Of a stretch of 64,000 nucleotides of DNA, positions 1 to 64,000 are shown in pieces (position 1 is the stretch's first letter; each line of letters opens with the position of its first letter). Where the stretch lies: the NCBI RefSeq assembly GCF_014202975.1, contig NZ_JACHHZ010000002.1, positions 992,001-1,056,000 on the forward strand, written 5' to 3'. The position numbers and the translations under genes were made by a program. Below the pieces are notes generated by a model, which made no database searches, was not told where the DNA came from, and was given only the letters and a program-made list of their open reading frames with translations. This DNA comes from Povalibacter uvarum. Lineage in GTDB: Bacteria > Pseudomonadota > Gammaproteobacteria > Steroidobacterales > Steroidobacteraceae.

Positions 1-1
1 G

Positions 2-1093
2 GCTGTCGTGATGATCCTCGCGCTCGGCATCGGTTCGTGGATCCTGATCGGCAGCGTCTTCCGCAGCCTCGGCGGTGAGCCGGAACTGGCGGCCGACACC
101 GTTCGCTCGATCGCCGGCGGCGATTTCACGACGTCCGTGCGTCTGCAGCCGGGCGACGATTCGAGCTTGCTGCATGGCATTGAAACGCTGCGGCAGAAGC
201 TCGGCACGCTGATTCGCGACGTGCGCACGACGTCGGGTACTGTCGACAACGCGGCTGCCGACATCAATTCGAGCATCGATCGTCTCAACGTGCGCACCTC
301 CGAGCAGGCCGCGAGCCTGGAAGAGACGGCATCGAGCATGGAAGAGATGACGGTGTCCGTGAAGCGCAATGCCGAGAACGCGCGCCATGCAAGCCAGCTA
401 GCCGCCGAAGCGCGCGATCGCGCCGAGCGCGGCGGCTCCGTTGCAACGCGTGCTGTCTCCGCGATGAGCGAGATCAACGAGTCGAGCCGTCGCATCGCCG
501 ACATCATCGGCGTGATCGACGAGATCGCGTTCCAGACGAACTTGCTGGCGCTGAACGCTGCTGTCGAAGCCGCGCGTGCCGGCGAGCAGGGCCGCGGCTT
601 CGCGGTCGTCGCATCGGAAGTCCGCAATCTCGCGCAGCGCAGTGCGACTGCGGCGCGTGAGATCAAGGAGCTCATTCAGGACAGCGTCACGAAGGTCCAG
701 GACGGATCGAAGCTCGTCGACGAATCCGGCAAGCACCTGCACGACATCGTCGCCGCCGCGAAGAAGGTCGCCGACATCATCGGCGAGATTTCCGAAGCGA
801 GCTCGCAGCAGGCGAACGGCCTCGGCCAGGTCAACAACGCCATCATGCAGATGGACGAGATGACCCAACAGAACGCCGCGATGGCGGAAGAGACTTCCTC
901 GGTGTCGCAGTCGATGAAGGGCCAGGCCAGGTCGCTCACGGATCTGATCGCCGTGTTCCGCGTCGAAGGCGGCGCTTCGGCGCCGCGCCCCGTAGTCGCT
1001 GCCGCGCCGGTGCAAAAGGCGCCGGTTGCTGCCGCGGCCCCGTCGGCTCCTGCTGCGAAGAAGGTGGCGGGGGCGGATTGGCAGGAGTTCTGA
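2..1093 (+). CDS. Methyl-accepting chemotaxis protein, 5' partial
   Basis: Chemoreceptor whose N-terminal sensor lies before the window; the frame is open from base 2. The visible part starts at the end of a transmembrane helix, followed by a HAMP region (about residues 15-75 of the visible protein) and a long coiled-coil signalling domain. The hairpin tip ([20 protein letters not shown], then [20 protein letters not shown]) is canonical for contact with CheA/CheW. An Ala/Pro-rich linker ends in DWQEF, which matches the xWxxF pentapeptide that tethers CheR/CheB methylation enzymes in high-abundance receptors. Ligand unknown. A second MCP (27800-29479, minus strand) shares the same tip but lacks the pentapeptide. 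Confidence 0.95.
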
Positions 1094-1104
1094 GGGAACT
1101 GGAT

Positions 1105-1170
1105 GTCATTCCCGCGTAAGCGGGAATCCATGCCTTTCATCGGATGGATCCCCGCTTGCGCGGGGATGAC
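1105..1170. repeat. REP-like palindrome, copy 1
   Basis: Two hairpins, the first starting GTCATTCCCGCG with partner arm CGGGAATCCA and the second GGATCCCCGC..GCGGGGATGAC. They form one large palindrome in the space after the chemoreceptor. About ten copies of the same family are found in this window. Confidence 0.85.
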
Positions 1171-1179
1171 GGGCACCTC

Positions 1180-1788
1180 TCAAGTGCTGGTCGGAGCAGG
1201 GAGCATCTTCTTCCTTCTCGCCGCGCTCACCGTCGATACGTACGGTGACTTCGTGTCGAAGAATCGCCAGGGCTTCTTTGCCCATTCGCCGGCGTAGTCC
1301 ACGCCGATGCGCGTGCTCCGTGCAATCGAAGGCTTTCGATAGACATCTCGCGTGGGACGCTCGATCCAGAGCGTGCCGCCCGTCAAGTCGGTGCCCGTGA
1401 GGGCTCGATCGATCTGCAACGCGCGGCAAAGCAGGCCAGGACCATGCGTCGTGTCGGTGATTCCGGCGACGGGCTCGAGTCCACGAATGAGGACGGCGTG
1501 CGGAACGCCGTCCGCGGCCGTTACCACGTTCATGCAGTTCCAGAATCCATAGATGAGGTAGACGTACGCATGTCCCGGCGGACCGAACATCACTTCGGTT
1601 CGTTTCGTGCGACCGCGTGAGGAGTGCGCTGCGAGGTCGTGCGGACCCTTGTAGGCCTCGGTCTCGACGATGCGGCCCACCTGGCGCCCGTGCACACCGA
1701 CGCGTACGAGATGCAGCCCGATCAGTTCACGAGCGACTGTGAGCGTCTCGCGCGCGTAAAAAGAGCGGGGGAGCTTGCGGGAAGACAT
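1180..1788 (-). CDS. mpg: DNA-3-methyladenine glycosylase (AAG/MPG family)
   Basis: Base-excision repair enzyme expected to remove alkylated purines such as 3-methyladenine and hypoxanthine (EC 3.2.2.21). The 202-residue protein has the usual bacterial length and family landmarks: LPRSFYARETLTVARELIG at the N-terminus, VETEAYKGPHDLAAHSSRG with the catalytic Glu of ETEAY, then GPPGHAYVYLIYGFWNCMNV and the GPGLLCRALQID motif. ATG start at 1788; no convincing Shine-Dalgarno sequence. It is transcribed alone, tail to tail with the preceding chemoreceptor across a REP element. The symbol is by family analogy; the alternative name aag is equally used. Confidence 0.93.
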   Translation of the reverse strand: MSSRKLPRSFYARETLTVARELIGLHLVRVGVHGRQVGRIVETEAYKGPHDLAAHSSRGRTKRTEVMFGPPGHAYVYLIYGFWNCMNVVTAADGVPHAVLIRGLEPVAGITDTTHGPGLLCRALQIDRALTGTDLTGGTLWIERPTRDVYRKPSIARSTRIGVDYAGEWAKKPWRFFDTKSPYVSTVSAARRKKMLPAPTST

Positions 1789-1807
1789 GGGGGAGTATGA
1801 GGAGAAA

Positions 1808-2007
1808 GCTGGTTAGCCTGCTAGCCGTTAGCCAGCTAGCCAGAGACACGCATGCGTGGTGGCGCTACGTCATTCCCGCGCACGCGGAATCCGTCCGGAG
1901 CAAGGCATGGACTCCCGCTTTCGCGGGAGTGACGAAGCACCCACAACCAGATGCTCGCCCTTCCGGGTCGGGCTACCGGCCAGCTGGCTAGTGGCTAGCC
2001 AGCTCTG
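1808..2007. repeat. GCTAGCC-type tandem arrays in inverted orientation flanking a REP element
   Basis: Left arm 1808-1845 is a run of degenerate TTAGCC/CTAGCC units. Right arm 1975-2007 holds the same units (CAGCTGGCTAGTGGCTAGCC). The arms are self-complementary, so the region can fold into a long imperfect hairpin. A complete REP copy (1869-1933) sits in the loop. The right arm overlaps the last codons of the gene at 1988-2581. Confidence 0.75.
1869..1933. repeat. REP-like palindrome, copy 2
   Basis: Copy of the GTCATTCCCGCG..GCGGAATCC / GACTCCCGC..GCGGGAGTGAC family, nested in the loop between the two inverted TAGCC arrays. Confidence 0.85.
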
Positions 2008-2581
2008 TCTTCATCACATCGATCTCCGCAATGTCCGCATCCATGTCGACGCTGCGCAGCTTGATGCGCATGAAATCGAGCGAGTCGCCGTGCTCCTGGT
2101 AATGGAAGACGCAGTTGCGTGGTTCATCGCGGGCGGCTCGGGGAAGCACGAATTCATTGAAAGCCGTTTCCTCTACCAGCGGGCCGCAGCTGACCGCCGT
2201 GCCGCCGAAATCCACGGCGATCTGTACCGCCACGCTGCCATCTTCCATGCGCAACACCCGTTTGAGCGTGATGCGGAATCGCGGTGGTGTCGGTACTGGA
2301 GCGGGAACGTTCTCCAGTACGTCGATGTGTTCGCCGGGAGCGAGCCGCACGAGCTTGCGGAGTCGATCGACGCGTTGCGAATCGGCGAGCCGTACGGTGG
2401 GCACGTCGCGATGAGCAGCGGGCTTGGGGACGGGGACGCGTTCGCGGTGCATGCCGGCATAGGCCGATCGGCGATCCCTGCGCAGATACGCGGCGATGAC
2501 GACGATCGTCCCGAGCAAAGCGATCGCGAGCCCCGCGAGACGGGGAAGATCGTTGATCAGCGATGCAGTGAGCGCGGACAT
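1988..2581 (-). CDS. Membrane-anchored protein of unknown function
   Basis: I do not recognise this 197-residue protein. It starts with a short cytoplasmic or periplasmic stretch, then one hydrophobic helix (about residues 14-32, LAGLAIALLGTIVVIAAYL) and a basic segment RRDRR that would fix the C-terminal part in the cytoplasm. The soluble part (residues 75-190) looks beta-rich and is flanked by a Pro/Val-rich linker. The last residues (ELASH) and the TAG stop are encoded by GCTAGCC tandem-repeat DNA, so the original C-terminus was probably replaced when the repeat arrived. No operon partner. Confidence 0.7.
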   Translation of the reverse strand: MSALTASLINDLPRLAGLAIALLGTIVVIAAYLRRDRRSAYAGMHRERVPVPKPAAHRDVPTVRLADSQRVDRLRKLVRLAPGEHIDVLENVPAPVPTPPRFRITLKRVLRMEDGSVAVQIAVDFGGTAVSCGPLVEETAFNEFVLPRAARDEPRNCVFHYQEHGDSLDFMRIKLRSVDMDADIAEIDVMKTELASH

Positions 2582-2734
2582 GATTTTCCGTTAACGGCAG
2601 CGACGCGGTTCCATGCTGTGACGGACCCTGCGATTCCGTGCGATAGCCTCAAGTGCCTGACAGGGGACTGCGAGTTTCGCCCAAAGATTGCAGGTGGGAA
2701 GTCGACTGGGTCACAGGTGGAGAGCCGGGGCAGG

Positions 2735-2770
2735 GCGATGAGCAACGAGCGATGAGCGATGAGCCAGAGA
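2735..2770. repeat. GATGAGC tandem array (single arm)
   Basis: Degenerate units of GCGATGAGCAACGAGC type, directly upstream of the minus-strand gene at 1988-2581. The rest of 2582-2806 shows no gene. The same units recur at 5349, 7329, 9240, 24203 and 53022. Confidence 0.7.
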
Positions 2771-2806
2771 GGAGTCCTTCCGTCCGGGCATGCCTCGCGT
2801 CTTCCC

Positions 2807-3280
2807 TCAGAAGACCCCCAGCGCCAGCCCCGCGGCCATCACCTGGCCCAGTTCGGCACAGCGCTGCATCGCTTCGCCGTCGACCTCGCCTTTCACGATG
2901 ACGGGTTCGGCGACCTTCTTCCATTGGTAGCCGAGCGCGATGCGCTCGATCGATGTCACTGCGCCAGTGCCGTCATTGCCCGCACTGACGAAGATCGCGT
3001 AGGGCAGGCCTTCGACCTTGCCCTCGACGGGGTAGAAGGTGCGGTCCATGAAGTCCTTCACCGCCCCCGACATGTACCCGAAGTGTTCGGGGGTTCCGAT
3101 GAGAAGCGCCTCAGCCCAGAGCAGATCTTCCGCATCGGCGTCCAGCGCAGGCTGGGCCCGCAACTCCACGGGTTCACCCGACTGGAGAATGCCCATCGTC
3201 ACGGCCTGAACCATCTGCAGCGTCCTGCCGCCGGCGTGGCCGCCATAGATGAGGAGGATCCGTTTCGCACTGGCTGCCAT
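2807..3280 (-). CDS. Flavodoxin-like NAD(P)H-dependent oxidoreductase
   Basis: A 157-residue protein with a flavodoxin-like fold. The FMN phosphate-loop region LIYGGHAGGRTLQMVQAV follows the first beta strand, and the flavin-contact segments IGTPEHFGYMSGAVKDFMDR and FVSAGNDGTGAVTSIERIA are in the usual order for WrbA/FMN-reductase relatives. It is expected to be a cytoplasmic flavin-dependent reductase; substrate and electron donor cannot be read from sequence. ATG at 3280. It is transcribed alone. Confidence 0.82.
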   Translation of the reverse strand: MAASAKRILLIYGGHAGGRTLQMVQAVTMGILQSGEPVELRAQPALDADAEDLLWAEALLIGTPEHFGYMSGAVKDFMDRTFYPVEGKVEGLPYAIFVSAGNDGTGAVTSIERIALGYQWKKVAEPVIVKGEVDGEAMQRCAELGQVMAAGLALGVF

Positions 3281-3695
3281 GCAGTCACTGTACGCGAGCA
3301 GGGGTCAGCGAGACACCTCAGCCGGCGGAGAAGATGAAGAGTTTCCACGGGGAACACGGGGTGCACGGGGGAAGAAATTCCGCTCCCAAGCCTCTCTTGT
3401 TTTCCCCCTGATCCCCGTGTCCCCCGTGGAAATTTTCTGTTCTGAACCTGTCGGCAATCGCAGCGCAGGTGGACTACTGCACATAACGAAACTGAGGACT
3501 GCGTTCAGGGCCGACGAGCCGTCTGTGACGCAGGTCATCTCCCCGCGCTTCCTTGCTCCACTCCCCTAACGCGGATGCAGGTCGTTCCATGCGAGCAGGT
3601 TCGGGCGATGCCGCGTAAGGCCAAGCCCGGTGCCCGCCGATACAGCGGGTACTGCGAGCAAAGGGGCTCGCTTCAACGAGTCATCGGAGTCACCA
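3281..3695. other. Intergenic region with large hairpin and leader of the first porin gene
   Basis: No gene seen in these 415 bases. They hold the divergent promoters of the flavodoxin gene (minus) and the porin gene (plus), plus a long imperfect hairpin at 3342-3432. The stretch 3440-3690 shows no other clear structure apart from GGAG at 3686-3689 serving the porin start. Confidence 0.6.
3342..3432. repeat. CACGGGG tandem array folded as a 30-bp imperfect hairpin
   Basis: Left arm reads TTTCCACGGGGAACACGGGG and continues in the same 8-9 base rhythm; the right arm ends CCCCGTGTCCCCCGTGGAAA. The reverse complement of the right arm matches the left arm at nearly every position. Related CACGGAG/CACAGAG units are at 25014 and 57291. 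Confidence 0.8.
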
Positions 3696-4919
3696 ATGCG
3701 ATTCAGAATTTCCACGATCGCGCTTGCCGTGGCGGCATCTTTGCCCGCACTGGCTTCCGCGGTCGATTTCTCATACAGCGGTTTCTCGACCGCCGCGTAC
3801 GCGCAGAGCGATACGGATCTCGCCCAGGTCGGCTACATCGGCCAGCCTGACGGCATCGATTCGGACGGCACCTTCACCACCGACTCCAAGCTCGGCGTGC
3901 AGGTCACTGCGAAGTTCAACGACCAGTTCTCCGCGACGGTGCAGGGTGTGGCTTACGCCGATCTGACCGCCGACTGGGAACCGCACCTCGACTGGGCGTA
4001 CGTCCGCTATCAGCCGACGTCGAACCTGAGCGCCCGCGTCGGTTACCTGCGCGCTCCGACGTTCATGTACTCGGACTCGGTGTTCATCGGTTACGCGAAC
4101 AGCTGGGTGCGTCCGCCGATGGAAGTTTACGGTCTGTCGCCTGCCTACCAGTTGCGTGGCGTGGATCTCTCGTGGCGTAACAATCTCGGCCCCGTCGCCG
4201 TCACCGTGCAGCCTTACTACGGCGACAGCAAGCTGGATGCCGGCGATCCGGCCATGGAAATCGAAGTTTCCGAATGGGCTGGCATGGCGGTCACCGGTGA
4301 AGTCGGTTCCTTCATGTTCCGTGCCGGCTATGCCTCGATCGAACTCGGCACGACCACTGAACAGCTGGTCGGTCCGATCACCACGCTGCGCAGCATGGCC
4401 GCGCTCGGATGCACGGGTTGCGCCGTCGATGCGAATGCTCTCGATCTCGATGGAACGAAGATCAAGAACATCAACGTCGGTGTTCAGTACGACAACGGCA
4501 CGAGCATCGCGATCGCCGAAGTGGCGCAGCGCGACACCGACTCGTACGTCACGGTCGCCATGAACTCGGCCTACGTGACCTACGGTCATCGCTTCGGCAG
4601 CTTCATGCCTTACGGCACGATTGCCGCCGCACGTCGCGATGACAGCAACATGAGCTCGGCGATTCCTGCCGGCTCGCCGTTCTCCCCGCTCGCTGCTGTC
4701 GCGAACAGCACGCTGGCCGGCGGCAACGACGACCAGGATTCGTACACGCTCGGCGTTCGTTACGAAGTGCCCAGCTTCTCCGTCCTCAAGGGCGCGATCG
4801 TGAAGCTGCAGTACGATCACATCGAAGCGAAGGAAGGCAACGGCATGTTCATCAACGTGCAGCCTGGCTTCGACGGCGATACGGACATGATCAGCGCATC
4901 GTTCGACTTCATTTTCTAA
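3696..4919 (+). CDS. Outer-membrane porin-like beta-barrel, copy A
   Basis: A 407-residue protein with a clear signal peptide (MRFRISTIALAVAASLPALASA) and then a long stretch of alternating, aromatic-rich amphipathic strands ending in FDFIF. The terminal Phe is the outer-membrane assembly signature. Start chosen at ATG 3696, with GGAG six bases upstream, because it gives a perfect signal peptide; the frame is open further upstream without one. Thirteen bases after the stop lies a small PstS-like gene, and the pair is repeated downstream (5638-7326). Probably a trimeric or monomeric diffusion porin. The association with a phosphate-binding-like protein hints at anion uptake, but this is inference. 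Confidence 0.85.
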   Translation: MRFRISTIALAVAASLPALASAVDFSYSGFSTAAYAQSDTDLAQVGYIGQPDGIDSDGTFTTDSKLGVQVTAKFNDQFSATVQGVAYADLTADWEPHLDWAYVRYQPTSNLSARVGYLRAPTFMYSDSVFIGYANSWVRPPMEVYGLSPAYQLRGVDLSWRNNLGPVAVTVQPYYGDSKLDAGDPAMEIEVSEWAGMAVTGEVGSFMFRAGYASIELGTTTEQLVGPITTLRSMAALGCTGCAVDANALDLDGTKIKNINVGVQYDNGTSIAIAEVAQRDTDSYVTVAMNSAYVTYGHRFGSFMPYGTIAAARRDDSNMSSAIPAGSPFSPLAAVANSTLAGGNDDQDSYTLGVRYEVPSFSVLKGAIVKLQYDHIEAKEGNGMFINVQPGFDGDTDMISASFDFIF

Positions 4920-4932
4920 TCGGAGAAGAACC

Positions 4933-5346
4933 ATGCGTAGCGTTATTGCAGGTCTGACACTCGCGCTGGCTGCCGTCAGCGCGAATGCCGACATCGTCGT
5001 GATCGTCAACCCGAAGAACCCCGCGGCTGCGTTGAGCGCGGATCAGGTGTCGGCGATCTATCTCGGCACCGCCACCACGTTCCCCGATGGCAGCGGCGTC
5101 GCACTCGCCGACCAGCCGGAAGCTGCCGGCATCCGCGGTGACTTCTACCAGAAGGCAACCGGCCGTTCGGCTGCCCAGGTGAAGGCCACGTGGGCGCGCA
5201 TCACTTTCACGGGCAAGGGCACTCCGCCCAAGGAACTGAAGAGCGATGCTGACGTGAAGGCATTCGTCGCTGGCGATGCCAAGGCGATCGGCTACATCGA
5301 CTCGTCCGCAGTGGACGGATCGGTGAAGGTGGCGCTGAAGCTGTAA
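4933..5346 (+). CDS. Small PstS-like periplasmic substrate-binding protein, copy A
   Basis: A 137-residue exported protein (signal peptide MRSVIAGLTLALAAVSANA). The mature part begins DIVVIVNPKNPAAALSADQVSAIYLG and contains the QKATGRSAAQVKATWARITF and VAGDAKAIGYIDSSAV segments seen in short phosphate ABC transporter substrate-binding-like (PBP-like) proteins. At about half the length of PstS it has only one lobe and no ABC genes nearby, so it may sense or buffer ligand rather than feed a transporter. GGAGAAG lies just upstream of the ATG; it is co-transcribed with the porin. Its last 220 bases are almost identical to the copy at 6898-7326. Confidence 0.8.
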   Translation: MRSVIAGLTLALAAVSANADIVVIVNPKNPAAALSADQVSAIYLGTATTFPDGSGVALADQPEAAGIRGDFYQKATGRSAAQVKATWARITFTGKGTPPKELKSDADVKAFVAGDAKAIGYIDSSAVDGSVKVALKL

Positions 5347-5348
5347 GA

Positions 5349-5424
5349 AGCGATGAGCGGCGAGCGGTGAGCGATGAGCCAGAGCGTCCTTCAGGATTCT
5401 GGCTCGTTGCTCACAGCTCGCAGC
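5349..5424. repeat. GATGAGC/GCTCATC inverted tandem arrays
   Basis: Left arm 5349-5384 has units GATGAGC-GGCGAGC-GGTGAGC. Right arm 5399-5424 (CTGGCTCGTTGCTCACAGCT) is complementary. It forms a long imperfect hairpin directly after the stop codon and may end transcription. The remainder up to 5637 shows no gene, only the leader of the second porin. Confidence 0.8.
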
Positions 5425-5637
5425 CCTCTGCGCCTCCACCTTTCTTGACCGCAACCTCCCCCACGCGACCCCGCTAGATACCTCTGCGCCCTCCTTCAGG
5501 GTCCGCCGTAATTCGCGTGATTCGTCTCGAAGTTCCGGTCTTTGCTCCTCAAGGGACTGCTGCGCTGCTCCGATAGCCGGCACGTGAACGACGCCGTGTC
5601 GTTCATGCTTTTTCTTAAGGATCAGGAGCAGAGTTTC

Positions 5638-6879
5638 ATGCGATTCCGCACTTCCCTCATCGCGCTCGCCGTCGCAGCTGTACTGCCGTCAGTCAGCTCC
5701 GCCGTGGAGTTTTCCTACAACGGCTTCACGACCGCCGGCTATTCCGAGCTCGACGAGGATGGCGTCGTGTTCAAGACGACGAACGACATGGACGGAATCG
5801 ATTCCTCCGGCACGTTCGAGTACGACTCGATCATCGGTCTGCAGGGCACGGTCAAGTTCAGCGACGAATGGTCGTTCACCGCGCAGGGCGTGGTGAAGCG
5901 TGAAACTGACGGTGACTTCGGTCCGAGCGTCGACTGGGCCTACCTGAAGTGGCAGCCCGTGTCGAACCTCGCCGTGCGCGCAGGTCTCACGCGCCCGCCG
6001 ACATTCATGTTCTCCGACTCGATCTACGTCGGCTACTCGAACATCTGGGTGCGCCCGCCGCTGGAAGTCTACGGAATCTCTCCGGTGTACCAGCTCGCTG
6101 GTGTCGACGCCCTGTGGCGCACGAACCTCGGACCGGTCCGCCTCACCGTGCAGCCGTACTACGGCAACTCGGAGCTCAAGCTGCCGAACACGACGACAGG
6201 CGAAGGTGAATACAAGCTCGATGTGAAGGACTGGTACGGCGTCGCGCTCACCGGCGAGTACGGTTCGTTCACGGGCCGCGTTGGCTACGGCGACAAGCAG
6301 TACGACGACGAGCATCCGGGCCTCGCGACGCTGAAGACGTCGCTCACGGCACTCGGCTACGCGGATCTCGCGAACCGCCTCGGCATGGATGGCAACAAGT
6401 CGCCGATCCTCAACCTCGGTCTGCAGTACGACAACGGTACGCAGTTCGCGGTGGCCGAGTATGCGCATCGCGGCACGGATTCGATCACGGTGCCGGAACT
6501 GAGCGGCTCCTACTTCACGTTCGGCAATCGCTTCGGTTCGTTCACGCCATACGCAACGGTCGCGATGCTCAACGTCGACAGCGCGCGCAGCAACGAGGAA
6601 ATTCAGATCGCCAGCGCACCGGCGCCGCTGCGTCCGGCGCTGACTGCGCTCGACGCCTCGATCGATGGACTCGCGTCGGCGGTCAGCGATCAGAACACTT
6701 ACTCGCTGGGCCTGCGCTACGACGTGCCTTCGTTCTCCGTGCTGAAGGGCGCGGTCGTGAAGGCGCAGATCGATCACGTCGAGCCGAAGGACGGCGGCAA
6801 GGGCTTCTTCTCCGCGGCACCGGCCGGCTTCAGCGATTCGGTCAACATCTACAGTCTCACGTTCGACTTCATTTTCTGA
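5638..6879 (+). CDS. Outer-membrane porin-like beta-barrel, copy B
   Basis: A 413-residue paralogue of the porin at 3696-4919, collinear over its length: signal peptide MRFRTSLIALAVAAVLPSVSSA, VEFSYNGFTTAGYSE, the shared WVRPPLEVYGISPVYQL and QPYYGNSELK segments, and the same FDFIF end. Start chosen at ATG 5638, with AGGAG nine bases upstream and a perfect signal peptide; upstream in-frame ATGs give no signal sequence. It has diverged strongly from copy A in the loops, while the flanking small gene has not. Followed after 18 bases by the second small periplasmic protein gene. Confidence 0.85.
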   Translation: MRFRTSLIALAVAAVLPSVSSAVEFSYNGFTTAGYSELDEDGVVFKTTNDMDGIDSSGTFEYDSIIGLQGTVKFSDEWSFTAQGVVKRETDGDFGPSVDWAYLKWQPVSNLAVRAGLTRPPTFMFSDSIYVGYSNIWVRPPLEVYGISPVYQLAGVDALWRTNLGPVRLTVQPYYGNSELKLPNTTTGEGEYKLDVKDWYGVALTGEYGSFTGRVGYGDKQYDDEHPGLATLKTSLTALGYADLANRLGMDGNKSPILNLGLQYDNGTQFAVAEYAHRGTDSITVPELSGSYFTFGNRFGSFTPYATVAMLNVDSARSNEEIQIASAPAPLRPALTALDASIDGLASAVSDQNTYSLGLRYDVPSFSVLKGAVVKAQIDHVEPKDGGKGFFSAAPAGFSDSVNIYSLTFDFIF

Positions 6880-6897
6880 TCGAGAGGGAAGCACTCC

Positions 6898-7326
6898 ATG
6901 CGTATTGCGAAGACTCATTCATGGTTGCTCGCCTCTCTGCTCGGCCTCGGCTCGATGAGCGCGAGCGCCGACATCGTGGTGATCGTCAACCCGAAGAACC
7001 CGGCAGCGAACCTCACGGCGGAGCAGGTGTCCGCGATGTACCTCGGTACTTCCGCGACGTTTCCCGACGGCGGCGCGCTGGCGCTCGCGGACCAGCCGGA
7101 ATCCGCCGGCATCCGCGGTGACTTCTACCAGAAGGCAACCGGTCGTTCGGCTGCCCAGGTGAAGGCCACGTGGGCGCGCATCACTTTCACGGGCAAGGGC
7201 ACTCCGCCCAAGGAACTGAAGAGCGATGCTGACGTGAAGGCATTCGTCGCTGGCGATGCCAAGGCGATCGGCTATATCGACTCGTCCGCGGTGGACGGAT
7301 CGGTGAAGGTGGCGCTGAAGCTGTAA
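6898..7326 (+). CDS. Small PstS-like periplasmic substrate-binding protein, copy B
   Basis: A 142-residue exported protein (signal peptide ending SMSASA, mature DIVVIVNPKNPAANLTAEQV). Its signal peptide and first half differ from the copy at 4933-5346, but from ADQPE onward the two proteins are the same except for one residue. At DNA level 7105-7364 matches 5125-5384 with four mismatches. Same expected role as copy A; GAGAGGAAG precedes the ATG. It closes the duplicated porin/small-protein unit. Confidence 0.8.
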   Translation: MRIAKTHSWLLASLLGLGSMSASADIVVIVNPKNPAANLTAEQVSAMYLGTSATFPDGGALALADQPESAGIRGDFYQKATGRSAAQVKATWARITFTGKGTPPKELKSDADVKAFVAGDAKAIGYIDSSAVDGSVKVALKL

Positions 7327-7328
7327 GA

Positions 7329-7420
7329 AGCGATGAGCGGCGAGCTGTGAGCGATGAGCCAGAGTCTCAAGAATTCTGGCTCGTAGCTCGTAGCTCGTAG
7401 CTCGCAGCTCGTAGCTGGCT
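7329..7420. repeat. GATGAGC/GCTCGTA inverted tandem arrays
   Basis: Left arm is nearly the same as at 5349. The right arm is a run of TAGCTCG units (TCGTAGCTCGTAGCTCG..). It lies after the second small-protein gene, in the same relative place as the 5349 array. Confidence 0.8.
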
Positions 7421-7520
7421 CGGCGGCCCGTCGCGCCCGCCGGCGCTTTCATCCGTTCCACGATTGTCACGCGATTTCCCGGTGATACAGTCTCGCGCTG
7501 TCTCGATCACCGGAGTTGCG

Positions 7521-9233
7521 ATGTATACATTCTCGCGTAACGGCACGCTCGTCGCGGCGTTGCTGACCACACTCTCCATCGCGGGCTGCAAGGGCAAGGA
7601 TCCAACGCCCGCCCCCGAACCGCAGGCGGCTCGCGAAGTCGTCAGTGCCGAGGCAAAGACTGCAGCGACACAGATCACCGCGGATTTCCTGCGCACGCAC
7701 ATCACGACGTTCTCCTCGGACGAATTCGAGGGACGCGGTCCTGCGACCGCGGGTGACACCAAGGCGCGCGACTATCTCGTCGATCAGCTGAAGCAGCTCG
7801 GCTTCGAGCCGGGTGGTGCGGATGGCAACTACCAGCAGACGTTCGACGTCGTCGGCGTCGAAGCGCGGATGCCCAAGCAATGGACCTTCGCGAAGGACGG
7901 TAAGAAGGCCTCCTTCAAGTGGTGGGATCAGTACATCGCGGGCAGCGGTGTGCAGAGCGACAAGGCCTCGATCAAGGACGCGGAAGTCGTGTTCGTCGGC
8001 TATGGCATTCAGGCGCCGGAATACGGCTGGGACGATTTCAAGGGCCAGGACCTGAAGGGCAAAGTGCTGCTGATGCTGAACAACGATCCGGATTGGGATC
8101 CGGCGATGTTCGCAGGCAACACGCGCCTCTATTACGGCCGCTGGATCTACAAGTACGAGAGCGCGGCGCGCCAGGGCGCGGCCGGTGCAATCATCATTCA
8201 CACCACGCCTTCCGCGGGCTATCCGTTCCAGGTCGTGCAGAGCTCGTGGTCGGGTGAGCAGGTCGAGCTGCCCGCAGGCAGCGAGCCGCGCCTGCAGGCG
8301 AAAGCCTGGCTGACCGAAGATGCCGCCCGCGAACTCGTGAAGCTGGCGGGCAATGACCTCGACAAGCTCGTCGAGTCGGCGAAGTCGAAGGACTTCACGC
8401 CCGTGTCGCTCGGCGTGAAGACGTCGCTCGACTTCACCAACAAGATCAACCGCTCGACCACGGCCAACGTATACGGCGTGCTGAAGGGCAGCGATCCGCA
8501 GCTGGCCGACGAATGGGTGGTCTACAGCGCGCATCACGATCACATCGGCGTCGGCGAACCCGATGCCACGGGCGACAAGATCTACAACGGCGCGATGGAC
8601 AATGCGTCGGGTGTCGCTGAAGTGCTCGCCATCGGCAAATCGTTCAAGGCAATGCCGGCCGCTCCGCGCCGCTCGGTGATGCTGCTGTTCGTCGCCGCGG
8701 AAGAGCAGGGCCTGCTCGGCTCGAAGTATTTCGCCGAGCATCCGACCATGCCGGCCGGCAAGATCGCCGCGAACATCAACTACGACAGCGGCAATATCTG
8801 GGGCCGCACCAAGGACGTGACCTACATCGGCAAGGGCAAGTCATCGCTCGATGCGACGCTCGAAGCCGTGGCCGCAACGCAGGATCGCGTCGTGAAGGCC
8901 GATCAGTTCCCGGATCGCGGCAGCTTCTACCGCTCCGACCAGTTCAACTTCGCGAAGATCGGCGTGCCCGCGCTGTACTTCGGCAGCGGCACCGATTTCA
9001 TCGGCCAGCCCGCGGGCTGGGGTCGCGAGCAGCGCGAGAAGTACGAAGCGACGAGCTATCACCAGCAGTCCGATGAGATCAATGACAGCTGGAACTTCGA
9101 CGGCATGATCGAAGATGCCCAGCTCGGCTTCTGGACGGGCCTGAACATCGCCAACGCGGATGCGATGCCCACGTGGGTGCCGGGCGATGAGTTCGAAGCG
9201 GCGCGCACCAAGGCCCTGCAGGCGGCTGAGTAA
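7521..9233 (+). CDS. M28 family zinc metallopeptidase, lipoprotein
   Basis: A 570-residue secreted peptidase. The signal peptide ends in the lipobox IAGC, so it is probably anchored in the outer membrane. A PA-type insertion lies in the middle (NDPDWDPAMF.. to GAAGAIIIHTT). The di-zinc M28 core follows: H and D in VVYSAHHDHIG and YNGAMDNASGVAEV, the Glu pair in FVAAEEQGLLGSKYF, D in NINYDSG and H in SYHQQSDE. All ligands are present, so an active aminopeptidase or carboxypeptidase-like enzyme is expected. Start at ATG 7521 (GGAG five bases upstream), which gives the lipoprotein signal. Monocistronic, flanked by repeats on both sides. Confidence 0.9.
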   Translation: MYTFSRNGTLVAALLTTLSIAGCKGKDPTPAPEPQAAREVVSAEAKTAATQITADFLRTHITTFSSDEFEGRGPATAGDTKARDYLVDQLKQLGFEPGGADGNYQQTFDVVGVEARMPKQWTFAKDGKKASFKWWDQYIAGSGVQSDKASIKDAEVVFVGYGIQAPEYGWDDFKGQDLKGKVLLMLNNDPDWDPAMFAGNTRLYYGRWIYKYESAARQGAAGAIIIHTTPSAGYPFQVVQSSWSGEQVELPAGSEPRLQAKAWLTEDAARELVKLAGNDLDKLVESAKSKDFTPVSLGVKTSLDFTNKINRSTTANVYGVLKGSDPQLADEWVVYSAHHDHIGVGEPDATGDKIYNGAMDNASGVAEVLAIGKSFKAMPAAPRRSVMLLFVAAEEQGLLGSKYFAEHPTMPAGKIAANINYDSGNIWGRTKDVTYIGKGKSSLDATLEAVAATQDRVVKADQFPDRGSFYRSDQFNFAKIGVPALYFGSGTDFIGQPAGWGREQREKYEATSYHQQSDEINDSWNFDGMIEDAQLGFWTGLNIANADAMPTWVPGDEFEAARTKALQAAE

Positions 9234-9239
9234 GCACCG

Positions 9240-9297
9240 GCTGTGAGCGGCGAGCGATGAGCTGGATCCGCAAGGCTCTGGCTCGTCGCTCGCACTC
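9240..9297. repeat. GATGAGC/GCTCGTC inverted tandem arrays
   Basis: Left arm CTGTGAGCGGCGAGCGATGAGC and right arm GGCTCTGGCTCGTCGCTCGC can pair. It lies between two convergent genes, where it could serve as a bidirectional terminator. Confidence 0.7.
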
Positions 9298-10216
9298 AAA
9301 CCGGCTTGATCACATACCCCGCTCTCGGGAAGTGCACAGCGAGCTCGCCGACCTGCTCGTCGGCGCGCCTCACGACGACTTCCTCGGCCGACAGCGACAG
9401 CAGCTCGCCTTCCACCGGATCTTTCCCGGCGTCGTCCGGAATGACCTGGATCTTCATGCCAGGCTTGCGACCCATCGAATCGTTGGCATCGGCTTGAGGC
9501 TGCGTTGCCGGGGAAGCTGCCTTCGCAATGGCGAGGGCTTCCTTCGAATCCATCTCGGTTCGCGTGCCGTGACCGAGTGCCTCCATGCGATCCATCCAGG
9601 CGAGCAGCTTCGGGAATTCCGGCAGCGGAGCGACGGCGCCCAGGTTGCTGCGAATGAACCAGCACGGGTTGTAAAGAGCGCAGTCGACCAGTGTCGGATC
9701 ATCGCCCTGCAGGAACGGGCGGCTATCGTGGAGCATCGACGCGAACCACACGAGCTGCATGCGCAACTGATCGACCAGCATGGGCCGCGCTGCACGGATG
9801 CGGTCCAGGTTCATTTCACGGCCCGTCATCTTCGCGCGATCCTCGAGCAGTCCCGGAGCGAGCTGGGCGAAGTCGCGCGCGCCGAAGACGATGCCAACCG
9901 CGGGAGAGAACAGGTTCCGGTCGATCATGAACGCCAGGGCATTCGCTGTGCCCGCGTCCGTGCCCCGGTAGAAGCTGCGCTCGGGAAAACGTCGTTCGAT
10001 CTCGCGCAGGATGCACTGCGTATCGCAGTAGATATCGGCACCGATCTGCATGACCGGCGTCTTGCGATATCCGCCCGTCAACGGCATCAGGTCAGGTTTC
10101 GGCATGATCATCGGGATGAGCACCGAGCGCCAGGCAAGCCCTTTCAGGCCGAGGGCGATGCGGACTTTCTCCGCGAAAGGAGAGGTGGGGTAGTGGTGCA
10201 GGATGAGGGTGGACAT
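9296..10216 (-). CDS. Glutathione S-transferase-like protein
   Basis: A 306-residue protein. Residues 1-80 form a thioredoxin-like GST N-domain (LILHHYPTSPFAEKVRIALG, then GYRKTPVMQIGADIYCDTQC). The rest contains a helical GST C-domain-like region and a C-terminal extension of about 60 residues (from MGRKPGMKIQVI) that looks like a small beta domain not usual in GSTs. Start at 10216, preceded by GAAGGA. The open frame extends further upstream but that part is antisense to the next gene. Probably a cytoplasmic detoxification or isomerase enzyme; substrate unknown. Confidence 0.82.
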   Translation of the reverse strand: MSTLILHHYPTSPFAEKVRIALGLKGLAWRSVLIPMIMPKPDLMPLTGGYRKTPVMQIGADIYCDTQCILREIERRFPERSFYRGTDAGTANALAFMIDRNLFSPAVGIVFGARDFAQLAPGLLEDRAKMTGREMNLDRIRAARPMLVDQLRMQLVWFASMLHDSRPFLQGDDPTLVDCALYNPCWFIRSNLGAVAPLPEFPKLLAWMDRMEALGHGTRTEMDSKEALAIAKAASPATQPQADANDSMGRKPGMKIQVIPDDAGKDPVEGELLSLSAEEVVVRRADEQVGELAVHFPRAGYVIKPV

Positions 10217-10303
10217 TGGCGATCCTTCGGAAGCAAGTCTGACTTTCAGGCCAGAAAACACTGTGAGCCCGGCGCTATGATGCGGGTCTCGGCGATGCAT
10301 GCA

Positions 10304-11698
10304 ATGACTTCTTCGGTAAAGCGGGCGGTATCCACCATGCAGGCGAATTTGGTTCTGATCGCGGGCATCACCGCGGCTTCGATGCTTGCTGGTTGTGGGA
10401 AGCAACCAGCGCCGCCGGTGCCCGCGGCAGTGACGCTGGCTGCGGCTCCTTACAAAGCAGGTTCGCTCGCGATCCAGTGCGGCACGCTCATTGACGGCGT
10501 AAGTGATGCGCCTCGACAGGAGGTGACGATCGCGATTCGCGAGGGACGCATCGCGTCGGTCGATGCCGGCTACAGCAAGCCAACGGACCTGCCGCTGCTC
10601 GATCTGCGGGGCTACACGTGCCTGCCCGGGTTGATCGAGATGCACGATCACATCACCGAAACGTCGAACGACACGACGGACATGAGCATCTATCTGCGAC
10701 GCCAGGACGAAGAGCAGTGGCTGCTCTCACGCTCACAGGCGGAAGCGACGCTGCTCGCGGGATTCACGACGGTCCGCAATGTCGGTGTGTATCGATCGTG
10801 GGCGGATCGCGAGCTGCGTGATGCCATCAACGATGGCAAGACGGCCGGACCGCGAATGCAGGTGAGCGGCTTCTATCTCACGATTCCCGAAGGCGGCGGC
10901 GACCTCATCGTGCCCAACGTGCCAATGGCGGAGATCCCGGCGGAATTTCGTGCAGGTGTTGCGCGCGGTCCCGAAGAGTTCAAACGCAAGGCACAGATCG
11001 CAATCGACGGCGGCGCCGATGTGCTGAAGGTGATCGCATCAGGCGCCGTGCTCGCTTACGGCGGCGTGCCGGGTGAACCGGAGATGACGCCGGAAGAAAT
11101 CCGTGCCGTCGTCGAAGTTGCCCATGCGGCTGGCAAGAAAGTCGCGGCTCATGCGCATGGCGCCCGCTCCATCAAGGAAGCGATCCTCGCGGGCGCCGAT
11201 ACGATCGAGCATGCCTCACTCATCGATGACGAGGCGATCGCGCTGGCGAAGGAACGCGGCGTCGCATTGTCGATGGATGTCTACAACGGCGACTACATCG
11301 ACACCGAAGGTCGCAAGCAGGGTTGGCCGGAAGAATTCCTGCGCAAGAATGTCGAGACCACCGAGGCGCAGCGGCAAGGCTTCGCGAAGGCTCACGCCGC
11401 CGGAGTCGCGATCGTCTATGGGACGGATGCCGGGGTTTATCCGCACGGATTCAACGCTCGTCAGTTCCCGATCATGGTTCAGCGCGGCATGACGCCGATG
11501 GAAGCGATCAGGTCGGCGACCTCGATCGCGGCGAAGTACATGGGCTGGGAAGATCGCGTCGGTTCGATCGCGCCAGGCAAGTTCGGCGACATCGTGGCAC
11601 TGAAGATGAATCCGCTCGAAGACATCTCGCAACTGCAGGATGTGCAGGTCGTGATCAAGGATGGGCTGGCGTTCAAGATGCCGGCGCAGGTGCAGTGA
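10304..11698 (+). CDS. Amidohydrolase family protein, lipoprotein
   Basis: Metal-dependent hydrolase of the imidazolonepropionase/prolidase-like amidohydrolase superfamily, about 464 residues. A lipobox (MLAGC) follows a hydrophobic segment, so it is exported. Ligands seen: HxH in LIEMHDHITE, Lys in GADVLKVIASG, His in AAHAHG, His in ADTIEHASL and Asp in YGTDAGVYPHG. Start uncertain: ATG 10304 gives basic residues before the hydrophobic core, ATG 10337 gives a shorter signal, and 10277/10280 are further options. With the M28 peptidase and the gamma-glutamyltransferase-like gene it may belong to an exported peptide-degradation group, which is inference from proximity. Confidence 0.88.
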   Translation: MTSSVKRAVSTMQANLVLIAGITAASMLAGCGKQPAPPVPAAVTLAAAPYKAGSLAIQCGTLIDGVSDAPRQEVTIAIREGRIASVDAGYSKPTDLPLLDLRGYTCLPGLIEMHDHITETSNDTTDMSIYLRRQDEEQWLLSRSQAEATLLAGFTTVRNVGVYRSWADRELRDAINDGKTAGPRMQVSGFYLTIPEGGGDLIVPNVPMAEIPAEFRAGVARGPEEFKRKAQIAIDGGADVLKVIASGAVLAYGGVPGEPEMTPEEIRAVVEVAHAAGKKVAAHAHGARSIKEAILAGADTIEHASLIDDEAIALAKERGVALSMDVYNGDYIDTEGRKQGWPEEFLRKNVETTEAQRQGFAKAHAAGVAIVYGTDAGVYPHGFNARQFPIMVQRGMTPMEAIRSATSIAAKYMGWEDRVGSIAPGKFGDIVALKMNPLEDISQLQDVQVVIKDGLAFKMPAQVQ

Positions 11699-11858
11699 CG
11701 CCGAGTGTGCCAGGCGGACTCGCAGAAGAAGGGTGAGCCCGCGTGTGAAATCCCTGACGCTTGTTTACTATCCTCCAGCATCGCGCGGCGGAGGCCTCGC
11801 TGACATCGCGGTTTCGCCGGCAGGACGTCGATCCGGACCGTCTGTATCGGGAATCCCC

Positions 11859-13751
11859 ATGAGAAGAACGACTCGTTCGTGCCTTGCCGTTGCTATCGCC
11901 GCGCTCACCTGGGCAGCAGGTCCTGCCAACGCGAAGCCCGTCAAACCCGTGCTGCATGGTCAGCATTGGGTCGCCGTCACGGGCAAGCCTCTGGCCGCAA
12001 CCGCGGGCGCGAGAATCTTCATGAAGGGCGGCAACGCTGTGGATGCGGCGTGCGCGATGATCGCGGCCACATCGACGATGTGGGACACGCTCGGATGGGG
12101 AGGCGAAACGCAGGCGCTCATCTACAACCCGCACACGAAGAAGGTCATCGGCGTGAACGCTCTCGGGGTTGCTCCGACGGGCGCGACGCCGGAGTTCTTC
12201 AAGGGCAAGGGCTACGAGTATCCGCCGGAGTTCGGTCCGCTTGCGGCAGTCACACCGGGAACGCCGGGCGGCATCATGGTGATGCTGGCCGAGTACGGCA
12301 AACTCAGCCTCGCTGAAGTGCTTGCGCCCTCGATCGACATGGCGGATGGCTATCCGATCGAAGAACAGGCCGCGAATACGATGGAGCGCTGGAAGGACGA
12401 GCTGCGCAAGTGGCCGGAGTCGCGCAAGACGTTCCTCGTTCACGAGAACGATCCCGCCTACAAGGGCCGGGCTGCACCAGAAGCCGGAGAGATTTTCCGC
12501 CAGCCCGAGCTCGCAGCGACATTGCGCAAGCTCGTCGAGACCGAAGCGGCGGCGCTGAAGGCCGGCAAGTCGCGCAAGGACGCGATCATGGCCGCGTACG
12601 ATCGCTTCTACAAAGGCGACATCGCGAAGGAATTCAGCCGCGGCGCGCGTGAGCTCGGCGGATTGCACACGGAACAGGATCTCGCGAACTGGCGAGTGCA
12701 TCTCGAAGAGCCTGTGACGACGAACTATCGCGGCGTAGACGTCTACAAGCTCACGCACTGGGTTCAGGGGCCGGCGATGCTGCAGGCGCTGAACATTCTC
12801 GAGAACTTCGACCTGAAGTCGATGGGCTACAACAGCTCACGCTACATCCACACGGTGTACCAGGCGATGAATCTCGCGTTCGCCGATCGCGACTTTTACT
12901 ACGGTGACCCGGCCTTTCCGCCCGAGGAGCCGATCAAGGGCCTGCTGTCGAAGGACTACGCGAAAGAGCGTGCGAAGCTCATTCGCGACGATCGCAATGA
13001 CATGGACGCGAAGCCAGGCGATCCCTATCCCTTCCAGAAGGGCAGGAATCCCTACACGGATCTGCTGCAGCAGTGGCACACCGTGAAGCCGCGGGTCGAC
13101 AAGGCGGCGCCCAATCAGTGGAGCCCGGTGAGTCCGACGGCGATGGCTGAGTTCGATCGCACCTTCCGTCTCGGAACGACGAGTGTCGAAGCCGCCGACA
13201 AGGAAGGTTGGGTCGTTTCGGTCACCCCGAGCGGCGGCTGGATTCCAGCCGTGATCGCAGGCAAGACAGGTATCGGCATGAGCCAGCGCATGCAGAGCTT
13301 CGTGCTCGACCCGGCGGAGAATCCGTTCAATGTCGTCGCACCAGGCAAGCGTCCCCGCGCTACGCTGACGCCGTCGCTCGCATTGAAGGACGGCAAGCCA
13401 CTGCTGGCTTTCGCAGTCCAGGGCGGCGATACGCAGGACCAGAACCTGCTGCAGTTCTTCCTGAACTTCGTCGAGTTCGGGATGAATGTGCAGGAGTCGG
13501 CCGAAGGCGCCAACATCACGAGCTACCAGATGCGCGATTCGTTCGGCGCCCACGAATCGTTCCCCGGCCGGCTCACGCTGACGAACTCGATCCCGGCATG
13601 GGTTCGCGCCGACTTGCAGAAAAAGGGCTACAAGCTGGAGTTCGTCGAGAACAACTCCGGCCCCGTGACCGCAATCTTCCTCGACCAGAAGCGGGGGACG
13701 ATGGCCGGCGCCGCCGCGTGGTACGGCGAGGACTACGGCATCGCGTGGTGA
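11859..13751 (+). CDS. Gamma-glutamyltransferase family Ntn-hydrolase, periplasmic
   Basis: A 630-residue secreted protein (signal peptide ending GPANA) matching the gamma-glutamyltransferase family throughout: GKPLAATAGARIFMKGGNAVDAA, AVTPGTPGGIMVML, and KRPRATLTPSLALKDGKPLL near the C-terminus. The self-processing site is RLGTTSVEAAD, with Thr440 or Thr441 as candidate nucleophile. In classical enzymes this reads TTHxSVVD, so the His/Ser pair is altered, and the MDDFS carboxylate-binding motif and GSPGGSRI loop are also changed (RMQSFVLD, VQGGDTQDQ). It may hydrolyse or acylate a substrate other than glutathione. ATG at 11859. Confidence 0.87.
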   Translation: MRRTTRSCLAVAIAALTWAAGPANAKPVKPVLHGQHWVAVTGKPLAATAGARIFMKGGNAVDAACAMIAATSTMWDTLGWGGETQALIYNPHTKKVIGVNALGVAPTGATPEFFKGKGYEYPPEFGPLAAVTPGTPGGIMVMLAEYGKLSLAEVLAPSIDMADGYPIEEQAANTMERWKDELRKWPESRKTFLVHENDPAYKGRAAPEAGEIFRQPELAATLRKLVETEAAALKAGKSRKDAIMAAYDRFYKGDIAKEFSRGARELGGLHTEQDLANWRVHLEEPVTTNYRGVDVYKLTHWVQGPAMLQALNILENFDLKSMGYNSSRYIHTVYQAMNLAFADRDFYYGDPAFPPEEPIKGLLSKDYAKERAKLIRDDRNDMDAKPGDPYPFQKGRNPYTDLLQQWHTVKPRVDKAAPNQWSPVSPTAMAEFDRTFRLGTTSVEAADKEGWVVSVTPSGGWIPAVIAGKTGIGMSQRMQSFVLDPAENPFNVVAPGKRPRATLTPSLALKDGKPLLAFAVQGGDTQDQNLLQFFLNFVEFGMNVQESAEGANITSYQMRDSFGAHESFPGRLTLTNSIPAWVRADLQKKGYKLEFVENNSGPVTAIFLDQKRGTMAGAAAWYGEDYGIAW

Positions 13752-13958
13752 GGTAGTCTTGGCAAGCTGCTCCACCGTGGTGCGGGAGTGCGTTAGAACG
13801 CCCGCGCCGCGTGCGCCGACTGCGCAATTTCACGTCTTCGAACAATAACTTCGGCAGCCTTGACGCTGCGCGTCAAATCTGTGACAAGGAGCGCGCTGAA
13901 CGCGGGCGGGAGGCTGCTATCTAGGCCGCCTTTTCGATCCGATCACGCACGCTCGAGC

Positions 13959-16223
13959 ATGAAGTCTTCCGCGACCAAGAAAGACGCCGCCCCGGAAATC
14001 GTGAGTAACGACAGCCTGGTTCAGTCCCGTTTGCCCGCCAGAACCGGAACCGCTTCGCGGGATCCGGCTGCGGCGCCGGGCAAGACGCTCGCTGAGCTGC
14101 TGGCGACGGACGCGAATGATGCGCCGGCCTTCGATACGACCGTCATCAGCGGCGAGACGGCGCGCATGTTCAAGACGCTGCTCGGCAATCTCGACGGCAT
14201 GGTCTATCGCTGCCGCGACGATGAGAACTGGACGATGGAGTTCGTCAGCGAAGGCTGCCGCCGGCTGACGGGCTACGACGCAAGCGACCTGCTGCTCAAC
14301 AATCGCCTCTCGTACGAATCGCTTACGCATCCCGACGATCGCCGCCGCATCCGCGAAGAGATCACGAACGGCTTGCAGCTGCTGCAGCGCTTCGATACGG
14401 AGTACCGGATCATGCACGCCAGCGGCGAAGTGCGCTGGGTGTGGGAACGTGGCGCCGGCGTCTACAGCGAAGCCGGTGACCTGATTGCGATCGAAGGCAT
14501 CATTCAGGACATCACCGAACGAAAATCCTCGAGCCAGGCGCTGCGCGAAGCCGAGCGGCGCTACTACAGCCTGTTCGAGAATGCGATCGAAGGCATTTTC
14601 CGCACGACGCTCGACGGTCAGTATCTCGATGCGAACCCGGCGCTCGCGCGAATCTACGGATTCGAATCGGCGCAGGAGCTCATCGCCAAGCTCAAGGACA
14701 TTCGTCACCAGCTCTACGTGGATCCGTCGCGTCGCGACGAGTTCATGAGGCTCATCAAGGCGCGCGGCGTCGTCGCCAATTTCGAAGCGCAGATCTATCG
14801 CAAGAACGGCGAAGTGATCTGGATCTCCGAGAACGCACGCGCGGTGCACAATCCCGATGGCCACGTCATTTGCTACGAAGGCACCGTCGAAGACATTACC
14901 GAGCGCAAGCTCTACCAGGCCCGCATCGAACAGCAGGCGAACTACGATACGCTGACGGGTCTGGCGAATCGTTCGCTGCTCCACGACCGTCTGCAGCAGG
15001 CGATTCTCTCGGCCGCGAACTACGGTACACGCCTCGCGGTGGTGTTCGTCGATCTGGATCGGTTCAAGTTCATCAACGACAGTCTCGGTCATCATGTCGG
15101 CGACGAGCTTCTGCGTGCGATGGCGGAACGCCTGAAGCAAAGCGTGCGCGAGAGCGACACGGTTGCGCGGCTGGGCGGCGACGAATTCGTTCTCCTGATC
15201 AACGGGCAGCGCGATCCGGACGCAGTTGCGGTCGTGCTTGAACGCATGCTCTCTGATATTTCGCAGCCGTGGACGATTCCTCAGGGCGACTTCAACGTGA
15301 CCTGCAGCATCGGTGTCGCGCTCTATCCGGACGACGGCGATACGGCGGAGACGTTGCTCAAGCATGCGGACACGGCGATGTATCGTGCGAAGGAAAAGGG
15401 CCGCAACAATTTCCAGTTCTTCACGGCCGAGCTGAACGCGCTGATCACGCAGCGTCTCGAGCTCGAGAACAAGCTGCGCCGTGCGCTCGAGCGACAGCAG
15501 TTCGAACTGCACTACCAGCCGCGCATCGATATGCAGTCACGAAAGATCGTAGCGGCAGAAGCGCTCATTCGCTGGCAGGTGTCCGAGCACGAGATCGTGC
15601 CGCCCTCGCGCTTCATTCCGATCGCCGAAGAGATCGGCTTGATTGCGCCGATCGGCAAGTGGGTACTGCGTACGGCATGCGAACAGAACAAGGCCTGGCA
15701 GGATGCCGGCATACCGCCCTTCGTCATGTCGGTGAACGTGTCGGCGCGCCAGTTTCGGCAGGAGAACTTCGTGCAGATCGTGGCCGACGTACTTCGGGAA
15801 ACAGCGCTCGACGCCTGTTACCTCGAGATCGAGCTTACAGAGAGCGCCGTGATGCACGACGCGGAGCAGTTCATCGCGATGCTGGGCGAGCTGAACGATC
15901 TCGGCGTCCAGATCGCCCTCGATGACTTCGGCACCGGCTACTCGAGCCTGAGCTATCTGAAGCGCTTGCCGGTCGATCGCCTCAAAGTCGATCGCTCGTT
16001 CGTGCAGGACATCGCGACCGACGCGGATGACGCCACCATCGTCCGTACGATCGTCGCGCTGGGCCACAACCTGGGACTGAAAGTCGTCGCCGAAGGCGTC
16101 GAGAACGAGCAGCAGCTGGAGTTCCTTCGCGACAACCAGTGCGATGAACTGCAGGGCTACTACTTTGCGAAGCCGATGTCGGCGAGCGATTTCGCTCACG
16201 CCGTGTTCGGATCGACGGAGTAG
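13959..16223 (+). CDS. PAS-PAS-GGDEF-EAL cyclic-di-GMP signalling protein
   Basis: A 754-residue cytoplasmic protein with no membrane helix. Order: two PAS domains with PAC motifs (about 65-190 and 200-318, each ending DITERK), GGDEF domain (about 325-480) and EAL domain (about 495-745). The cyclase motif GGDEF (406-410) is intact, and the inhibitory RxxD site (RESD, 397-400) sits exactly five residues before it. The phosphodiesterase side is also intact: EAL (524-526), ELTES, DDFGTGYSSLSYL and AEGVEN. Both activities are therefore possible, with PAS input choosing the balance. Start at ATG 13959; a TTG at 13860 would add 33 residues. Monocistronic. Confidence 0.93.
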   Translation: MKSSATKKDAAPEIVSNDSLVQSRLPARTGTASRDPAAAPGKTLAELLATDANDAPAFDTTVISGETARMFKTLLGNLDGMVYRCRDDENWTMEFVSEGCRRLTGYDASDLLLNNRLSYESLTHPDDRRRIREEITNGLQLLQRFDTEYRIMHASGEVRWVWERGAGVYSEAGDLIAIEGIIQDITERKSSSQALREAERRYYSLFENAIEGIFRTTLDGQYLDANPALARIYGFESAQELIAKLKDIRHQLYVDPSRRDEFMRLIKARGVVANFEAQIYRKNGEVIWISENARAVHNPDGHVICYEGTVEDITERKLYQARIEQQANYDTLTGLANRSLLHDRLQQAILSAANYGTRLAVVFVDLDRFKFINDSLGHHVGDELLRAMAERLKQSVRESDTVARLGGDEFVLLINGQRDPDAVAVVLERMLSDISQPWTIPQGDFNVTCSIGVALYPDDGDTAETLLKHADTAMYRAKEKGRNNFQFFTAELNALITQRLELENKLRRALERQQFELHYQPRIDMQSRKIVAAEALIRWQVSEHEIVPPSRFIPIAEEIGLIAPIGKWVLRTACEQNKAWQDAGIPPFVMSVNVSARQFRQENFVQIVADVLRETALDACYLEIELTESAVMHDAEQFIAMLGELNDLGVQIALDDFGTGYSSLSYLKRLPVDRLKVDRSFVQDIATDADDATIVRTIVALGHNLGLKVVAEGVENEQQLEFLRDNQCDELQGYYFAKPMSASDFAHAVFGSTE

Positions 16224-16231
16224 AACCCGTC

Positions 16232-16298
16232 GTCATTCCCGCGAAAGCGGGCATCCATCCGGTCGATCAAGATGGACTCCCGCTTTCGCGGGAGTGAC
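16232..16298. repeat. REP-like palindrome, copy 3
   Basis: GTCATTCCCGCGAAAGCGGG with partner ACTCCCGCTTTCGCGGGAGTGAC. It lies between two convergent genes, eight bases after the stop of the GGDEF-EAL gene. Confidence 0.85.
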
Positions 16299-16308
16299 GG
16301 CAACGCTG

Positions 16309-18549
16309 CTACGGCGCGCCCAGCTCGAACTTCGCCAGCTCCCCCGACGCCGACGACGGCGCAATCCACACATGGAATTCACCGGGTTCGGCGCGCCATA
16401 GGTTGTCGAGCCCCACGAACTCCAGGTCGCGACGGGTGAGCTGGAAGCTCACCTCGCTTTCTTCGCCAGCGGCCAGCCGGATCTTGCGGAAGCCTTTCAG
16501 TTCTCGCACCGGCCGGGTCAGGCTCGCAACAGGATCGCGGATATAAAGCTGCACGAGCTCGGTTCCTTCGCGCGAACCGGCGTTCCTGATCTTCGCCTTC
16601 ACCGTCAGCTGCCCATCCCAGGGCAGCGTGGTCGCCGACACTCCGGTATCCGTGTACGTGAACTTCGAGTAGCCGAGGCCATGGCCGAACGGATAGAGCG
16701 CTTCGTTGAATGTCTCGCGATACTTCGTCTTGAACTCGGGCTTCTCGATGTCCTGGACGGGGCGCCCCGTCGATCGATGGTTGTAATAGTAGGGCTGCTG
16801 CCCCGATTCATGGGGGAAGCTCACGGGCAGGCGGCCCGAAGGATTGAAATCGCCGAACAATACGTCGGTGATCGCGTTGCCGCTTTCGGAGCCCAGGAAC
16901 CAGTTGAGCACGATTGCATCCGCGTTGCGCACAGCGCCATGCAACGCAAGTGCGCGACCGGTGCTGAGCAGCACGACAACCGGCTTGCCTGTCGCGGCGA
17001 CGGCTTCCGCGAGCTTCTGCTGCGGTGCCGGCACGATGATGTCCGTGCGCGACTGCGCCTCGCCGCTCATGTCTTCGCCTTCGCCGATCGCGAGCAGCAC
17101 GACATCGGCTTTGCGTGCGGCAGCCACAGCCGCAGCGATGCCACGCGGAATCTCTTTTTCGATCTCCGCGCCTTTGACCACGGTGACGTTCTTCACGCCA
17201 GCGAGTGCGAGGCCTTCCTTGAGCGTGATCGATTCGCTGTCCCTGCCGAAGATCGTCCACGGACCGAAGAGATTGCTCTTGTCGTCGCCGAGCGGGCCAA
17301 TCAATGCGATTCGCGTGGATTTCCTCAGCGGCAGCAGGTTGCCCTCGTTTCGCAGCAATACGATCGATTCGCGCGCCGCTTCACGAGCGAGCGCCCGATG
17401 CGCGGGTGTGCCGACATCAAGCGTCTCGCGGCTGCTGTCGAGCGAGCGATAGGGATTGTCGAAGAGGCCCAGTGCCTTCTTGATCCGCAGCACCCGGCGA
17501 ACGGATTCATCGACGACGGACATCGGCAACTCGCCTGACGCAACCAGTTTCGGCAGCTGGCTCGCGTAGATGCCGCTTTGCATGCTCATGTCGACACCCG
17601 CGTCGAGCGCGATCCTCGCCGCTTGACGTTCGTTGGCGGCGTAACCATGAAGGATCAATTCGTAGTCCGCTGTGTAGTCGGAAACCACGAAGCCCTTGAA
17701 TCCCCACTCTCCGCGCAGCAGATCCGTCATCAGCCAGCGATTGCCGGAGGCGGGGACACCGTTGATGTCGTTGAACGAGCTCATCGTCGATAGCGCGCCG
17801 GCATCGAACGCGGCTTTGAACGGAGGCAGATGAACTTCGCGCAGCGTCTGGCTGGCGATTTCGACGCTGTTGTAGTCCATGCCGCCGCTCACTGCGCCGT
17901 AGGCAGCGAAATGCTTCGGCGTGGCGAGCACCGTGTTGTTCGCCTTCAGGTCTGATCCCTGGAAGCCGCGAACGCGTGCGGCAGCGAACAGCTTGCCGAG
18001 ATACACATCTTCGCCCGCGCCTTCGGCAACGCGGCCCCAGCGCTGATCGCGTGCGATGTCGACCATAGGTGCGAACGTCCAGTGCAATCCGGACGCGGAT
18101 GCTTCGATCGCGGCGACGCGCGCTGTCTTCTCCGCAAGCCCGGGATCGAAGCTCGATGCTTCTCCCAGCGGGATCGGAAAGACCGTGCGGAATCCGTGGA
18201 TCACATCGGCGCCGAAGAGCAGGGGAATCTTCAGGCGCGACTCTTCGACCGCAATGCGCTGTGTGGAGCGACCCGCGGCGGCACCGTTACTGCTCATGAG
18301 CGAGCCGACGCGACCGGCACGAATCTCCGCGAGCAGTTCATCGATCTTGCGGCGATTGAACTCCGGGTTGACGCCGTCCGGCGGCGCTCGCGATTCATCG
18401 GCCAGGATGGTGAGCTGACCCGCCTTCTCCTCGATCGTCATGCGCGCGATGAGCGCCTCGATCTGCGGATCCAGGTCCTGCGCGCTCACTACTGGTACGG
18501 CTGCGAGGGCGAGGAGTGCGAAGGCAGGGCGGAAGGCTCGAAAACCCAT
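16309..18549 (-). CDS. bglX: Glycoside hydrolase family 3 beta-glucosidase
   Basis: A 746-residue exported enzyme (signal peptide ending VPVVSA), close in length and domain order to E. coli BglX. The GH3 N-terminal TIM barrel (about 30-350) carries the nucleophile Asp291 in GFVVSDYTA and the substrate-binding KHFAAYG. The alpha/beta sandwich contains SRTDIIVPAPQQKLAEAV, and a fibronectin-III-like C-terminal domain (about 660-740) is present. Expected to release glucose from beta-glucosides or oligosaccharides in the periplasm. Start ATG 18549. It is transcribed divergently from the small-protein operon at 18691. Confidence 0.93.
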   Translation of the reverse strand: MGFRAFRPAFALLALAAVPVVSAQDLDPQIEALIARMTIEEKAGQLTILADESRAPPDGVNPEFNRRKIDELLAEIRAGRVGSLMSSNGAAAGRSTQRIAVEESRLKIPLLFGADVIHGFRTVFPIPLGEASSFDPGLAEKTARVAAIEASASGLHWTFAPMVDIARDQRWGRVAEGAGEDVYLGKLFAAARVRGFQGSDLKANNTVLATPKHFAAYGAVSGGMDYNSVEIASQTLREVHLPPFKAAFDAGALSTMSSFNDINGVPASGNRWLMTDLLRGEWGFKGFVVSDYTADYELILHGYAANERQAARIALDAGVDMSMQSGIYASQLPKLVASGELPMSVVDESVRRVLRIKKALGLFDNPYRSLDSSRETLDVGTPAHRALAREAARESIVLLRNEGNLLPLRKSTRIALIGPLGDDKSNLFGPWTIFGRDSESITLKEGLALAGVKNVTVVKGAEIEKEIPRGIAAAVAAARKADVVLLAIGEGEDMSGEAQSRTDIIVPAPQQKLAEAVAATGKPVVVLLSTGRALALHGAVRNADAIVLNWFLGSESGNAITDVLFGDFNPSGRLPVSFPHESGQQPYYYNHRSTGRPVQDIEKPEFKTKYRETFNEALYPFGHGLGYSKFTYTDTGVSATTLPWDGQLTVKAKIRNAGSREGTELVQLYIRDPVASLTRPVRELKGFRKIRLAAGEESEVSFQLTRRDLEFVGLDNLWRAEPGEFHVWIAPSSASGELAKFELGAP

Positions 18550-18636
18550 TCAGTCGGTCTCCAGGGCATTGGCGAGCGCGTGACCATACCTGCCCCGCGC
18601 CCGCTTGGAAACCGACAGGCGGTCGCCAAGGTTCCG

Positions 18637-18672
18637 TTGCATGGCGCCGTCGCAGTGGTACATTGGTACCAA
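18637..18672 (+). promoter_or_regulatory. Putative sigma70-type promoter overlapping a TTGGTACCAA palindrome
   Basis: TTGCAT (18637-18642), 16 bases, then TACATT (18659-18664) resembles a -35/-10 pair. The perfect 10-bp palindrome TTGGTACCAA (18663-18672) covers the likely transcription start, and GGTAC occurs again at 18657 and 18681. This is a typical arrangement for a repressor operator. GAGG at 18679-18682 then serves the ATG at 18691. Confidence 0.4.
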
Positions 18673-18690
18673 GTTACCGAGGTACGAATC

Positions 18691-18987
18691 ATGACGGCCA
18701 TCGCCCGAACGCAGACCGGCGTGCGCATCGAAAGCCGGATCCTCAATGTGCTCAAGGCGCTCTGTGCGCTGAAGGGCATGACACTAGGGGATCTGCTGGA
18801 GGGGATCGTCCTCCACGCCTTCGACGGCAAGAGCGCGTTCAGCGACCAGACCCTGGCGCAGATCGCCGACCTGAAGCGCATTTACGGACTGGATCTGTCC
18901 GCCGAGGACAGCCACAAGCTCGTGGAAGCCGAATCCCAGGGCAGCAGCAAAAAGGCCGGCAAGACGGCCCGGAGGGTACGACGATGA
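18691..18987 (+). CDS. Small conserved-looking protein of unknown function
   Basis: A 98-residue cytoplasmic protein that I cannot name. Residues 10-50 (TGVRIESRILNVLKALCALK, GMTLGDLLEGIVLHAFDGK) resemble a short helical, ribbon-helix-helix-like or adaptor domain. A second helical segment is LAQIADLKRIYGLDLSAED, and a basic Lys/Arg-rich tail follows. Its stop overlaps the start of the next gene (ATGA), so the two are translationally coupled. The upstream palindrome suggests self-regulation. A DNA-binding role is a guess from the basic tail and helix pattern. Confidence 0.7.
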   Translation: MTAIARTQTGVRIESRILNVLKALCALKGMTLGDLLEGIVLHAFDGKSAFSDQTLAQIADLKRIYGLDLSAEDSHKLVEAESQGSSKKAGKTARRVRR

Positions 18988-19400
18988 ATGCAGCAGTCGA
19001 GTCACTCCACGATCGCGACGCGCAACTCCAGGCCTTCGAAGCCTGCACCTTGCCCCCTGCGCAGTTCTCGCATCGATTGCACCTGTCGTTCGGCTGGCAA
19101 TATCTGCAGCGATACGGCTTTCCGGCGGGCGCCGGAGCATTCTGTGAGCGGCTCAGAGCGTACGTGACAGCCGTCGGGGCGGCGGCGAAGTATCACGAAA
19201 CCATCACCTGGGCGTATCTGGCGTTGATGAACGAGGAGCGCGTGCTGCGCTCGACGCCCGGGGAGTCCTTCGATTCCATGATCCTGCGCCGACCGGACCT
19301 GCTGGACCATCGAAGCGGTGCGCTGGCTCAATGCTATTCGCTCGATCAGCTCGACGTAGATGCCGCGCGTCGTGTGTTCGTGCTGCCACGGGCGAGCTGA
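18984..19400 (+). CDS. Small HxxH/YHET-motif protein of unknown function
   Basis: A 138-residue cytoplasmic protein, second gene of the operon (four-base overlap with the first). It shares a residue pattern with the protein at 38319-38747: TLP followed by FSHRLHL (HxxH), then KYHETITWA, then LLDHRSGALAQCYS, and a PR-rich end. The three conserved His positions (HxxH, YHET, LxHxS) could form a metal site; this is inference. I know no function for the family. Start at 18984 is fixed by the overlap. Confidence 0.72.
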   Translation: MNAAVESLHDRDAQLQAFEACTLPPAQFSHRLHLSFGWQYLQRYGFPAGAGAFCERLRAYVTAVGAAAKYHETITWAYLALMNEERVLRSTPGESFDSMILRRPDLLDHRSGALAQCYSLDQLDVDAARRVFVLPRAS

Positions 19401-19486
19401 GTCCAACGGCGCATTGCGGGATTTGCCGATCCGCGGAGCGGGTCATCGATTACACTGCGCACCGGCATGAGGAATGTGCGCCTGTA

Positions 19487-20050
19487 ATGTCCGAGTCCCT
19501 CGACCGGTCTGTCGAGTTGAGTGCTGGCGAATCCGAGAGACGCCAGCGCTTCGAGGCGCTGTGCCTGCCGTTCAGGACGGACCTGTACCGCTTCGTCTTC
19601 TGGCTGTGCCGCAACCGGTCGCTCACCGAGGACGTGATGCAGGAGACGCTGCTGCGTGCCTGGCGCTCCATCGGGTCGCTGGGCGAAGAGAAGGCCGTCC
19701 GGTCGTGGTTGTTCACGATCGCGCGGCGCGAGCTCGCCCGCACGTTCGAACGCAAACAGCTCGAGACCATCGACCTCGACACCGCTCTCGAATCGGGAGA
19801 CGCGGCATTGATCGCGGACAGCAGCACTGAAGTGAACGATATGCGCGCCGCGCTCCTCCAGCTCGATGAGTCGTATCGCGAACCCCTGATGATGCAGGTC
19901 CTGTTCGGTTATTCCACAGAGGAGATCGCCACGCACATGGAGCTCAGCGTGCCGGCCGTGCTGACGCGGCTGTACCGGGCGCGCCACTTGCTGCGAAAGA
20001 AGATGCTGGGCGAAGCCCCGGATGAGAGTCGTGACGATGAACTGCCTTGA
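19487..20050 (+). CDS. ECF-type RNA polymerase sigma factor
   Basis: A 187-residue extracytoplasmic-function sigma factor. Region 2 is at about 25-85 (RTDLYRFVFWLCRNRSLTED, VMQETLLRAWRSI) and region 4 at about 120-175 (LDESYREPLMMQVLFGYSTE, EIATHMELSVPAVLTRLYRA) with its helix-turn-helix. No extra C-terminal domain. Start at ATG 19487. The stop overlaps the start of the anti-sigma gene by 14 bases, the usual coupling for such pairs. Targets are not visible; its own promoter and the nearby bufferin operon are candidates. Confidence 0.92.
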   Translation: MSESLDRSVELSAGESERRQRFEALCLPFRTDLYRFVFWLCRNRSLTEDVMQETLLRAWRSIGSLGEEKAVRSWLFTIARRELARTFERKQLETIDLDTALESGDAALIADSSTEVNDMRAALLQLDESYREPLMMQVLFGYSTEEIATHMELSVPAVLTRLYRARHLLRKKMLGEAPDESRDDELP

Positions 20051-20717
20051 GTTCCGCCGGACCGTAGGCGCGGAGCCGCATTCCGCGGCGCCGGAAATTG
20101 CGCAACACGCTGCGCAGTGTCCGGCGTGCGCCCGCTACTGGCGCGAGATGCAGCAGATGGACTCGCTCATCCATCGCGCGTTCGCGATCGACGCGGATAC
20201 CGTTGCGCGCCCTGATGCGTCGCGCCGGCGCGCATTGCGCTTTGGCCTGGCTGCGAGCGTGATGCTGGCCATCGCGATGGCCGTTCTCTGGATCGCGTAT
20301 CCGAGAGATACGCTGGCCGAGGAAGTCGTCCAGCACGCACTGCACGAACCCGGCTCTCTGCGGACGACCCCGGATCGCGTCAGCGAAATGGAATTTGTCG
20401 ATGTCCTCGCGCGATCCGGTCTGAGGTTGCGCCCCGGCTTCGACGGCCGCGTTTCCTACGCGACGAACTGTCCCTTCCGCGGCCGCGAAGTCCCGCACTT
20501 CGTCGTGCAGACATCACAGGGACCCGCGACAGTGATGCTGCTGACGGAAGAGAAGGCGGTGTGGAAGCCTCAGCATTTCGACGAGGAAGGTTTCCGCGGC
20601 GTCATCATGCCCGCACCGCGCGGCGTGCTCGCTGTGCTGGGTCAGGACGTGCCGGTGGATCAGGTGGCGCAACAGGTGCTCGCGGCAGTGGAGTATGCGC
20701 CGGCGATGCAGTGGTGA
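20037..20717 (+). CDS. Zinc-binding anti-sigma factor, single-pass membrane protein
   Basis: A 226-residue protein. The cytoplasmic N-terminus has the zinc anti-sigma motif HAAQCPACARYW (HxxxCxxC), followed by one membrane helix (about residues 67-86, FGLAASVMLAIAMAVLWIAY) and a periplasmic domain of about 130 residues resembling DUF3379-type anti-sigma proteins. It should hold the upstream ECF factor until a periplasmic signal arrives. An alternative GTG/ATG start at 20022 would add five residues. The HxxxCxxC motif also allows redox or metal sensing. Confidence 0.82.
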   Translation: MNCLEFRRTVGAEPHSAAPEIAQHAAQCPACARYWREMQQMDSLIHRAFAIDADTVARPDASRRRALRFGLAASVMLAIAMAVLWIAYPRDTLAEEVVQHALHEPGSLRTTPDRVSEMEFVDVLARSGLRLRPGFDGRVSYATNCPFRGREVPHFVVQTSQGPATVMLLTEEKAVWKPQHFDEEGFRGVIMPAPRGVLAVLGQDVPVDQVAQQVLAAVEYAPAMQW

Positions 20718-20731
20718 GGGTGACGGAACTC

Positions 20732-20800
20732 GTCATTCCCGCGAAAGCGGGAATCCACTCCGCTCCCAGCCAGATGGACTCCCGCGTTCGCGGGAGTGAC
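20732..20800. repeat. REP-like palindrome, copy 4
   Basis: GTCATTCCCGCGAAAGCGGG and partner ACTCCCGCGTTCGCGGGAGTGAC. It lies between the convergent anti-sigma and bufB genes and is probably their shared terminator region. Confidence 0.85.
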
Positions 20801-20817
20801 GGCATCGCGCCATCTCA

Positions 20818-21660
20818 TCACGCGGCGGCTACTTCCCCTTCACCCGCGGCCTCCCTCGCTCGATCCAGCTCGCCCACCAACTCCGCAACGGCAGGAATAT
20901 TCCCGTCCCGCTCGATCATCGTCGAGACATTCGGAAAGCGTGTGAAGGCCTTGCGATACAGGTCCCACACAGCTTCCGGCACCGGTTGATCGTGCGTGTC
21001 GATGAGGTACTCGCCCTGCCGCTGGTGCCCGGCGAGATGCATCTGTCTCACGCGCTGGGCAGGGATTGCCGCGAGAAAGGTATCTGCATCGAATTCATGA
21101 TTCACGCTGCTGACGTAGATGTTGTTGACGTCGAGCAGCAAGTCGCAATCGGCCTCAGCCGTCAGAGCGGCGAGAAATTCCCATTCCTGCATCTGCGAGT
21201 GCGTGTAGGTCACGTAGCTCGATACGTTCTCGAGCAGTATGCGGCGGCCCAGAAAGTCCTGAACCTGCTTCACGCGCCGCGCGACATGCAGCAATGCTTC
21301 CTCGGTGTAAGGAAGCGGCATCAGATCATGCAGGTTGACGCCATCGACAGCCGTCCAACACAAGTGATCCGAGATCCATTCGGGCTCGACACGCTGAGCC
21401 AGTGCCTTCAGGTCGCGCAGGTACTGCATATCCAGCGGATCCACGCTGCCGATCGACATCGACACTCCGTGCATCACGAGCGGATAGCGTTCGCGGAATC
21501 GATCCAGGAAGTGCAGGGGACGTCCGCCCGGCACCATGTAGTTCTCACTGATGATCTCGAACCAGTCGACCGCCGGCCGATCGCGCAGAATCTCGATGTA
21601 ATGATCCGGCCGCAGCCCCAGTCCAAAACCCAGCGACGTTGTAGATGCTCTATTCGACAC
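20818..21660 (-). CDS. bufB: MNIO (DUF692) multinuclear iron enzyme, BufB-like RiPP-modifying protein
   Basis: Member of the DUF692 family of multinuclear non-haem iron-dependent oxidative enzymes (MNIOs), which modify cysteines of precursor peptides. Seen: LGFGLGLRPDHYIEI at the start, WFEIISENYM, VMHGVSMSIGS, WISDHLCW, ILLENVSSYV, LLLDVNNIYVSSVNH, QMHLAGH and DTHDQPV, which together give the His/Asp/Glu ligands of the TIM-barrel metal site. GTG start at 21660 is preferred (GGAG upstream, 280 residues); upstream GTG/TTG starts would lie in repeat DNA. It follows the six-Cys precursor gene, its expected substrate. No bufC gene is adjacent. Confidence 0.9.
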   Translation of the reverse strand: MSNRASTTSLGFGLGLRPDHYIEILRDRPAVDWFEIISENYMVPGGRPLHFLDRFRERYPLVMHGVSMSIGSVDPLDMQYLRDLKALAQRVEPEWISDHLCWTAVDGVNLHDLMPLPYTEEALLHVARRVKQVQDFLGRRILLENVSSYVTYTHSQMQEWEFLAALTAEADCDLLLDVNNIYVSSVNHEFDADTFLAAIPAQRVRQMHLAGHQRQGEYLIDTHDQPVPEAVWDLYRKAFTRFPNVSTMIERDGNIPAVAELVGELDRAREAAGEGEVAAA

Positions 21661-21705
21661 TGTGCTCGCGCTCCGGTCCGGAAGCGCGCGATAGCGCCTC
21701 TTCAC

Positions 21706-21738
21706 CAACCGCTAACCGCTAACCGCCAACCGCTTCCT
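21706..21738. repeat. GCTAACC tandem array
   Basis: Units CAACCGC-TAACCGC-TAACCGC-CAACCGC, 7 bp each, in the spacer between the precursor gene and bufB. The same units occur at 25088-25119. Confidence 0.75.
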
Positions 21739-21751
21739 CCAAAGCCTACAC

Positions 21752-21772
21752 GCTGCAGTCGAAGACTGCAGC
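21752..21772 (-). terminator. Perfect 9-bp hairpin between bufA and bufB
   Basis: GCTGCAGTC-gaa-GACTGCAGC. It lies 25 bases after the precursor stop and has no U-tract, so it is more likely a partial attenuator or a 3' stabiliser that keeps bufA mRNA above bufB than a full terminator. Its stem-gaa-stem form resembles the GTCCGGCT-gaa-AGCCGGAC family. Confidence 0.4.
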
Positions 21773-21796
21773 TTCCGTAGCCCCGGCCTCGCCGGC

Positions 21797-22069
21797 TCAG
21801 GACTTCTTCTTCTCCGCGGCAGCCTTCGCCTTCGCCGCGTCGCACTCCGCCTTGGTCAGCGAGAGGTATCCATGTCCCTTGCAGCTGTTCTGGCCCTGAC
21901 AGGAATTCTGTGCGGTCGCACAAGCCGATGTGCCCTTGCACGAATTCACACCCTCGCACTTCACCTTGGCTTCGTCGGCCGCAGCGGCGGGCAGGGTGGT
22001 GAGCGTGCCGAACAGCATGGCGGCAGCAGTCGCGATAGCGGCGCCGGAGACCTTCGTTGAATGCTTCAT
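21797..22069 (-). CDS. bufA: Six-cysteine bufferin-type RiPP precursor (BufA-like)
   Basis: A 90-residue protein with a Sec signal peptide (MKHSTKVSGAAIATAAAMLF, cleavage near AAAADEA). A short core has six Cys at 38, 44, 50, 57, 63 and 76 in CEGVNSCKG, CQGQNSCKG and related spacing, followed by a Lys/Ala tail. This matches the signal-peptide-bearing bufferin precursors modified by DUF692 enzymes, where modified cysteines bind copper. Start at ATG 22069 with AGGAAGG upstream. First gene of the minus-strand operon with bufB. Confidence 0.87.
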   Translation of the reverse strand: MKHSTKVSGAAIATAAAMLFGTLTTLPAAAADEAKVKCEGVNSCKGTSACATAQNSCQGQNSCKGHGYLSLTKAECDAAKAKAAAEKKKS

Positions 22070-22245
22070 ATGAATACCTTCCTGTATCGGATGACCAGAG
22101 AATGAAACGCAGGACGACGAAATCATCGTCCTCGCGCATCAGACCGGCCGTTGCGCCAATTCATTACATCGTGATCGATCCGTTGACGGTGCAATAAGTG
22201 CTCGAGTCCGCCGGTCTCCTGCGACAACCGACCGAGGAGAACGAA
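22070..22245. promoter_or_regulatory. Divergent control region of bufA and doxX with an imperfect palindrome
   Basis: This 176-base region must carry promoters for bufA (minus) and doxX-glpK (plus). At 22111-22132 there is an imperfect palindrome with arms AGGACGA and TCGTCCT, 18 of 22 positions symmetric, about 42 bases upstream of the bufA start. It is a candidate operator. No convincing sigma70 or ECF -35/-10 pair was assigned. Confidence 0.35.
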
Positions 22246-22718
22246 ATGACGATCGCAGCACGAATGGCCTGGATCAATGCACGGACACAGCCGCTCGAAC
22301 GATTCGCGCCGCTGCTCGCTCTCGTCACTCGGCTCTACGTGAGCTGGGTGTTCCTGAAGTCGGGTTGGCTCAAGCTGTCGGACTGGGACAGCACACAGTT
22401 CCTCTTCCGTGAGGAGTATCGAGTCCCGCTGTTGCCTCCGGACCTCGCCGCGGTCGTGGGAACCGCCGGGGAACTCCTGTTCCCGCTCTTGTTGATCTTC
22501 GGCATCTGCGGTCGACTGAGTGCCCTCGGCTTGCAGGCCGTCAATGTGCTTGCCGTCGTCTCGTACTCCCATGTGTTGCTGCAGGAGGGCTTCGAGGCCG
22601 CAATCGCGCAACACTACCTGTGGGGCTTCATGCTGCTGGTGCTGATGGTGTACGGGCCGGGCAGGTGGTCGATGGACGGTGTAGTCTCTGACCACCGATT
22701 CGCCACCGTGGCCAGAGA

Positions 22719-22722
<4 letters not shown>
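22246..22722 (+). CDS. DoxX family membrane protein
   Basis: A 158-residue inner-membrane protein with four predicted helices (about 22-42, 68-90, 95-115, 122-142) and the DoxX landmark [22 protein letters not shown] 22246 follows GAGGAG. DoxX-type proteins are regular companions of bufferin operons (BufD), which fits its place divergent to bufA. Here it is also fused into a unit with glpK, overlapping its start by four bases. Its likely role in bufferin loci is membrane-side redox or export support, which is not established from sequence. Confidence 0.85.
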
Positions 22723-24202
<1,480 letters not shown>

Positions 24203-24206
<4 letters not shown>

Positions 24207-24290
24207 GCGATGAGCAACGAGCGATGAGCGACGAGGCAGAATGGGACGAGGCTGCTTCTGGCTCGCAGCTCGTCGCTCACCGCTCGTAGC
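24203..24290. repeat. GATGAGC/GCTCGTC inverted tandem arrays
   Basis: Left arm GAGCGATGAGCAACGAGCGA and onward, right arm TGGCTCGCAGCTCGTCGCTC. It starts at the glpK stop codon and separates glpK from the riboflavin synthase gene. Confidence 0.8.
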
Positions 24291-24336
24291 CTGGCCTCAG
24301 TGGCGGCCGAAGGCCGCCACCGAGTAGCATACTCGT

Positions 24337-25068
24337 ATGTTCACCGGCATCGTTCAGGGTCTCGGCCGTATCGACAGCGTCAAGCGTCTGTCGGGTCTCG
24401 TCATCTTCGACATCGAGCTGCCTGCCGGCGCGGAAGTCGGGCTGGAGATTGGCGCGAGCGTCTCGGTTGAAGGGGTGTGCCTGACGGTGACGACGACGCG
24501 CGGTCGGCGCGCGACGTTCGATGTGATGCAGGAAACGCTGACGCGCACGACGCTCGGTGAGTTGAACGACGGTGATCCGGTCAACATCGAGCGCGCAGCT
24601 CGTGACGGTGCGGAGATTGGCGGCCATCCGCTGTCAGGTCACGTGGACTGCGTGGTTCGCGTCGCGCAGGTCCAGACGCCCGAGAACAATCGCGTCCTCA
24701 CACTCGAAGTTCCGGCACCGTGGATTCGCTACGTCTTCACCAAAGGCTACATCGCCCTGAACGGTGCGAGCCTGACGGTCGCGAGTGTCGACAAGCACGC
24801 GTCGACGTTCACGGTCTGGCTGATTCCGGAAACGCTCCGCATGACGACGTTCGGCGCCAGGTCGCAGGGCTCGCGCATCAACATGGAAATCGAAAGGAGC
24901 ACGCAGGTAACCGTCGATACGATCCGCGATTTCCTCGAAGAACGCCTGGGTCCGCTGCTGCCGAGGTTCGAGGGGATTGCCGATGAACTCGTGGATCTTG
25001 CCGGAGAGAAAGATTTCACACGGGGATCACAGAGATCACAGAGTGCACAGAGCGAGAATGAAAGCTGA
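24337..25068 (+). CDS. ribE: Riboflavin synthase, alpha subunit
   Basis: Converts two 6,7-dimethyl-8-ribityllumazine molecules to riboflavin (EC 2.5.1.9). The N-terminal MFTGIVQGLGRIDSV and the tandem lumazine-binding barrels are clear: SVEGVCLTVT in the first half and ALNGASLTVASV in the second, with GGHPLSGHVDCV between. At 243 residues it is longer than the usual 200-220: the last 17 or so residues (DFTRGSQRSQSAQSENES) are encoded by CACAGAG-type repeat DNA and replace the normal end. No FMN riboswitch seen upstream; other rib genes are not adjacent. Confidence 0.94.
   Translation: MFTGIVQGLGRIDSVKRLSGLVIFDIELPAGAEVGLEIGASVSVEGVCLTVTTTRGRRATFDVMQETLTRTTLGELNDGDPVNIERAARDGAEIGGHPLSGHVDCVVRVAQVQTPENNRVLTLEVPAPWIRYVFTKGYIALNGASLTVASVDKHASTFTVWLIPETLRMTTFGARSQGSRINMEIERSTQVTVDTIRDFLEERLGPLLPRFEGIADELVDLAGEKDFTRGSQRSQSAQSENES
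25014..25062. repeat. CACAGAG tandem array overlapping the 3' end of the riboflavin synthase gene
   Basis: Units of the form TTTCACACGGGGATCACAGA-GATCACAGAG-TGCACAGAG, overlapping the last codons of the gene. Same rhythm as the array at 57291. Confidence 0.75.
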
Positions 25069-25087
25069 AGCTTCTCCCTTCTTTATC

Positions 25088-25119
25088 TTGCTAACCGCCA
25101 ACCGCTAACCGCCAGTCAC
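25088..25119. repeat. GCTAACC tandem array
   Basis: Units GCTAACC-GCCAACC-GCTAACC-GCCAGTC immediately before the GTG of the HAD gene; same 7-bp units as at 21706. Confidence 0.75.
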
Positions 25120-25126
25120 TTCCTCC

Positions 25127-25789
25127 GTGCCCTACACCGCTGCCCTTTTCGATTTCGACGGCACGCTGACGCCGTCGCTGCCTCTCTGGATCGCCGCGTA
25201 CCAGTTCGCGCTAGAACGCCACGGTATCGCCGCCACCGACGAGGAGGTGCTGCGACGCTGCTTCTTTCGCGATCTGTCGGCCGTGGCCGCGGATTTCGGC
25301 GGATTCACGGTCGAGGAGTTCCAGCCGAATCTCGACGACGGTCTGAAGACCGCGTTCCTGCGAGCCGAATTGTTTCCGCAGGCGCGCCAGCTCGTTGCGC
25401 ACTGTCGCGATCACGGGCTGAAGACGGCTCTCGTTACGTCATCACCGCGCTACATCGTGATCGACGTGCTCGATCGGCTGGAACTGAGTGCGCTGTTCGA
25501 CTTCGTGATCTGCGGGGGCGATGTCGAGAACTACAAGCCGCATCCCGAGCCGGTGCTCGCGACGCTCACCGCTCTGCGGTGCGAGGCGGCGCAGGCGATC
25601 ATGATCGGCGATTCACACGTGGATATTCTTGCGGGCAGGGCTGCCGGAACGCGCACGGCGCTGTTCCTGCCGCACGATCATCATCGGTTCCACAGCACCG
25701 AGCGCCTGCACGCATCGCAGCCGGACCACATCTTCGCGGATCACACGGAGCTGCCGGAATTGCTGGAGCTGCCGCGGATGCGGAGCTAG
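25127..25789 (+). CDS. HAD-superfamily hydrolase, phosphatase-like
   Basis: A 220-residue cytoplasmic HAD hydrolase of the phosphoglycolate phosphatase-like group. Motif I is LFDFDGTLTPS with the nucleophile Asp, a helical cap domain follows at about 18-85, motif II is ALVTSSPRYIV, motif III Lys lies in GGDVENYKPHPEPVL and motif IV in MIGDSHVDILAGRAAG. All catalytic residues are present; substrate not predictable. GTG start with no clear ribosome site because it abuts a tandem repeat. No obvious operon partner. Confidence 0.87.
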   Translation: MPYTAALFDFDGTLTPSLPLWIAAYQFALERHGIAATDEEVLRRCFFRDLSAVAADFGGFTVEEFQPNLDDGLKTAFLRAELFPQARQLVAHCRDHGLKTALVTSSPRYIVIDVLDRLELSALFDFVICGGDVENYKPHPEPVLATLTALRCEAAQAIMIGDSHVDILAGRAAGTRTALFLPHDHHRFHSTERLHASQPDHIFADHTELPELLELPRMRS

Positions 25790-25796
25790 CGCTCCC

Positions 25797-25861
25797 GTCA
25801 TTCCCGCGCACGCGGGAATCCATCCGGACAAAGCATGGACACCCGCTTTCGCGGGTGTGAC
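25797..25861. repeat. REP-like palindrome, copy 5
   Basis: GTCATTCCCGCGCACGCGGG and partner ACACCCGCTTTCGCGGGTGTGAC, between the convergent HAD and antiporter genes. Confidence 0.85.
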
Positions 25862-25871
25862 GAACCCGGGC

Positions 25872-27704
25872 TTACGGCCTCTCCTGAGTCGTCCCCGCAT
25901 TCCCCTCGGGCACGTCAGTGTCGCCGGAATGAAACTCCTTCTTTCCATGTGCTTCCCCGCCCGACGTGCCTGACATTCCTTCCGTGCGAAGCCACTGCAC
26001 TACGAGCTTGCTGCGTGCTTCGGAAACCCCGAGCCGCTGCAGGGCGTAGTCCGTCATTTCCAGCGCGAGCTCGAGCTCTCCCATCACGACGCGATCGACA
26101 CCCTGACGGATGAGGTAGTCATACTCACCCGCGCTGTGAGTGCGAACGACCACCGCGATACTCGGGTTCCGGCGTCGCGCCAGTTCGAGAATGCGCCGCG
26201 TGTAAAGACCATCCGGCGTCGCGATCACCAGCAACCGGGCCTTGTCGATGCGAGCCGCGTCGAGCACACCATGCGCAGTAGCGTTTCCGAATACGACCGT
26301 GACTTTCTGGCCGCGCAGCAGCTCGACGAGGCGGTGATTGGACTCGATCGCGACGAATTCGAGTCCCTGTGCCGCCAGCGCTTCGCCAACGACGCTGCCG
26401 ACGCGACCGTATCCCACGATGATTGCGTGATCGTGCAAATGCGCGGTCGAAACCTCCGGCGGCAGCGGATCAATGGGCTTTCTCCCCAGCGACAACAGGC
26501 GCTGCACGCGAGGATGCTCGTCGATCCAGCGTGACAGGGGCGCGACCGTCGAGAACGCGAATGGGTTGAGCGTGATCGAGAGCAGGGCGCCGGCGAGGAT
26601 CAGGTCACGCCCTTCGGGTGGCAACAGATTCAAGGAGACGCCCAGCGCCACCAGGATGAACGAGAACTCTCCGATCTGCGCGAGGCTGGCCGAGATCGTC
26701 AATGCGGTCCGCGACGTATAGCCGAACGCCATGACGATCACGCAGGCGGCGAGGCTCTTGCCCACGAGGATGACGAACATCACGCCGAGCAGATCCAGCG
26801 GCCGCTCGATGATCACCGAAGGATCGAACAACATGCCGACGGACACGAAGAACAGCACGGCGAACGCATCCTGCAGCGGCAGGGAATTCTCCGCGGCCTG
26901 GTGACTAAGCTCGCTCTCGGCGAGAACGACACCGCCGAAGAACGCGCCCAGCGCGAACGACACGTCGAACAATGCTGCTGATCCGTACGCGATCCCCAGC
27001 GCGATCGCGAGGACGGCGAGCGTGAAGAGTTCGCGCGAGCCCGTATTCGCGATCTGGCCGAGCAGCCACGGGACGACCCGACGGCCAACGACGAGCATGA
27101 AGGCGAAGAACATCGCCACCTTGAACGCCGTCAGCATCAGGCTCTGCACGATATCGCCAGTGCGCAGCGCTTCGCCTTGCGTCGCGGCGGCGAGTGCGGG
27201 GAGAAACACCAGAGCCAGCACCATCGCGAGGTCTTCGACGACCAGCCAGCCGACGGCAATGCGACCATCCTGGGTATCGAGTTCCTGTCGCTGTTCGAGC
27301 GCGCGCAACAGCACGACAGTACTGGCGACTGACATGGCGAGGCCGAAAACCAGACCCGCGGCGATGTTCCATCCCCACCACCACGCGAGCGCGGCGCCGA
27401 TTGCCGTTGCGACTGCGATCTGTGCGACAGCACCGGGCAGAGCGATCTTCCGGACCTGCTTCAACGTATCGAGCGAGAAATGCAGGCCGACGCCGAACAT
27501 CAGCAGGATCACGCCGATCTCAGCGAGCTCCGATGCGAGTGAAGCGTCAGCGACGAACCCGGGCGTGAAGGGGCCGACGGCAATACCCGCCACCAGATAG
27601 CCAAGAAGCGGCGGCAGCCGCAGGCGTGCGGCAATGAAGCCGAGCAGCATGGCTGTCGCGAAGCCGACAGCGATCAGTGCAAGCAGTTTGGTTTCGTGGG
27701 GCAT
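25872..27704 (-). CDS. ybaL: YbaL/KefB-type cation:proton antiporter with TrkA-N domain
   Basis: A 610-residue inner-membrane protein. The N-terminal CPA2 antiporter domain has about twelve helices (residues 5-385), with LRLPPLLGYLVAGIAVGPFTPG near the start and MSVASTVVLLRALEQ and GWLVVEDLAMVLALV in the core. A cytoplasmic TrkA-N/RCK nucleotide-binding domain (from about 415) starts HAIIVGYGRVGSVVGEALA. It probably exchanges K+ or Na+ for protons under nucleotide or redox control, as KefB/KefC do. The symbol is by closest architecture. The hydrophilic C-terminal tail is of low complexity. Confidence 0.9.
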   Translation of the reverse strand: MPHETKLLALIAVGFATAMLLGFIAARLRLPPLLGYLVAGIAVGPFTPGFVADASLASELAEIGVILLMFGVGLHFSLDTLKQVRKIALPGAVAQIAVATAIGAALAWWWGWNIAAGLVFGLAMSVASTVVLLRALEQRQELDTQDGRIAVGWLVVEDLAMVLALVFLPALAAATQGEALRTGDIVQSLMLTAFKVAMFFAFMLVVGRRVVPWLLGQIANTGSRELFTLAVLAIALGIAYGSAALFDVSFALGAFFGGVVLAESELSHQAAENSLPLQDAFAVLFFVSVGMLFDPSVIIERPLDLLGVMFVILVGKSLAACVIVMAFGYTSRTALTISASLAQIGEFSFILVALGVSLNLLPPEGRDLILAGALLSITLNPFAFSTVAPLSRWIDEHPRVQRLLSLGRKPIDPLPPEVSTAHLHDHAIIVGYGRVGSVVGEALAAQGLEFVAIESNHRLVELLRGQKVTVVFGNATAHGVLDAARIDKARLLVIATPDGLYTRRILELARRRNPSIAVVVRTHSAGEYDYLIRQGVDRVVMGELELALEMTDYALQRLGVSEARSKLVVQWLRTEGMSGTSGGEAHGKKEFHSGDTDVPEGNAGTTQERP

Positions 27705-27799
27705 CGGGCAGATCCGGTTCCTGCCGGATCATTGCCCGAAGAGCGCCGTTCGCACAACACGCCGGACGTCCGGCGTGGACTGCGATTGCTACGGACGTA

Positions 27800-29479
27800 C
27801 TACTCGCCGCTCGCCCGCGCCAGGGGAGGAAGGTCGTCGTGGCGTCGGACTGCCGGTGCCGGCGTTGCGATGCGTACGGGTGCACGCGACGCAGGAGCAG
27901 CGAAGGCCCGGTTACGGTCATCATTGTGGCCCGTGCGGAAGAAGGCGATCTGGGAAACGAGCGCCTGGGCCTGCTGCTCGATCGACTTGCTGGTTGCCGT
28001 CGATTCCTCGACCAGCGCGGCATTCTGCTGCGTCATGGTGTCCATCTGGGTGACCGCGTTGTTCACCTGCTCGATGCCGGCTGCCTGCTCTTCGCTGGCC
28101 GCAGTGATTTCAGCCACGATGTCAGCGACCTTCCGGACGCTCGTGATGATGTCCGTCAGCGCCTTGCCGGACTGATCCACGAGATCGGAGCCATCGCGCA
28201 CCTTGTCGACGGATTCGGTGATGAGGCCCTTGATCTCCTTGGCTGCCGTGGCAGAGCGCTGTGCCAGGTTGCGAACTTCGCTGGCGACGACCGCGAAGCC
28301 GCGGCCCTGTTCGCCCGCGCGAGCCGCTTCGACAGCGGCATTCAGCGCCAGCAGGTTCGTCTGAAAGGCGATCTCGTCGATGACGCCGATGATGTCGGCG
28401 ATCTTGTTGCTGGACGAATTGATCTCGGTCATCGCGTTCACGGCACGCTGCACGATCTGTCCGCCGTTCTCGGCCTGCGAGCGCATCTCGGTCACGCGCT
28501 GTGCCGTCTGGCGTGCATTGTCGGCGTTCTGTTTCACCGTGATCGTCATCTCTTCCATGCTCGCCGCGGTCTCTTCGAGAGCGGACGCCTGCTCCTGCGT
28601 GCGCTGACTCAGATCGTCGTTGCCCTGGCTGAGCTGCGAAGTTCCGCTGCGCACCGAGTTGGCCGCGCGACGGACCTGGGAAACGATGTCGAGCAGATGA
28701 TCGCGCATGCTGCGCATCGTCGCGATCAGGCTGGAATCGTCGTTGGCGCGCGATTCGATCCGCACATCGAGCTGGCCGGCCGCGATGCTGCGTGCGATCT
28801 CCGCTGCGTAGTGAGGTTCGCCTCCCAGCTGCAGGACGAGGCTGCGGGTGATGAGCCAGGCGGCGACGCTGCCCGTGACCAGCGCGAGCAGGCTGAGCAG
28901 GATCAGCATGAAGCTGCCGGATCGGTATTCCTCGGCGGAGACCTTGCTGTCGTCTTCCACGACTTTCGCTTCGAACTCGATCAGCTTGTCGAGTGCCTCG
29001 ATGTTCGCGATCTGCAGCGGCCGGGCATCTTCGAGTAGCACGGTCCGGGCGGAGGCCATGTCGCCGGACTCCACCAGCGAGAGAAACCGGTGTTCGCTCG
29101 GCAGATAAGCGGCTCTTGCATCGAGCACTTCCTGCAGATGGGCCTTGCCCTCCGCCAGCGTGATGGACGCCTGCAGCTTCTCCATCGCTTCCTTGCGCTT
29201 CAGCTCGTCTTCGTGAATGGCGTCGAGCTGCGCGCGAATTTCGCTGGGATCGCTGAGCAACAGGATGTTGCGCATCTTGAGGCCCGTGTCCTGCAGGTGG
29301 GTTTGCCACTCATACGAGGTCACGAGATTCGGAACGCGGTGATCGGCGAGCGTATCGACCGCTGTGTGCAGGCCCGCGAGCCTGAAAATGCCCAGGCCCG
29401 CAATCGCTGCGAGCAGCAGCAGCACGAGACCGAAGCCCAGGCCAAGCCGCGTGCTGACCTTCATCTGCGAATGAACCAT
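27800..29479 (-). CDS. Methyl-accepting chemotaxis protein with 4-helix sensor
   Basis: A 559-residue chemoreceptor. Helix 1 is at about residues 13-32, a periplasmic four-helix-bundle-type sensor (4HB_MCP, about 35-185) with [20 protein letters not shown] follows, then helix 2 (about 190-210), HAMP ([20 protein letters not shown]) and a signalling coiled coil with the tip [20 protein letters not shown]. The C-terminus is Pro/Ala/Arg-rich without an xWxxF tether, unlike the receptor at the left edge of the window. Start at 29479 (GAGGG five bases upstream). An upstream in-frame start would add 19 unlikely residues. Confidence 0.93.
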
Positions 29480-29686
29480 GATCGCCCTCGGATGATCGAT
29501 GTAATGAAATGACCGGCCACGGTGACCGATCGACATCGAATTTCCGGTGGCGCTTGGCCTTGCCGATGCCTCATGCCCTTATCGGCGTTCGCCTTACACG
29601 CTTGAGCAGTGATTTGTGAGGACGATCACGATTCCGGGCGCGGACCTGCCCGTGTGTGAGGGTGATGCATCGCCAGGCGAACGACT

Positions 29687-29796
29687 CTTGTTGTGGGTCC
29701 GGCTTTAGCCGGACGTAACCGCCGCAGGCGGTGCCTCGCTGACGCGAGGAAGCTGCCTTCGGCATTACGTCCGGCTGAAGCCGGACCCACAACAAG
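29687..29796. repeat. GTCCGGCT-family composite inverted repeat
   Basis: Two 32-base arms (29687-29718 and 29765-29796) are inverted copies with one mismatch. Each arm itself contains the hairpin GTCCGGCT..AGCCGGAC. The 46-base loop holds three more small perfect hairpins: CCGCC-gca-GGCGG, CCTCGC-tgac-GCGAGG and TGCC-ttc-GGCA. It lies in the 328-base space between rnk and the chemoreceptor gene, which contains no gene. Confidence 0.85.
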
Positions 29797-29807
29797 ATGG
29801 GCTTCTG

Positions 29808-30215
29808 CTAGCGGGTGACGCTCAGCACCGTCAGCTGCGCCACACCTCCTCCTGGCGTCGGCCAATCGATGGACTGCGCCGGACTCATGCCGATCAACGC
29901 GGCACCGATCGGCGTCAGGATCGAGATCCGGTTGCTGTCGATGTCGGCTTCGCGCGGATAGACGAGCGTCACCGTGTGCGTGCGGTTCGTCGCTGCGTCG
30001 CTGTAAGTCACCTGCGATCCCATGCGAACGACGTGCGGTGCGCACGCTTCGTCCGGTACGAGATGCGCCCGGCTCAGTTCTTCCACCAGATAGCCGGCGA
30101 CGGGAACATCGCGTTCGAACGCTTGCTCCGCGATCCGCAACAGGCGTTCGTGTTCGCTGGCAGGAATGACGATGCGCGGACGCGCGGGCGGCTTGTCGGT
30201 GCGGCGAATAGGCAT
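29808..30215 (-). CDS. rnk: Nucleoside diphosphate kinase regulator (Rnk)
   Basis: A 135-residue protein of the Rnk/GreA-GreB C-terminal family, the same length as E. coli Rnk. A short N-terminal helical region (IVIPASEHERLLRIAEQAFE) precedes an FKBP-like GreA/B C-domain, seen as VRMGSQVTYSDAATNRTHTV, TLVYPREADIDSNRISILTP and IGAALIGMSPAQSIDWPTPGG. It binds RNA polymerase near the secondary channel in known relatives and influences nucleotide pools. Start at ATG 30215 (GGAG upstream). Monocistronic. Confidence 0.9.
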   Translation of the reverse strand: MPIRRTDKPPARPRIVIPASEHERLLRIAEQAFERDVPVAGYLVEELSRAHLVPDEACAPHVVRMGSQVTYSDAATNRTHTVTLVYPREADIDSNRISILTPIGAALIGMSPAQSIDWPTPGGGVAQLTVLSVTR

Positions 30216-30694
30216 GATGTCTGACTCCAAAGGCAGTTCGCGTCGAAATGACGCAGAGCCCGCAGGCATCCATCGGGACGCGCGGGGATCGTGATCTGTG
30301 GGGAAAGCCCGGTGGTGTCCCCGGGCAAAGAGCGAACGAACGCTATGCCCGGGGTGCGATGCCCTGGATCAGGTGACCCGCGTGGTGCAGGCCTCGTGCG
30401 AAAGTGAAATGCGCGTTCATGATCCAGAGCATTGCGAATGCACGCGGGTAAATCAAGCCAGGAACCTTCGCCGAACGATCTGGCGATGCGTTGGTGCGCT
30501 GCCGCGATGCTTCAGAAGCCCTTCATTCAGGCAATGTCTGATGCCTGTTTCTGCAGGCTTTCGTCGAGTTTCCCAAGCTGAGAAACGTGTCACGCGCTCA
30601 TCGCCGCAGCCGTGAATTCCAGCCTTTCGCCGCAGGTGCACGCCGGGCATTGTTCGGGGTGCAATTGCAACGAGGGCCCGCAACGGGCTGGGTC
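30216..30694. other. Intergenic region without recognised gene
   Basis: These 479 bases hold the divergent promoters of rnk and the hybrid kinase. Short frames here have no family features. A GC-rich hairpin-like stretch (TGCCCGGGG against CCCCGGGCA) lies at 30317-30358: CCCCGGGCA at 30317 and TGCCCGGGG at 30347 are exact inverted copies. Nothing else was identified. Confidence 0.5.
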
Positions 30695-32965
30695 GTGGTC
30701 ACAGAAGCAGCACATCACGAGGAGAGTCGTTTACCGCGCGGCGCCGGCCCGCTGCTCGGTGCCTCGGCCGTGCTTGTGATCGGCTTCTTCGTCGCCGCAA
30801 CGCTCGCCGCGGATCCCTCGACCAAAAATATCCTCGATTGCACTCACTGGACGATTGCGTACTGTACAGCGGCGATCGCGGCGTGGATGGGCGTGCGGAC
30901 ATCGACGCCTGCCGACAGACCGGCCCGTCGTTGGTTCGCCATCGGCCTCACGCTGTCCGCGATGGGTCAGATCGTCTACAACTTCTTCGACTACATGAGC
31001 CGCGATCTCGCCCGTGAGGTGATGGATGCGCTCTTCCTGAGTTTCGGTGTGTGCTGCGTGCTCGGGCTGATGTCGGTCCTGCGGCAGCATCGCAAGTTCA
31101 ACCGCCGCCAGTTCCTGCTCGACGTGATCTCTCTGGCGCTGGGCGTGCTCATCCTCACGCTCTCGCTGTATCTGCCCCGCCGCGGCAGCACCGACATGCT
31201 GCAGCTGGTTGTGACGATCTTCTATCCCGTCTGTTTCCTCACGCCGTTCTGCATGGGGCTCGTGCTTGCACCGACGCTGCGCATCCGCCTCGACCGGAGC
31301 TGGATGATCTTCCTCGGCGGGCTGCTCACGAACGGTGTGGCCTGGATGATCTGGAATGCGTCGATCATCGCGGAGATCCTCCCGCTCGGCGCCAGCGTCA
31401 ATGTCGTGTTTTCGCTGGTCACGCTGCTGATCGGTTACGCCGCCGCAACATGGCGAACGGAACGTCGCAGCGACGTCGCCTGGCACCGTACGTGCGAAGC
31501 GTTCCTGCGGCTCATCCCGCTCGTCGTCGTGGGCTCGACGGTGGTTGGCGTCGTGTTCACGTGGACGCTGCCGAGCGTACCGGATGCTGTACAGATGGTC
31601 GTAGTTGGCGGCGGCGCTCTCATCGTGCTCCTGGCCGTGGCGCGACAGAACCTGCTGCTGGTCGAGCACGACCGGCTGGTCGTAGTCGAACAGGCGCTCA
31701 GTGCCCGCACTCTCGAGCTGGAGGCCAGCAACGCGACGCTGGAAGGCACCAACCGGCAACTCGTCGAAGCCACCGGGCGTGCAAACGAGCTCGCGCATGC
31801 AGCGCAGGCCGCGAGCCGCGCGAAGAGCGAGTTCCTCGCCAATATGAGTCACGAGATCCGCACACCGATGAACGGCGTCATCGGGATGACGGATCTGCTG
31901 CTGGACAGCTCGCTCGATCAGCGCCAGCGCGAACACGCACAGACCATTCGCAACAGTGCCGGTGCGCTGCTGACGATCATCAACGAGATTCTGGATTTCT
32001 CGAAGATCGAAGCCGGCAAGCTCGAGGTGGAGAAGGTTCCTCTGGCGCTGCTGGACTTGCTCGCCGATGTCGAGCGGCTCATGAGCCTTCAGGCCGCGAA
32101 CAAGGGATTGTCGTTCCGACTGGAGTTCGCAGCGGGCATTCCTGCGCACGTTCGCGGCGATCCGGTGCGTCTGCGCCAGGTACTGCTGAATCTCTGCGGC
32201 AACGCGATCAAATTCACGAATGCTGGCAGCGTCGAGCTGAAAGCGACTCTTCTGCAGTCCAATACCGATGATGCCCTGCTGCGCATTTCCGTGAAGGACA
32301 CTGGAGTGGGTATTCCGAGTGATCGTCTGCACCTGCTGTTCGAGCCATTCACTCAGGTCGATGCATCGACGACGCGTCGTTACGGCGGTACGGGCCTGGG
32401 ATTGTCGATCGTGAAGCGGCTCGTCGAGTTGATGGGCGGCGAAGTCGGTGTCGAGAGCGAGCCGGGCAAGGGCTCGACGTTCTGGTTCACGGTGCGCATG
32501 CCGATCGAAGAGTCGAAACCCGCGCAGCCGAAATCGCTGCCGGCACGAAGTGCTCCTGAGCGGGGACATGCTCGAATCCTGCTCGCGGAAGACAACCTGG
32601 TGAACGAGAAAGTCGCGCTGCGCACGCTGGAAAGGCTGGGCTACAGCGCTCATGCGGTTCGCAACGGGATGGATGCAGTCGCTGCGTGGGCGTCCGGCAG
32701 CTTCGAGCTGATCCTCATGGACTGCCAGATGCCCGAGCTCGATGGCTACGAAGCCACTCGCGAGATCCGTAGACGCGAAGCCGGCAGAACGCACATTCCG
32801 ATCGTCGCGCTCACCGCGAATGCAATGAAGGACGACGACCGCAAGTGCATCGAGGCGGGCATGGACGACTACCTCACCAAGCCGCTCGATCGGAATCTGC
32901 TCTCGCAGTGTCTGCAGCGGCATCTGTCGGAGAGCGGTCACGTGCGCGCGACGGTCAGCGGCTGA
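30695..32965 (+). CDS. Hybrid sensor histidine kinase with multi-helix membrane sensor and receiver domain
   Basis: About 756 residues. The N-terminal half has roughly ten hydrophobic helices with short loops, an integral-membrane sensor of unknown ligand, then a coiled-coil linker. HisKA is next, with the phospho-accepting His in [19 protein letters not shown]. HATPase_c shows the N box [13 protein letters not shown]1 DTGVGIPS and G2 [13 protein letters not shown]. The C-terminal receiver ([19 protein letters not shown]) has phospho-acceptor Asp in [15 protein letters not shown] and Lys in [12 protein letters not shown] 30695 is used; another GTG at 30587 adds 36 residues. No separate response regulator nearby. 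Confidence 0.9.
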
Positions 32966-32991
32966 CCCAAGCCACTGGCAGCACGGATGCC

Positions 32992-33029
32992 GTCATTCCC
33001 GCGCACGCGCGAATCCATTCCGGATAAGC
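32992..33029. repeat. REP-like palindrome, half copy (copy 6)
   Basis: Only the GTCATTCCCGCGCACGCGCG/AATCCATTCCGGAT half is present; the partner hairpin is missing. A decayed or truncated member of the family. Confidence 0.75.
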
Positions 33030-33161
33030 CTGATGCACGTGGAGCACAAGACGGCAGGCGCGACAGCATCCGTCGCCGTAGCCTGATGATCGCCGGTCGC
33101 AGCACGATCGGTTGATTCGCAACGACTGGAGACGGTCTCCCGGTAGACTGTTCCGATCTCC

Positions 33162-34118
33162 ATGCGGACACTCGCCATGCGAACTCTTCGATTGGCCGGA
33201 TCGATGCTCATCCTGTTAGGCACACAGTCGTGCACGTCGGGTGCTCCACGCGAAGCGACGCGTGAGTGCGAGTTCTGTCCGGAGATGGTCGTGGTGCCGC
33301 ACGGCGTGGGAATCGTAGGGGCGAGTGCGACCGATCGCTTCCGCAACCCGGATGAGCTGCCCGAGCGCCGATTTCAGATCAGCGAAAGCTTCGCGGTGAG
33401 TCGATACGAAGTCACACGTGCGCAATACGAGGCGTTCGTCCGTGCGACGGGTCAGGAGATTCGCGGCGAGTGTCTCACCGATCGCGCCGAACGCGGCAAA
33501 TGGGTGATGGATGAGACTACTACCTTTCGCGACCCCGGCTTTTCGCAGACAGATGACCATCCCGCGGCATGCGTGAACTGGGATGAGGCCAAGGCGTACA
33601 TCGCGTGGCTGAATACCCGGACACAAGGCGGCTACCGGATGCTGACGGAGGTCGAGTGGGAATACCTCGCGCGAGCTGGCACGACTCGGAACGACATCTA
33701 TCCATGGGGAAACGAGGAGTCCCAGGGCTGCGATTCCGCGAATGGATTCGATCAGACCACGTTGACCAAGTACGCCGGCATCGACACCTCCGGTTACAAG
33801 ACGTTCGATCCGCTCAGCTGCAGGGATGGATGGTTGAACACGGCGCCCGTTGGTTCGCTCGCCGCGAACGCCTTCGGTGTCTACGACCTGATCGGAAACG
33901 TGGCCGAGTGGGTAGAGGACTGCACCACACCGTCCCATGAATCGTTGTCCGAGTCGGGTGCGCCGCCTGCGATCGAAGGTGCCTGCGCACGGCGCGTCAC
34001 GAAAGGAGGTTCATGGGGAACACTGGCGCACAATCTGCGCATCGCAGAGCGAATTCCCTATCCCGCAACCCATCGCGACGACTCGATCGGAATTCGCGTC
34101 GCCAGAACGTTGCGATGA
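33162..34118 (+). CDS. SUMF1/FGE-fold lipoprotein lacking catalytic cysteines
   Basis: A 318-residue exported protein with lipobox LLGTQSC and the formylglycine-generating-enzyme (SUMF1) fold: FAVSRYEVTRAQYEAFVRAT, HPAACVNWDEAKAYIAWLN, RMLTEVEWEYLARAGT, YPWGNEE, NAFGVYDLIGNVAEWVEDC and the closing GGSWGTLAHNLRIAER. In true sulfatase activators the last segment carries the active Cys pair (GGSFLCHxxYC type). Here it has none, so sulfatase activation is unlikely and a structural or binding role is more probable. ATG 33177 is an alternative start. Confidence 0.87.
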   Translation: MRTLAMRTLRLAGSMLILLGTQSCTSGAPREATRECEFCPEMVVVPHGVGIVGASATDRFRNPDELPERRFQISESFAVSRYEVTRAQYEAFVRATGQEIRGECLTDRAERGKWVMDETTTFRDPGFSQTDDHPAACVNWDEAKAYIAWLNTRTQGGYRMLTEVEWEYLARAGTTRNDIYPWGNEESQGCDSANGFDQTTLTKYAGIDTSGYKTFDPLSCRDGWLNTAPVGSLAANAFGVYDLIGNVAEWVEDCTTPSHESLSESGAPPAIEGACARRVTKGGSWGTLAHNLRIAERIPYPATHRDDSIGIRVARTLR

Positions 34119-34142
34119 GCGATCTGGCGTACAGTCAGGCGC

Positions 34143-34865
34143 TCAGTGATCACGTTGCGGACCCTGTGGCGTCACATCCTTGAGCTTCCGGATGATCGGC
34201 TGAATGAACGGCCGGAAGATCCATCGCAACAGCCAGCCGGGCAGAAACCGGCCGCGTTCCTCGAGGGCGACGCGGGCGCGAGGATGATCCAGCAATCGCG
34301 GCATCAGTGGCACGTAACCGCGATCGTCGACGCGCAGCTCGAAGCCGGCGAGGTGCTTCGCACTCTTGTAGCCGTAGTGCGCCGGTGCGATGAGTCTGAT
34401 CGGTGCGCCGTGCTCGATGCTGAGCGGCTGATCGTTGAGACGATCCGCGATGAGCACTTCAGTTGCCAGCAGATCGGAGAGCGGCAGCGCCGTCCGATAA
34501 CCGTCCTGGCAACGCAGCACGACTAACCCGATTTTCGCCGAGTTCGTCAGGCGTGGGACAACCCATTTCTCCCAGACATCCTTGAAGAGAAATCCCGTCC
34601 ACTTCAGATCACGGTGACTCCATCCCGCCGCGCAATGGAAGTCCGAGGTAAGGCTCACTCGCGGCAACGTGGCGAGCTCTGCCGCAGTCAGTACGATGCC
34701 TTGGTCAATCGCACCGGCAATCGAGAGTCGAATCTCCTGCTTGATCGGTCGCATCGCGAAGACCGCACCCCCGAAACGGGGGAACTCGTCGATCGCGCGT
34801 TGTCCGGGAGGCAGCGGTCGGTTCGTCGATGCATCGTGAATCGCTTGCATGGAAGCAGACTGCAT
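34143..34865 (-). CDS. Molybdopterin-dependent oxidoreductase (sulfite oxidase-like fold)
   Basis: About 240 residues. It matches the oxidoreductase molybdopterin-binding (SUOX/YedY) domain: VSLTSDFHCAAGWSHRDLKW with the molybdenum-ligating Cys, GYRTALPLSDLL, and APIRLIAPAHYGYKSAKHLA. No Tat signal peptide and no dimerisation domain are seen, so it may be a minimal cytoplasmic form or depend on partners. Start is uncertain (ATG 34865, with GAGGAA upstream, or 34850). The next minus-strand gene upstream (34975-35328) encodes a membrane protein that could be its haem or quinone partner, but carries no clear haem motif. Confidence 0.83.
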   Translation of the reverse strand: MQSASMQAIHDASTNRPLPPGQRAIDEFPRFGGAVFAMRPIKQEIRLSIAGAIDQGIVLTAAELATLPRVSLTSDFHCAAGWSHRDLKWTGFLFKDVWEKWVVPRLTNSAKIGLVVLRCQDGYRTALPLSDLLATEVLIADRLNDQPLSIEHGAPIRLIAPAHYGYKSAKHLAGFELRVDDRGYVPLMPRLLDHPRARVALEERGRFLPGWLLRWIFRPFIQPIIRKLKDVTPQGPQRDH

Positions 34866-34974
34866 GACCACAGCGGGTTCCTCAACTCGAGGAAATCAGT
34901 GAAACAGCAGAAGGAAGTGAAAGGAGTGAATCGTGCGAAACGGCGCAGAGGACGCGGAGACCGGTCTGATGGCG

Positions 34975-35328
34975 TCAGGACATGACCATGAGCGTGTACG
35001 CAATCCCCGCGACGTACAGCGTCCCGAACACATGCTTGTTGTACCGCGCGAGCCATAGCGGCAGATAGATATCGAAGTTGTCGCGACGATCGGAGGTGTA
35101 ACGAGCCGCGATCGCCGTGAGCGGGCAACGCATTCCGTTGAATGCGAGGACCAGAACCTCGATGAAGACAAAGCCGATCAGCGCCCAGGCAGCGCGCAAA
35201 CGCAGGTGCGCGAACACAGGAATCGCAATGATGGATCCCGCGAACACTGCCCATGCAGCCGTGTGAACCAGCTTCACGCGGCGTAGCTGGCGCAGCGCGG
35301 TTGAGTCGTCCCGGATCGTCATTTTCAA
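34975..35328 (-). CDS. Small three-helix membrane protein of unknown function
   Basis: A 117-residue inner-membrane protein with hydrophobic helices at about residues 21-43, 47-66 and 98-116. Between helices two and three lies NGMRCPLTAIAARYTSDRRD, then NFDIYLPLWLARYNKHVFG. The CPLT segment recalls DUF2784-type membrane proteins, but I cannot assign a function. It is upstream of, and codirectional with, the molybdopterin protein gene (109-base gap), so the two may form an operon. Confidence 0.7.
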   Translation of the reverse strand: MKMTIRDDSTALRQLRRVKLVHTAAWAVFAGSIIAIPVFAHLRLRAAWALIGFVFIEVLVLAFNGMRCPLTAIAARYTSDRRDNFDIYLPLWLARYNKHVFGTLYVAGIAYTLMVMS

Positions 35329-35393
35329 TTGTCAGACATATAAAAACATGCGAACGTTGGCCGATCTGCTGGCTTGGCCGGGGGCGTTCGGGA

Positions 35394-37427
35394 ATGAAAG
35401 CGTGGATCATGGGTGCGGCGTTCGCAATGGGCGCCGCCATTTCGCTCGCGCAGCCGCAGACCTGGATGCCAGACAACGGCGACGGCACGTTCACGAACCC
35501 GATCTTCTACGACGAGTTCTCCGATCCGGACATGATCCGCGTCGGGGACTATTTCTATCTCACCGGCACCACGATGCATTCGATGCCGGGCCTTCCGGTG
35601 CTGCGCTCCAGGGACCTCGTCAACTGGGAGTTCGTGTCCTACGCAGTGCAGGCGCTCGATCTCGGGCCCGCGTTCCGTCTCGAGGACGGCAAGAACATCT
35701 ACGGCCAGGGCCAGTGGGCGCCGTCCTTCCGCTACCACAAGGGGACGTTCTACATCTTCAGCAACGTGAACCGCGAGATGACGCAGTTCTACACGGCAAC
35801 GAATCCCGCCGGGCCGTGGCAGCACAAGTCGATGAAGCGATCGCTGCACGATCTGTCGGTGCTGTTCGATGACGACGGCAAGGCGTACGCGATCTGGGGT
35901 TATCGCTCGATCCAGTTCGCGCGGCTCACGGATGATCTGACCGACATCGTTCCGGGAACGCAGCGCGAGATCATTCCTGAGAACGCGGGCATGGGCGAAG
36001 GCGTGCACTTCTACAAGATCGACGGCAAGTACTTCATCATCAGCGCATGGTACGACCAGCGCATGCGCATGCCCGCCGCGCGTGCCGATCGGCCCGAAGG
36101 GCCGTACGAAGTGAACCAGGCCATCAGCATCGACGAGGATTTCGGGCTCGCGCAGGGTTATCGCCTTGCGGACATGAGAGGCACGAAGCCGCCGTACGAC
36201 ATTCGCCCTGGTGATCCGCATGCGACCGGAAAGCTTTCGCTGCATCAGGGGGGCATCATCCAGACGCCGCTCGGCGAGTGGTGGGGCTATTCGATGATCG
36301 ACTACAACTCGGTCGGTCGCCTGACGTCGCTCTCGCCGATCACGTGGAAAGAAGGCTGGCCCTACTTCGGATTGCCCGGAAACCTCACGCGCACACCGCG
36401 TACATGGGTAAAGCCAAGAACCAGCGAGCCGCAGCCGATCAGCGTTCCCTACGTGCGCAACGACGACTTCTCGGGCGCGTCGCTGCCTCCGATCTGGCAG
36501 TGGAATCACGTGCCCGTGAACGATGCCTGGTCGCTGAGTGAGCGCAAGGGACACCTGCGCCTCAAGTCGTTGCCGGCGACGAGCCTGTGGGATGCGCGCA
36601 ATACGCTGACGCAGCGCTCGATCGGTCCGATCTCATCGCCGAGCACGATTCTCGACACGTCATCAATGAAGGACGGCGACGTCGCCGGGCTCGCGCTGTT
36701 CAACCGGCCTTATGCGTGGATCGGCGTCGAGCGTACGAGGGGCAAGACCAGTCTCGTGCAGTTCGATGAGCAGACCAATCGCAGCTCGCGAATCGATCTT
36801 CCGGCGTCGCGAGTGTGGCTGCGTGCGGATTGCGACTTCCTGAAGGAGAAGGCGACGTTCTCCTACTCGATCGACGGCAAGGTATTCCGGCCGTTCGGCG
36901 AGCCGCTCACGCTCGTGTTCCAGCTCATGACGTTCCAGGGCGTGCGCTATGCCTTGTTCAACTACAACACATCGGGTCAGCGAGGCGGCGCAGCGGACTT
37001 CGATGCGTTCACGGTCGATCAACCGTTCCCGCGTGGATTGATGCGTCCGATTCCATACGCCAAGCGAGTCCGCTTCACAGCGCACGATCGCAAGTACGGG
37101 CTGAGTGCGACGGCCGGCGGACTCGCCGCAGGCTCGCCTACAGCATTCGATGTGATCGACATGAAACTCGGCCGAGTCGCGCTCAAATCAGAACATGGCT
37201 TTGTCAGTGTCGGCAGCAACACCGACGTGCTGATGATGGAGGGTTCTCCTGGCGATGCGGAGACATTCCAGTGGATCGAAACGCCGACCGGTGAACTGGT
37301 GCTGATGTCGCTGCGAACGCATCGGTTCCTGCGCATCGATCCGAAGTCGCAACGCCTGACGGCGGATAGCCAGACGCCGCTGCCGGATAACAGCGACGGG
37401 GTAAGGTTTGAGTGGGTGGAGGAGTGA
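35394..37427 (+). CDS. Glycoside hydrolase family 43 enzyme with extra C-terminal domain
   Basis: A 677-residue exported enzyme (signal peptide ending AISLAQ). The five-bladed propeller of GH43 starts NPIFYDEFSDPDMIRVGDYF with the catalytic-base Asp in the SDPDMI segment. DLSVLFDDDGKAYAIWGYRS follows, with GEGVHFYKIDGKYF supplying the acid Glu. A beta-sandwich C-domain (about 350-540, as in beta-xylosidases) is next, and then a further about 110-residue fascin/ricin-like region (from RVRFTAHDRKYG). Probably acts on xylan or arabinan side chains. Start chosen at 35394 for the signal peptide; weak ribosome site. Confidence 0.88.
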   Translation: MKAWIMGAAFAMGAAISLAQPQTWMPDNGDGTFTNPIFYDEFSDPDMIRVGDYFYLTGTTMHSMPGLPVLRSRDLVNWEFVSYAVQALDLGPAFRLEDGKNIYGQGQWAPSFRYHKGTFYIFSNVNREMTQFYTATNPAGPWQHKSMKRSLHDLSVLFDDDGKAYAIWGYRSIQFARLTDDLTDIVPGTQREIIPENAGMGEGVHFYKIDGKYFIISAWYDQRMRMPAARADRPEGPYEVNQAISIDEDFGLAQGYRLADMRGTKPPYDIRPGDPHATGKLSLHQGGIIQTPLGEWWGYSMIDYNSVGRLTSLSPITWKEGWPYFGLPGNLTRTPRTWVKPRTSEPQPISVPYVRNDDFSGASLPPIWQWNHVPVNDAWSLSERKGHLRLKSLPATSLWDARNTLTQRSIGPISSPSTILDTSSMKDGDVAGLALFNRPYAWIGVERTRGKTSLVQFDEQTNRSSRIDLPASRVWLRADCDFLKEKATFSYSIDGKVFRPFGEPLTLVFQLMTFQGVRYALFNYNTSGQRGGAADFDAFTVDQPFPRGLMRPIPYAKRVRFTAHDRKYGLSATAGGLAAGSPTAFDVIDMKLGRVALKSEHGFVSVGSNTDVLMMEGSPGDAETFQWIETPTGELVLMSLRTHRFLRIDPKSQRLTADSQTPLPDNSDGVRFEWVEE

Positions 37428-37440
37428 ATGCCAGCCGCGC

Positions 37441-37506
37441 GTCACTCCCGCGCAAGCGGGAGTCCATGCCTTGTTCCGGATGGATTCCCGCGTCCGCGGG
37501 AATGAC
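37441..37506. repeat. REP-like palindrome, copy 7
   Basis: GTCACTCCCGCGCAAGCGGG and partner GATTCCCGCGTCCGCGGGAATGAC, between the convergent GH43 and barrel genes. Confidence 0.85.
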
Positions 37507-37520
37507 GGATGAGCTGCCCC

Positions 37521-38216
37521 TCAGAACGTCACCGTGAACCCCAGCGAAATCGTATCCAGGTCCGCCTGATCCAGCTCCGCATAGTTCACATCGAACGCCC
37601 GCTGATACTCGAGCCGTAGCGCGTAGATGTCCGCGAATCTGTAAGCGGCACCCGCTCCGAGCATGTAGGTCGTGTCGGATTGACTCACGTTGAAGAGCTG
37701 ATCGTCGTCGATCCATCGCCGCAGCTTGCTGCTCAGATATGCGAAGGACGCGCGGCCGTAGAGCTCGAAGCGATAGCCCACGGGCAGAATCGCCAGCGCC
37801 GATATCTGCATGCCACGCGACTCGGCCGCAACTTTGTACCGGAATGTTCGAGGAGGCGTACCAGGCGGATCGTAAGCAAAGTTACCCGTGCTCTGTTCGT
37901 GATAGACGAACTCGCCCATGTCGACGAAGCCGCCTTCGAGAGCCCAGTGGTCCGTGAAGCGATATCCGCCGAAGAAGCCATAGACGGCGTCCTTCGTGTC
38001 CAGTCCGGAGTCGAACTCGGTTCGAACAAAGAGATACTCGTCGTAGAACTCTTGTGTGTCTTCGTCGAACACACCGATGTCCAGAGCGCTGCTTCCCTGA
38101 CCGTAGTAGGCTCCGATATAGAAGCCAGGCTCAGCCGCGGACGCCAGTCCTGGCATTCCCAGCAGCACTGCGCAGATCGCGCCGGCACGGCTCCATCGCC
38201 CGATGTTCCGGATCAT
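37521..38216 (-). CDS. Outer-membrane beta-barrel protein (OmpA/Ail-like)
   Basis: A 231-residue exported protein (signal peptide ending GLASA). Eight-strand barrel pattern: GFYIGAYYGQGSSALDIGVF at the start, WALEGGFVDMGEF, GYRFELYGRASFAYLSSKLR, ADIYALRLEYQRAFDVNYAE, and the terminal LGFTVTF with final Phe. Probably a small surface or structural barrel. ATG 38216 with GGAAGG upstream. Monocistronic. Confidence 0.85.
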   Translation of the reverse strand: MIRNIGRWSRAGAICAVLLGMPGLASAAEPGFYIGAYYGQGSSALDIGVFDEDTQEFYDEYLFVRTEFDSGLDTKDAVYGFFGGYRFTDHWALEGGFVDMGEFVYHEQSTGNFAYDPPGTPPRTFRYKVAAESRGMQISALAILPVGYRFELYGRASFAYLSSKLRRWIDDDQLFNVSQSDTTYMLGAGAAYRFADIYALRLEYQRAFDVNYAELDQADLDTISLGFTVTF

Positions 38217-38318
38217 GAGTACGCCTTCCCGGTTGAGCTCGGGCCCAATGGTAGGCGCAGTGGCCGGCCAATGCATGCCGTTGTCGTTTCAACCGTGACG
38301 GTGTCATTGATGTGCCCC

Positions 38319-38747
38319 TCAGAACGGCAAAGGGCGCAGGTCAGGCTCGACCCAGGAACGACGCGCCGACACTGAGAACAGCAGCGATCGCGACCAGTGC
38401 GTCAGCAGCCAGTCCGAGCGGCCATACTCGGCGTGAAGCATTTCCCGCAGCGATTCGTGCAACGGCTTTGTCGGTCTCGCTGCAAGCCACGCACGTGCCG
38501 CGCGAAGTGAGGCGAGCGTGATCGTCTCGTGATACCCGGTCGTATCCGTGTTGGCGACGCCCGTCGCTTCGTTGTAGCGCCGGATCAGGTCCGGCATGTC
38601 GTGCAAGGCGTCGAGGCTCGGATGCCGAAGGATCCAGAAGGCCGCGGCGAAGTGCCCGGCGTGGGTCCATTCCGATTTCGGCAACGTACGCTCGTAGAAC
38701 GCGCGGCCGTGGGCATCGATATCAGCATCGCAGTCGAAAGATTTCAT
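38319..38747 (-). CDS. Small HxxH/YHET-motif protein, second family member
   Basis: A 142-residue cytoplasmic protein of unknown function. It has YERTLPKSEWTHAGHFAAAF (HxxH), TDTTGYHETITLASLRAA and DWLLTHWSRSLLFS. These align in order with the protein at 18984-19400 although overall identity is low. The conserved His set suggests a metal site or hydrolase-like fold, which is inference. ATG 38747 with AGGAG upstream. It stands alone. Confidence 0.72.
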   Translation of the reverse strand: MKSFDCDADIDAHGRAFYERTLPKSEWTHAGHFAAAFWILRHPSLDALHDMPDLIRRYNEATGVANTDTTGYHETITLASLRAARAWLAARPTKPLHESLREMLHAEYGRSDWLLTHWSRSLLFSVSARRSWVEPDLRPLPF

Positions 38748-39047
38748 GATGAGCTCCTGTGGTAGTGATGACCACGACGGAACTCAGTTGCCCCGCCGAT
38801 GGCGGGGTTGCGAAGAGAGAGTCGGAAGTTACGAGAGGAAGAAACGGTTCTCAGCTTCCGGACGCACGCACGCAACCCGTCCGTTTGTCACGGCGGGCTT
38901 GTTGTTGAGGGCGTGTGGTGCGCGAAAGCATGGAGGGACTATAGGAGGAGCACTGGCGGCAGGTCAATGTCGAGAACGGCACGATTGGGAGAGACTGCCC
39001 GGGTCCGGCGCCGGTAGCATTGTGCGACCGCATACTCGGTAACCGAT
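38748..39047. other. Intergenic region with hairpin
   Basis: Three hundred bases between divergent genes with no coding features. CCCCGCC-gat-GGCGGGG (38791-38807) is a perfect hairpin in the leader of the minus-strand gene, about 45 bases upstream of its start. Nothing else identified. Confidence 0.5.
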
Positions 39048-39509
39048 ATGACATTCCGCATCCTGGTGATCCTGCTTCTCATCGCGCTGCAGGGCGCATG
39101 TGCCACTTCTCCCAGCGACGAGTCGACTGCCACGTCGCAGCAGGAGATTGCCGAAGCCACCCAAGCCTGGCAGACCGCGTTCAACAGCCGCGACCCTGCA
39201 CGCATCACCGCGATGTATGCGCCGGATGCTGTCTTCTGGGGAACGACGATGAAGTCGATCGCGACCCACCCGGACGCTGTCGCCGAATACTTCAAGGCTG
39301 CCGGCAGCCGACCGAACACACGCGTGGTATTCGAGGAACAGCACATCCGCGTCTACGGGGACGTGGCGATCAACAGCGGTACCTATACGTTCAAAGACGT
39401 TCGCGATGGGCAGGCTACGGCGAACCTGTCTCGCTACACCCTGGTGTTTCGCAAGCGGCAGGGCACCTGGTTGATCGTCGATCACCATTCGTCGCGAATG
39501 CCAACCTAG
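39048..39509 (+). CDS. NTF2-like (SnoaL/CaMKII-association type) lipoprotein
   Basis: A 153-residue protein. The signal peptide has lipobox LQGAC, then the NTF2-like cone fold: ATQAWQTAFNSRDPARITAM, YAPDAVFWGTT, VAINSGTYTFKD, and LVFRKRQGTWLIVDHHSSR. Probably an outer-membrane-anchored ligand-binding or enzyme-like protein; no catalytic residue assignment possible. A distinct NTF2-like lipoprotein is encoded at 49854-50483. Confidence 0.83.
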   Translation: MTFRILVILLLIALQGACATSPSDESTATSQQEIAEATQAWQTAFNSRDPARITAMYAPDAVFWGTTMKSIATHPDAVAEYFKAAGSRPNTRVVFEEQHIRVYGDVAINSGTYTFKDVRDGQATANLSRYTLVFRKRQGTWLIVDHHSSRMPT

Positions 39510-39521
39510 TGGTGCCGCAGC

Positions 39522-39796
39522 ATGGGCAACAAATACATCGTCGTCTCATTGTCTACTGCATTGTGTCTTCTGCTGGGATGCATCGGCGACCAGCCGAAGC
39601 AGGGAGCGCGAGACGCACAGCAGCAGTTCTGGTCAAACCTTGGTGAGTTGTGCGGCAAGGCTTTCGCCGGTGGATCGTGAGTCTCGCGCCGCGCGAACGC
39701 TTCAGTTACGCGCTCGTGCGCCCGGGGCGAGAGTTCCGCGTCGACTTCGATCTGACGAAGCCTGTTGAGGCGCCGCCGGCGCCGTGGGGTACATGA
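39522..39796 (+). pseudogene. Remnant of a lipoprotein gene with internal deletion and frameshift
   Basis: ATG 39522 opens a lipoprotein frame (MGNKYIVVSLSTALCLLLGC, then WSNLGELCGKAFAGGS) that stops at 39680 after 52 residues. From 39677, in another frame, the sequence ERFSYALVRPGREFRVDFDL ..PPAPWGT runs to the stop at 39796. From memory, these two pieces match the N- and C-terminal ends of one family of conserved exported proteins whose middle (about 110 residues) is missing here. I read it as an internal deletion that also shifted the frame. The 13-base distance to the preceding gene suggests a former operon. Confidence 0.65.
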
Positions 39797-39854
39797 ACTC
39801 GGACGCAGTGCGGGTAATGCACGGATTGGTTGATCACAATCCGCTGCCACTGCT

Positions 39855-40853
39855 CTATAACCCGAGGGCGAGCTCCAGCGCGTCGTCTGCGCGAACTGAA
39901 ATGTCCGGCACCACACCCACGCCTTCCAGGCGTCCACCTCTGATCGAGTAGTAGTCCGCGATCGGCACACGCAGGTGGAAGCCGCCTGGAATGTCGAACA
40001 GTTTCGACGACAGGCAGATCCCGGGTGTCTTCTCGCCGACTATCTTGGCGCGACCTGTCGACTGCAATGCGTCGGCTGCGATCTCGGCGGCGCTGATGGA
40101 TCGCGCACTCGCAAGCACGATTACCGGCCCTTGGAAATGGGGCTGCATCGGTTCGATGCGATAGCTGGTCAGCGGTCGCGTCATCACGTCGGCCTGGAAG
40201 CTACTCACGGAGTAACCCAGCCACGGCCTGGCGGAGGAGAAGTCGTCGGGGCCCGGAGGCCGTTTGTGATCGTCATACCATGAGGCCGTTACGAACACGC
40301 CCAAGTCGATTGGCTTCTCGATCAAGTGTCCGACGAGCGGCACGACCGCGAACGCGCCGCCAGTATTGCGACGCAGGTCGATGATCAGCCTTCCAGCTTT
40401 GCGGGAAACGATCTCACCGTAGGCGGCGTCGATGGCTTTGATCGTGTCGACACCATTCATCGTGTTGACGGTCAGAATCGCTGTCGAGTCTCGCCACGCC
40501 AGAGACACCGCGTCAGGACCCGCTTGCGACGTGTCGAGGCGCGCAATCCGGTCGGCAGCAGGCTCCTCTGCCTTCCGTAGTCCCACATGGGAGAACGGTG
40601 CGTCTCGCCAGATCGCACCGAAGCCTTTGATGAACTCGTCGTCGGACGTTGCCCTCTCGCCCAGAGCGATCGTGTCCCGTTCGATTCGACGAAACGCGTC
40701 GCTGTCGAGCTCGGCGGGGCGAAAGTGGCTGGCGCGGATCGTCTTGTTGATCGCAGCAGCAGTGTCGCGAAAGGCGCCGGCCTGCGCCGGGGTTCCGTGC
40801 GCCGTACCGGACGTCAGCCAGCAAACAGCGACGATCAGGAGGGCTCGACTCAT
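39855..40853 (-). CDS. S41 (tail-specific protease-like) family peptidase
   Basis: A 332-residue exported protein (signal peptide ending GTAHG). An N-terminal helical part is followed directly by the S41 protease core without a PDZ domain: AILTVNTMNGVDTIKAIDAA, RLIIDLRRNTGGAFAVVPLV, VIVLASARSISAAEIAADAL with the candidate nucleophile Ser of ISAAE, then GRAKIVGEKTPGICLSSKLF and the closing GGRLEGVGVVPDI. Related to the retinol-binding/IRBP-type and C-terminal processing peptidases. It may process periplasmic peptides; substrate unknown. Confidence 0.83.
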   Translation of the reverse strand: MSRALLIVAVCWLTSGTAHGTPAQAGAFRDTAAAINKTIRASHFRPAELDSDAFRRIERDTIALGERATSDDEFIKGFGAIWRDAPFSHVGLRKAEEPAADRIARLDTSQAGPDAVSLAWRDSTAILTVNTMNGVDTIKAIDAAYGEIVSRKAGRLIIDLRRNTGGAFAVVPLVGHLIEKPIDLGVFVTASWYDDHKRPPGPDDFSSARPWLGYSVSSFQADVMTRPLTSYRIEPMQPHFQGPVIVLASARSISAAEIAADALQSTGRAKIVGEKTPGICLSSKLFDIPGGFHLRVPIADYYSIRGGRLEGVGVVPDISVRADDALELALGL

Positions 40854-40925
40854 GGGATGTGGACCATCAGGCCGGATGGCGTATGGATGCGCGTAATGGG
40901 CCGAGCGTTTGAATCAGCGCTGCTG

Positions 40926-40957
40926 CTGCGGGCTAATGGCTAGCCGGCTAGCGGGCT
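40926..40957. repeat. GCTAGCC-type short array
   Basis: GGGCTAATGGCTAGCCGGCT with further AGC units. It matches the units at 1808-2007 and lies after the stop of pbpC. Confidence 0.65.
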
Positions 40958-40965
40958 TCCTCCTC

Positions 40966-43359
40966 CTACCTCACCAACGCCACTTCCATCTCCCTGCTGT
41001 CCGCTCTCCCTCTGTCATCCACCGCACGCACGATGTACTTGCCTGAATGCTCGGGATTCCACCCGATCGCGATGCCAGGCGCTGCGGTCCCCACGTAGCT
41101 CTCATCCACGAACCAATGCAGTCGCCTTACGTCACTGTCCGCGTTCGCAGCGAGCGGAATCGACTCGTCGCCGACGCGTTGCGCACGAACGGTGTAAGTC
41201 GCCGCGATCACCGGTGAGGTGATGCGCGGCGGTGTGCCGCTCGGTACGTCGCGTTGGCAATCAGCGGGAGCGGGAGGGCGACGACGCGGCATGCCGGCTT
41301 GTGCGAAGAGCTGGAGCAACTCCGTCGGCCAGTACTCGAAGACTTCGCTGCGCGTCGTGGCAGCATTGTAAGGGGGGCATGCCTGCTCACCGGTGCGGGT
41401 GTCGATCCAGATGCGGCGATGGATCTGGCTCACGCGGATCGGCGAAACGCCGGGGATGTACCACGTGCTCGTGATCTGCGGGCAATCCGCGTTGGGCAGA
41501 TCACCGGAGGCGCTGCAGACATCGACGCGTTCGAGTCGGGGCGGTTGGCGGAAGATCGGTTCGGTGAGAGTCGCATCGCTGCCTGCAATGGCATCGGTCA
41601 GACGGAAGAGCAGCGGCGCTGCGGCCTGCACTCCGACGAACGCTGGATTGCCGTGGCCGTCGAAGTTGCCGACCCACACGACGAGCACATAAGGGCCGAA
41701 CACTCCGGCGGTCCACGCATCGCGGAATCCCCAGGACGTTCCGGTCTTCCAGGCGACACGCAGACGGTCCTGTTTACGCGTGAACGGATCATCCGGCCGC
41801 GGCGCGCTGCGAAGCATTTCGAGCGTCATGAAGCTCGCCTCTTCGGAGAGCAGGCGCAGACCCGGCGTAGCGGGGTCATCAGCGGAGTAGCGGAGCGGCG
41901 CGATCTGCCCGCGATTCGCGAGCATCGCGTAGAGCATCGCGGCTTCCTCCATCGTCACTTCGCCTCCGCCCAGCGCGAGCGCGAGACCATAGTGCTGCTC
42001 CGACGCCATTCGCGAAATGCCGGCACCTTTCAGGAACTGATAGAAGCTCGGTTGGGCGAGCTGCGCCGACAGCGCAATCGCAGGGATGTTGCGCGACCGT
42101 GCAAGTGCGTCGGTAGCCGTGATCGGTCCGACGAAGCGGCCATCGAAATTCTCGGGGCTGAAGGGGCCGAAGGATTGCGGTGCGTCCTTCAGTACTGTCA
42201 GTGGATGTATGTAGCCCTGATCGATCGCGAGGGCGTAGATAAAGGGTTTCAATGCGGAACCGGGCGAACGCTTTGCGAGCGTTCCGTTCACTTGTCCCTG
42301 GATCGCGGCGGAACTGAAGTCGGCGGAGCCCACCATCGCGCGTACTGACATGTCGCGTGTGTCGACGAGCAATGCGGACGCATTGTTGATACCGATCGCT
42401 TGATGCTCGCGGACGTAGTTCGTGATGACGCGCTCGGTCAGGCGCTGGAGCGGTAGGTCGAGCGTGGTCCAACCTTCCTCATTCCCGCGTACGCGGGAAT
42501 CCGTCCCCCCGGATCGGATGGACTCCCGCTTTCGCGGGAGTGACGGAAGCACTACGTCTCTCGCCAGCACCGCATTCACAAAATGCGGTGCCGCGAAGGG
42601 CAGGTCGCTCAATCGCCCATAGCGCAGCGGGAGTGACACATATTGATGTGTCGAATCGGCGGCCGGGTGCTCCTCCTGCCAGCGCGCAAACAATCGCTCG
42701 CGAGCAGCGAGCAGCTCCGGAGGCTCATCGCGCGATGGATCGCGACGCGCGGGCGACTGAGGGATCAGGACCAGAGTCAGCGATTCGGCCAGCGTCAGCT
42801 TGCCGGCGGGCTTTCCGAAATAGATGAGGCTCGCCGTGCCAACGCCCTGGACGTTGCCGCCGTAAGGCATGAGGTTGAGATGCGCTTCGAGCAGGTCGTG
42901 CTTCGAGTACTGCAGTTCGAGTTGCACAGCGCGAGCGATCTGTACGAGCTTGCCGCCGATCGTGCGTGTGTTGAGGTCGTACTTGAGCCGCGCCAGCTGC
43001 ATCGTGATCGTCGAACCGCCGACGCGAGTGCCACCTGTGTAGGTCGTGAAAGCGGCACGAATGATCGCGGCGGGATTCACGCCGAGATGCCCGTAGAAAT
43101 GCCGATCCTCGTGGAGGAGCAGCGCGTCGACAAGTTCCGGCGAAACCTGTTCGAGCGGTGTCCAGAGACGGTACTGCTGATCCGAGGCAAGTGTCAGTCG
43201 CAGCAGCCGGCCTTTGCGGTCGAAGATCGCGGTGGAGGAGGGGATCTGTGCGGAGAGCGGATCTCGTGGCCAGGCGTGGATCGCCGCAATCGAGGCAAGG
43301 GCGATGATTGCGCCTGCGATTGCAGCGGTGAGACGTCTTGTGAGCTTGTCCGAGAGCAT
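40966..43359 (-). CDS. pbpC: Penicillin-binding protein 1C, with an in-frame REP insertion
   Basis: Bifunctional peptidoglycan synthase, 797 residues. Order: membrane anchor (about 10-30); transglycosylase domain with Glu84 in HEDRHFYGHLGVNP and GGSTITMQLARL; linker; transpeptidase domain with nucleophile Ser368 (SALK), SRN, and KTG in AWKTGTSWG; C-terminal BiPBP_C domain (about the last 90 residues). All catalytic motifs are intact. Residues about 271-296 (LPSLPRKRES.. to ..RVRGNEEG) are encoded by a complete REP palindrome (42478-42544) in the linker, an insertion not found in ordinary PBP1C. It lies downstream of the alpha-2-macroglobulin gene, its usual neighbour. Confidence 0.93.
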   Translation of the reverse strand: MLSDKLTRRLTAAIAGAIIALASIAAIHAWPRDPLSAQIPSSTAIFDRKGRLLRLTLASDQQYRLWTPLEQVSPELVDALLLHEDRHFYGHLGVNPAAIIRAAFTTYTGGTRVGGSTITMQLARLKYDLNTRTIGGKLVQIARAVQLELQYSKHDLLEAHLNLMPYGGNVQGVGTASLIYFGKPAGKLTLAESLTLVLIPQSPARRDPSRDEPPELLAARERLFARWQEEHPAADSTHQYVSLPLRYGRLSDLPFAAPHFVNAVLARDVVLPSLPRKRESIRSGGTDSRVRGNEEGWTTLDLPLQRLTERVITNYVREHQAIGINNASALLVDTRDMSVRAMVGSADFSSAAIQGQVNGTLAKRSPGSALKPFIYALAIDQGYIHPLTVLKDAPQSFGPFSPENFDGRFVGPITATDALARSRNIPAIALSAQLAQPSFYQFLKGAGISRMASEQHYGLALALGGGEVTMEEAAMLYAMLANRGQIAPLRYSADDPATPGLRLLSEEASFMTLEMLRSAPRPDDPFTRKQDRLRVAWKTGTSWGFRDAWTAGVFGPYVLVVWVGNFDGHGNPAFVGVQAAAPLLFRLTDAIAGSDATLTEPIFRQPPRLERVDVCSASGDLPNADCPQITSTWYIPGVSPIRVSQIHRRIWIDTRTGEQACPPYNAATTRSEVFEYWPTELLQLFAQAGMPRRRPPAPADCQRDVPSGTPPRITSPVIAATYTVRAQRVGDESIPLAANADSDVRRLHWFVDESYVGTAAPGIAIGWNPEHSGKYIVRAVDDRGRADSREMEVALVR
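42478..42544. repeat. REP-like palindrome inside pbpC (copy 8)
   Basis: TCATTCCCGCGTACGCGGGA and partner ACTCCCGCTTTCGCGGGAGTGAC. The length keeps the frame, and the element is translated in pbpC between the transglycosylase and transpeptidase domains. Confidence 0.88.
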
Positions 43360-43404
43360 GCTGGATCGATCGATTTGCCTTCGGTGACACCTAAAGACAT
43401 CGCC

Positions 43405-43562
43405 TGTCGGCGATTACGTCCGGCTGAAGCCGGACCCACAACAAGAGGCGCAGCGTTCGTCCCCCTCGGCGATCGCGTCCGGCTGAAGCCGGACCCACGG
43501 TCGGAGAGGAACGCGTCCTGCCGAAGCCTCTCCCTGTGGGTTCGACTTCAGTCGAACGTCAT
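43405..43562. repeat. GTCCGGCT-family hairpins, three copies
   Basis: GTCCGGCT-gaa-GCCGGACCCAC occurs at 43408-43439 and 43470-43500, then a diverged form GTTCGACTTCAGTCGAAC at 43543-43560. Together with the REP copy at 43595 it fills the 311-base space between pbpC and the alpha-2-macroglobulin gene. No gene is seen there. Confidence 0.8.
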
Positions 43563-43594
43563 GCGAAGCATCGCCGTCCGGCGATCGGGTATCC

Positions 43595-43660
43595 GTCACT
43601 CCCGCGTACGCGGAAGTCCATGCCTCTATTCGGATGGATTCCCGCTTTCGCGGGAATGAC
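43595..43660. repeat. REP-like palindrome, copy 9
   Basis: GTCACTCCCGCGTACGCGGA and partner GATTCCCGCTTTCGCGGGAATGAC. It lies directly after the stop of the alpha-2-macroglobulin gene. Confidence 0.85.
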
Positions 43661-43670
43661 ATCTCGGGGG

Positions 43671-46600
43671 TCACGGCCGCGACACCGTCAGCTTGCCCGC
43701 CGCCGAACGAGCCACGACGCTCCGGTCATACATCGCCTCGCCGTACGCTGGCGGGACGTTGTACGTGCCGACGTTCGTGGCCTTGATGCGATACACGATT
43801 TCCTGCACGTCACGATTCGCGGAGACATAGAAAACGACGCGGTCTTCGCGCATGTCGGCGTAATCAAGCATCGCCTTCTGCGAGACGCAGATCTGGCACT
43901 GCCAGCCGGTGAAGCCACTTTCTCCGTAGCTTTTCTCGCCTTCCCCTTCCTCACTCGCCGCTTCGGAGAACGTCGCCTGATTAGGCTGAGTGGGGACCAC
44001 CAGCTCGAAGCCACCGGGCAACAGATCAACCAACGCGACGCTGCCGATGAAGTCGCTCTTCAGCCCGCGGAACTTCAGATGCACGTCGACCTGCTGGCCC
44101 ATAGTGATCTGTGTCAGCGGCTTGCCGCTCGCATCGGTGTATTCGCGAAGCACTTCGAGACCTTCCTTGATCTCCGTCCTGGGCGGCGTGCGGTCGAAGC
44201 CAGACTGTTCGATCAGGTAGAACGCGTTGCGATCAGACGTATTGCCGAAGCGAAGCGCTGCGGCCTGATCTGTGAACGCAACCTCGGGGAACAAGCCCTG
44301 CGGCAGCGCGAGCGCGCGAACGCTCTTGTTCTTCAGCACTTCAGCGATCGAGAAATTGCGCTCTGCTCCTTCGCTCGCGCTCGCGTAGGCGTCGAGGGCC
44401 AGCAGCGTCGTACCGGCGGAGAGCGAGTGATAGAAGCCGTCGTTCACTCTCTGTGCCATCGTCGTCATCACATCCGCCGGCACGCTTCGCAGCCGCTCCG
44501 GGAAATGACGCGACAGCACGAACAGCAGAAGCGCGTCGCGCGTCATCGGATCGTAGTAGACCTCGTCGGTGGTCTTGGCGATGAACTTCATGCCGTCGAT
44601 GAGCTGTCCGGCATCGCGATCCTGCTTCATCAGATCGAGGGCGGCTGCGAGCCAGGCCGCCGTGACGTCCTGCTCCCACTGGCCGCGATAACGTTCGCTC
44701 AGCCGTTTGCGCTGCGCGGCGATTTCGGCAGCCATTCGCTGTCCCTGGCGGGTCAGCAGATAGATCGCGTAAGCGCTCTGGCGTTCGTCGGTGAGATTGT
44801 TGCCATCGCGCGCAGCGATCGCTCGCAGATGATTGTTGCCGTTCTCGATCAGGTCAGCAGGCGCGGGCTGGCCACGCTCAGCGGCTTCGAGCAGCAAATG
44901 CTGCGCGTAGAGCGACACGAACTCGACGACCTGGTCGTTGCCGGGCCAGAGCCGATACGCACCGGCGTCGTTCTGACGTGAGCGCAGTTCGCTGATCAAT
45001 CCGGCGACATCGGCGCCCGGCTCGGCACGCACATAGCCGAACTCAGGCCGCGAAGCGAGCAGCACAGCCGGCATTGCCTGGCTGACGATCTGCTCGGTGC
45101 ATGCATAGGGATAGTTCGCAAGGTAGCTGACGAAGCCATGCGCGAACTGCAGCGGCAACACCGACATCCCGGTCTCGAGCTTGCGATGCTGCGGGTAGAG
45201 CGTGCGATTGATGGCGACATCGCGTTCGCCCTTCTCCAGCACGCCGGCTCTGAGCTGCGTCATATAGGGAGTTGCGGGACGGATGCTGAGATCGATCTGT
45301 CGACGACCTGTGCCGTTGCCGGTCTTCGCGGCAAACTTGAGTACGCTTGGTCCGAGTTCGTCACGAGCCCGCAGCCGGAAGCGCGCAGATCCTTCGCGGC
45401 CCTCCGCAATGCCGACCTGCTGGCGCGCATCACCGACGACTTCGAGGCCTTTGTCGGTCTCGAGAGCGATCTCCACCTGCGCATTCGCGCCGGAACCCTC
45501 GACATTGTTGGCGACGCCGATGCTGACATCGAATTCGTCGCCCGGCGTGACAGTCGTCGGCGCATTCGGCGAAAGCACGAAATCACCCCGCACGATCGTG
45601 CGGCCGTCATGGACGCCGATACGATCGTCAGCGACGGCAACCGCCATCACCCGCAGCGTGCCGTTGAAATAGTCGGGCACGACGTATTGCACTTCACGAG
45701 TCGTCGAATCGGCATCGAGAATGCCCGACCAGTAAGCGACCGGCTTCTCGCCCTTGCGGCGGAAAGGATTCAGGTGCTTGCCGAGCAATCCTTCCGCGTC
45801 ACCACCGGGAGCGGATGACAACCCGAGATGACGGAACTCCGGCAGGATCAGGTCGAGGATCTGCGACGTCGAGACTTCGAGCGCACGCTTCTGGAAGAAG
45901 TGCGCGAGCGGGTCAGGCGTCTTGTAGCCCGCAACCTGCAGGATGCCCTCGTCCACGGCAAACAGCACGATGCGGGACGGACGGTCCGTGCTGTAGCGGA
46001 GCTTGAGCGTCTCGCCCGGCTTCACCAGCGACGGTGTTTCGATCTTCACCGGATTGCGGCGTGCATCGACATCGATCGAGAAGGGCTGCACGCCGTATGA
46101 CAGCGGACTTGTATAGATCTCGGCCGAGCCCGGATCGCGCACGAAAGTCACCGCGACATAGGCGTTGCCTTCGAGGCCCGCCGGCAGCTTGATCTTCTGC
46201 ACGGTGCTCGTCGTGCTGGTCTTGAACCAGTGCCATGCATGCACGCGTTCGCGTTCGATCGTGATCAGGCCGGCGCCTTCGTAGGGGGCGCGGATCGATA
46301 CTTCGACTTCCTCGCCGGGCGAGTAATCCTTCTTCGACAGTGACAGTTCGAGCTCCGCGTTCTTCTCGAGCGCTCGCGTCACATTGCCTTCGCCGGCAAC
46401 CTGATAATCGATGCGGGCCAGCTGCTGGCCTTCCGGATCGCGCAGGACATACGCGAAGTTGCCCGGCGCATCCGTAGCGAGCTGCAGGTTCTGACCGTCG
46501 CGACCGATAGCCAGCGCCGTTTCAGAAATCACGGATTCCTTGCGACGCGACTCATACTTGTAAGTGCCGTTCGGCTGGCGCATGAGCACGGAGACATAGC

Positions 46601-49568
46601 GGATCTCGATGCGCGAGAGCTTCAGGTTCTCAACGGCCGTCTGCTGAGCCTGCGGATCGATTGCCAGAAGGCGAACATTGCGCGGCGCATTGAGCTTCAG
46701 ATAGGCCAGATCGCCATCCGCCTTGTAGCCGACGAGATACTTCATGCTCGAAACGAGCTGGGCTGCTTCGGTCGTGACGCCGCGACCGCCATCGGCTTCG
46801 AATCCTTGTGCAACGATGTGCAGGCGATAGGTGGCCCGTGCAAAGCGTTGCAGGTTCAGTGGGAGTGTTGCCTTGCCGGTGGCGTCCGTCGTGGTCTCCG
46901 GCAGTTCCTCGCTGAAGCCTTCGCGGGCGTATTGCGGATCGTGGAACTGATAGTCCGGGAAGCGACGGAACGCAGGGAACGCGGGACTCAATGTCATGCG
47001 AGCGGTGATCCGGCGATTCTCAGCGGGCGTGCCGAACAGATTCTCGAGCTGGAGATTCGCTGCAAGCTCTTCGGGTGCGACCCAGCCATCGGCGGACTGC
47101 GCCGAGAACGTTGCTGACATGCGCAGGCGATCCGGCTGGAAGTCGCGGACCTGGACAGTCGTCGAGCCGATGAGATCCCCGTAGTTCTCGTTGCGCACGA
47201 CCAGGATCGAGAGCGTGTAGGTGCCGGTAGGCGATGTTTCGCGGGTCGGCTGACGAATTTCACCGAAGCCCGCCTGGCCGGGCACGAAAGTCTCGCGACG
47301 AATCACAGTGCCGCGTGGATCGGTGATCTCGAGCCGCAACGGAATGCCGTCGAACTTTCGGTTCCAGTCCTGGCTGCGAACGATTGCAGCGGCGCGGATC
47401 TCTTCACCGGGACGATAGATGCCTCGATCGGAGAAAAGATACGCGGACAGTGCGCCGCGATCCGCATTGCTCTGAACACCGCCGATGTCGAATCGCGACA
47501 GATCGAGCGCTCGACCCCGCTCATCCCAGCCCTGGCTCAGCGGCATGAACGAACTGTCGCCCCCTCGGCGCGCGAGATACAGCACCGGCTGACGTTCACG
47601 CTGGAAGCTGCGCAGTTCGGGAAATCGGACGTGACCATCCGCGTCCGTCGTCTCCGTCAGTACGGGTAGGCCGTTGCGGCCGATGATGTCGACGGAGGCG
47701 CCAGCGACCGGTGTGCCGTCCGCGATCGATTGCACGAAGACATCCTGCGCGCCGTCGACAGCGCGTTTGACTACGAGACCGAGATCGGTGACGACGATCA
47801 GTCTCGCGTCGGCGAGTGAGCTGTTGCGCGCATCGTTCCAGTTGTCGCCGGTGTATTCCATCGGTCGGTCCTGGCCCGTGTCCCAGGCCTGGATTTTCAG
47901 CAGGAAGATGCCGCGACGATCACCGGACTGGGAGTCGAGGTACTCACCAAGATCGAGCGCTTCGTATTGCGGCTTGCCGGGTGCGACCTTCGGCAAGGGC
48001 AGAACCTTGACGAAACGCTCGGTGATGTTCGCGCTGTCGAAGGCCCAGTTGTTGAACTGCGGCGTCTCGAAGCTGCCGCTCGTCTGCGATACGAGATGCT
48101 GCAGCTGGCGCGGCAACAAGCGGCCCACTTCGATGCGCAGCGCAGGCACGTTGCGCGCGAATAGCGACAACGTCTTGTCACCGGAGAGCGAGAGCAGCGA
48201 GCCTTTGCTCAGAATGCTGAGCTCGCGGGGGAGTTCGGGCACTTCGAGAATGCGCTCGACCGCGTCGCCAAGAACGTAACCACCAAAGGACCGCAGCCCC
48301 GGCACCACGCGAACGTAGACCTGGCGTCCCGGGTCGGCTGTGTAGCGGAAGCTGTGATGCTCGTAGTGATCCTGCTCGCCCGGAATCTGCGTCAGTTCGA
48401 GACGCGTATTGGCGTTGAGGACTTCGGGACGGAAGTTCCGCGCGTCCCACGCGAACGGCTTGCCGCGGTAGTGGCGCTCGAACTCTGCCTGCACCTTCGG
48501 ATCGGGATGCTTGAGCGGCAGCAGCCATGCGCTCACTTTCTGCGGGAGTTCTTTCTCCAGCACGGAGAACGACGTCGAAACCAGCAGGATCTGGTTCGGC
48601 TCATTACGCTCATCGCGTGCGATGTCGAGCGCGAGATTGCTGATCTTGAGGCTGTTGAGGCCGGGCACTTCGACGCTGTTCTGCAATGCTTCTTTCGTAG
48701 CGTTGCCGCCGCGCGCCGCCTGGATGCCGGAGGAGATCGTGATCTGCAGTCGTCCTGCCTTCGGCGGCACTTCGAGCTGCGCCGAGTGGATGTAGGCGTT
48801 CAGCTTCAGCTTGTCGTAGACGATCGTGTGGGCGGGTGCGGTGATTTCCTTTTCAGTCTTGTCCGTCACGCGATCGAACATCTGCAGGCGAACGCGCTTT
48901 TCGAAGTTCGCCTGATCGACCGGATGCGTGAAGGTGATGGTCGCGACGACTTTCTTGTTGCCGGCGACGACCGGGTCCTGGTGAAACTCGGTGGCTGTGA
49001 TCTTTGCGTCGAAGGCGGGCGAGGTGAACTCGAAGTCCTGCCGCCACAACCGCACCGAGTCGGCGGCGAACTGCTTGCGATCGAACTTCACGGTGTACTG
49101 CGTGCCGACCGGCCAGTCTGCCTGCGGCTGGAACCTTAGGGTCTTGTCGTCGTCCCATGTCCAGGCGCCCGCGAAATCGGGCGACAGCGAAATGCCCGCC
49201 TGTTTCGGGTCGACCGTGTGGCCGACGCGATCGAGCGGAGCAACGGATGCATCGAAGCGGACGATCAGCGGATTCGGGGTACCGGGTGGTTCGCACGCAT
49301 AGCAGGTGACGGCGGGGGGCGACGCCTCGAACGTCACTTCGACCGGTTTCGGACGGCCTTCGTACCAGCGCCAGACGAGAACAGCACCGATGACGGCGAC
49401 TGCGATCCCGCCCGCAATCAATGCGAACCGCTTGGGATTTGCCCGGACGTGCGCGGTGGCGCGTTCGGCAGCGGCGTTGCTTCGCGTGACCCAGCCGGGT
49501 CGGGTCCAGGCGATATCGCCGAAGAGGGTCCGCAGGGCGTTACGAAACCGATCGCCAATGGCACTCAT
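43671..49568 (-). CDS. yfhM: Bacterial alpha-2-macroglobulin with thioester motif
   Basis: A 1965-residue protease trap. The N-terminal cytoplasmic part and single membrane helix (about residues 47-68, FALIAGGIAVAVIGAVLVWR) act as a signal anchor; there is no lipobox, unlike many homologues. Tandem macroglobulin domains (MG2-type) follow, then a bait region and the thioester domain with CTEQ at Cys1490 (YPYACTEQIVSQAM), which in active relatives forms the reactive bond to attacking proteases. At 1965 residues it is longer than E. coli YfhM (about 1650). Its downstream neighbour pbpC suggests a joint role in trapping proteases and repairing the wall. Start at ATG 49568; an upstream start would add five residues. 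Confidence 0.93.
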   Translation of the reverse strand: MSAIGDRFRNALRTLFGDIAWTRPGWVTRSNAAAERATAHVRANPKRFALIAGGIAVAVIGAVLVWRWYEGRPKPVEVTFEASPPAVTCYACEPPGTPNPLIVRFDASVAPLDRVGHTVDPKQAGISLSPDFAGAWTWDDDKTLRFQPQADWPVGTQYTVKFDRKQFAADSVRLWRQDFEFTSPAFDAKITATEFHQDPVVAGNKKVVATITFTHPVDQANFEKRVRLQMFDRVTDKTEKEITAPAHTIVYDKLKLNAYIHSAQLEVPPKAGRLQITISSGIQAARGGNATKEALQNSVEVPGLNSLKISNLALDIARDERNEPNQILLVSTSFSVLEKELPQKVSAWLLPLKHPDPKVQAEFERHYRGKPFAWDARNFRPEVLNANTRLELTQIPGEQDHYEHHSFRYTADPGRQVYVRVVPGLRSFGGYVLGDAVERILEVPELPRELSILSKGSLLSLSGDKTLSLFARNVPALRIEVGRLLPRQLQHLVSQTSGSFETPQFNNWAFDSANITERFVKVLPLPKVAPGKPQYEALDLGEYLDSQSGDRRGIFLLKIQAWDTGQDRPMEYTGDNWNDARNSSLADARLIVVTDLGLVVKRAVDGAQDVFVQSIADGTPVAGASVDIIGRNGLPVLTETTDADGHVRFPELRSFQRERQPVLYLARRGGDSSFMPLSQGWDERGRALDLSRFDIGGVQSNADRGALSAYLFSDRGIYRPGEEIRAAAIVRSQDWNRKFDGIPLRLEITDPRGTVIRRETFVPGQAGFGEIRQPTRETSPTGTYTLSILVVRNENYGDLIGSTTVQVRDFQPDRLRMSATFSAQSADGWVAPEELAANLQLENLFGTPAENRRITARMTLSPAFPAFRRFPDYQFHDPQYAREGFSEELPETTTDATGKATLPLNLQRFARATYRLHIVAQGFEADGGRGVTTEAAQLVSSMKYLVGYKADGDLAYLKLNAPRNVRLLAIDPQAQQTAVENLKLSRIEIRYVSVLMRQPNGTYKYESRRKESVISETALAIGRDGQNLQLATDAPGNFAYVLRDPEGQQLARIDYQVAGEGNVTRALEKNAELELSLSKKDYSPGEEVEVSIRAPYEGAGLITIERERVHAWHWFKTSTTSTVQKIKLPAGLEGNAYVAVTFVRDPGSAEIYTSPLSYGVQPFSIDVDARRNPVKIETPSLVKPGETLKLRYSTDRPSRIVLFAVDEGILQVAGYKTPDPLAHFFQKRALEVSTSQILDLILPEFRHLGLSSAPGGDAEGLLGKHLNPFRRKGEKPVAYWSGILDADSTTREVQYVVPDYFNGTLRVMAVAVADDRIGVHDGRTIVRGDFVLSPNAPTTVTPGDEFDVSIGVANNVEGSGANAQVEIALETDKGLEVVGDARQQVGIAEGREGSARFRLRARDELGPSVLKFAAKTGNGTGRRQIDLSIRPATPYMTQLRAGVLEKGERDVAINRTLYPQHRKLETGMSVLPLQFAHGFVSYLANYPYACTEQIVSQAMPAVLLASRPEFGYVRAEPGADVAGLISELRSRQNDAGAYRLWPGNDQVVEFVSLYAQHLLLEAAERGQPAPADLIENGNNHLRAIAARDGNNLTDERQSAYAIYLLTRQGQRMAAEIAAQRKRLSERYRGQWEQDVTAAWLAAALDLMKQDRDAGQLIDGMKFIAKTTDEVYYDPMTRDALLLFVLSRHFPERLRSVPADVMTTMAQRVNDGFYHSLSAGTTLLALDAYASASEGAERNFSIAEVLKNKSVRALALPQGLFPEVAFTDQAAALRFGNTSDRNAFYLIEQSGFDRTPPRTEIKEGLEVLREYTDASGKPLTQITMGQQVDVHLKFRGLKSDFIGSVALVDLLPGGFELVVPTQPNQATFSEAASEEGEGEKSYGESGFTGWQCQICVSQKAMLDYADMREDRVVFYVSANRDVQEIVYRIKATNVGTYNVPPAYGEAMYDRSVVARSAAGKLTVSRP

Positions 49569-49671
49569 ATATAGGAAGCACACCCTGCGGAAAGGTCAGA
49601 CCGTCATGGTCGATGTTGGCGCGCGATTGTGCCGCAGCGCCGAACGAATTGTGGCAATCCGGTGGGCTGCG

Positions 49672-49729
49672 CCACTCCCCGAACGCGGGAGTCCACCCCG
49701 CTGTCACTCCCGCTTTCGCGGGAGTGACG
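49672..49729. repeat. REP-like palindrome, variant copy 10
   Basis: Shorter variant: CACTCCCCGAACGCGGGAGT and a second, perfect hairpin GTCACTCCCGC..GCGGGAGTGAC. It lies in the divergent space between the macroglobulin gene and the lipoprotein gene. Confidence 0.8.
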
Positions 49730-49853
49730 GAACCCTGGGAAGTGATGGCACCTGCCTTGTCAGGCCCGACCCCTTTACCTCTCGCCATCCCTTCCGGTAC
49801 GGTAGCGGGCACCTTGGACGGCGGGCTGTCCGGCCCACGTTTCCCTCTTTTTC

Positions 49854-50483
49854 ATGAGTATTTCCCTGATGTTGCAGTCTTCCTGGCGTGTTGCCCCGGT
49901 TTTGCTCACGACCCTAGCCGCGCTGGCGTTGTCGGCGTGCGGCGGAGCGTCCCGCAACTGCGTGGATGCCGACGAGCCCTATCTGCAGGCCCGCAATAAC
50001 ACCCCGCTCAAAGTGCCCGAGGGCATGAGTTCGCCGGACCGCTCTGCTGCGCTCAACATTCCCGCCGGTGCGCCGTCCCGGGCCGGCGATCCGGACATGG
50101 GCTGCCTGGCTGCGCCGCCGTCATATTTCCGATCGAGCGGTACGGTCGCGCGTTCACCTGACGAAGTCGTCGCGAGCTGGGCTCAGGCCTGGTCTTCGCG
50201 TGAAGCGGATGCCGTGATCGCCCTTTATTCCAGCGGCTTCGTCGCACCGACCGACACAGCGGGCGCCACTGCATGGCTCGAACAGCGTCGCGAACAGGTC
50301 GCGACCGGACCGGTGCCGGATTCGATGATCGAAGGCCTGAGCATCGAGCCCGATGGCGCCGATCGCCGCATTGCCACCTTCGTGCAGAAATTCGGCGTGA
50401 ACTCGCTGCGCAAGCAGCTCGTGCTCGTGCGCGAGGCCGGCTCGTGGCGCATCGTCGAAGAGAAGGTGGTGACGGTGAAGTGA
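49854..50483 (+). CDS. NTF2-like outer-membrane lipoprotein with BamC-like N-terminus
   Basis: A 209-residue protein. The signal peptide has lipobox ALSAC, then a disordered stretch with YLQARNNTPLKVPEGM, which resembles the N-terminal lariat of BamC-like lipoproteins. From about residue 100 there is an NTF2-like fold (VVASWAQAWSSREADAVIAL and KQLVLVREAGSWRIVEEKVV), as in L,D-transpeptidase accessory domains. Probably an envelope accessory protein. It is divergent to the macroglobulin gene and 58 bases before glgP. Confidence 0.8.
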   Translation: MSISLMLQSSWRVAPVLLTTLAALALSACGGASRNCVDADEPYLQARNNTPLKVPEGMSSPDRSAALNIPAGAPSRAGDPDMGCLAAPPSYFRSSGTVARSPDEVVASWAQAWSSREADAVIALYSSGFVAPTDTAGATAWLEQRREQVATGPVPDSMIEGLSIEPDGADRRIATFVQKFGVNSLRKQLVLVREAGSWRIVEEKVVTVK

Positions 50484-50541
50484 GGAAACCCGGTGCCCCG
50501 GCGCCGCGTTCTTAGCTGCCCGCTAGTCGCCGAACGCCAGC

Positions 50542-53010
<2,469 letters not shown>

Positions 53011-53021
53011 GGACCCGCCGG

Positions 53022-53162
53022 CAGCGATGAGCTGCGAGCGATGAGCGGCGAGCCGGATAGAGAGCCTTATTATGGCCGCGTTGTCCGCTGGACGGACTCT
53101 CTGGTAGCCGCGCGCACCTTTTCGCTCTATCTTCTCTGGCTAATCGCTCACAGCTAGTAGCT
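53022..53162. repeat. GATGAGC arrays in the glgP-glgB spacer
   Basis: Left arm GCAGCGATGAGCTGCGAGCG and onward (53022-53058), right arm TCTGGCTAATCGCTCACAGC (53133-53156), with an unrelated 70-base loop. Same unit family as at 5349, 7329, 9240 and 24203. Confidence 0.8.
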
Positions 53163-53165
53163 TCC

Positions 53166-55064
53166 ATGCTTTCTTCCCTAGATCTCCACCTCTTCGGTGA
53201 GGGCAACCATCACCACATCTATCGCAAGCTCGGGGCGCACCTGGGCGTTGTCGAGGGTGCGAGCGGAGTGTGGTTTTCGGTTTGGGCACCGAATGCGCGG
53301 GCGGTGAGCCTGGTCGGCGATTTCAATGGCTGGAGCGGCGGTGCGAATCCGATGCATCGCATCGAGCAGTCGGGCGTGTGGCAGCTCTTCGTTCCCAATC
53401 TCGGGCCCGGGACGCTCTACAAGTTCGAAGTCATCACGAAGCAAGGTCATGCGGTGCTGAAGGCGGATCCGCACGGATTCCAGATGCAGCTGCGGCCCGA
53501 CAACGCGTCGATCGTTGCGGATCTCAGCGGCTATGAGTGGCGCGATGGCGAATGGATGGAGAAGCGTGCGGCGTGGGATCCGCGGCGTGCGCCGATTGCG
53601 ATCTACGAAGTGCATCCCGGATCGTGGCGTCGCTCGTGGCATCGCAAGCCGGCGTTCCTCACCTGGGATGAACTGGCCGATCAGCTCATTCCCTACGTCG
53701 TCGACCTCGGCTACACGCACATCGAGCTCATCGGCGTCGCCGAACATCCGTTCGACGGATCGTGGGGCTACCAGGTGCTCGGGCATTTCGCGCCGACGGC
53801 GCGCCACGGGTCGCCGCACGACTTCAAGCGATTCATCGATCGATGCCATCAGGCCGGGATTGGCGTGTTCATGGACTGGGTTCCTGCGCATTTTCCTCGC
53901 GATGCTCACGGACTGGCTGAGTTCGACGGCACGCATCTTTACGAACACGAGGACAGTCGTCGCGGCGAGCACGTCGAGTGGGGCACGAAGATCTTCAACT
54001 ACGGCCGCCACGAAGTGCGCAACTTTCTCGTGTCGAATGCCGTGTTCTGGCTCGAGGAGTATCACATCGACGGTCTGCGCGTGGATGCGGTCGCGTCGAT
54101 GCTCTATCTCGACTACGCACGCGAACCGGGCGAGTGGCTGCCGAATCAGTACGGTGGTCGCGAGAATCTCGAAGCGATCGATTTCCTGAAGCAGTTGAAC
54201 TGGACCATTGGGCATTACTTTCCCGGCGTCGTCACGATGGCGGAAGAATCGAGCGCCTATCCTGGCGTCACCCGGCCGGTGCATCTCGGCGGGCTGGGTT
54301 TCTGGTTCAAGTGGAACATGGGCTGGATGAACGACACGCTGCGTTACATGGCGCTCGATCCGGTGCATCGGCGGCACGAACACAATCTCATCACGTTCTC
54401 GTTCATGTACGCCTTCTCCGAAAACTTCATCCTGCCGCTGTCGCACGACGAGGTCGTTCACGGCAAGCGTTCGCTGCTCGACAAGATGCCGGGCGACGAA
54501 TGGCGCAAGTGCGCGAACTATCGCCTGCTGATCGGCTATCAGACGGCGCATCCGGGCAAGAAGCTCATGTTCATGGGCGGCGAGTTCGGGCAATGGCACG
54601 AGTGGCGCGACTACGAAGATCTCGCATGGGCTGCACTCGAGCATCCCCATCACCGCCAGCTGCAGGACTGGAATCGCGCGTTGAATCGCCTGTATCGCGA
54701 CTATCCCGAGCTGCATGCGAGCGAGCACGACTGGGAAGGCTTCCGCTGGGTCGAAGTCGACAATCGCGACGAGAGTGTCTTCGCGTTCATGCGCCGCCGG
54801 CTGCCGGGCGAAGGCGGGACCGAGCTTCTCGTGGTGTTCAACGCGACACCGGTGCCGCGCAATGCATACGTATTCGGTGCACCTGCGGCCGGTACCTATC
54901 GGAAGATTCTCGACGGCGACTCGCCCGCATTCGGTGGCTCGGGTTACTCGCAACAGGCGCAGCTCGACGCTCCCGCTGAACCGTTTCGGGATTTTCCGGC
55001 ACGAATCACGCTCGATGTGCCGCCGCTCTCGATGATGGTGTGGGAGAGGAAGGTTGACGGTTGA
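53166..55064 (+). CDS. glgB: 1,4-alpha-glucan branching enzyme
   Basis: Introduces alpha-1,6 branches (EC 2.4.1.18). At 632 residues it lacks the extra N-terminal domain of the about 730-residue E. coli form. A CBM48 beta-sandwich is at about 10-110 (FSVWAPNARAVSLVGDFNGW), followed by the GH13 barrel with nucleophile Asp307 (LRVDAVASM), acid/base Glu360 (TMAEESSAYP) and the third Asp in LPLSHDEVVHGK, then an all-beta C-domain. The final residues KVDG and the TGA stop lie inside a GTTGAC tandem array, so the gene end was probably reshaped by the repeat. Start ATG 53166. Confidence 0.95.
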   Translation: MLSSLDLHLFGEGNHHHIYRKLGAHLGVVEGASGVWFSVWAPNARAVSLVGDFNGWSGGANPMHRIEQSGVWQLFVPNLGPGTLYKFEVITKQGHAVLKADPHGFQMQLRPDNASIVADLSGYEWRDGEWMEKRAAWDPRRAPIAIYEVHPGSWRRSWHRKPAFLTWDELADQLIPYVVDLGYTHIELIGVAEHPFDGSWGYQVLGHFAPTARHGSPHDFKRFIDRCHQAGIGVFMDWVPAHFPRDAHGLAEFDGTHLYEHEDSRRGEHVEWGTKIFNYGRHEVRNFLVSNAVFWLEEYHIDGLRVDAVASMLYLDYAREPGEWLPNQYGGRENLEAIDFLKQLNWTIGHYFPGVVTMAEESSAYPGVTRPVHLGGLGFWFKWNMGWMNDTLRYMALDPVHRRHEHNLITFSFMYAFSENFILPLSHDEVVHGKRSLLDKMPGDEWRKCANYRLLIGYQTAHPGKKLMFMGGEFGQWHEWRDYEDLAWAALEHPHHRQLQDWNRALNRLYRDYPELHASEHDWEGFRWVEVDNRDESVFAFMRRRLPGEGGTELLVVFNATPVPRNAYVFGAPAAGTYRKILDGDSPAFGGSGYSQQAQLDAPAEPFRDFPARITLDVPPLSMMVWERKVDG

Positions 55065-55080
55065 GCGTTGACCGTTGACA
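55053..55080. repeat. GTTGACC 7-bp tandem array in the glgB-glgX spacer
   Basis: GTTGACG-GTTGAGC-GTTGACC-GTTGACA, four 7-bp units. It contains the glgB stop codon. Confidence 0.8.
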
Positions 55081-55118
55081 GTCGGAACCAGGAATCCATT
55101 TCACCGTCCCCCTCTTCC

Positions 55119-57281
55119 ATGTCCGCCGATTACAACAACATCTCCCTTCAATCCGGCTCCCCGGCCCCGCTCGGCGCGACGCTGACCGCCGAGGGCATCA
55201 ACTTCGCGGTGTACTCGAGTGGTGCAGTGAAGATCGAGCTGTGCCTGTTTGATGCGGCGGGCACTCAGGAACTGGCCCGTATTGCACTGCCAGAGCGCAC
55301 AGAGAATGTGTGGCACGGCTTTCTGCCGACGCCGCAAGGAATCGCGGGCGTTGTCTACGGCTATCGCGCTTACGGCCCGTTCGATGTCACATACGGACTG
55401 CGCTACAACGGCGCGAAGCTTCTCGTCGATCCGTATGCGCGTGCTCTCACGGGCAAGTTCGTGTGGGACGACGCGTTGCTCGGCTCGACCCCGTCGGGCG
55501 ATGCGAGCCTTCCGGAAACATTGAGTCCGGTCGACAGTGCGCCGTTCAACGCGAAGGGCCAGGTGGTCGACAGCACATTCGATTGGGGCGATGACCGGCC
55601 GCCCGCAACCCCATGGCGCGATACGGTGATCTACGAGCTGCACGTGAAAGGCTTCACGAAGCTGCACCCTCGCGTTCCGGAGCGCCTGCGAGGCACCTAC
55701 CTGGGTCTCGCGCAGCCGCAGGTCATCGACTATCTCAAGCATCTCGGCATCTCAGCGGTGGAGTTGCTGCCAGTGCAGGCGTTCGTGCCCGAGCGCTTCC
55801 TGGCGAACAAGGGATTGGTGAACTACTGGGGCTACAGCTCGCTCGCATGGTTCGCGCCGGCGAATCAATACGCAGTCTCGGATGCGGTGAGCGAGTTCAA
55901 GACGATGGTGAAGGCACTGCACGCAGCAGGTATCGAGGTGATTCTCGACGTGGTGTTCAATCACACCGTTGAAGGCGGTGAGACGGGTCCGACGCTGAGT
56001 CTGCGCGGTCTCGACAACGCTTCGTACTACAAGCTCGAGAAGACCGATCTTCGTCACTATGTGAACCGGTCAGGGACCGGCAATACGATTGCAATCGCAC
56101 ACCAGGCGATGCGCGCGATGATCATCGACTGCCTGAAGTACTGGGTCGAGGAAATGCATGTCGACGGCTTCCGCTTCGATCTCGCTGCGGTGCTGGGTCG
56201 GGAAAACGGCCGCTTCCGCACGGATGCGACGTTCTTCAAGGAGCTCGCGGCGGAGCCCTCGCTGCGTTACGTGAAGCTGATCGCCGAACCGTGGGATGTT
56301 GGTCCCGACGGCTACCAGCTCGGGCATTTCCCTTCGGCGTGGGCCGAGTGGAACGATCTTTATCGCGACACGATGCGGGGGTTCTGGCGCGCGAACCCGG
56401 GCATCCTGGGCAATTTCGCCGAACGCTTCGCCGGCTCGAGTGACCTTTTCAGGAACACCGGTCGCCGGCCGACGGCGAGCATCAACTACGTTGCCTGTCA
56501 CGATGGCTTCGCGCTGTACGACGTCACCGCATACAACGACAAGCACAACGAAGCCAATCTCGAAGACAACCGCGACGGCCACAATCACAACCTGAGCTGG
56601 AACTGCGGCATCGAAGGACCCACGGAAGACGAACAGGTCGTCGAGCTGCGCGAGCGCCAGATCCGCAACATGCTTGCAACCGTGCTGTTGTCTCAAGGCG
56701 TACCAATGCTGCTGGCAGGCGATGAGTTCGGCCGCACGCAGCGTGGCAACAACAACGCGTACTGCCAGGACAACGAAATCAGCTGGGTCGACTGGAAGCT
56801 CGCGGAGCGTCGAACCTGGCTCACGACATTTGTGCGTCAACTGCTGACGTTGCGCCGGCGGGCTCCGGGGTTGCGGCGCGATACGTTCCTCAAGGGCGCG
56901 CGCCAGGTCGATCGCGAGCACAAAGACGTGAGCTGGCGTCATCCGCTCGGACATGAGCTCAACGCCGCGGATTGGCACGACGTGAATGCACGTGCGCTCG
57001 GAGTGCTGATCGGACAGGCGTTTACCGATCCGCATGGAACACCGAACGGCCACCTGCTGTTTCTGTGCAATGCCGGCGCGCAACCCGTGGACTTCAAGCT
57101 CCCGGCACCCGTCACGGGTGCGGTGTGGCAGATCGTCTTCGATACTGCCCGCTGGCGCGCGAACGACCTCGGCAATCGCATTGCGGCTGGCGAGAACTGC
57201 GTGGTCGCCGCGCACTCGTGTGTGTTGCTCGCGGATGGCGATGCGCCGCTAAGCGTTCGCAGCGGCTTTTCTCTGACTTGA
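55119..57281 (+). CDS. glgX: Glycogen debranching enzyme
   Basis: Hydrolyses alpha-1,6 branches of phosphorylase-limit glycogen (EC 3.2.1.196). 720 residues from ATG 55119; an in-frame start at 55068 lies in the repeat region. N-terminal CBM48 (PAPLGATLTAEGINFAVYSS), GH13 barrel with HVKGFTKLHPRVPERLRGTY, nucleophile Asp354 (GFRFDLAAV), acid/base Glu390 (LIAEPWDVGPDGYQLGHFPS) and third Asp in NYVACHDGFALYD, and C-terminal beta domain. The product chains suit MalQ encoded next. Confidence 0.95.
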   Translation: MSADYNNISLQSGSPAPLGATLTAEGINFAVYSSGAVKIELCLFDAAGTQELARIALPERTENVWHGFLPTPQGIAGVVYGYRAYGPFDVTYGLRYNGAKLLVDPYARALTGKFVWDDALLGSTPSGDASLPETLSPVDSAPFNAKGQVVDSTFDWGDDRPPATPWRDTVIYELHVKGFTKLHPRVPERLRGTYLGLAQPQVIDYLKHLGISAVELLPVQAFVPERFLANKGLVNYWGYSSLAWFAPANQYAVSDAVSEFKTMVKALHAAGIEVILDVVFNHTVEGGETGPTLSLRGLDNASYYKLEKTDLRHYVNRSGTGNTIAIAHQAMRAMIIDCLKYWVEEMHVDGFRFDLAAVLGRENGRFRTDATFFKELAAEPSLRYVKLIAEPWDVGPDGYQLGHFPSAWAEWNDLYRDTMRGFWRANPGILGNFAERFAGSSDLFRNTGRRPTASINYVACHDGFALYDVTAYNDKHNEANLEDNRDGHNHNLSWNCGIEGPTEDEQVVELRERQIRNMLATVLLSQGVPMLLAGDEFGRTQRGNNNAYCQDNEISWVDWKLAERRTWLTTFVRQLLTLRRRAPGLRRDTFLKGARQVDREHKDVSWRHPLGHELNAADWHDVNARALGVLIGQAFTDPHGTPNGHLLFLCNAGAQPVDFKLPAPVTGAVWQIVFDTARWRANDLGNRIAAGENCVVAAHSCVLLADGDAPLSVRSGFSLT

Positions 57282-57290
57282 GACGCACGG

Positions 57291-57396
57291 AGATCAGAGT
57301 TTCACACGGAGATCACGAAGATCACGGAGGCTATGAATCGGAACGAGCATCCGATCATGCGTTTCTTCCTCCGCGCGCTCCGTGAACTGCGTGCGA
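57291..57396. repeat. CACGGAG arrays in the glgX-malQ spacer
   Basis: Left arm TTTCACACGGAGATCACGAA and onward (57300-57331), right arm TCCTCCGCGCGCTCCGTGAA and onward to 57396. The arms are complementary over about 30 positions. The array reaches the first possible start codon of malQ (57398). Confidence 0.8.
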
Positions 57397-57421
57397 AATG
57401 TCTTCATTCCGGTATGACTTC

Positions 57422-59623
57422 ATGAAGAAAGATCCGCTCGATCAGCTCGCCAAGCGCTACGGTATTGCGGCGTCGTACTACGATTTTCGCGGCGATCCCC
57501 ACGATGTTTCGCGCGAGACGCGGATTGCGATCCTGAATGGCCTCGGAGTCGATGCCTGTGATGCGGTTGCAGTCGAGACGGCGATTCATGCCGCGGACAC
57601 ATCGCGATGGATGAAGACGCTGCCGCCCGTCGTCGTCGCTTCCTCCGGCAAGGCGCCTGCTGTGCCGATTGCGGTGGCCGCTGACCTGAATGCGAAGCAG
57701 GTTCAGTGGACGATCACGCTGGAAGACGGGCAGCAGCGCGAAGGCAAAGCCAGTCTCAAGGACCTGAGAGTCGACGAGCGGGGCGCGGTCGACGGGCGCA
57801 AGTTCGTTCGCTACCAGCTGAATCTGCCGGACGATCTGCCGCTCGGCTATCACCGCGTTGCGATCGCAGTCGATACGGGCCCGAGCGGCGATGCGCGATT
57901 GATCATCGCGCCCGAGCGTTGTCATGAACCGCACGTCATCGCCGAAGGCAAGCGGGTTTGGGGAATCGCGGTGCAGCTGTATTCGCTGCGCTCGGCGAGC
58001 AATTGGGGCATCGGCGATTTCCGGGATCTGCGCGAACTGATTTCGCTGTCGGCGCCGCTCGGCTGTTCGTTGATCGGATTGAACCCGCTGCATGCGCTCA
58101 TGCCGGCGGATCCGACGCAGATCAGTCCGTACAGTCCGTCGAGCCGTCAGTTCCTCAACGTGCTCTACATCAGCGTCAGCGATGTTCCGGAGTATGCGGA
58201 TTGTGCTCCGGTGCGTGAGCGCGTCGAATCCGCGGCGTTCCAGCGCGAACTAGCAAAGCTGCGCGAGCCGAAGAACGTCGACTACCCCGGCGTCGCGCGC
58301 CTGAAGTTCGAAGTGCTGCGTGAGCTTTATGCTCACTTTCGCACCGTTCACCTGCAGGCGCAGACCGAGAGGGCTAACGCCTTCCGCAGCTACATCGAAG
58401 CGCGAGGCGAACCGCTCCAGTTGCATGCGATCTACGATGCGCTCGATGCGCATTTCCGGCTGCAGGGGCCGCAGTACTGGGGCTGGCCGAGCTGGTCGGA
58501 GGAGTATCGCGATCCGCTATCGACGGCAGTCAATCGTTTCGCCCGCGAATGTCAGGAGGAAGTCGAGTACTACCTTTGGCTGCAGTGGCTCGCCGAAGAA
58601 CAGTTGCTCGGCGCGCAGCAACTGGCTCGCGCCAGCGGTATGTCGATCGGCTTGTACGGTGATGTTGCTGTCGGCGCAAATCCCGGCGGCTCGGAGACGT
58701 GGGCGAATCGGCATCTGTATCTGCAGACCGCGTCTGTCGGTGCGCCGCCTGATGCGCTCGCATTGAAGGGTCAGGATTGGGGCATTCCTCCGCAGAATCC
58801 CGTCGAGCTGCGCGCGCAGGAATACCAGCCGTTCATCGTCATGGTTCGCAACAACATGCGCTGCGTCGCCGCGTTGCGATTCGATCATGTGATGACGCTT
58901 TTCCGTTTATGGTGGGTGCCGCGTGGTATGACATCAGCGGAAGGCACCTACGTGCACTATCCGCTCAGCGATCTGATTTCGATTCTCGCGCTCGAAAGTG
59001 CGCGGCGTCACTGCGCGGTGATCGGCGAGGACCTGGGTACCGTTCCCGATGAAGTTCGCGTGGCGATGGAGCACTACGAACTGAATCACTACAAAGTGCT
59101 GCTGTTCGAGACGCAGGCCGATGGATCTTTCAAGGCACCGTCTCAGTACGTGAAGAGTTCGCTCGCGACTGTGACGACTCACGACCTCCCGACATTGCGT
59201 GGCTGGTGGGAAAGCGAGGACATCGCGCTGCGCAGCAGCCTGAATCTCTATCCCAGCGTTGCGGTTCGCGACTCCGTACAGGAAGCCCGCGATCGGGAAT
59301 TGCCCGCGATGATGAGTGCACTCGTGAAGGAAGGCTTGTGGCACTGGCAGCCATCCGACGGGCTGCCCGACTATTCGCCCGCGCTGGCCCGCGCGATTCA
59401 GGCTTACCTCGGCCTGTCGCAAGCGAATTTCGCCATGCTGCAGATCGAAGATCTGGTCGGCATGACTGATCCCGTGAATGTCCCCGGCACGTACAACGAA
59501 CACGCGAACTGGCAGCGTAAAGTCTCTCTGGATACGCGGAGCATCTTCGACCGCGCTGATGTGCGGGACATGCTGGAGGCGATGAATCGGGCGCGGAGAG
59601 GGGAGAATCCGAACGCAGGGTGA
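57422..59623 (+). CDS. malQ: 4-alpha-glucanotransferase (amylomaltase, GH77)
   Basis: Transfers maltodextrin segments (EC 2.4.1.25). About 733 residues, the longer MalQ type with an N-terminal region (about 1-180) before the GH77 barrel. Motifs: AVQLYSLRSASNWGIGDFRD, NPLHALMPADPTQISPYSPS, VAALRFDHVMTLFRLWWVPRG with the nucleophile Asp, VIGEDLGTVPDEVR with the acid/base Glu, and VTTHDLPTLRGWW with the third Asp. Start is ambiguous: ATG 57398 abuts the repeat, ATG 57422 gives MKKDPLDQLAKRYG; I prefer 57422. Last gene of the glg cluster. Confidence 0.94.
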   Translation: MKKDPLDQLAKRYGIAASYYDFRGDPHDVSRETRIAILNGLGVDACDAVAVETAIHAADTSRWMKTLPPVVVASSGKAPAVPIAVAADLNAKQVQWTITLEDGQQREGKASLKDLRVDERGAVDGRKFVRYQLNLPDDLPLGYHRVAIAVDTGPSGDARLIIAPERCHEPHVIAEGKRVWGIAVQLYSLRSASNWGIGDFRDLRELISLSAPLGCSLIGLNPLHALMPADPTQISPYSPSSRQFLNVLYISVSDVPEYADCAPVRERVESAAFQRELAKLREPKNVDYPGVARLKFEVLRELYAHFRTVHLQAQTERANAFRSYIEARGEPLQLHAIYDALDAHFRLQGPQYWGWPSWSEEYRDPLSTAVNRFARECQEEVEYYLWLQWLAEEQLLGAQQLARASGMSIGLYGDVAVGANPGGSETWANRHLYLQTASVGAPPDALALKGQDWGIPPQNPVELRAQEYQPFIVMVRNNMRCVAALRFDHVMTLFRLWWVPRGMTSAEGTYVHYPLSDLISILALESARRHCAVIGEDLGTVPDEVRVAMEHYELNHYKVLLFETQADGSFKAPSQYVKSSLATVTTHDLPTLRGWWESEDIALRSSLNLYPSVAVRDSVQEARDRELPAMMSALVKEGLWHWQPSDGLPDYSPALARAIQAYLGLSQANFAMLQIEDLVGMTDPVNVPGTYNEHANWQRKVSLDTRSIFDRADVRDMLEAMNRARRGENPNAG

Positions 59624-59704
59624 AGTGACATGGCGCGGGCCCATGCGCTTTCGCGCTCATGAACTGAAAACATGACACGACCTTGCACAATCTTGCGTTA
59701 ACGT

Positions 59705-59760
59705 CGTCACCCGTCACCCGTCACCCGTCACCCGTCACCCGTCACCCGTCACCCGTCACC
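59705..59760. repeat. Perfect CGTCACC heptamer array, eight copies
   Basis: CGTCACC x 8 without a mismatch over 56 bases. It ends six bases before the ATG of the glyoxalase-like gene. It occupies the place of its ribosome site and probably part of its promoter. Confidence 0.92.
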
Positions 59761-59766
59761 ATTCCC

Positions 59767-60153
59767 ATGCACAAAAGCCGTCTCGCCGGATTCATCATCG
59801 ACTGCAACACAGCCGACCTCGAGGAAGCGTCGCGCTTCTGGAGCGCCGCTCTCGGTTATCCATTGCGCGAGCGATCGGAAGAGAGCGCACCAGAGCAGTA
59901 TCGTGAGCTCATGACGGGTCCGGAGGGCCTGCACATCGAAGTGCAGCGGGTCGGCCATCCGAGCCGGGTGCATCTCGATATCGAAACAGACGACATCGAA
60001 GCGGAGGTGCAGCGTCTCGAAGCGCTCGGTGCCAGGCGCGTGGAGCGGGGCGTTCGCTGGTGGATCATGGAGGCGCCCACAGGCCAGCGCTTCTGTGTCG
60101 TTCGTCCGCAAAAGCAGGAAGCATTCGCACGCGAAGCGAATAGCTGGACGTAA
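59767..60153 (+). CDS. Glyoxalase-fold (VOC superfamily) protein
   Basis: A 128-residue protein with the VOC fold: LAGFIIDCNTADLEEASRFW, SAALGYPLRE, HIEVQRVGHPSRVHLDIETD, VQRLEALGARRVERGVRWWI and MEAPTGQRFCVVRPQ. The pattern fits glyoxalase/dioxygenase-like proteins, with H in VHLDIE and E in HIEVQ as candidate metal ligands. Start at ATG 59767. The same frame is open upstream through the heptamer array to 59683, so longer forms are possible. No clear ribosome binding site, only repeat DNA. Confidence 0.83.
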   Translation: MHKSRLAGFIIDCNTADLEEASRFWSAALGYPLRERSEESAPEQYRELMTGPEGLHIEVQRVGHPSRVHLDIETDDIEAEVQRLEALGARRVERGVRWWIMEAPTGQRFCVVRPQKQEAFAREANSWT

Positions 60154-60548
60154 CGTAACGCGATTTCGCCGACGGATGTGGCAACGCAACAATCGGCGTT
60201 GCCTGTTCAACCCTGATGCGCGTCGCTGACTTCCTGGTCGGGAGCAGCATGAATCGCGTCACATCCGCGCAGCGATTCCCTCCCTGAGATGCGGGTGAAA
60301 ATGCGCTCACAAGCGTGATCGCCTGCGCAGATTCACGCGAAACCCGGCGTCACAGTGAAGTGCGTCACTGACCGTCCACGACGCCTCTTCGAATACTCGC
60401 CGCCACTTCGTGACGCCGCATCGCGGCGCGCGGGACAACCGCGTCGGTCTTGATCTCTGGGAGGGGGCAAGCCGGCGACTACGGTCATGAAAAACAATAA
60501 CCCGCAGTCCGATCGGACGCGCGCCGCGGGTCAGTGAGTGAGTACAGC
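60154..60548. other. Leader region of the TonB-dependent receptor gene
   Basis: 395 bases with no gene seen. GGCAACGC..GCGTTGCC (60180-60203) is a perfect 8-bp hairpin soon after the glyoxalase-like gene and may end its transcript, although no T-tract follows. The rest probably holds the promoter of the receptor. Confidence 0.5.
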
Positions 60549-63269
60549 ATGATTCTGAAGTCCACCATCCGCGCCATTCTCGGCGCGTCGTCTCTTGCGG
60601 TTGCATTTCCAGCATTGGCCCAGGAAGCAGAGGAAACCGTCGGTATCGAGGAAATCATCGTCACGGCGCAGAAGCGCGAAGAGTCTGTGCAGAGCGTGCC
60701 GATCGCAGTCACGGCATTGACGGCCGACGCACTGACGACACAACGCATCAATCTCGCGGAAGACCTGCCGCGCGTCGTGCCGAACCTCTACTACGCCCGC
60801 GCAGGTATCGGGTTCAATGAAACCAACTTCCAGCTCCGCGGTATCGGCTACCAGCTCGTAAGCACGTCCGGTGACGGCGGTGTTGGCGTGCACGTGAACA
60901 ACGCGCCGCTCGGTGTGAACCGAATGGGTCAGTCCGAGATGTACGACATGGAACGTGTCGAAGTGCTGCGCGGTCCGCAGGGCACGCTCTACGGCCGCAA
61001 TGCCACCGGTGGCGTCATCAACCTGATCACGGCCAAGCCGAGCGTTTCCGCGCTGAGCGGGCAGGGCACCCTGGAGCTCGGCAGCTACGAACAGAAGCGG
61101 CTGAGTGGCTATCTCAATATCCCGATGGGTGACGCCGTCGCGCTGCGCCTCGCGGGCTTCGGCCTTCAGCGCAATGGCTACACCACCAATCTCATCAACG
61201 ATGAGGATGTCGATGGACGACAGATGGTGTCTGGCCGCGGCACGCTCGCGATCAATCCTGATGGCCGCTTTCGCGCGATGCTCATGTGGGAACACTCGCT
61301 GGAAGACGACGATCGCATGGGGACCAGCAAGTCGCTGTGCATCAAGGATCCAGGTCCCACGAGCGTCGGTGGCGTGACGATCAACAGCGCGCAGGCCCGG
61401 CAATTCCTGAATCAGGGCTGCTTGCCCGGTTCGATCTACAGCGATGCTGCATACGGTTCGGTGAACTACGTTTCGACGCTCTCGGGCCAGCTCGGCAGCC
61501 TCGCCGGCCTGGTCACCGGTGATGCGTATGCGGGCGTCGTGCAGTCGCGCGATCTGCGCGAAGTCGCCGTTACCACCGACCCGAGCTACGAGTCGAGCAA
61601 TGATCTGTACGAGCTCAACCTCGAGTTCGACATCACGGAGAGCCTGACGCTGACGGCGCTCAGTGCGCGCCTGGAAGACAAGGTTGATACGCGCTACTCC
61701 GATGCGAGCTATGTCGCGAGCACGACCTTCAATCCAGGGCCCGTGACGCCCGGCGGCTACTTCGACGATCCGCAGAGCGGCAACCTGAACACGCCGAACG
61801 TAGTGATGATCACGGACCAATGGGCGGAGCAGTTCAGTCAGGAATTGCGCCTGCAGTCGCGCTTCGAAGGCTCGGTGAACTTCAATATCGGCGGCCTGTA
61901 CATGAAGCTCGAGCGATTGAACGATCTGTACATCGTGCCGAACACGCAGAACGCCTACGTACAGCTTGCGAATCTCGCGAACCTGTCGACGTGCATGCCG
62001 ACGGATTGCTACTACGACGGCGGGAGCACGCCGGATGGCACAGGGCACAACTACTACCTCAGCCGCAATCCCTATGAGCTGACGGCCAGCGCGATATTCG
62101 GTGAGGTGTACTGGGACGTGACGGACAGCTTCACGCTCACGACCGGACTGCGCTACACGGACGACAAGAAGCAGATCCGCAATCATCCGATCACGATGCT
62201 CACGCCGGGACGGGGCTGGCCGGAGACCGGGCCGCTGTCGATCATCGACCAGGAAGCGCAGTGGAAGGAGGTCACTGGCCGAGTGAATGCTGCGTGGCGG
62301 CCGACCGAGCAAAACCTGCTGTATGTCTCCTACTCGAAGGGCTACAAGGGCGGCGGCATCAATCCACCCGATGCTTCGAACAGCAATCTCTCGACGGCGT
62401 ACGAGCCTGAGTTCGTGAACGCGTACGAAATCGGATCGAAGAACGAGTTGTTCGATGGCCGCGTGCAGGCGAACGCTACGGCGTTCTACTACGACTACGA
62501 GGGCTACCAGATCTCCAACCGCCGCGGCCTCTCGGTCAGCACCGAGAACGTCGATGCCGGCATCAGCGGCCTCGAGCTCGAAGGCGTGTGGCAGGTCACG
62601 CAGGGACTGCGCATGAACGCGACGATCGGCTTGCTCAACACCGAGCTGAAGGAAGGCGCTTCGATCGACCAGTTCGATCGCACACAGGGCGATCCGAACC
62701 TGACGCTCGTCAAGTCCACGTCGACTGCGTGTGTCGTGCCGACGGCAGCCATGGCACAGTTCGTTACGCTGCTCAACAACGGCACGCCCTTCATCCCGGT
62801 CACGGGTGGCGGTACGCGCGCTGCCACGGCACAGGACATCCTCGGGATCTGCGGCGGTTCGTTCGCAGCGATGGGCCTCACGCCGTCGGGCGGCGTCGCC
62901 GTTGATCTCAAAGGCAATGCGCTTCCGCAGGCGCCGGACGTCACAGCGTCGGTGGGCGGCGAGTACGAATGGCATTTCGCGAACGGCTGGAGCACCCGCC
63001 TGCGCGCCGACTACTACTTGCAGAGCGATTCATTCACACGCGTCCTCAACACCGAGAGTGACAAGCTCGAAGGTTGGGACAACGCCAGTGCGTCGCTGGC
63101 CATTTTCAATGACCGGCTCGGCTGGAATATCCAGGTGTATGGCAAGAACCTGATGGATGACGACGTCATCACCGGGTTCGATCCGGCGCCGGACGGCCTC
63201 GGTATGGTGCGCAGCGTGAGCGTGCTCGATCCGCGGCTGCTGGGGGTCTCGATCACGAAGTCGTTCTGA
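60549..63269 (+). CDS. TonB-dependent outer-membrane receptor
   Basis: A 906-residue receptor. Signal peptide ends AFPALAQ; TonB box region EEIIVTAQKREESVQSVPIA; plug domain (about 50-165) with LRGIGYQL and the hallmark MERVEVLRGPQGTLYGRNAT, GGVINLIT; 22-strand barrel ending SITKSF with terminal Phe. This CirA/BtuB-like subclass (IIVTAQKREE type) is typical of TonB receptors for sterol, aromatic or saccharide substrates in Alphaproteobacteria, Xanthomonadales and related groups. Start at ATG 60549. It is followed after about 200 bases by a PQQ dehydrogenase gene on the same strand, which hints at a shared substrate route. Confidence 0.94.
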   Translation: MILKSTIRAILGASSLAVAFPALAQEAEETVGIEEIIVTAQKREESVQSVPIAVTALTADALTTQRINLAEDLPRVVPNLYYARAGIGFNETNFQLRGIGYQLVSTSGDGGVGVHVNNAPLGVNRMGQSEMYDMERVEVLRGPQGTLYGRNATGGVINLITAKPSVSALSGQGTLELGSYEQKRLSGYLNIPMGDAVALRLAGFGLQRNGYTTNLINDEDVDGRQMVSGRGTLAINPDGRFRAMLMWEHSLEDDDRMGTSKSLCIKDPGPTSVGGVTINSAQARQFLNQGCLPGSIYSDAAYGSVNYVSTLSGQLGSLAGLVTGDAYAGVVQSRDLREVAVTTDPSYESSNDLYELNLEFDITESLTLTALSARLEDKVDTRYSDASYVASTTFNPGPVTPGGYFDDPQSGNLNTPNVVMITDQWAEQFSQELRLQSRFEGSVNFNIGGLYMKLERLNDLYIVPNTQNAYVQLANLANLSTCMPTDCYYDGGSTPDGTGHNYYLSRNPYELTASAIFGEVYWDVTDSFTLTTGLRYTDDKKQIRNHPITMLTPGRGWPETGPLSIIDQEAQWKEVTGRVNAAWRPTEQNLLYVSYSKGYKGGGINPPDASNSNLSTAYEPEFVNAYEIGSKNELFDGRVQANATAFYYDYEGYQISNRRGLSVSTENVDAGISGLELEGVWQVTQGLRMNATIGLLNTELKEGASIDQFDRTQGDPNLTLVKSTSTACVVPTAAMAQFVTLLNNGTPFIPVTGGGTRAATAQDILGICGGSFAAMGLTPSGGVAVDLKGNALPQAPDVTASVGGEYEWHFANGWSTRLRADYYLQSDSFTRVLNTESDKLEGWDNASASLAIFNDRLGWNIQVYGKNLMDDDVITGFDPAPDGLGMVRSVSVLDPRLLGVSITKSF

Positions 63270-63287
63270 TCGCTCGAGTATCGGGGT

Positions 63288-63311
63288 ACGGCCGCATGAA
63301 AGTGCGGCCGT
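63288..63311 (+). terminator. Hairpin after the TonB receptor gene
   Basis: ACGGCCGCA-tgaaag-TGCGGCCGT, a perfect 9-bp stem 18 bases after the stop codon. No T-run follows (GCCTTCCCCC), so termination would be weak or factor-dependent. Confidence 0.5.
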
Positions 63312-63474
63312 GCCTTCCCCCGCCTGCAAAGAATTCTGATTTCAGTTGAACTTTGGATGCCGAACCGTAACCCTGCCCGCGGACCGGTCCGCTTCCATGA
63401 GCAGCGGCATGGAGGACCGAGGGGGAACCGCCCGGACGGGCGGTCGCACAACGACGTCAGGATTTCGGCACTTC

Positions 63475-64000
63475 ATGCTCAATCATTCTCCGGTCGCGGC
63501 AGCGGCCATCGCTCTCATTCTCTCCGTGAGCGCCTCGGCAGCGCCTGTCGACGCCAACCGCATCGTCAAGGCCGGGGCCAATAACAGCGAATGGGTGACA
63601 CACGGTCGCACCTACGACGAGCAGCGCTATAGCCCGCTCGCCAGAGTCACGCAGGACAACGTGGGCAAGCTCGGGCTGGCCTGGTACTTCGATCTCGATA
63701 CCAGTCGCGGCCAGGAAGCGACGCCGCTGCTGGTCGATGGCACTCTCTATTTCACCTCGGCCTGGAGCAAGGCGTTCGCGGTCGACGCACGCACAGGCAA
63801 GGAGAAGTGGCGTTTCGATCCGCAGATCGCCGGCGACAAGGCGATCGACGCCTGCTGCGACGTGGTCAATCGCGGTGTTGCTGCCTGGGGCGACAAAGTC
63901 TTCCTCGGCACGCTCGACGGTCGATTGATCGCACTCGACATGGCGACGGGCAAGCCCGTGTGGTCGGTGCAGACGACTGATCCGACCAAGCGCTACACGA
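63475..64000 (+). CDS. PQQ-dependent alcohol dehydrogenase (quinoprotein), 3' partial
   Basis: ATG 63475 opens a frame that runs off the window. Signal peptide LIALILSVSASA-type (ends SVSASA), mature start APVDANRIVKAGANNSEWVT. The beginning of an eight-bladed PQQ propeller is clear: HGRTYDEQRYSPLARVTQDN, LGLAWYFDLDTSRGQEATPL, ALDMATGKPVWSVQTTDPT. The adjacent cysteines in AIDACCDVVNRG form the rare vicinal disulfide that contacts PQQ in methanol/ethanol dehydrogenases. Whether a haem c domain follows cannot be seen. Periplasmic oxidation of alcohols is expected. Confidence 0.9.
   Translation, partial: MLNHSPVAAAAIALILSVSASAAPVDANRIVKAGANNSEWVTHGRTYDEQRYSPLARVTQDNVGKLGLAWYFDLDTSRGQEATPLLVDGTLYFTSAWSKAFAVDARTGKEKWRFDPQIAGDKAIDACCDVVNRGVAAWGDKVFLGTLDGRLIALDMATGKPVWSVQTTDPTKRYT

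Follow-up and report, generated by a model that had tools for sequence, protein, structure and literature searches.

Bufferin precursors of the BufA2 type (Buf_6/12Cys) are encoded in Buf2 clusters, the closest described counterparts of the locus considered here. Mature bufferins of this type are expected to carry copper-binding thiooxazoles derived from cysteine. In the excerpted text of PMC12452194, these clusters have a strictly conserved bufABC order and no sigma genes are given for them. Partners of the DUF2063 type were described as lying almost universally beside MNIO genes, and 70.1% of MNIOs have a nearby DUF2063 gene and about 30% have no local one (PMC13097082, in part). For stand-alone bufferin precursors, located away from MNIO genes, it was proposed that they either receive their modification from another locus or stay unmodified (PMC12452194, in part).

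Two further systems are relevant. The sigma-F regulon of Caulobacter is an earlier example of Buf1 operons governed by an ECF sigma factor: in the part of PMC3511200 available, complete operons with DUF2282 precursors, DUF692 and DUF2063 genes are under ECF control, one operon includes a DoxX gene, a motif is shared with the sigma operon, and the negative regulator is a DUF1109 protein. The captophorins HvfABC and FonABC also combine an MNIO with a DUF2063 partner; their precursors are of the EGKCG type and their genes lie together. The partner is required for the HvfBC product: no product formed when HvfC (or either protein) was omitted, and HvfB and HvfC purified separately were inactive when mixed, the pair being obtained only on coexpression (PMC13419390, in part). 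FonBC was described as a stable heterodimer (PMC13097082, in part).

We analyzed a window of 64,000 nt from Povalibacter uvarum (GCF_014202975.1, contig NZ_JACHHZ010000002.1, positions 992,001 to 1,056,000), whose genome, here G000, comprises 6.32 Mb in 11 contigs and is 98.28% complete. Its bufferin locus resembled the Buf2 clusters in having a precursor that matches the BufA2 model, an MNIO that matches the BufB model, a DoxX gene nearby and a DUF2063 gene in the genome. In contrast to those clusters, the enzyme and its partner were found at separate loci, each with its own precursor, and ECF sigma and anti-sigma genes adjoined one of them, with a promoter motif in common. It differed from the Caulobacter Buf1 regulon in its BufA2 precursor, its DUF3379 anti-sigma protein and a partner gene that lies away from the locus bearing the motif. 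Whereas stand-alone precursors are separated from the enzyme, here the enzyme and the partner are separated from each other.

An MNIO Locus Without an Adjacent Partner Gene

The precursor gene at the window locus (locus I), bufA2-I (21800..22069, minus strand; 90 aa), passed the BufA2 model NF050166 (Cu_RiPP_BufA2) with 85.3 bits against a curated cut-off of 60. Its sequence CEGVNSCKGTSACATAQNSCQGQNSCKG...ECD contains six cysteines, and the six cysteines of BufA2 were invariant across 11 aligned precursors. Inspected by eye, the N-terminus had a positive start, a hydrophobic signal-like stretch and an AxA-like site. The MNIO maturase gene bufB follows on the same strand (20818..21660, minus strand, with the frame open from TTG 21708), and its product scored 394.2 bits to NF050167 (MNIO_BufB, cut-off 310) and 386.1 bits to PF05114. 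The true start is likely GTG 21660 and TTG 21708 is doubtful, because GGAGCG lies just upstream of the GTG and this start fits the relatives better, as read from the sequence. The PF05114 match spans residues 28-287 of 296, and no extra domain was seen. Solved structures related to BufB by sequence were 3bww, 8hci and MbnB 7dz9, of which 8hci is a DUF692 protein, TglH according to papers.

Divergent from bufA2-I lies a gene for a DoxX-family membrane protein (22246..22722, plus strand; PF07681, 58.9 bits), which fell below the HvfX model NF050144 (55.6 bits against a cut-off of 80). On the other side are an ECF sigma factor gene (19487..20050, plus strand, with the frame open from ATG 19487 and PF04542/PF08281 matches on 19481-20050) and a gene for a DUF3379 anti-sigma-like protein with an HxxxCxxC motif (20022..20717, plus strand; PF11859, 114.4 bits), convergent to bufB. 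In all eight locus-I stretches found in the genus, doxX adjoined bufA2 and the sigma and anti-sigma-like genes were neighbors. The sequence-only reading had described a bufferin-type locus with a six-cysteine, 90-residue precursor, an MNIO gene behind it, a divergent DoxX gene, a convergent anti-sigma gene after bufB and no adjacent bufC, and each of these points was borne out. The canonical bufABC order was thus broken at locus I, where no bufC lies directly downstream of bufB; the only PF09836 match of the genome was on another contig.

The same reading had proposed that a 9-bp hairpin between bufA2-I and bufB could raise the amount of precursor over enzyme. The hairpin (GCTGCAGTC/GACTGCAGC, 21752..21772, minus strand) exists and occurs at a single place in the window. 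The role as an expression valve found no support: the 101-nt stretch between the two genes folded little better than shuffled sequences (z -1.29; 15 of 200 shuffles equalled or exceeded its stability), and GC-rich stem-loops were seen by eye 3' of bufA in several of the six relatives in which bufB is missing from that position, so a stem-loop is no specific mark of the precursor/enzyme junction. Besides, 14 matches to a dispersed repeat, ATTCCCGCGAAAGCGGGAATCCA, which often forms inverted pairs, were found in the window (up to 3 mismatches; 0 expected). One pair sits between bufB and the anti-sigma gene (20735-20797), and the 12 other matches are elsewhere in the window.

The Partner Gene Lies in a Second Half-Operon

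Genome-wide family searches of G000, which included the proposed HMM search for DUF2063, returned one MNIO match, one DUF2063 match, two BufA2 matches and no DUF2282 match. The sole DUF2063 (PF09836) match was on contig C4 (domain 41300-41578), and its score of 80.8 bits exceeded the cut-off of 27.2. This gene, bufC, starts 24 nt behind a second precursor gene, bufA2-II, whose product also passed NF050166 (71.3 bits). A distance of at least 250 kb separates locus I from this second locus (locus II), even in the case that contigs C2 and C4 are direct neighbors. Therefore, G000 holds two half-operons, bufA-bufB at locus I and bufA-bufC at locus II. A DUF2063-like partner so divergent that PF09836 misses it may also exist. 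Among the options raised earlier for the missing partner, its location elsewhere agrees with these results, and the same arrangement was found in a second species; the option of a reduced subclass loses ground to the DUF2063 gene found elsewhere in the genome, the partnership of which with BufB we infer.

BufC has 256 aa, and a match to NF050145 (RiPP_RRE_HvfC) covered residues 7-252 with 37.6 bits, well under the cut-off of 142; the BufC from a bufABC-type operon of G001 scored similarly low (34.7 bits). A C-terminal RRE domain in BufC is putative, judging from its length, the conserved C-terminal columns and this sub-cut-off match. Searches of BufC against solved structures gave no match at E <=0.001 with the single sequence and none at E <=1 with a 12-row profile, and thus its kinship with 3DEE rests on papers.

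Distribution of the Two Loci in the Genus

Based on synteny and HMM content, two conserved loci were recognized among the 14 genomes of the genus. Locus I consists of the sigma, anti-sigma, bufA2 and DoxX genes. In six other species (G001, G003, G008, G010, G011 and G012) its bufA2 stands alone, with no BufB or BufC match within the 9-kb stretches searched. Locus II holds bufABC in G001, G003, G008, G010 and G011. The two split species carry bufB at locus I, and in both it is missing from locus II. In the second of them, the Steroidobacter genome G002, bufA-bufB is on contig C59 and bufA-bufC on C28, at least 160 kb apart and away from contig ends, both loci are flanked by genes matching those in G000, and the bufA-bufC gap is 15 nt. 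Since the same halves occupy the same syntenic places in two genomes, with conserved flanks, misassembly was considered unlikely. Between the two species, identity was 79.9% for BufB and 61.1% for BufC.

In total, two genomes had AB + AC, five had A + ABC, one had A + BC and one had A + ABC elsewhere. The A + BC genome is G012, whose locus II (L089, contig C39, 3750-5885) contains bufBC and no bufA match; its only BufA2 match is at locus I, so the only BufA2 found there is modified in trans, if at all. G007 (75% complete) had BC only, with bufB cut by the contig start, and G006 (84% complete) had one BufA2 match over the cut-off, a weak second match and no B or C. No BufA2, MNIO or DUF2063 match was detected in G005, G009 and G013. 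Another rearrangement of the same genes was observed in the Steroidobacter genome G004, where locus II carries bufA only and bufABC lies on a separate 6-kb contig (loci L101 on C109 and L091 on C129). G001 (L084, contig C1) and G011 (L086, contig C10) each have a further member of the precursor family, accompanied by MNIO and DUF2063 genes of its own; the L084 precursor has EGKCG repeats and EF-hand-like residues.

Rarity of the Split Arrangement

The separation of enzyme and partner was investigated in three sets of sequences. Among the best 80 of at least 518 confirmed public BufB relatives, 79 had bufC just downstream, as judged from HMM coordinates, and the exception was the contig of G002 itself. 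In 60 genomes, our own included, 50 of 52 DUF2063 matches adjoined an MNIO match, the exceptions being G000 and G002. Conversely, 5 of 55 MNIO matches in these genomes were without an adjacent DUF2063 match; they comprised G000, G002, a partial match in G019, an edge fragment in G036 and a divergent MNIO of G004. The latter (L105, contig C281, 2981-4351), a frame of 456 residues whose MNIO match is highly divergent, is far removed from the bufferin enzymes.

In 200 genomes of the family, with at least 150 DUF2063 matches, 134 of the matches listed adjoined a listed MNIO match and 16 did not. These 16 included the two split species, two genomes in which the genes were adjacent by the 60-genome check (G036 and G007), nine matches starting within 750 nt of the contig start with the MNIO side off the contig, and two at contig ends (G144 and G096). 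The last one was a lone DUF2063 gene in G125 (L210, contig C333, 4640-5368), with a transporter-like frame upstream and a dihydrolipoyl-dehydrogenase-like frame as the other neighbor, both named by eye; this genome (66% complete) had no MNIO match. Among the 150 MNIO matches listed, 16 were without a listed DUF2063 match, including G000 and G002, and two of the 16 (G025 and G027) were adjacent to one by the 60-genome check. No report of an enzyme/partner split was found in the literature by title or abstract opening.

Conservation of Both Halves

The dN/dS ratios between G000 and G002 were 0.109 for bufB, 0.211 for bufC, 0.067 for bufA-I and 0.153 for bufA-II, compared with 0.216 for doxX and 0.313 for the anti-sigma gene. 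They were calculated by the Nei-Gojobori method with a custom script and are rough, as dS (0.9 to 1.5) is near saturation. All 64 BufB columns conserved at >=97% in 95 other BufB, and all 16 BufC columns conserved at >=95% in 93 others, were unchanged in G000 and G002. In addition, both precursors retained all six cysteines. Both halves thus look selected.

A scenario of decay, in which the split marks the onset of loss and modified bufferin is produced by neither half, can appeal to the 3 of 14 genus genomes without the system, which indicate that it can be lost or lacking. However, in two species whose BufB share about 80% identity, the four genes are all retained, their dN/dS is low and each precursor has the full set of cysteines, and we consider decay very unlikely.

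Promoter Motif at Locus I

An ECF promoter-like motif, GYAATR-N14-CCGGTC, had strict matches at three places of locus I: ahead of the sigma operon or at its start (19484..19509, plus strand), before bufA2-I (22142..22167, minus strand) and before doxX (22191..22216, plus strand). All three positions (bufA, doxX, sigma operon) had the motif in seven of the eight locus-I stretches; in G012 the only strict match was the sigma copy. The whole genome of G000 (6.32 Mb) contained six strict matches, three of them within 2.7 kb at locus I, and the other three approximate the base-composition expectation (3.6). The reversed motif, used as a control, matched once in the whole genome. The motif was absent from the ten other loci examined, nine of which were locus II.

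The sigma copy overlaps the first ATG of the sigma gene in G000, G002 and G012, and it could partly reflect coding sequence. A downstream start (TTG 19517 in G000) gives a short motif spacing as in the relatives; from the motif position and the relatives, this is likely the start of the gene. In six of nine locus-II stretches (G001, G003, G004, G008, G010 and G011) an extended -10-like sequence, TGCGTATA, was found; it was absent from locus II of G000, G002 and G012, and G000 has GCGTATA. Locus I therefore looks like an ECF-sigma regulon, and the presence of the motif at locus I and its absence at locus II suggest that bufB is under the ECF sigma factor and bufC is not.

Origin of bufB

The BufC of G000 and G002 grouped with those encoded at locus II elsewhere in the genus (support 100/99; tree of 37 of 95 rows), and the four loci that best matched precursor I outside its own genome were locus-I precursors. 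The BufB of both species formed one clade (bootstrap 99-100 where computed). The first bufB tree, which included the very long branch of the divergent MNIO L105, together with the identities hinted at a foreign bufB; L105 was excluded from later trees, and denser sampling weakened the hint. The later trees were built from chosen subsets of 97 BufB rows (37 rows, and 53 rows with 18 new rows). Thus bufB may have moved to locus I within the genome or may have been acquired.

One variant of a working split system, compatible with the two half-operons, is xenologous replacement. Here another lineage would have supplied bufB, maybe together with further genes, to locus I, and the native locus-II bufB and any incoming bufC would then have been lost, leaving an enzyme and a partner of different origins. 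In its favor, the BufB of G000 and G002 stood outside the locus-II BufB of the genus in all four best trees, and they share 1 and 2 of 14 genus-diagnostic columns, compared with 3 and 2 of 5 for BufC. On the other hand, the AU test did not reject a single clade with the genus BufB (p 0.112 for 37 rows and 0.364 for 53 rows), the diagnostic columns are few in number, and up to 3 of the 14 in BufB and 2 of the 5 in BufC are shared by unrelated rows. The densest tree placed the two BufB with those of G026, Steroidobacter G004 and a Nevskia, and this grouping was weak (75/88). We rate replacement a little below an even chance. The BufB and BufC from the 6-kb bufABC contig of G004 fell outside the genus clades.

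Probable Function of the Divided System

With a probability of about 0.8, our preferred reading is a working bufferin system with two half-operons in place of a single operon, in which BufB and BufC pair from separate transcripts. At locus I, bufA2-I and bufB would be expressed, probably from the type of ECF-sigma promoter common to doxX and the sigma operon, and bufA2-II and bufC would be expressed from a different transcript at locus II. BufB, the MNIO oxidase, and BufC, its DUF2063 partner, would pair in the cytoplasm, and BufBC would convert cysteines of both precursors before Sec export. The exported peptides would then bind excess copper in the periplasm. Within this reading, we infer the pairing in trans, the modification of both precursors, the copper function and the ECF control.

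By analogy with HvfBC, from which no product was obtained when either protein was left out, BufB should need BufC. Likewise, the arrangement in G012, with its only BufA2 away from bufBC, points to action in trans. Nevertheless, the result that separately purified HvfB and HvfC were inactive when mixed means that assembly of BufBC from two transcripts is not a given, and we regard it as the main caution on pairing in trans.

Combining regulation with origin, we tentatively suggest that bufB is on the ECF sigma factor together with one precursor and DoxX, and bufC is on another, perhaps sigma-70, promoter with the other precursor. Maturation of both peptides would then be gated by the induced supply of one subunit, a BufB that is maybe foreign and is paired with a native BufC. 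We rate this combination as less likely than not.

A reduced subclass, in which BufB no longer requires a partner and modifies BufA2-I by itself, the locus-II bufC being a leftover, is very unlikely and was rejected as the leading reading. In its favor, no bufC stands beside bufB, about 30% of MNIOs have no local DUF2063 gene (PMC13097082, in part) and MovX works without a partner, though with a winged helix domain of its own (PMC12452194, in part). Against it, BufB has no added domain, and an intact, constrained BufC (16 near-invariant columns, dN/dS 0.211) is kept elsewhere in the genome in two species.

Implications

The arrangement is a real dispersal of a known RiPP pathway, common to two species, and not a reduced enzyme class. 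If bufB and bufC are indeed controlled separately, BufBC need not come from one mRNA. This naturally split lineage makes it possible to test whether the BufBC heterodimer requires a single mRNA, how specific BufBC is for its precursors, and whether gene-neighborhood mining misses such systems. For MNIO enzymes without a neighboring partner, a genome-wide check is advisable before they are called reduced.
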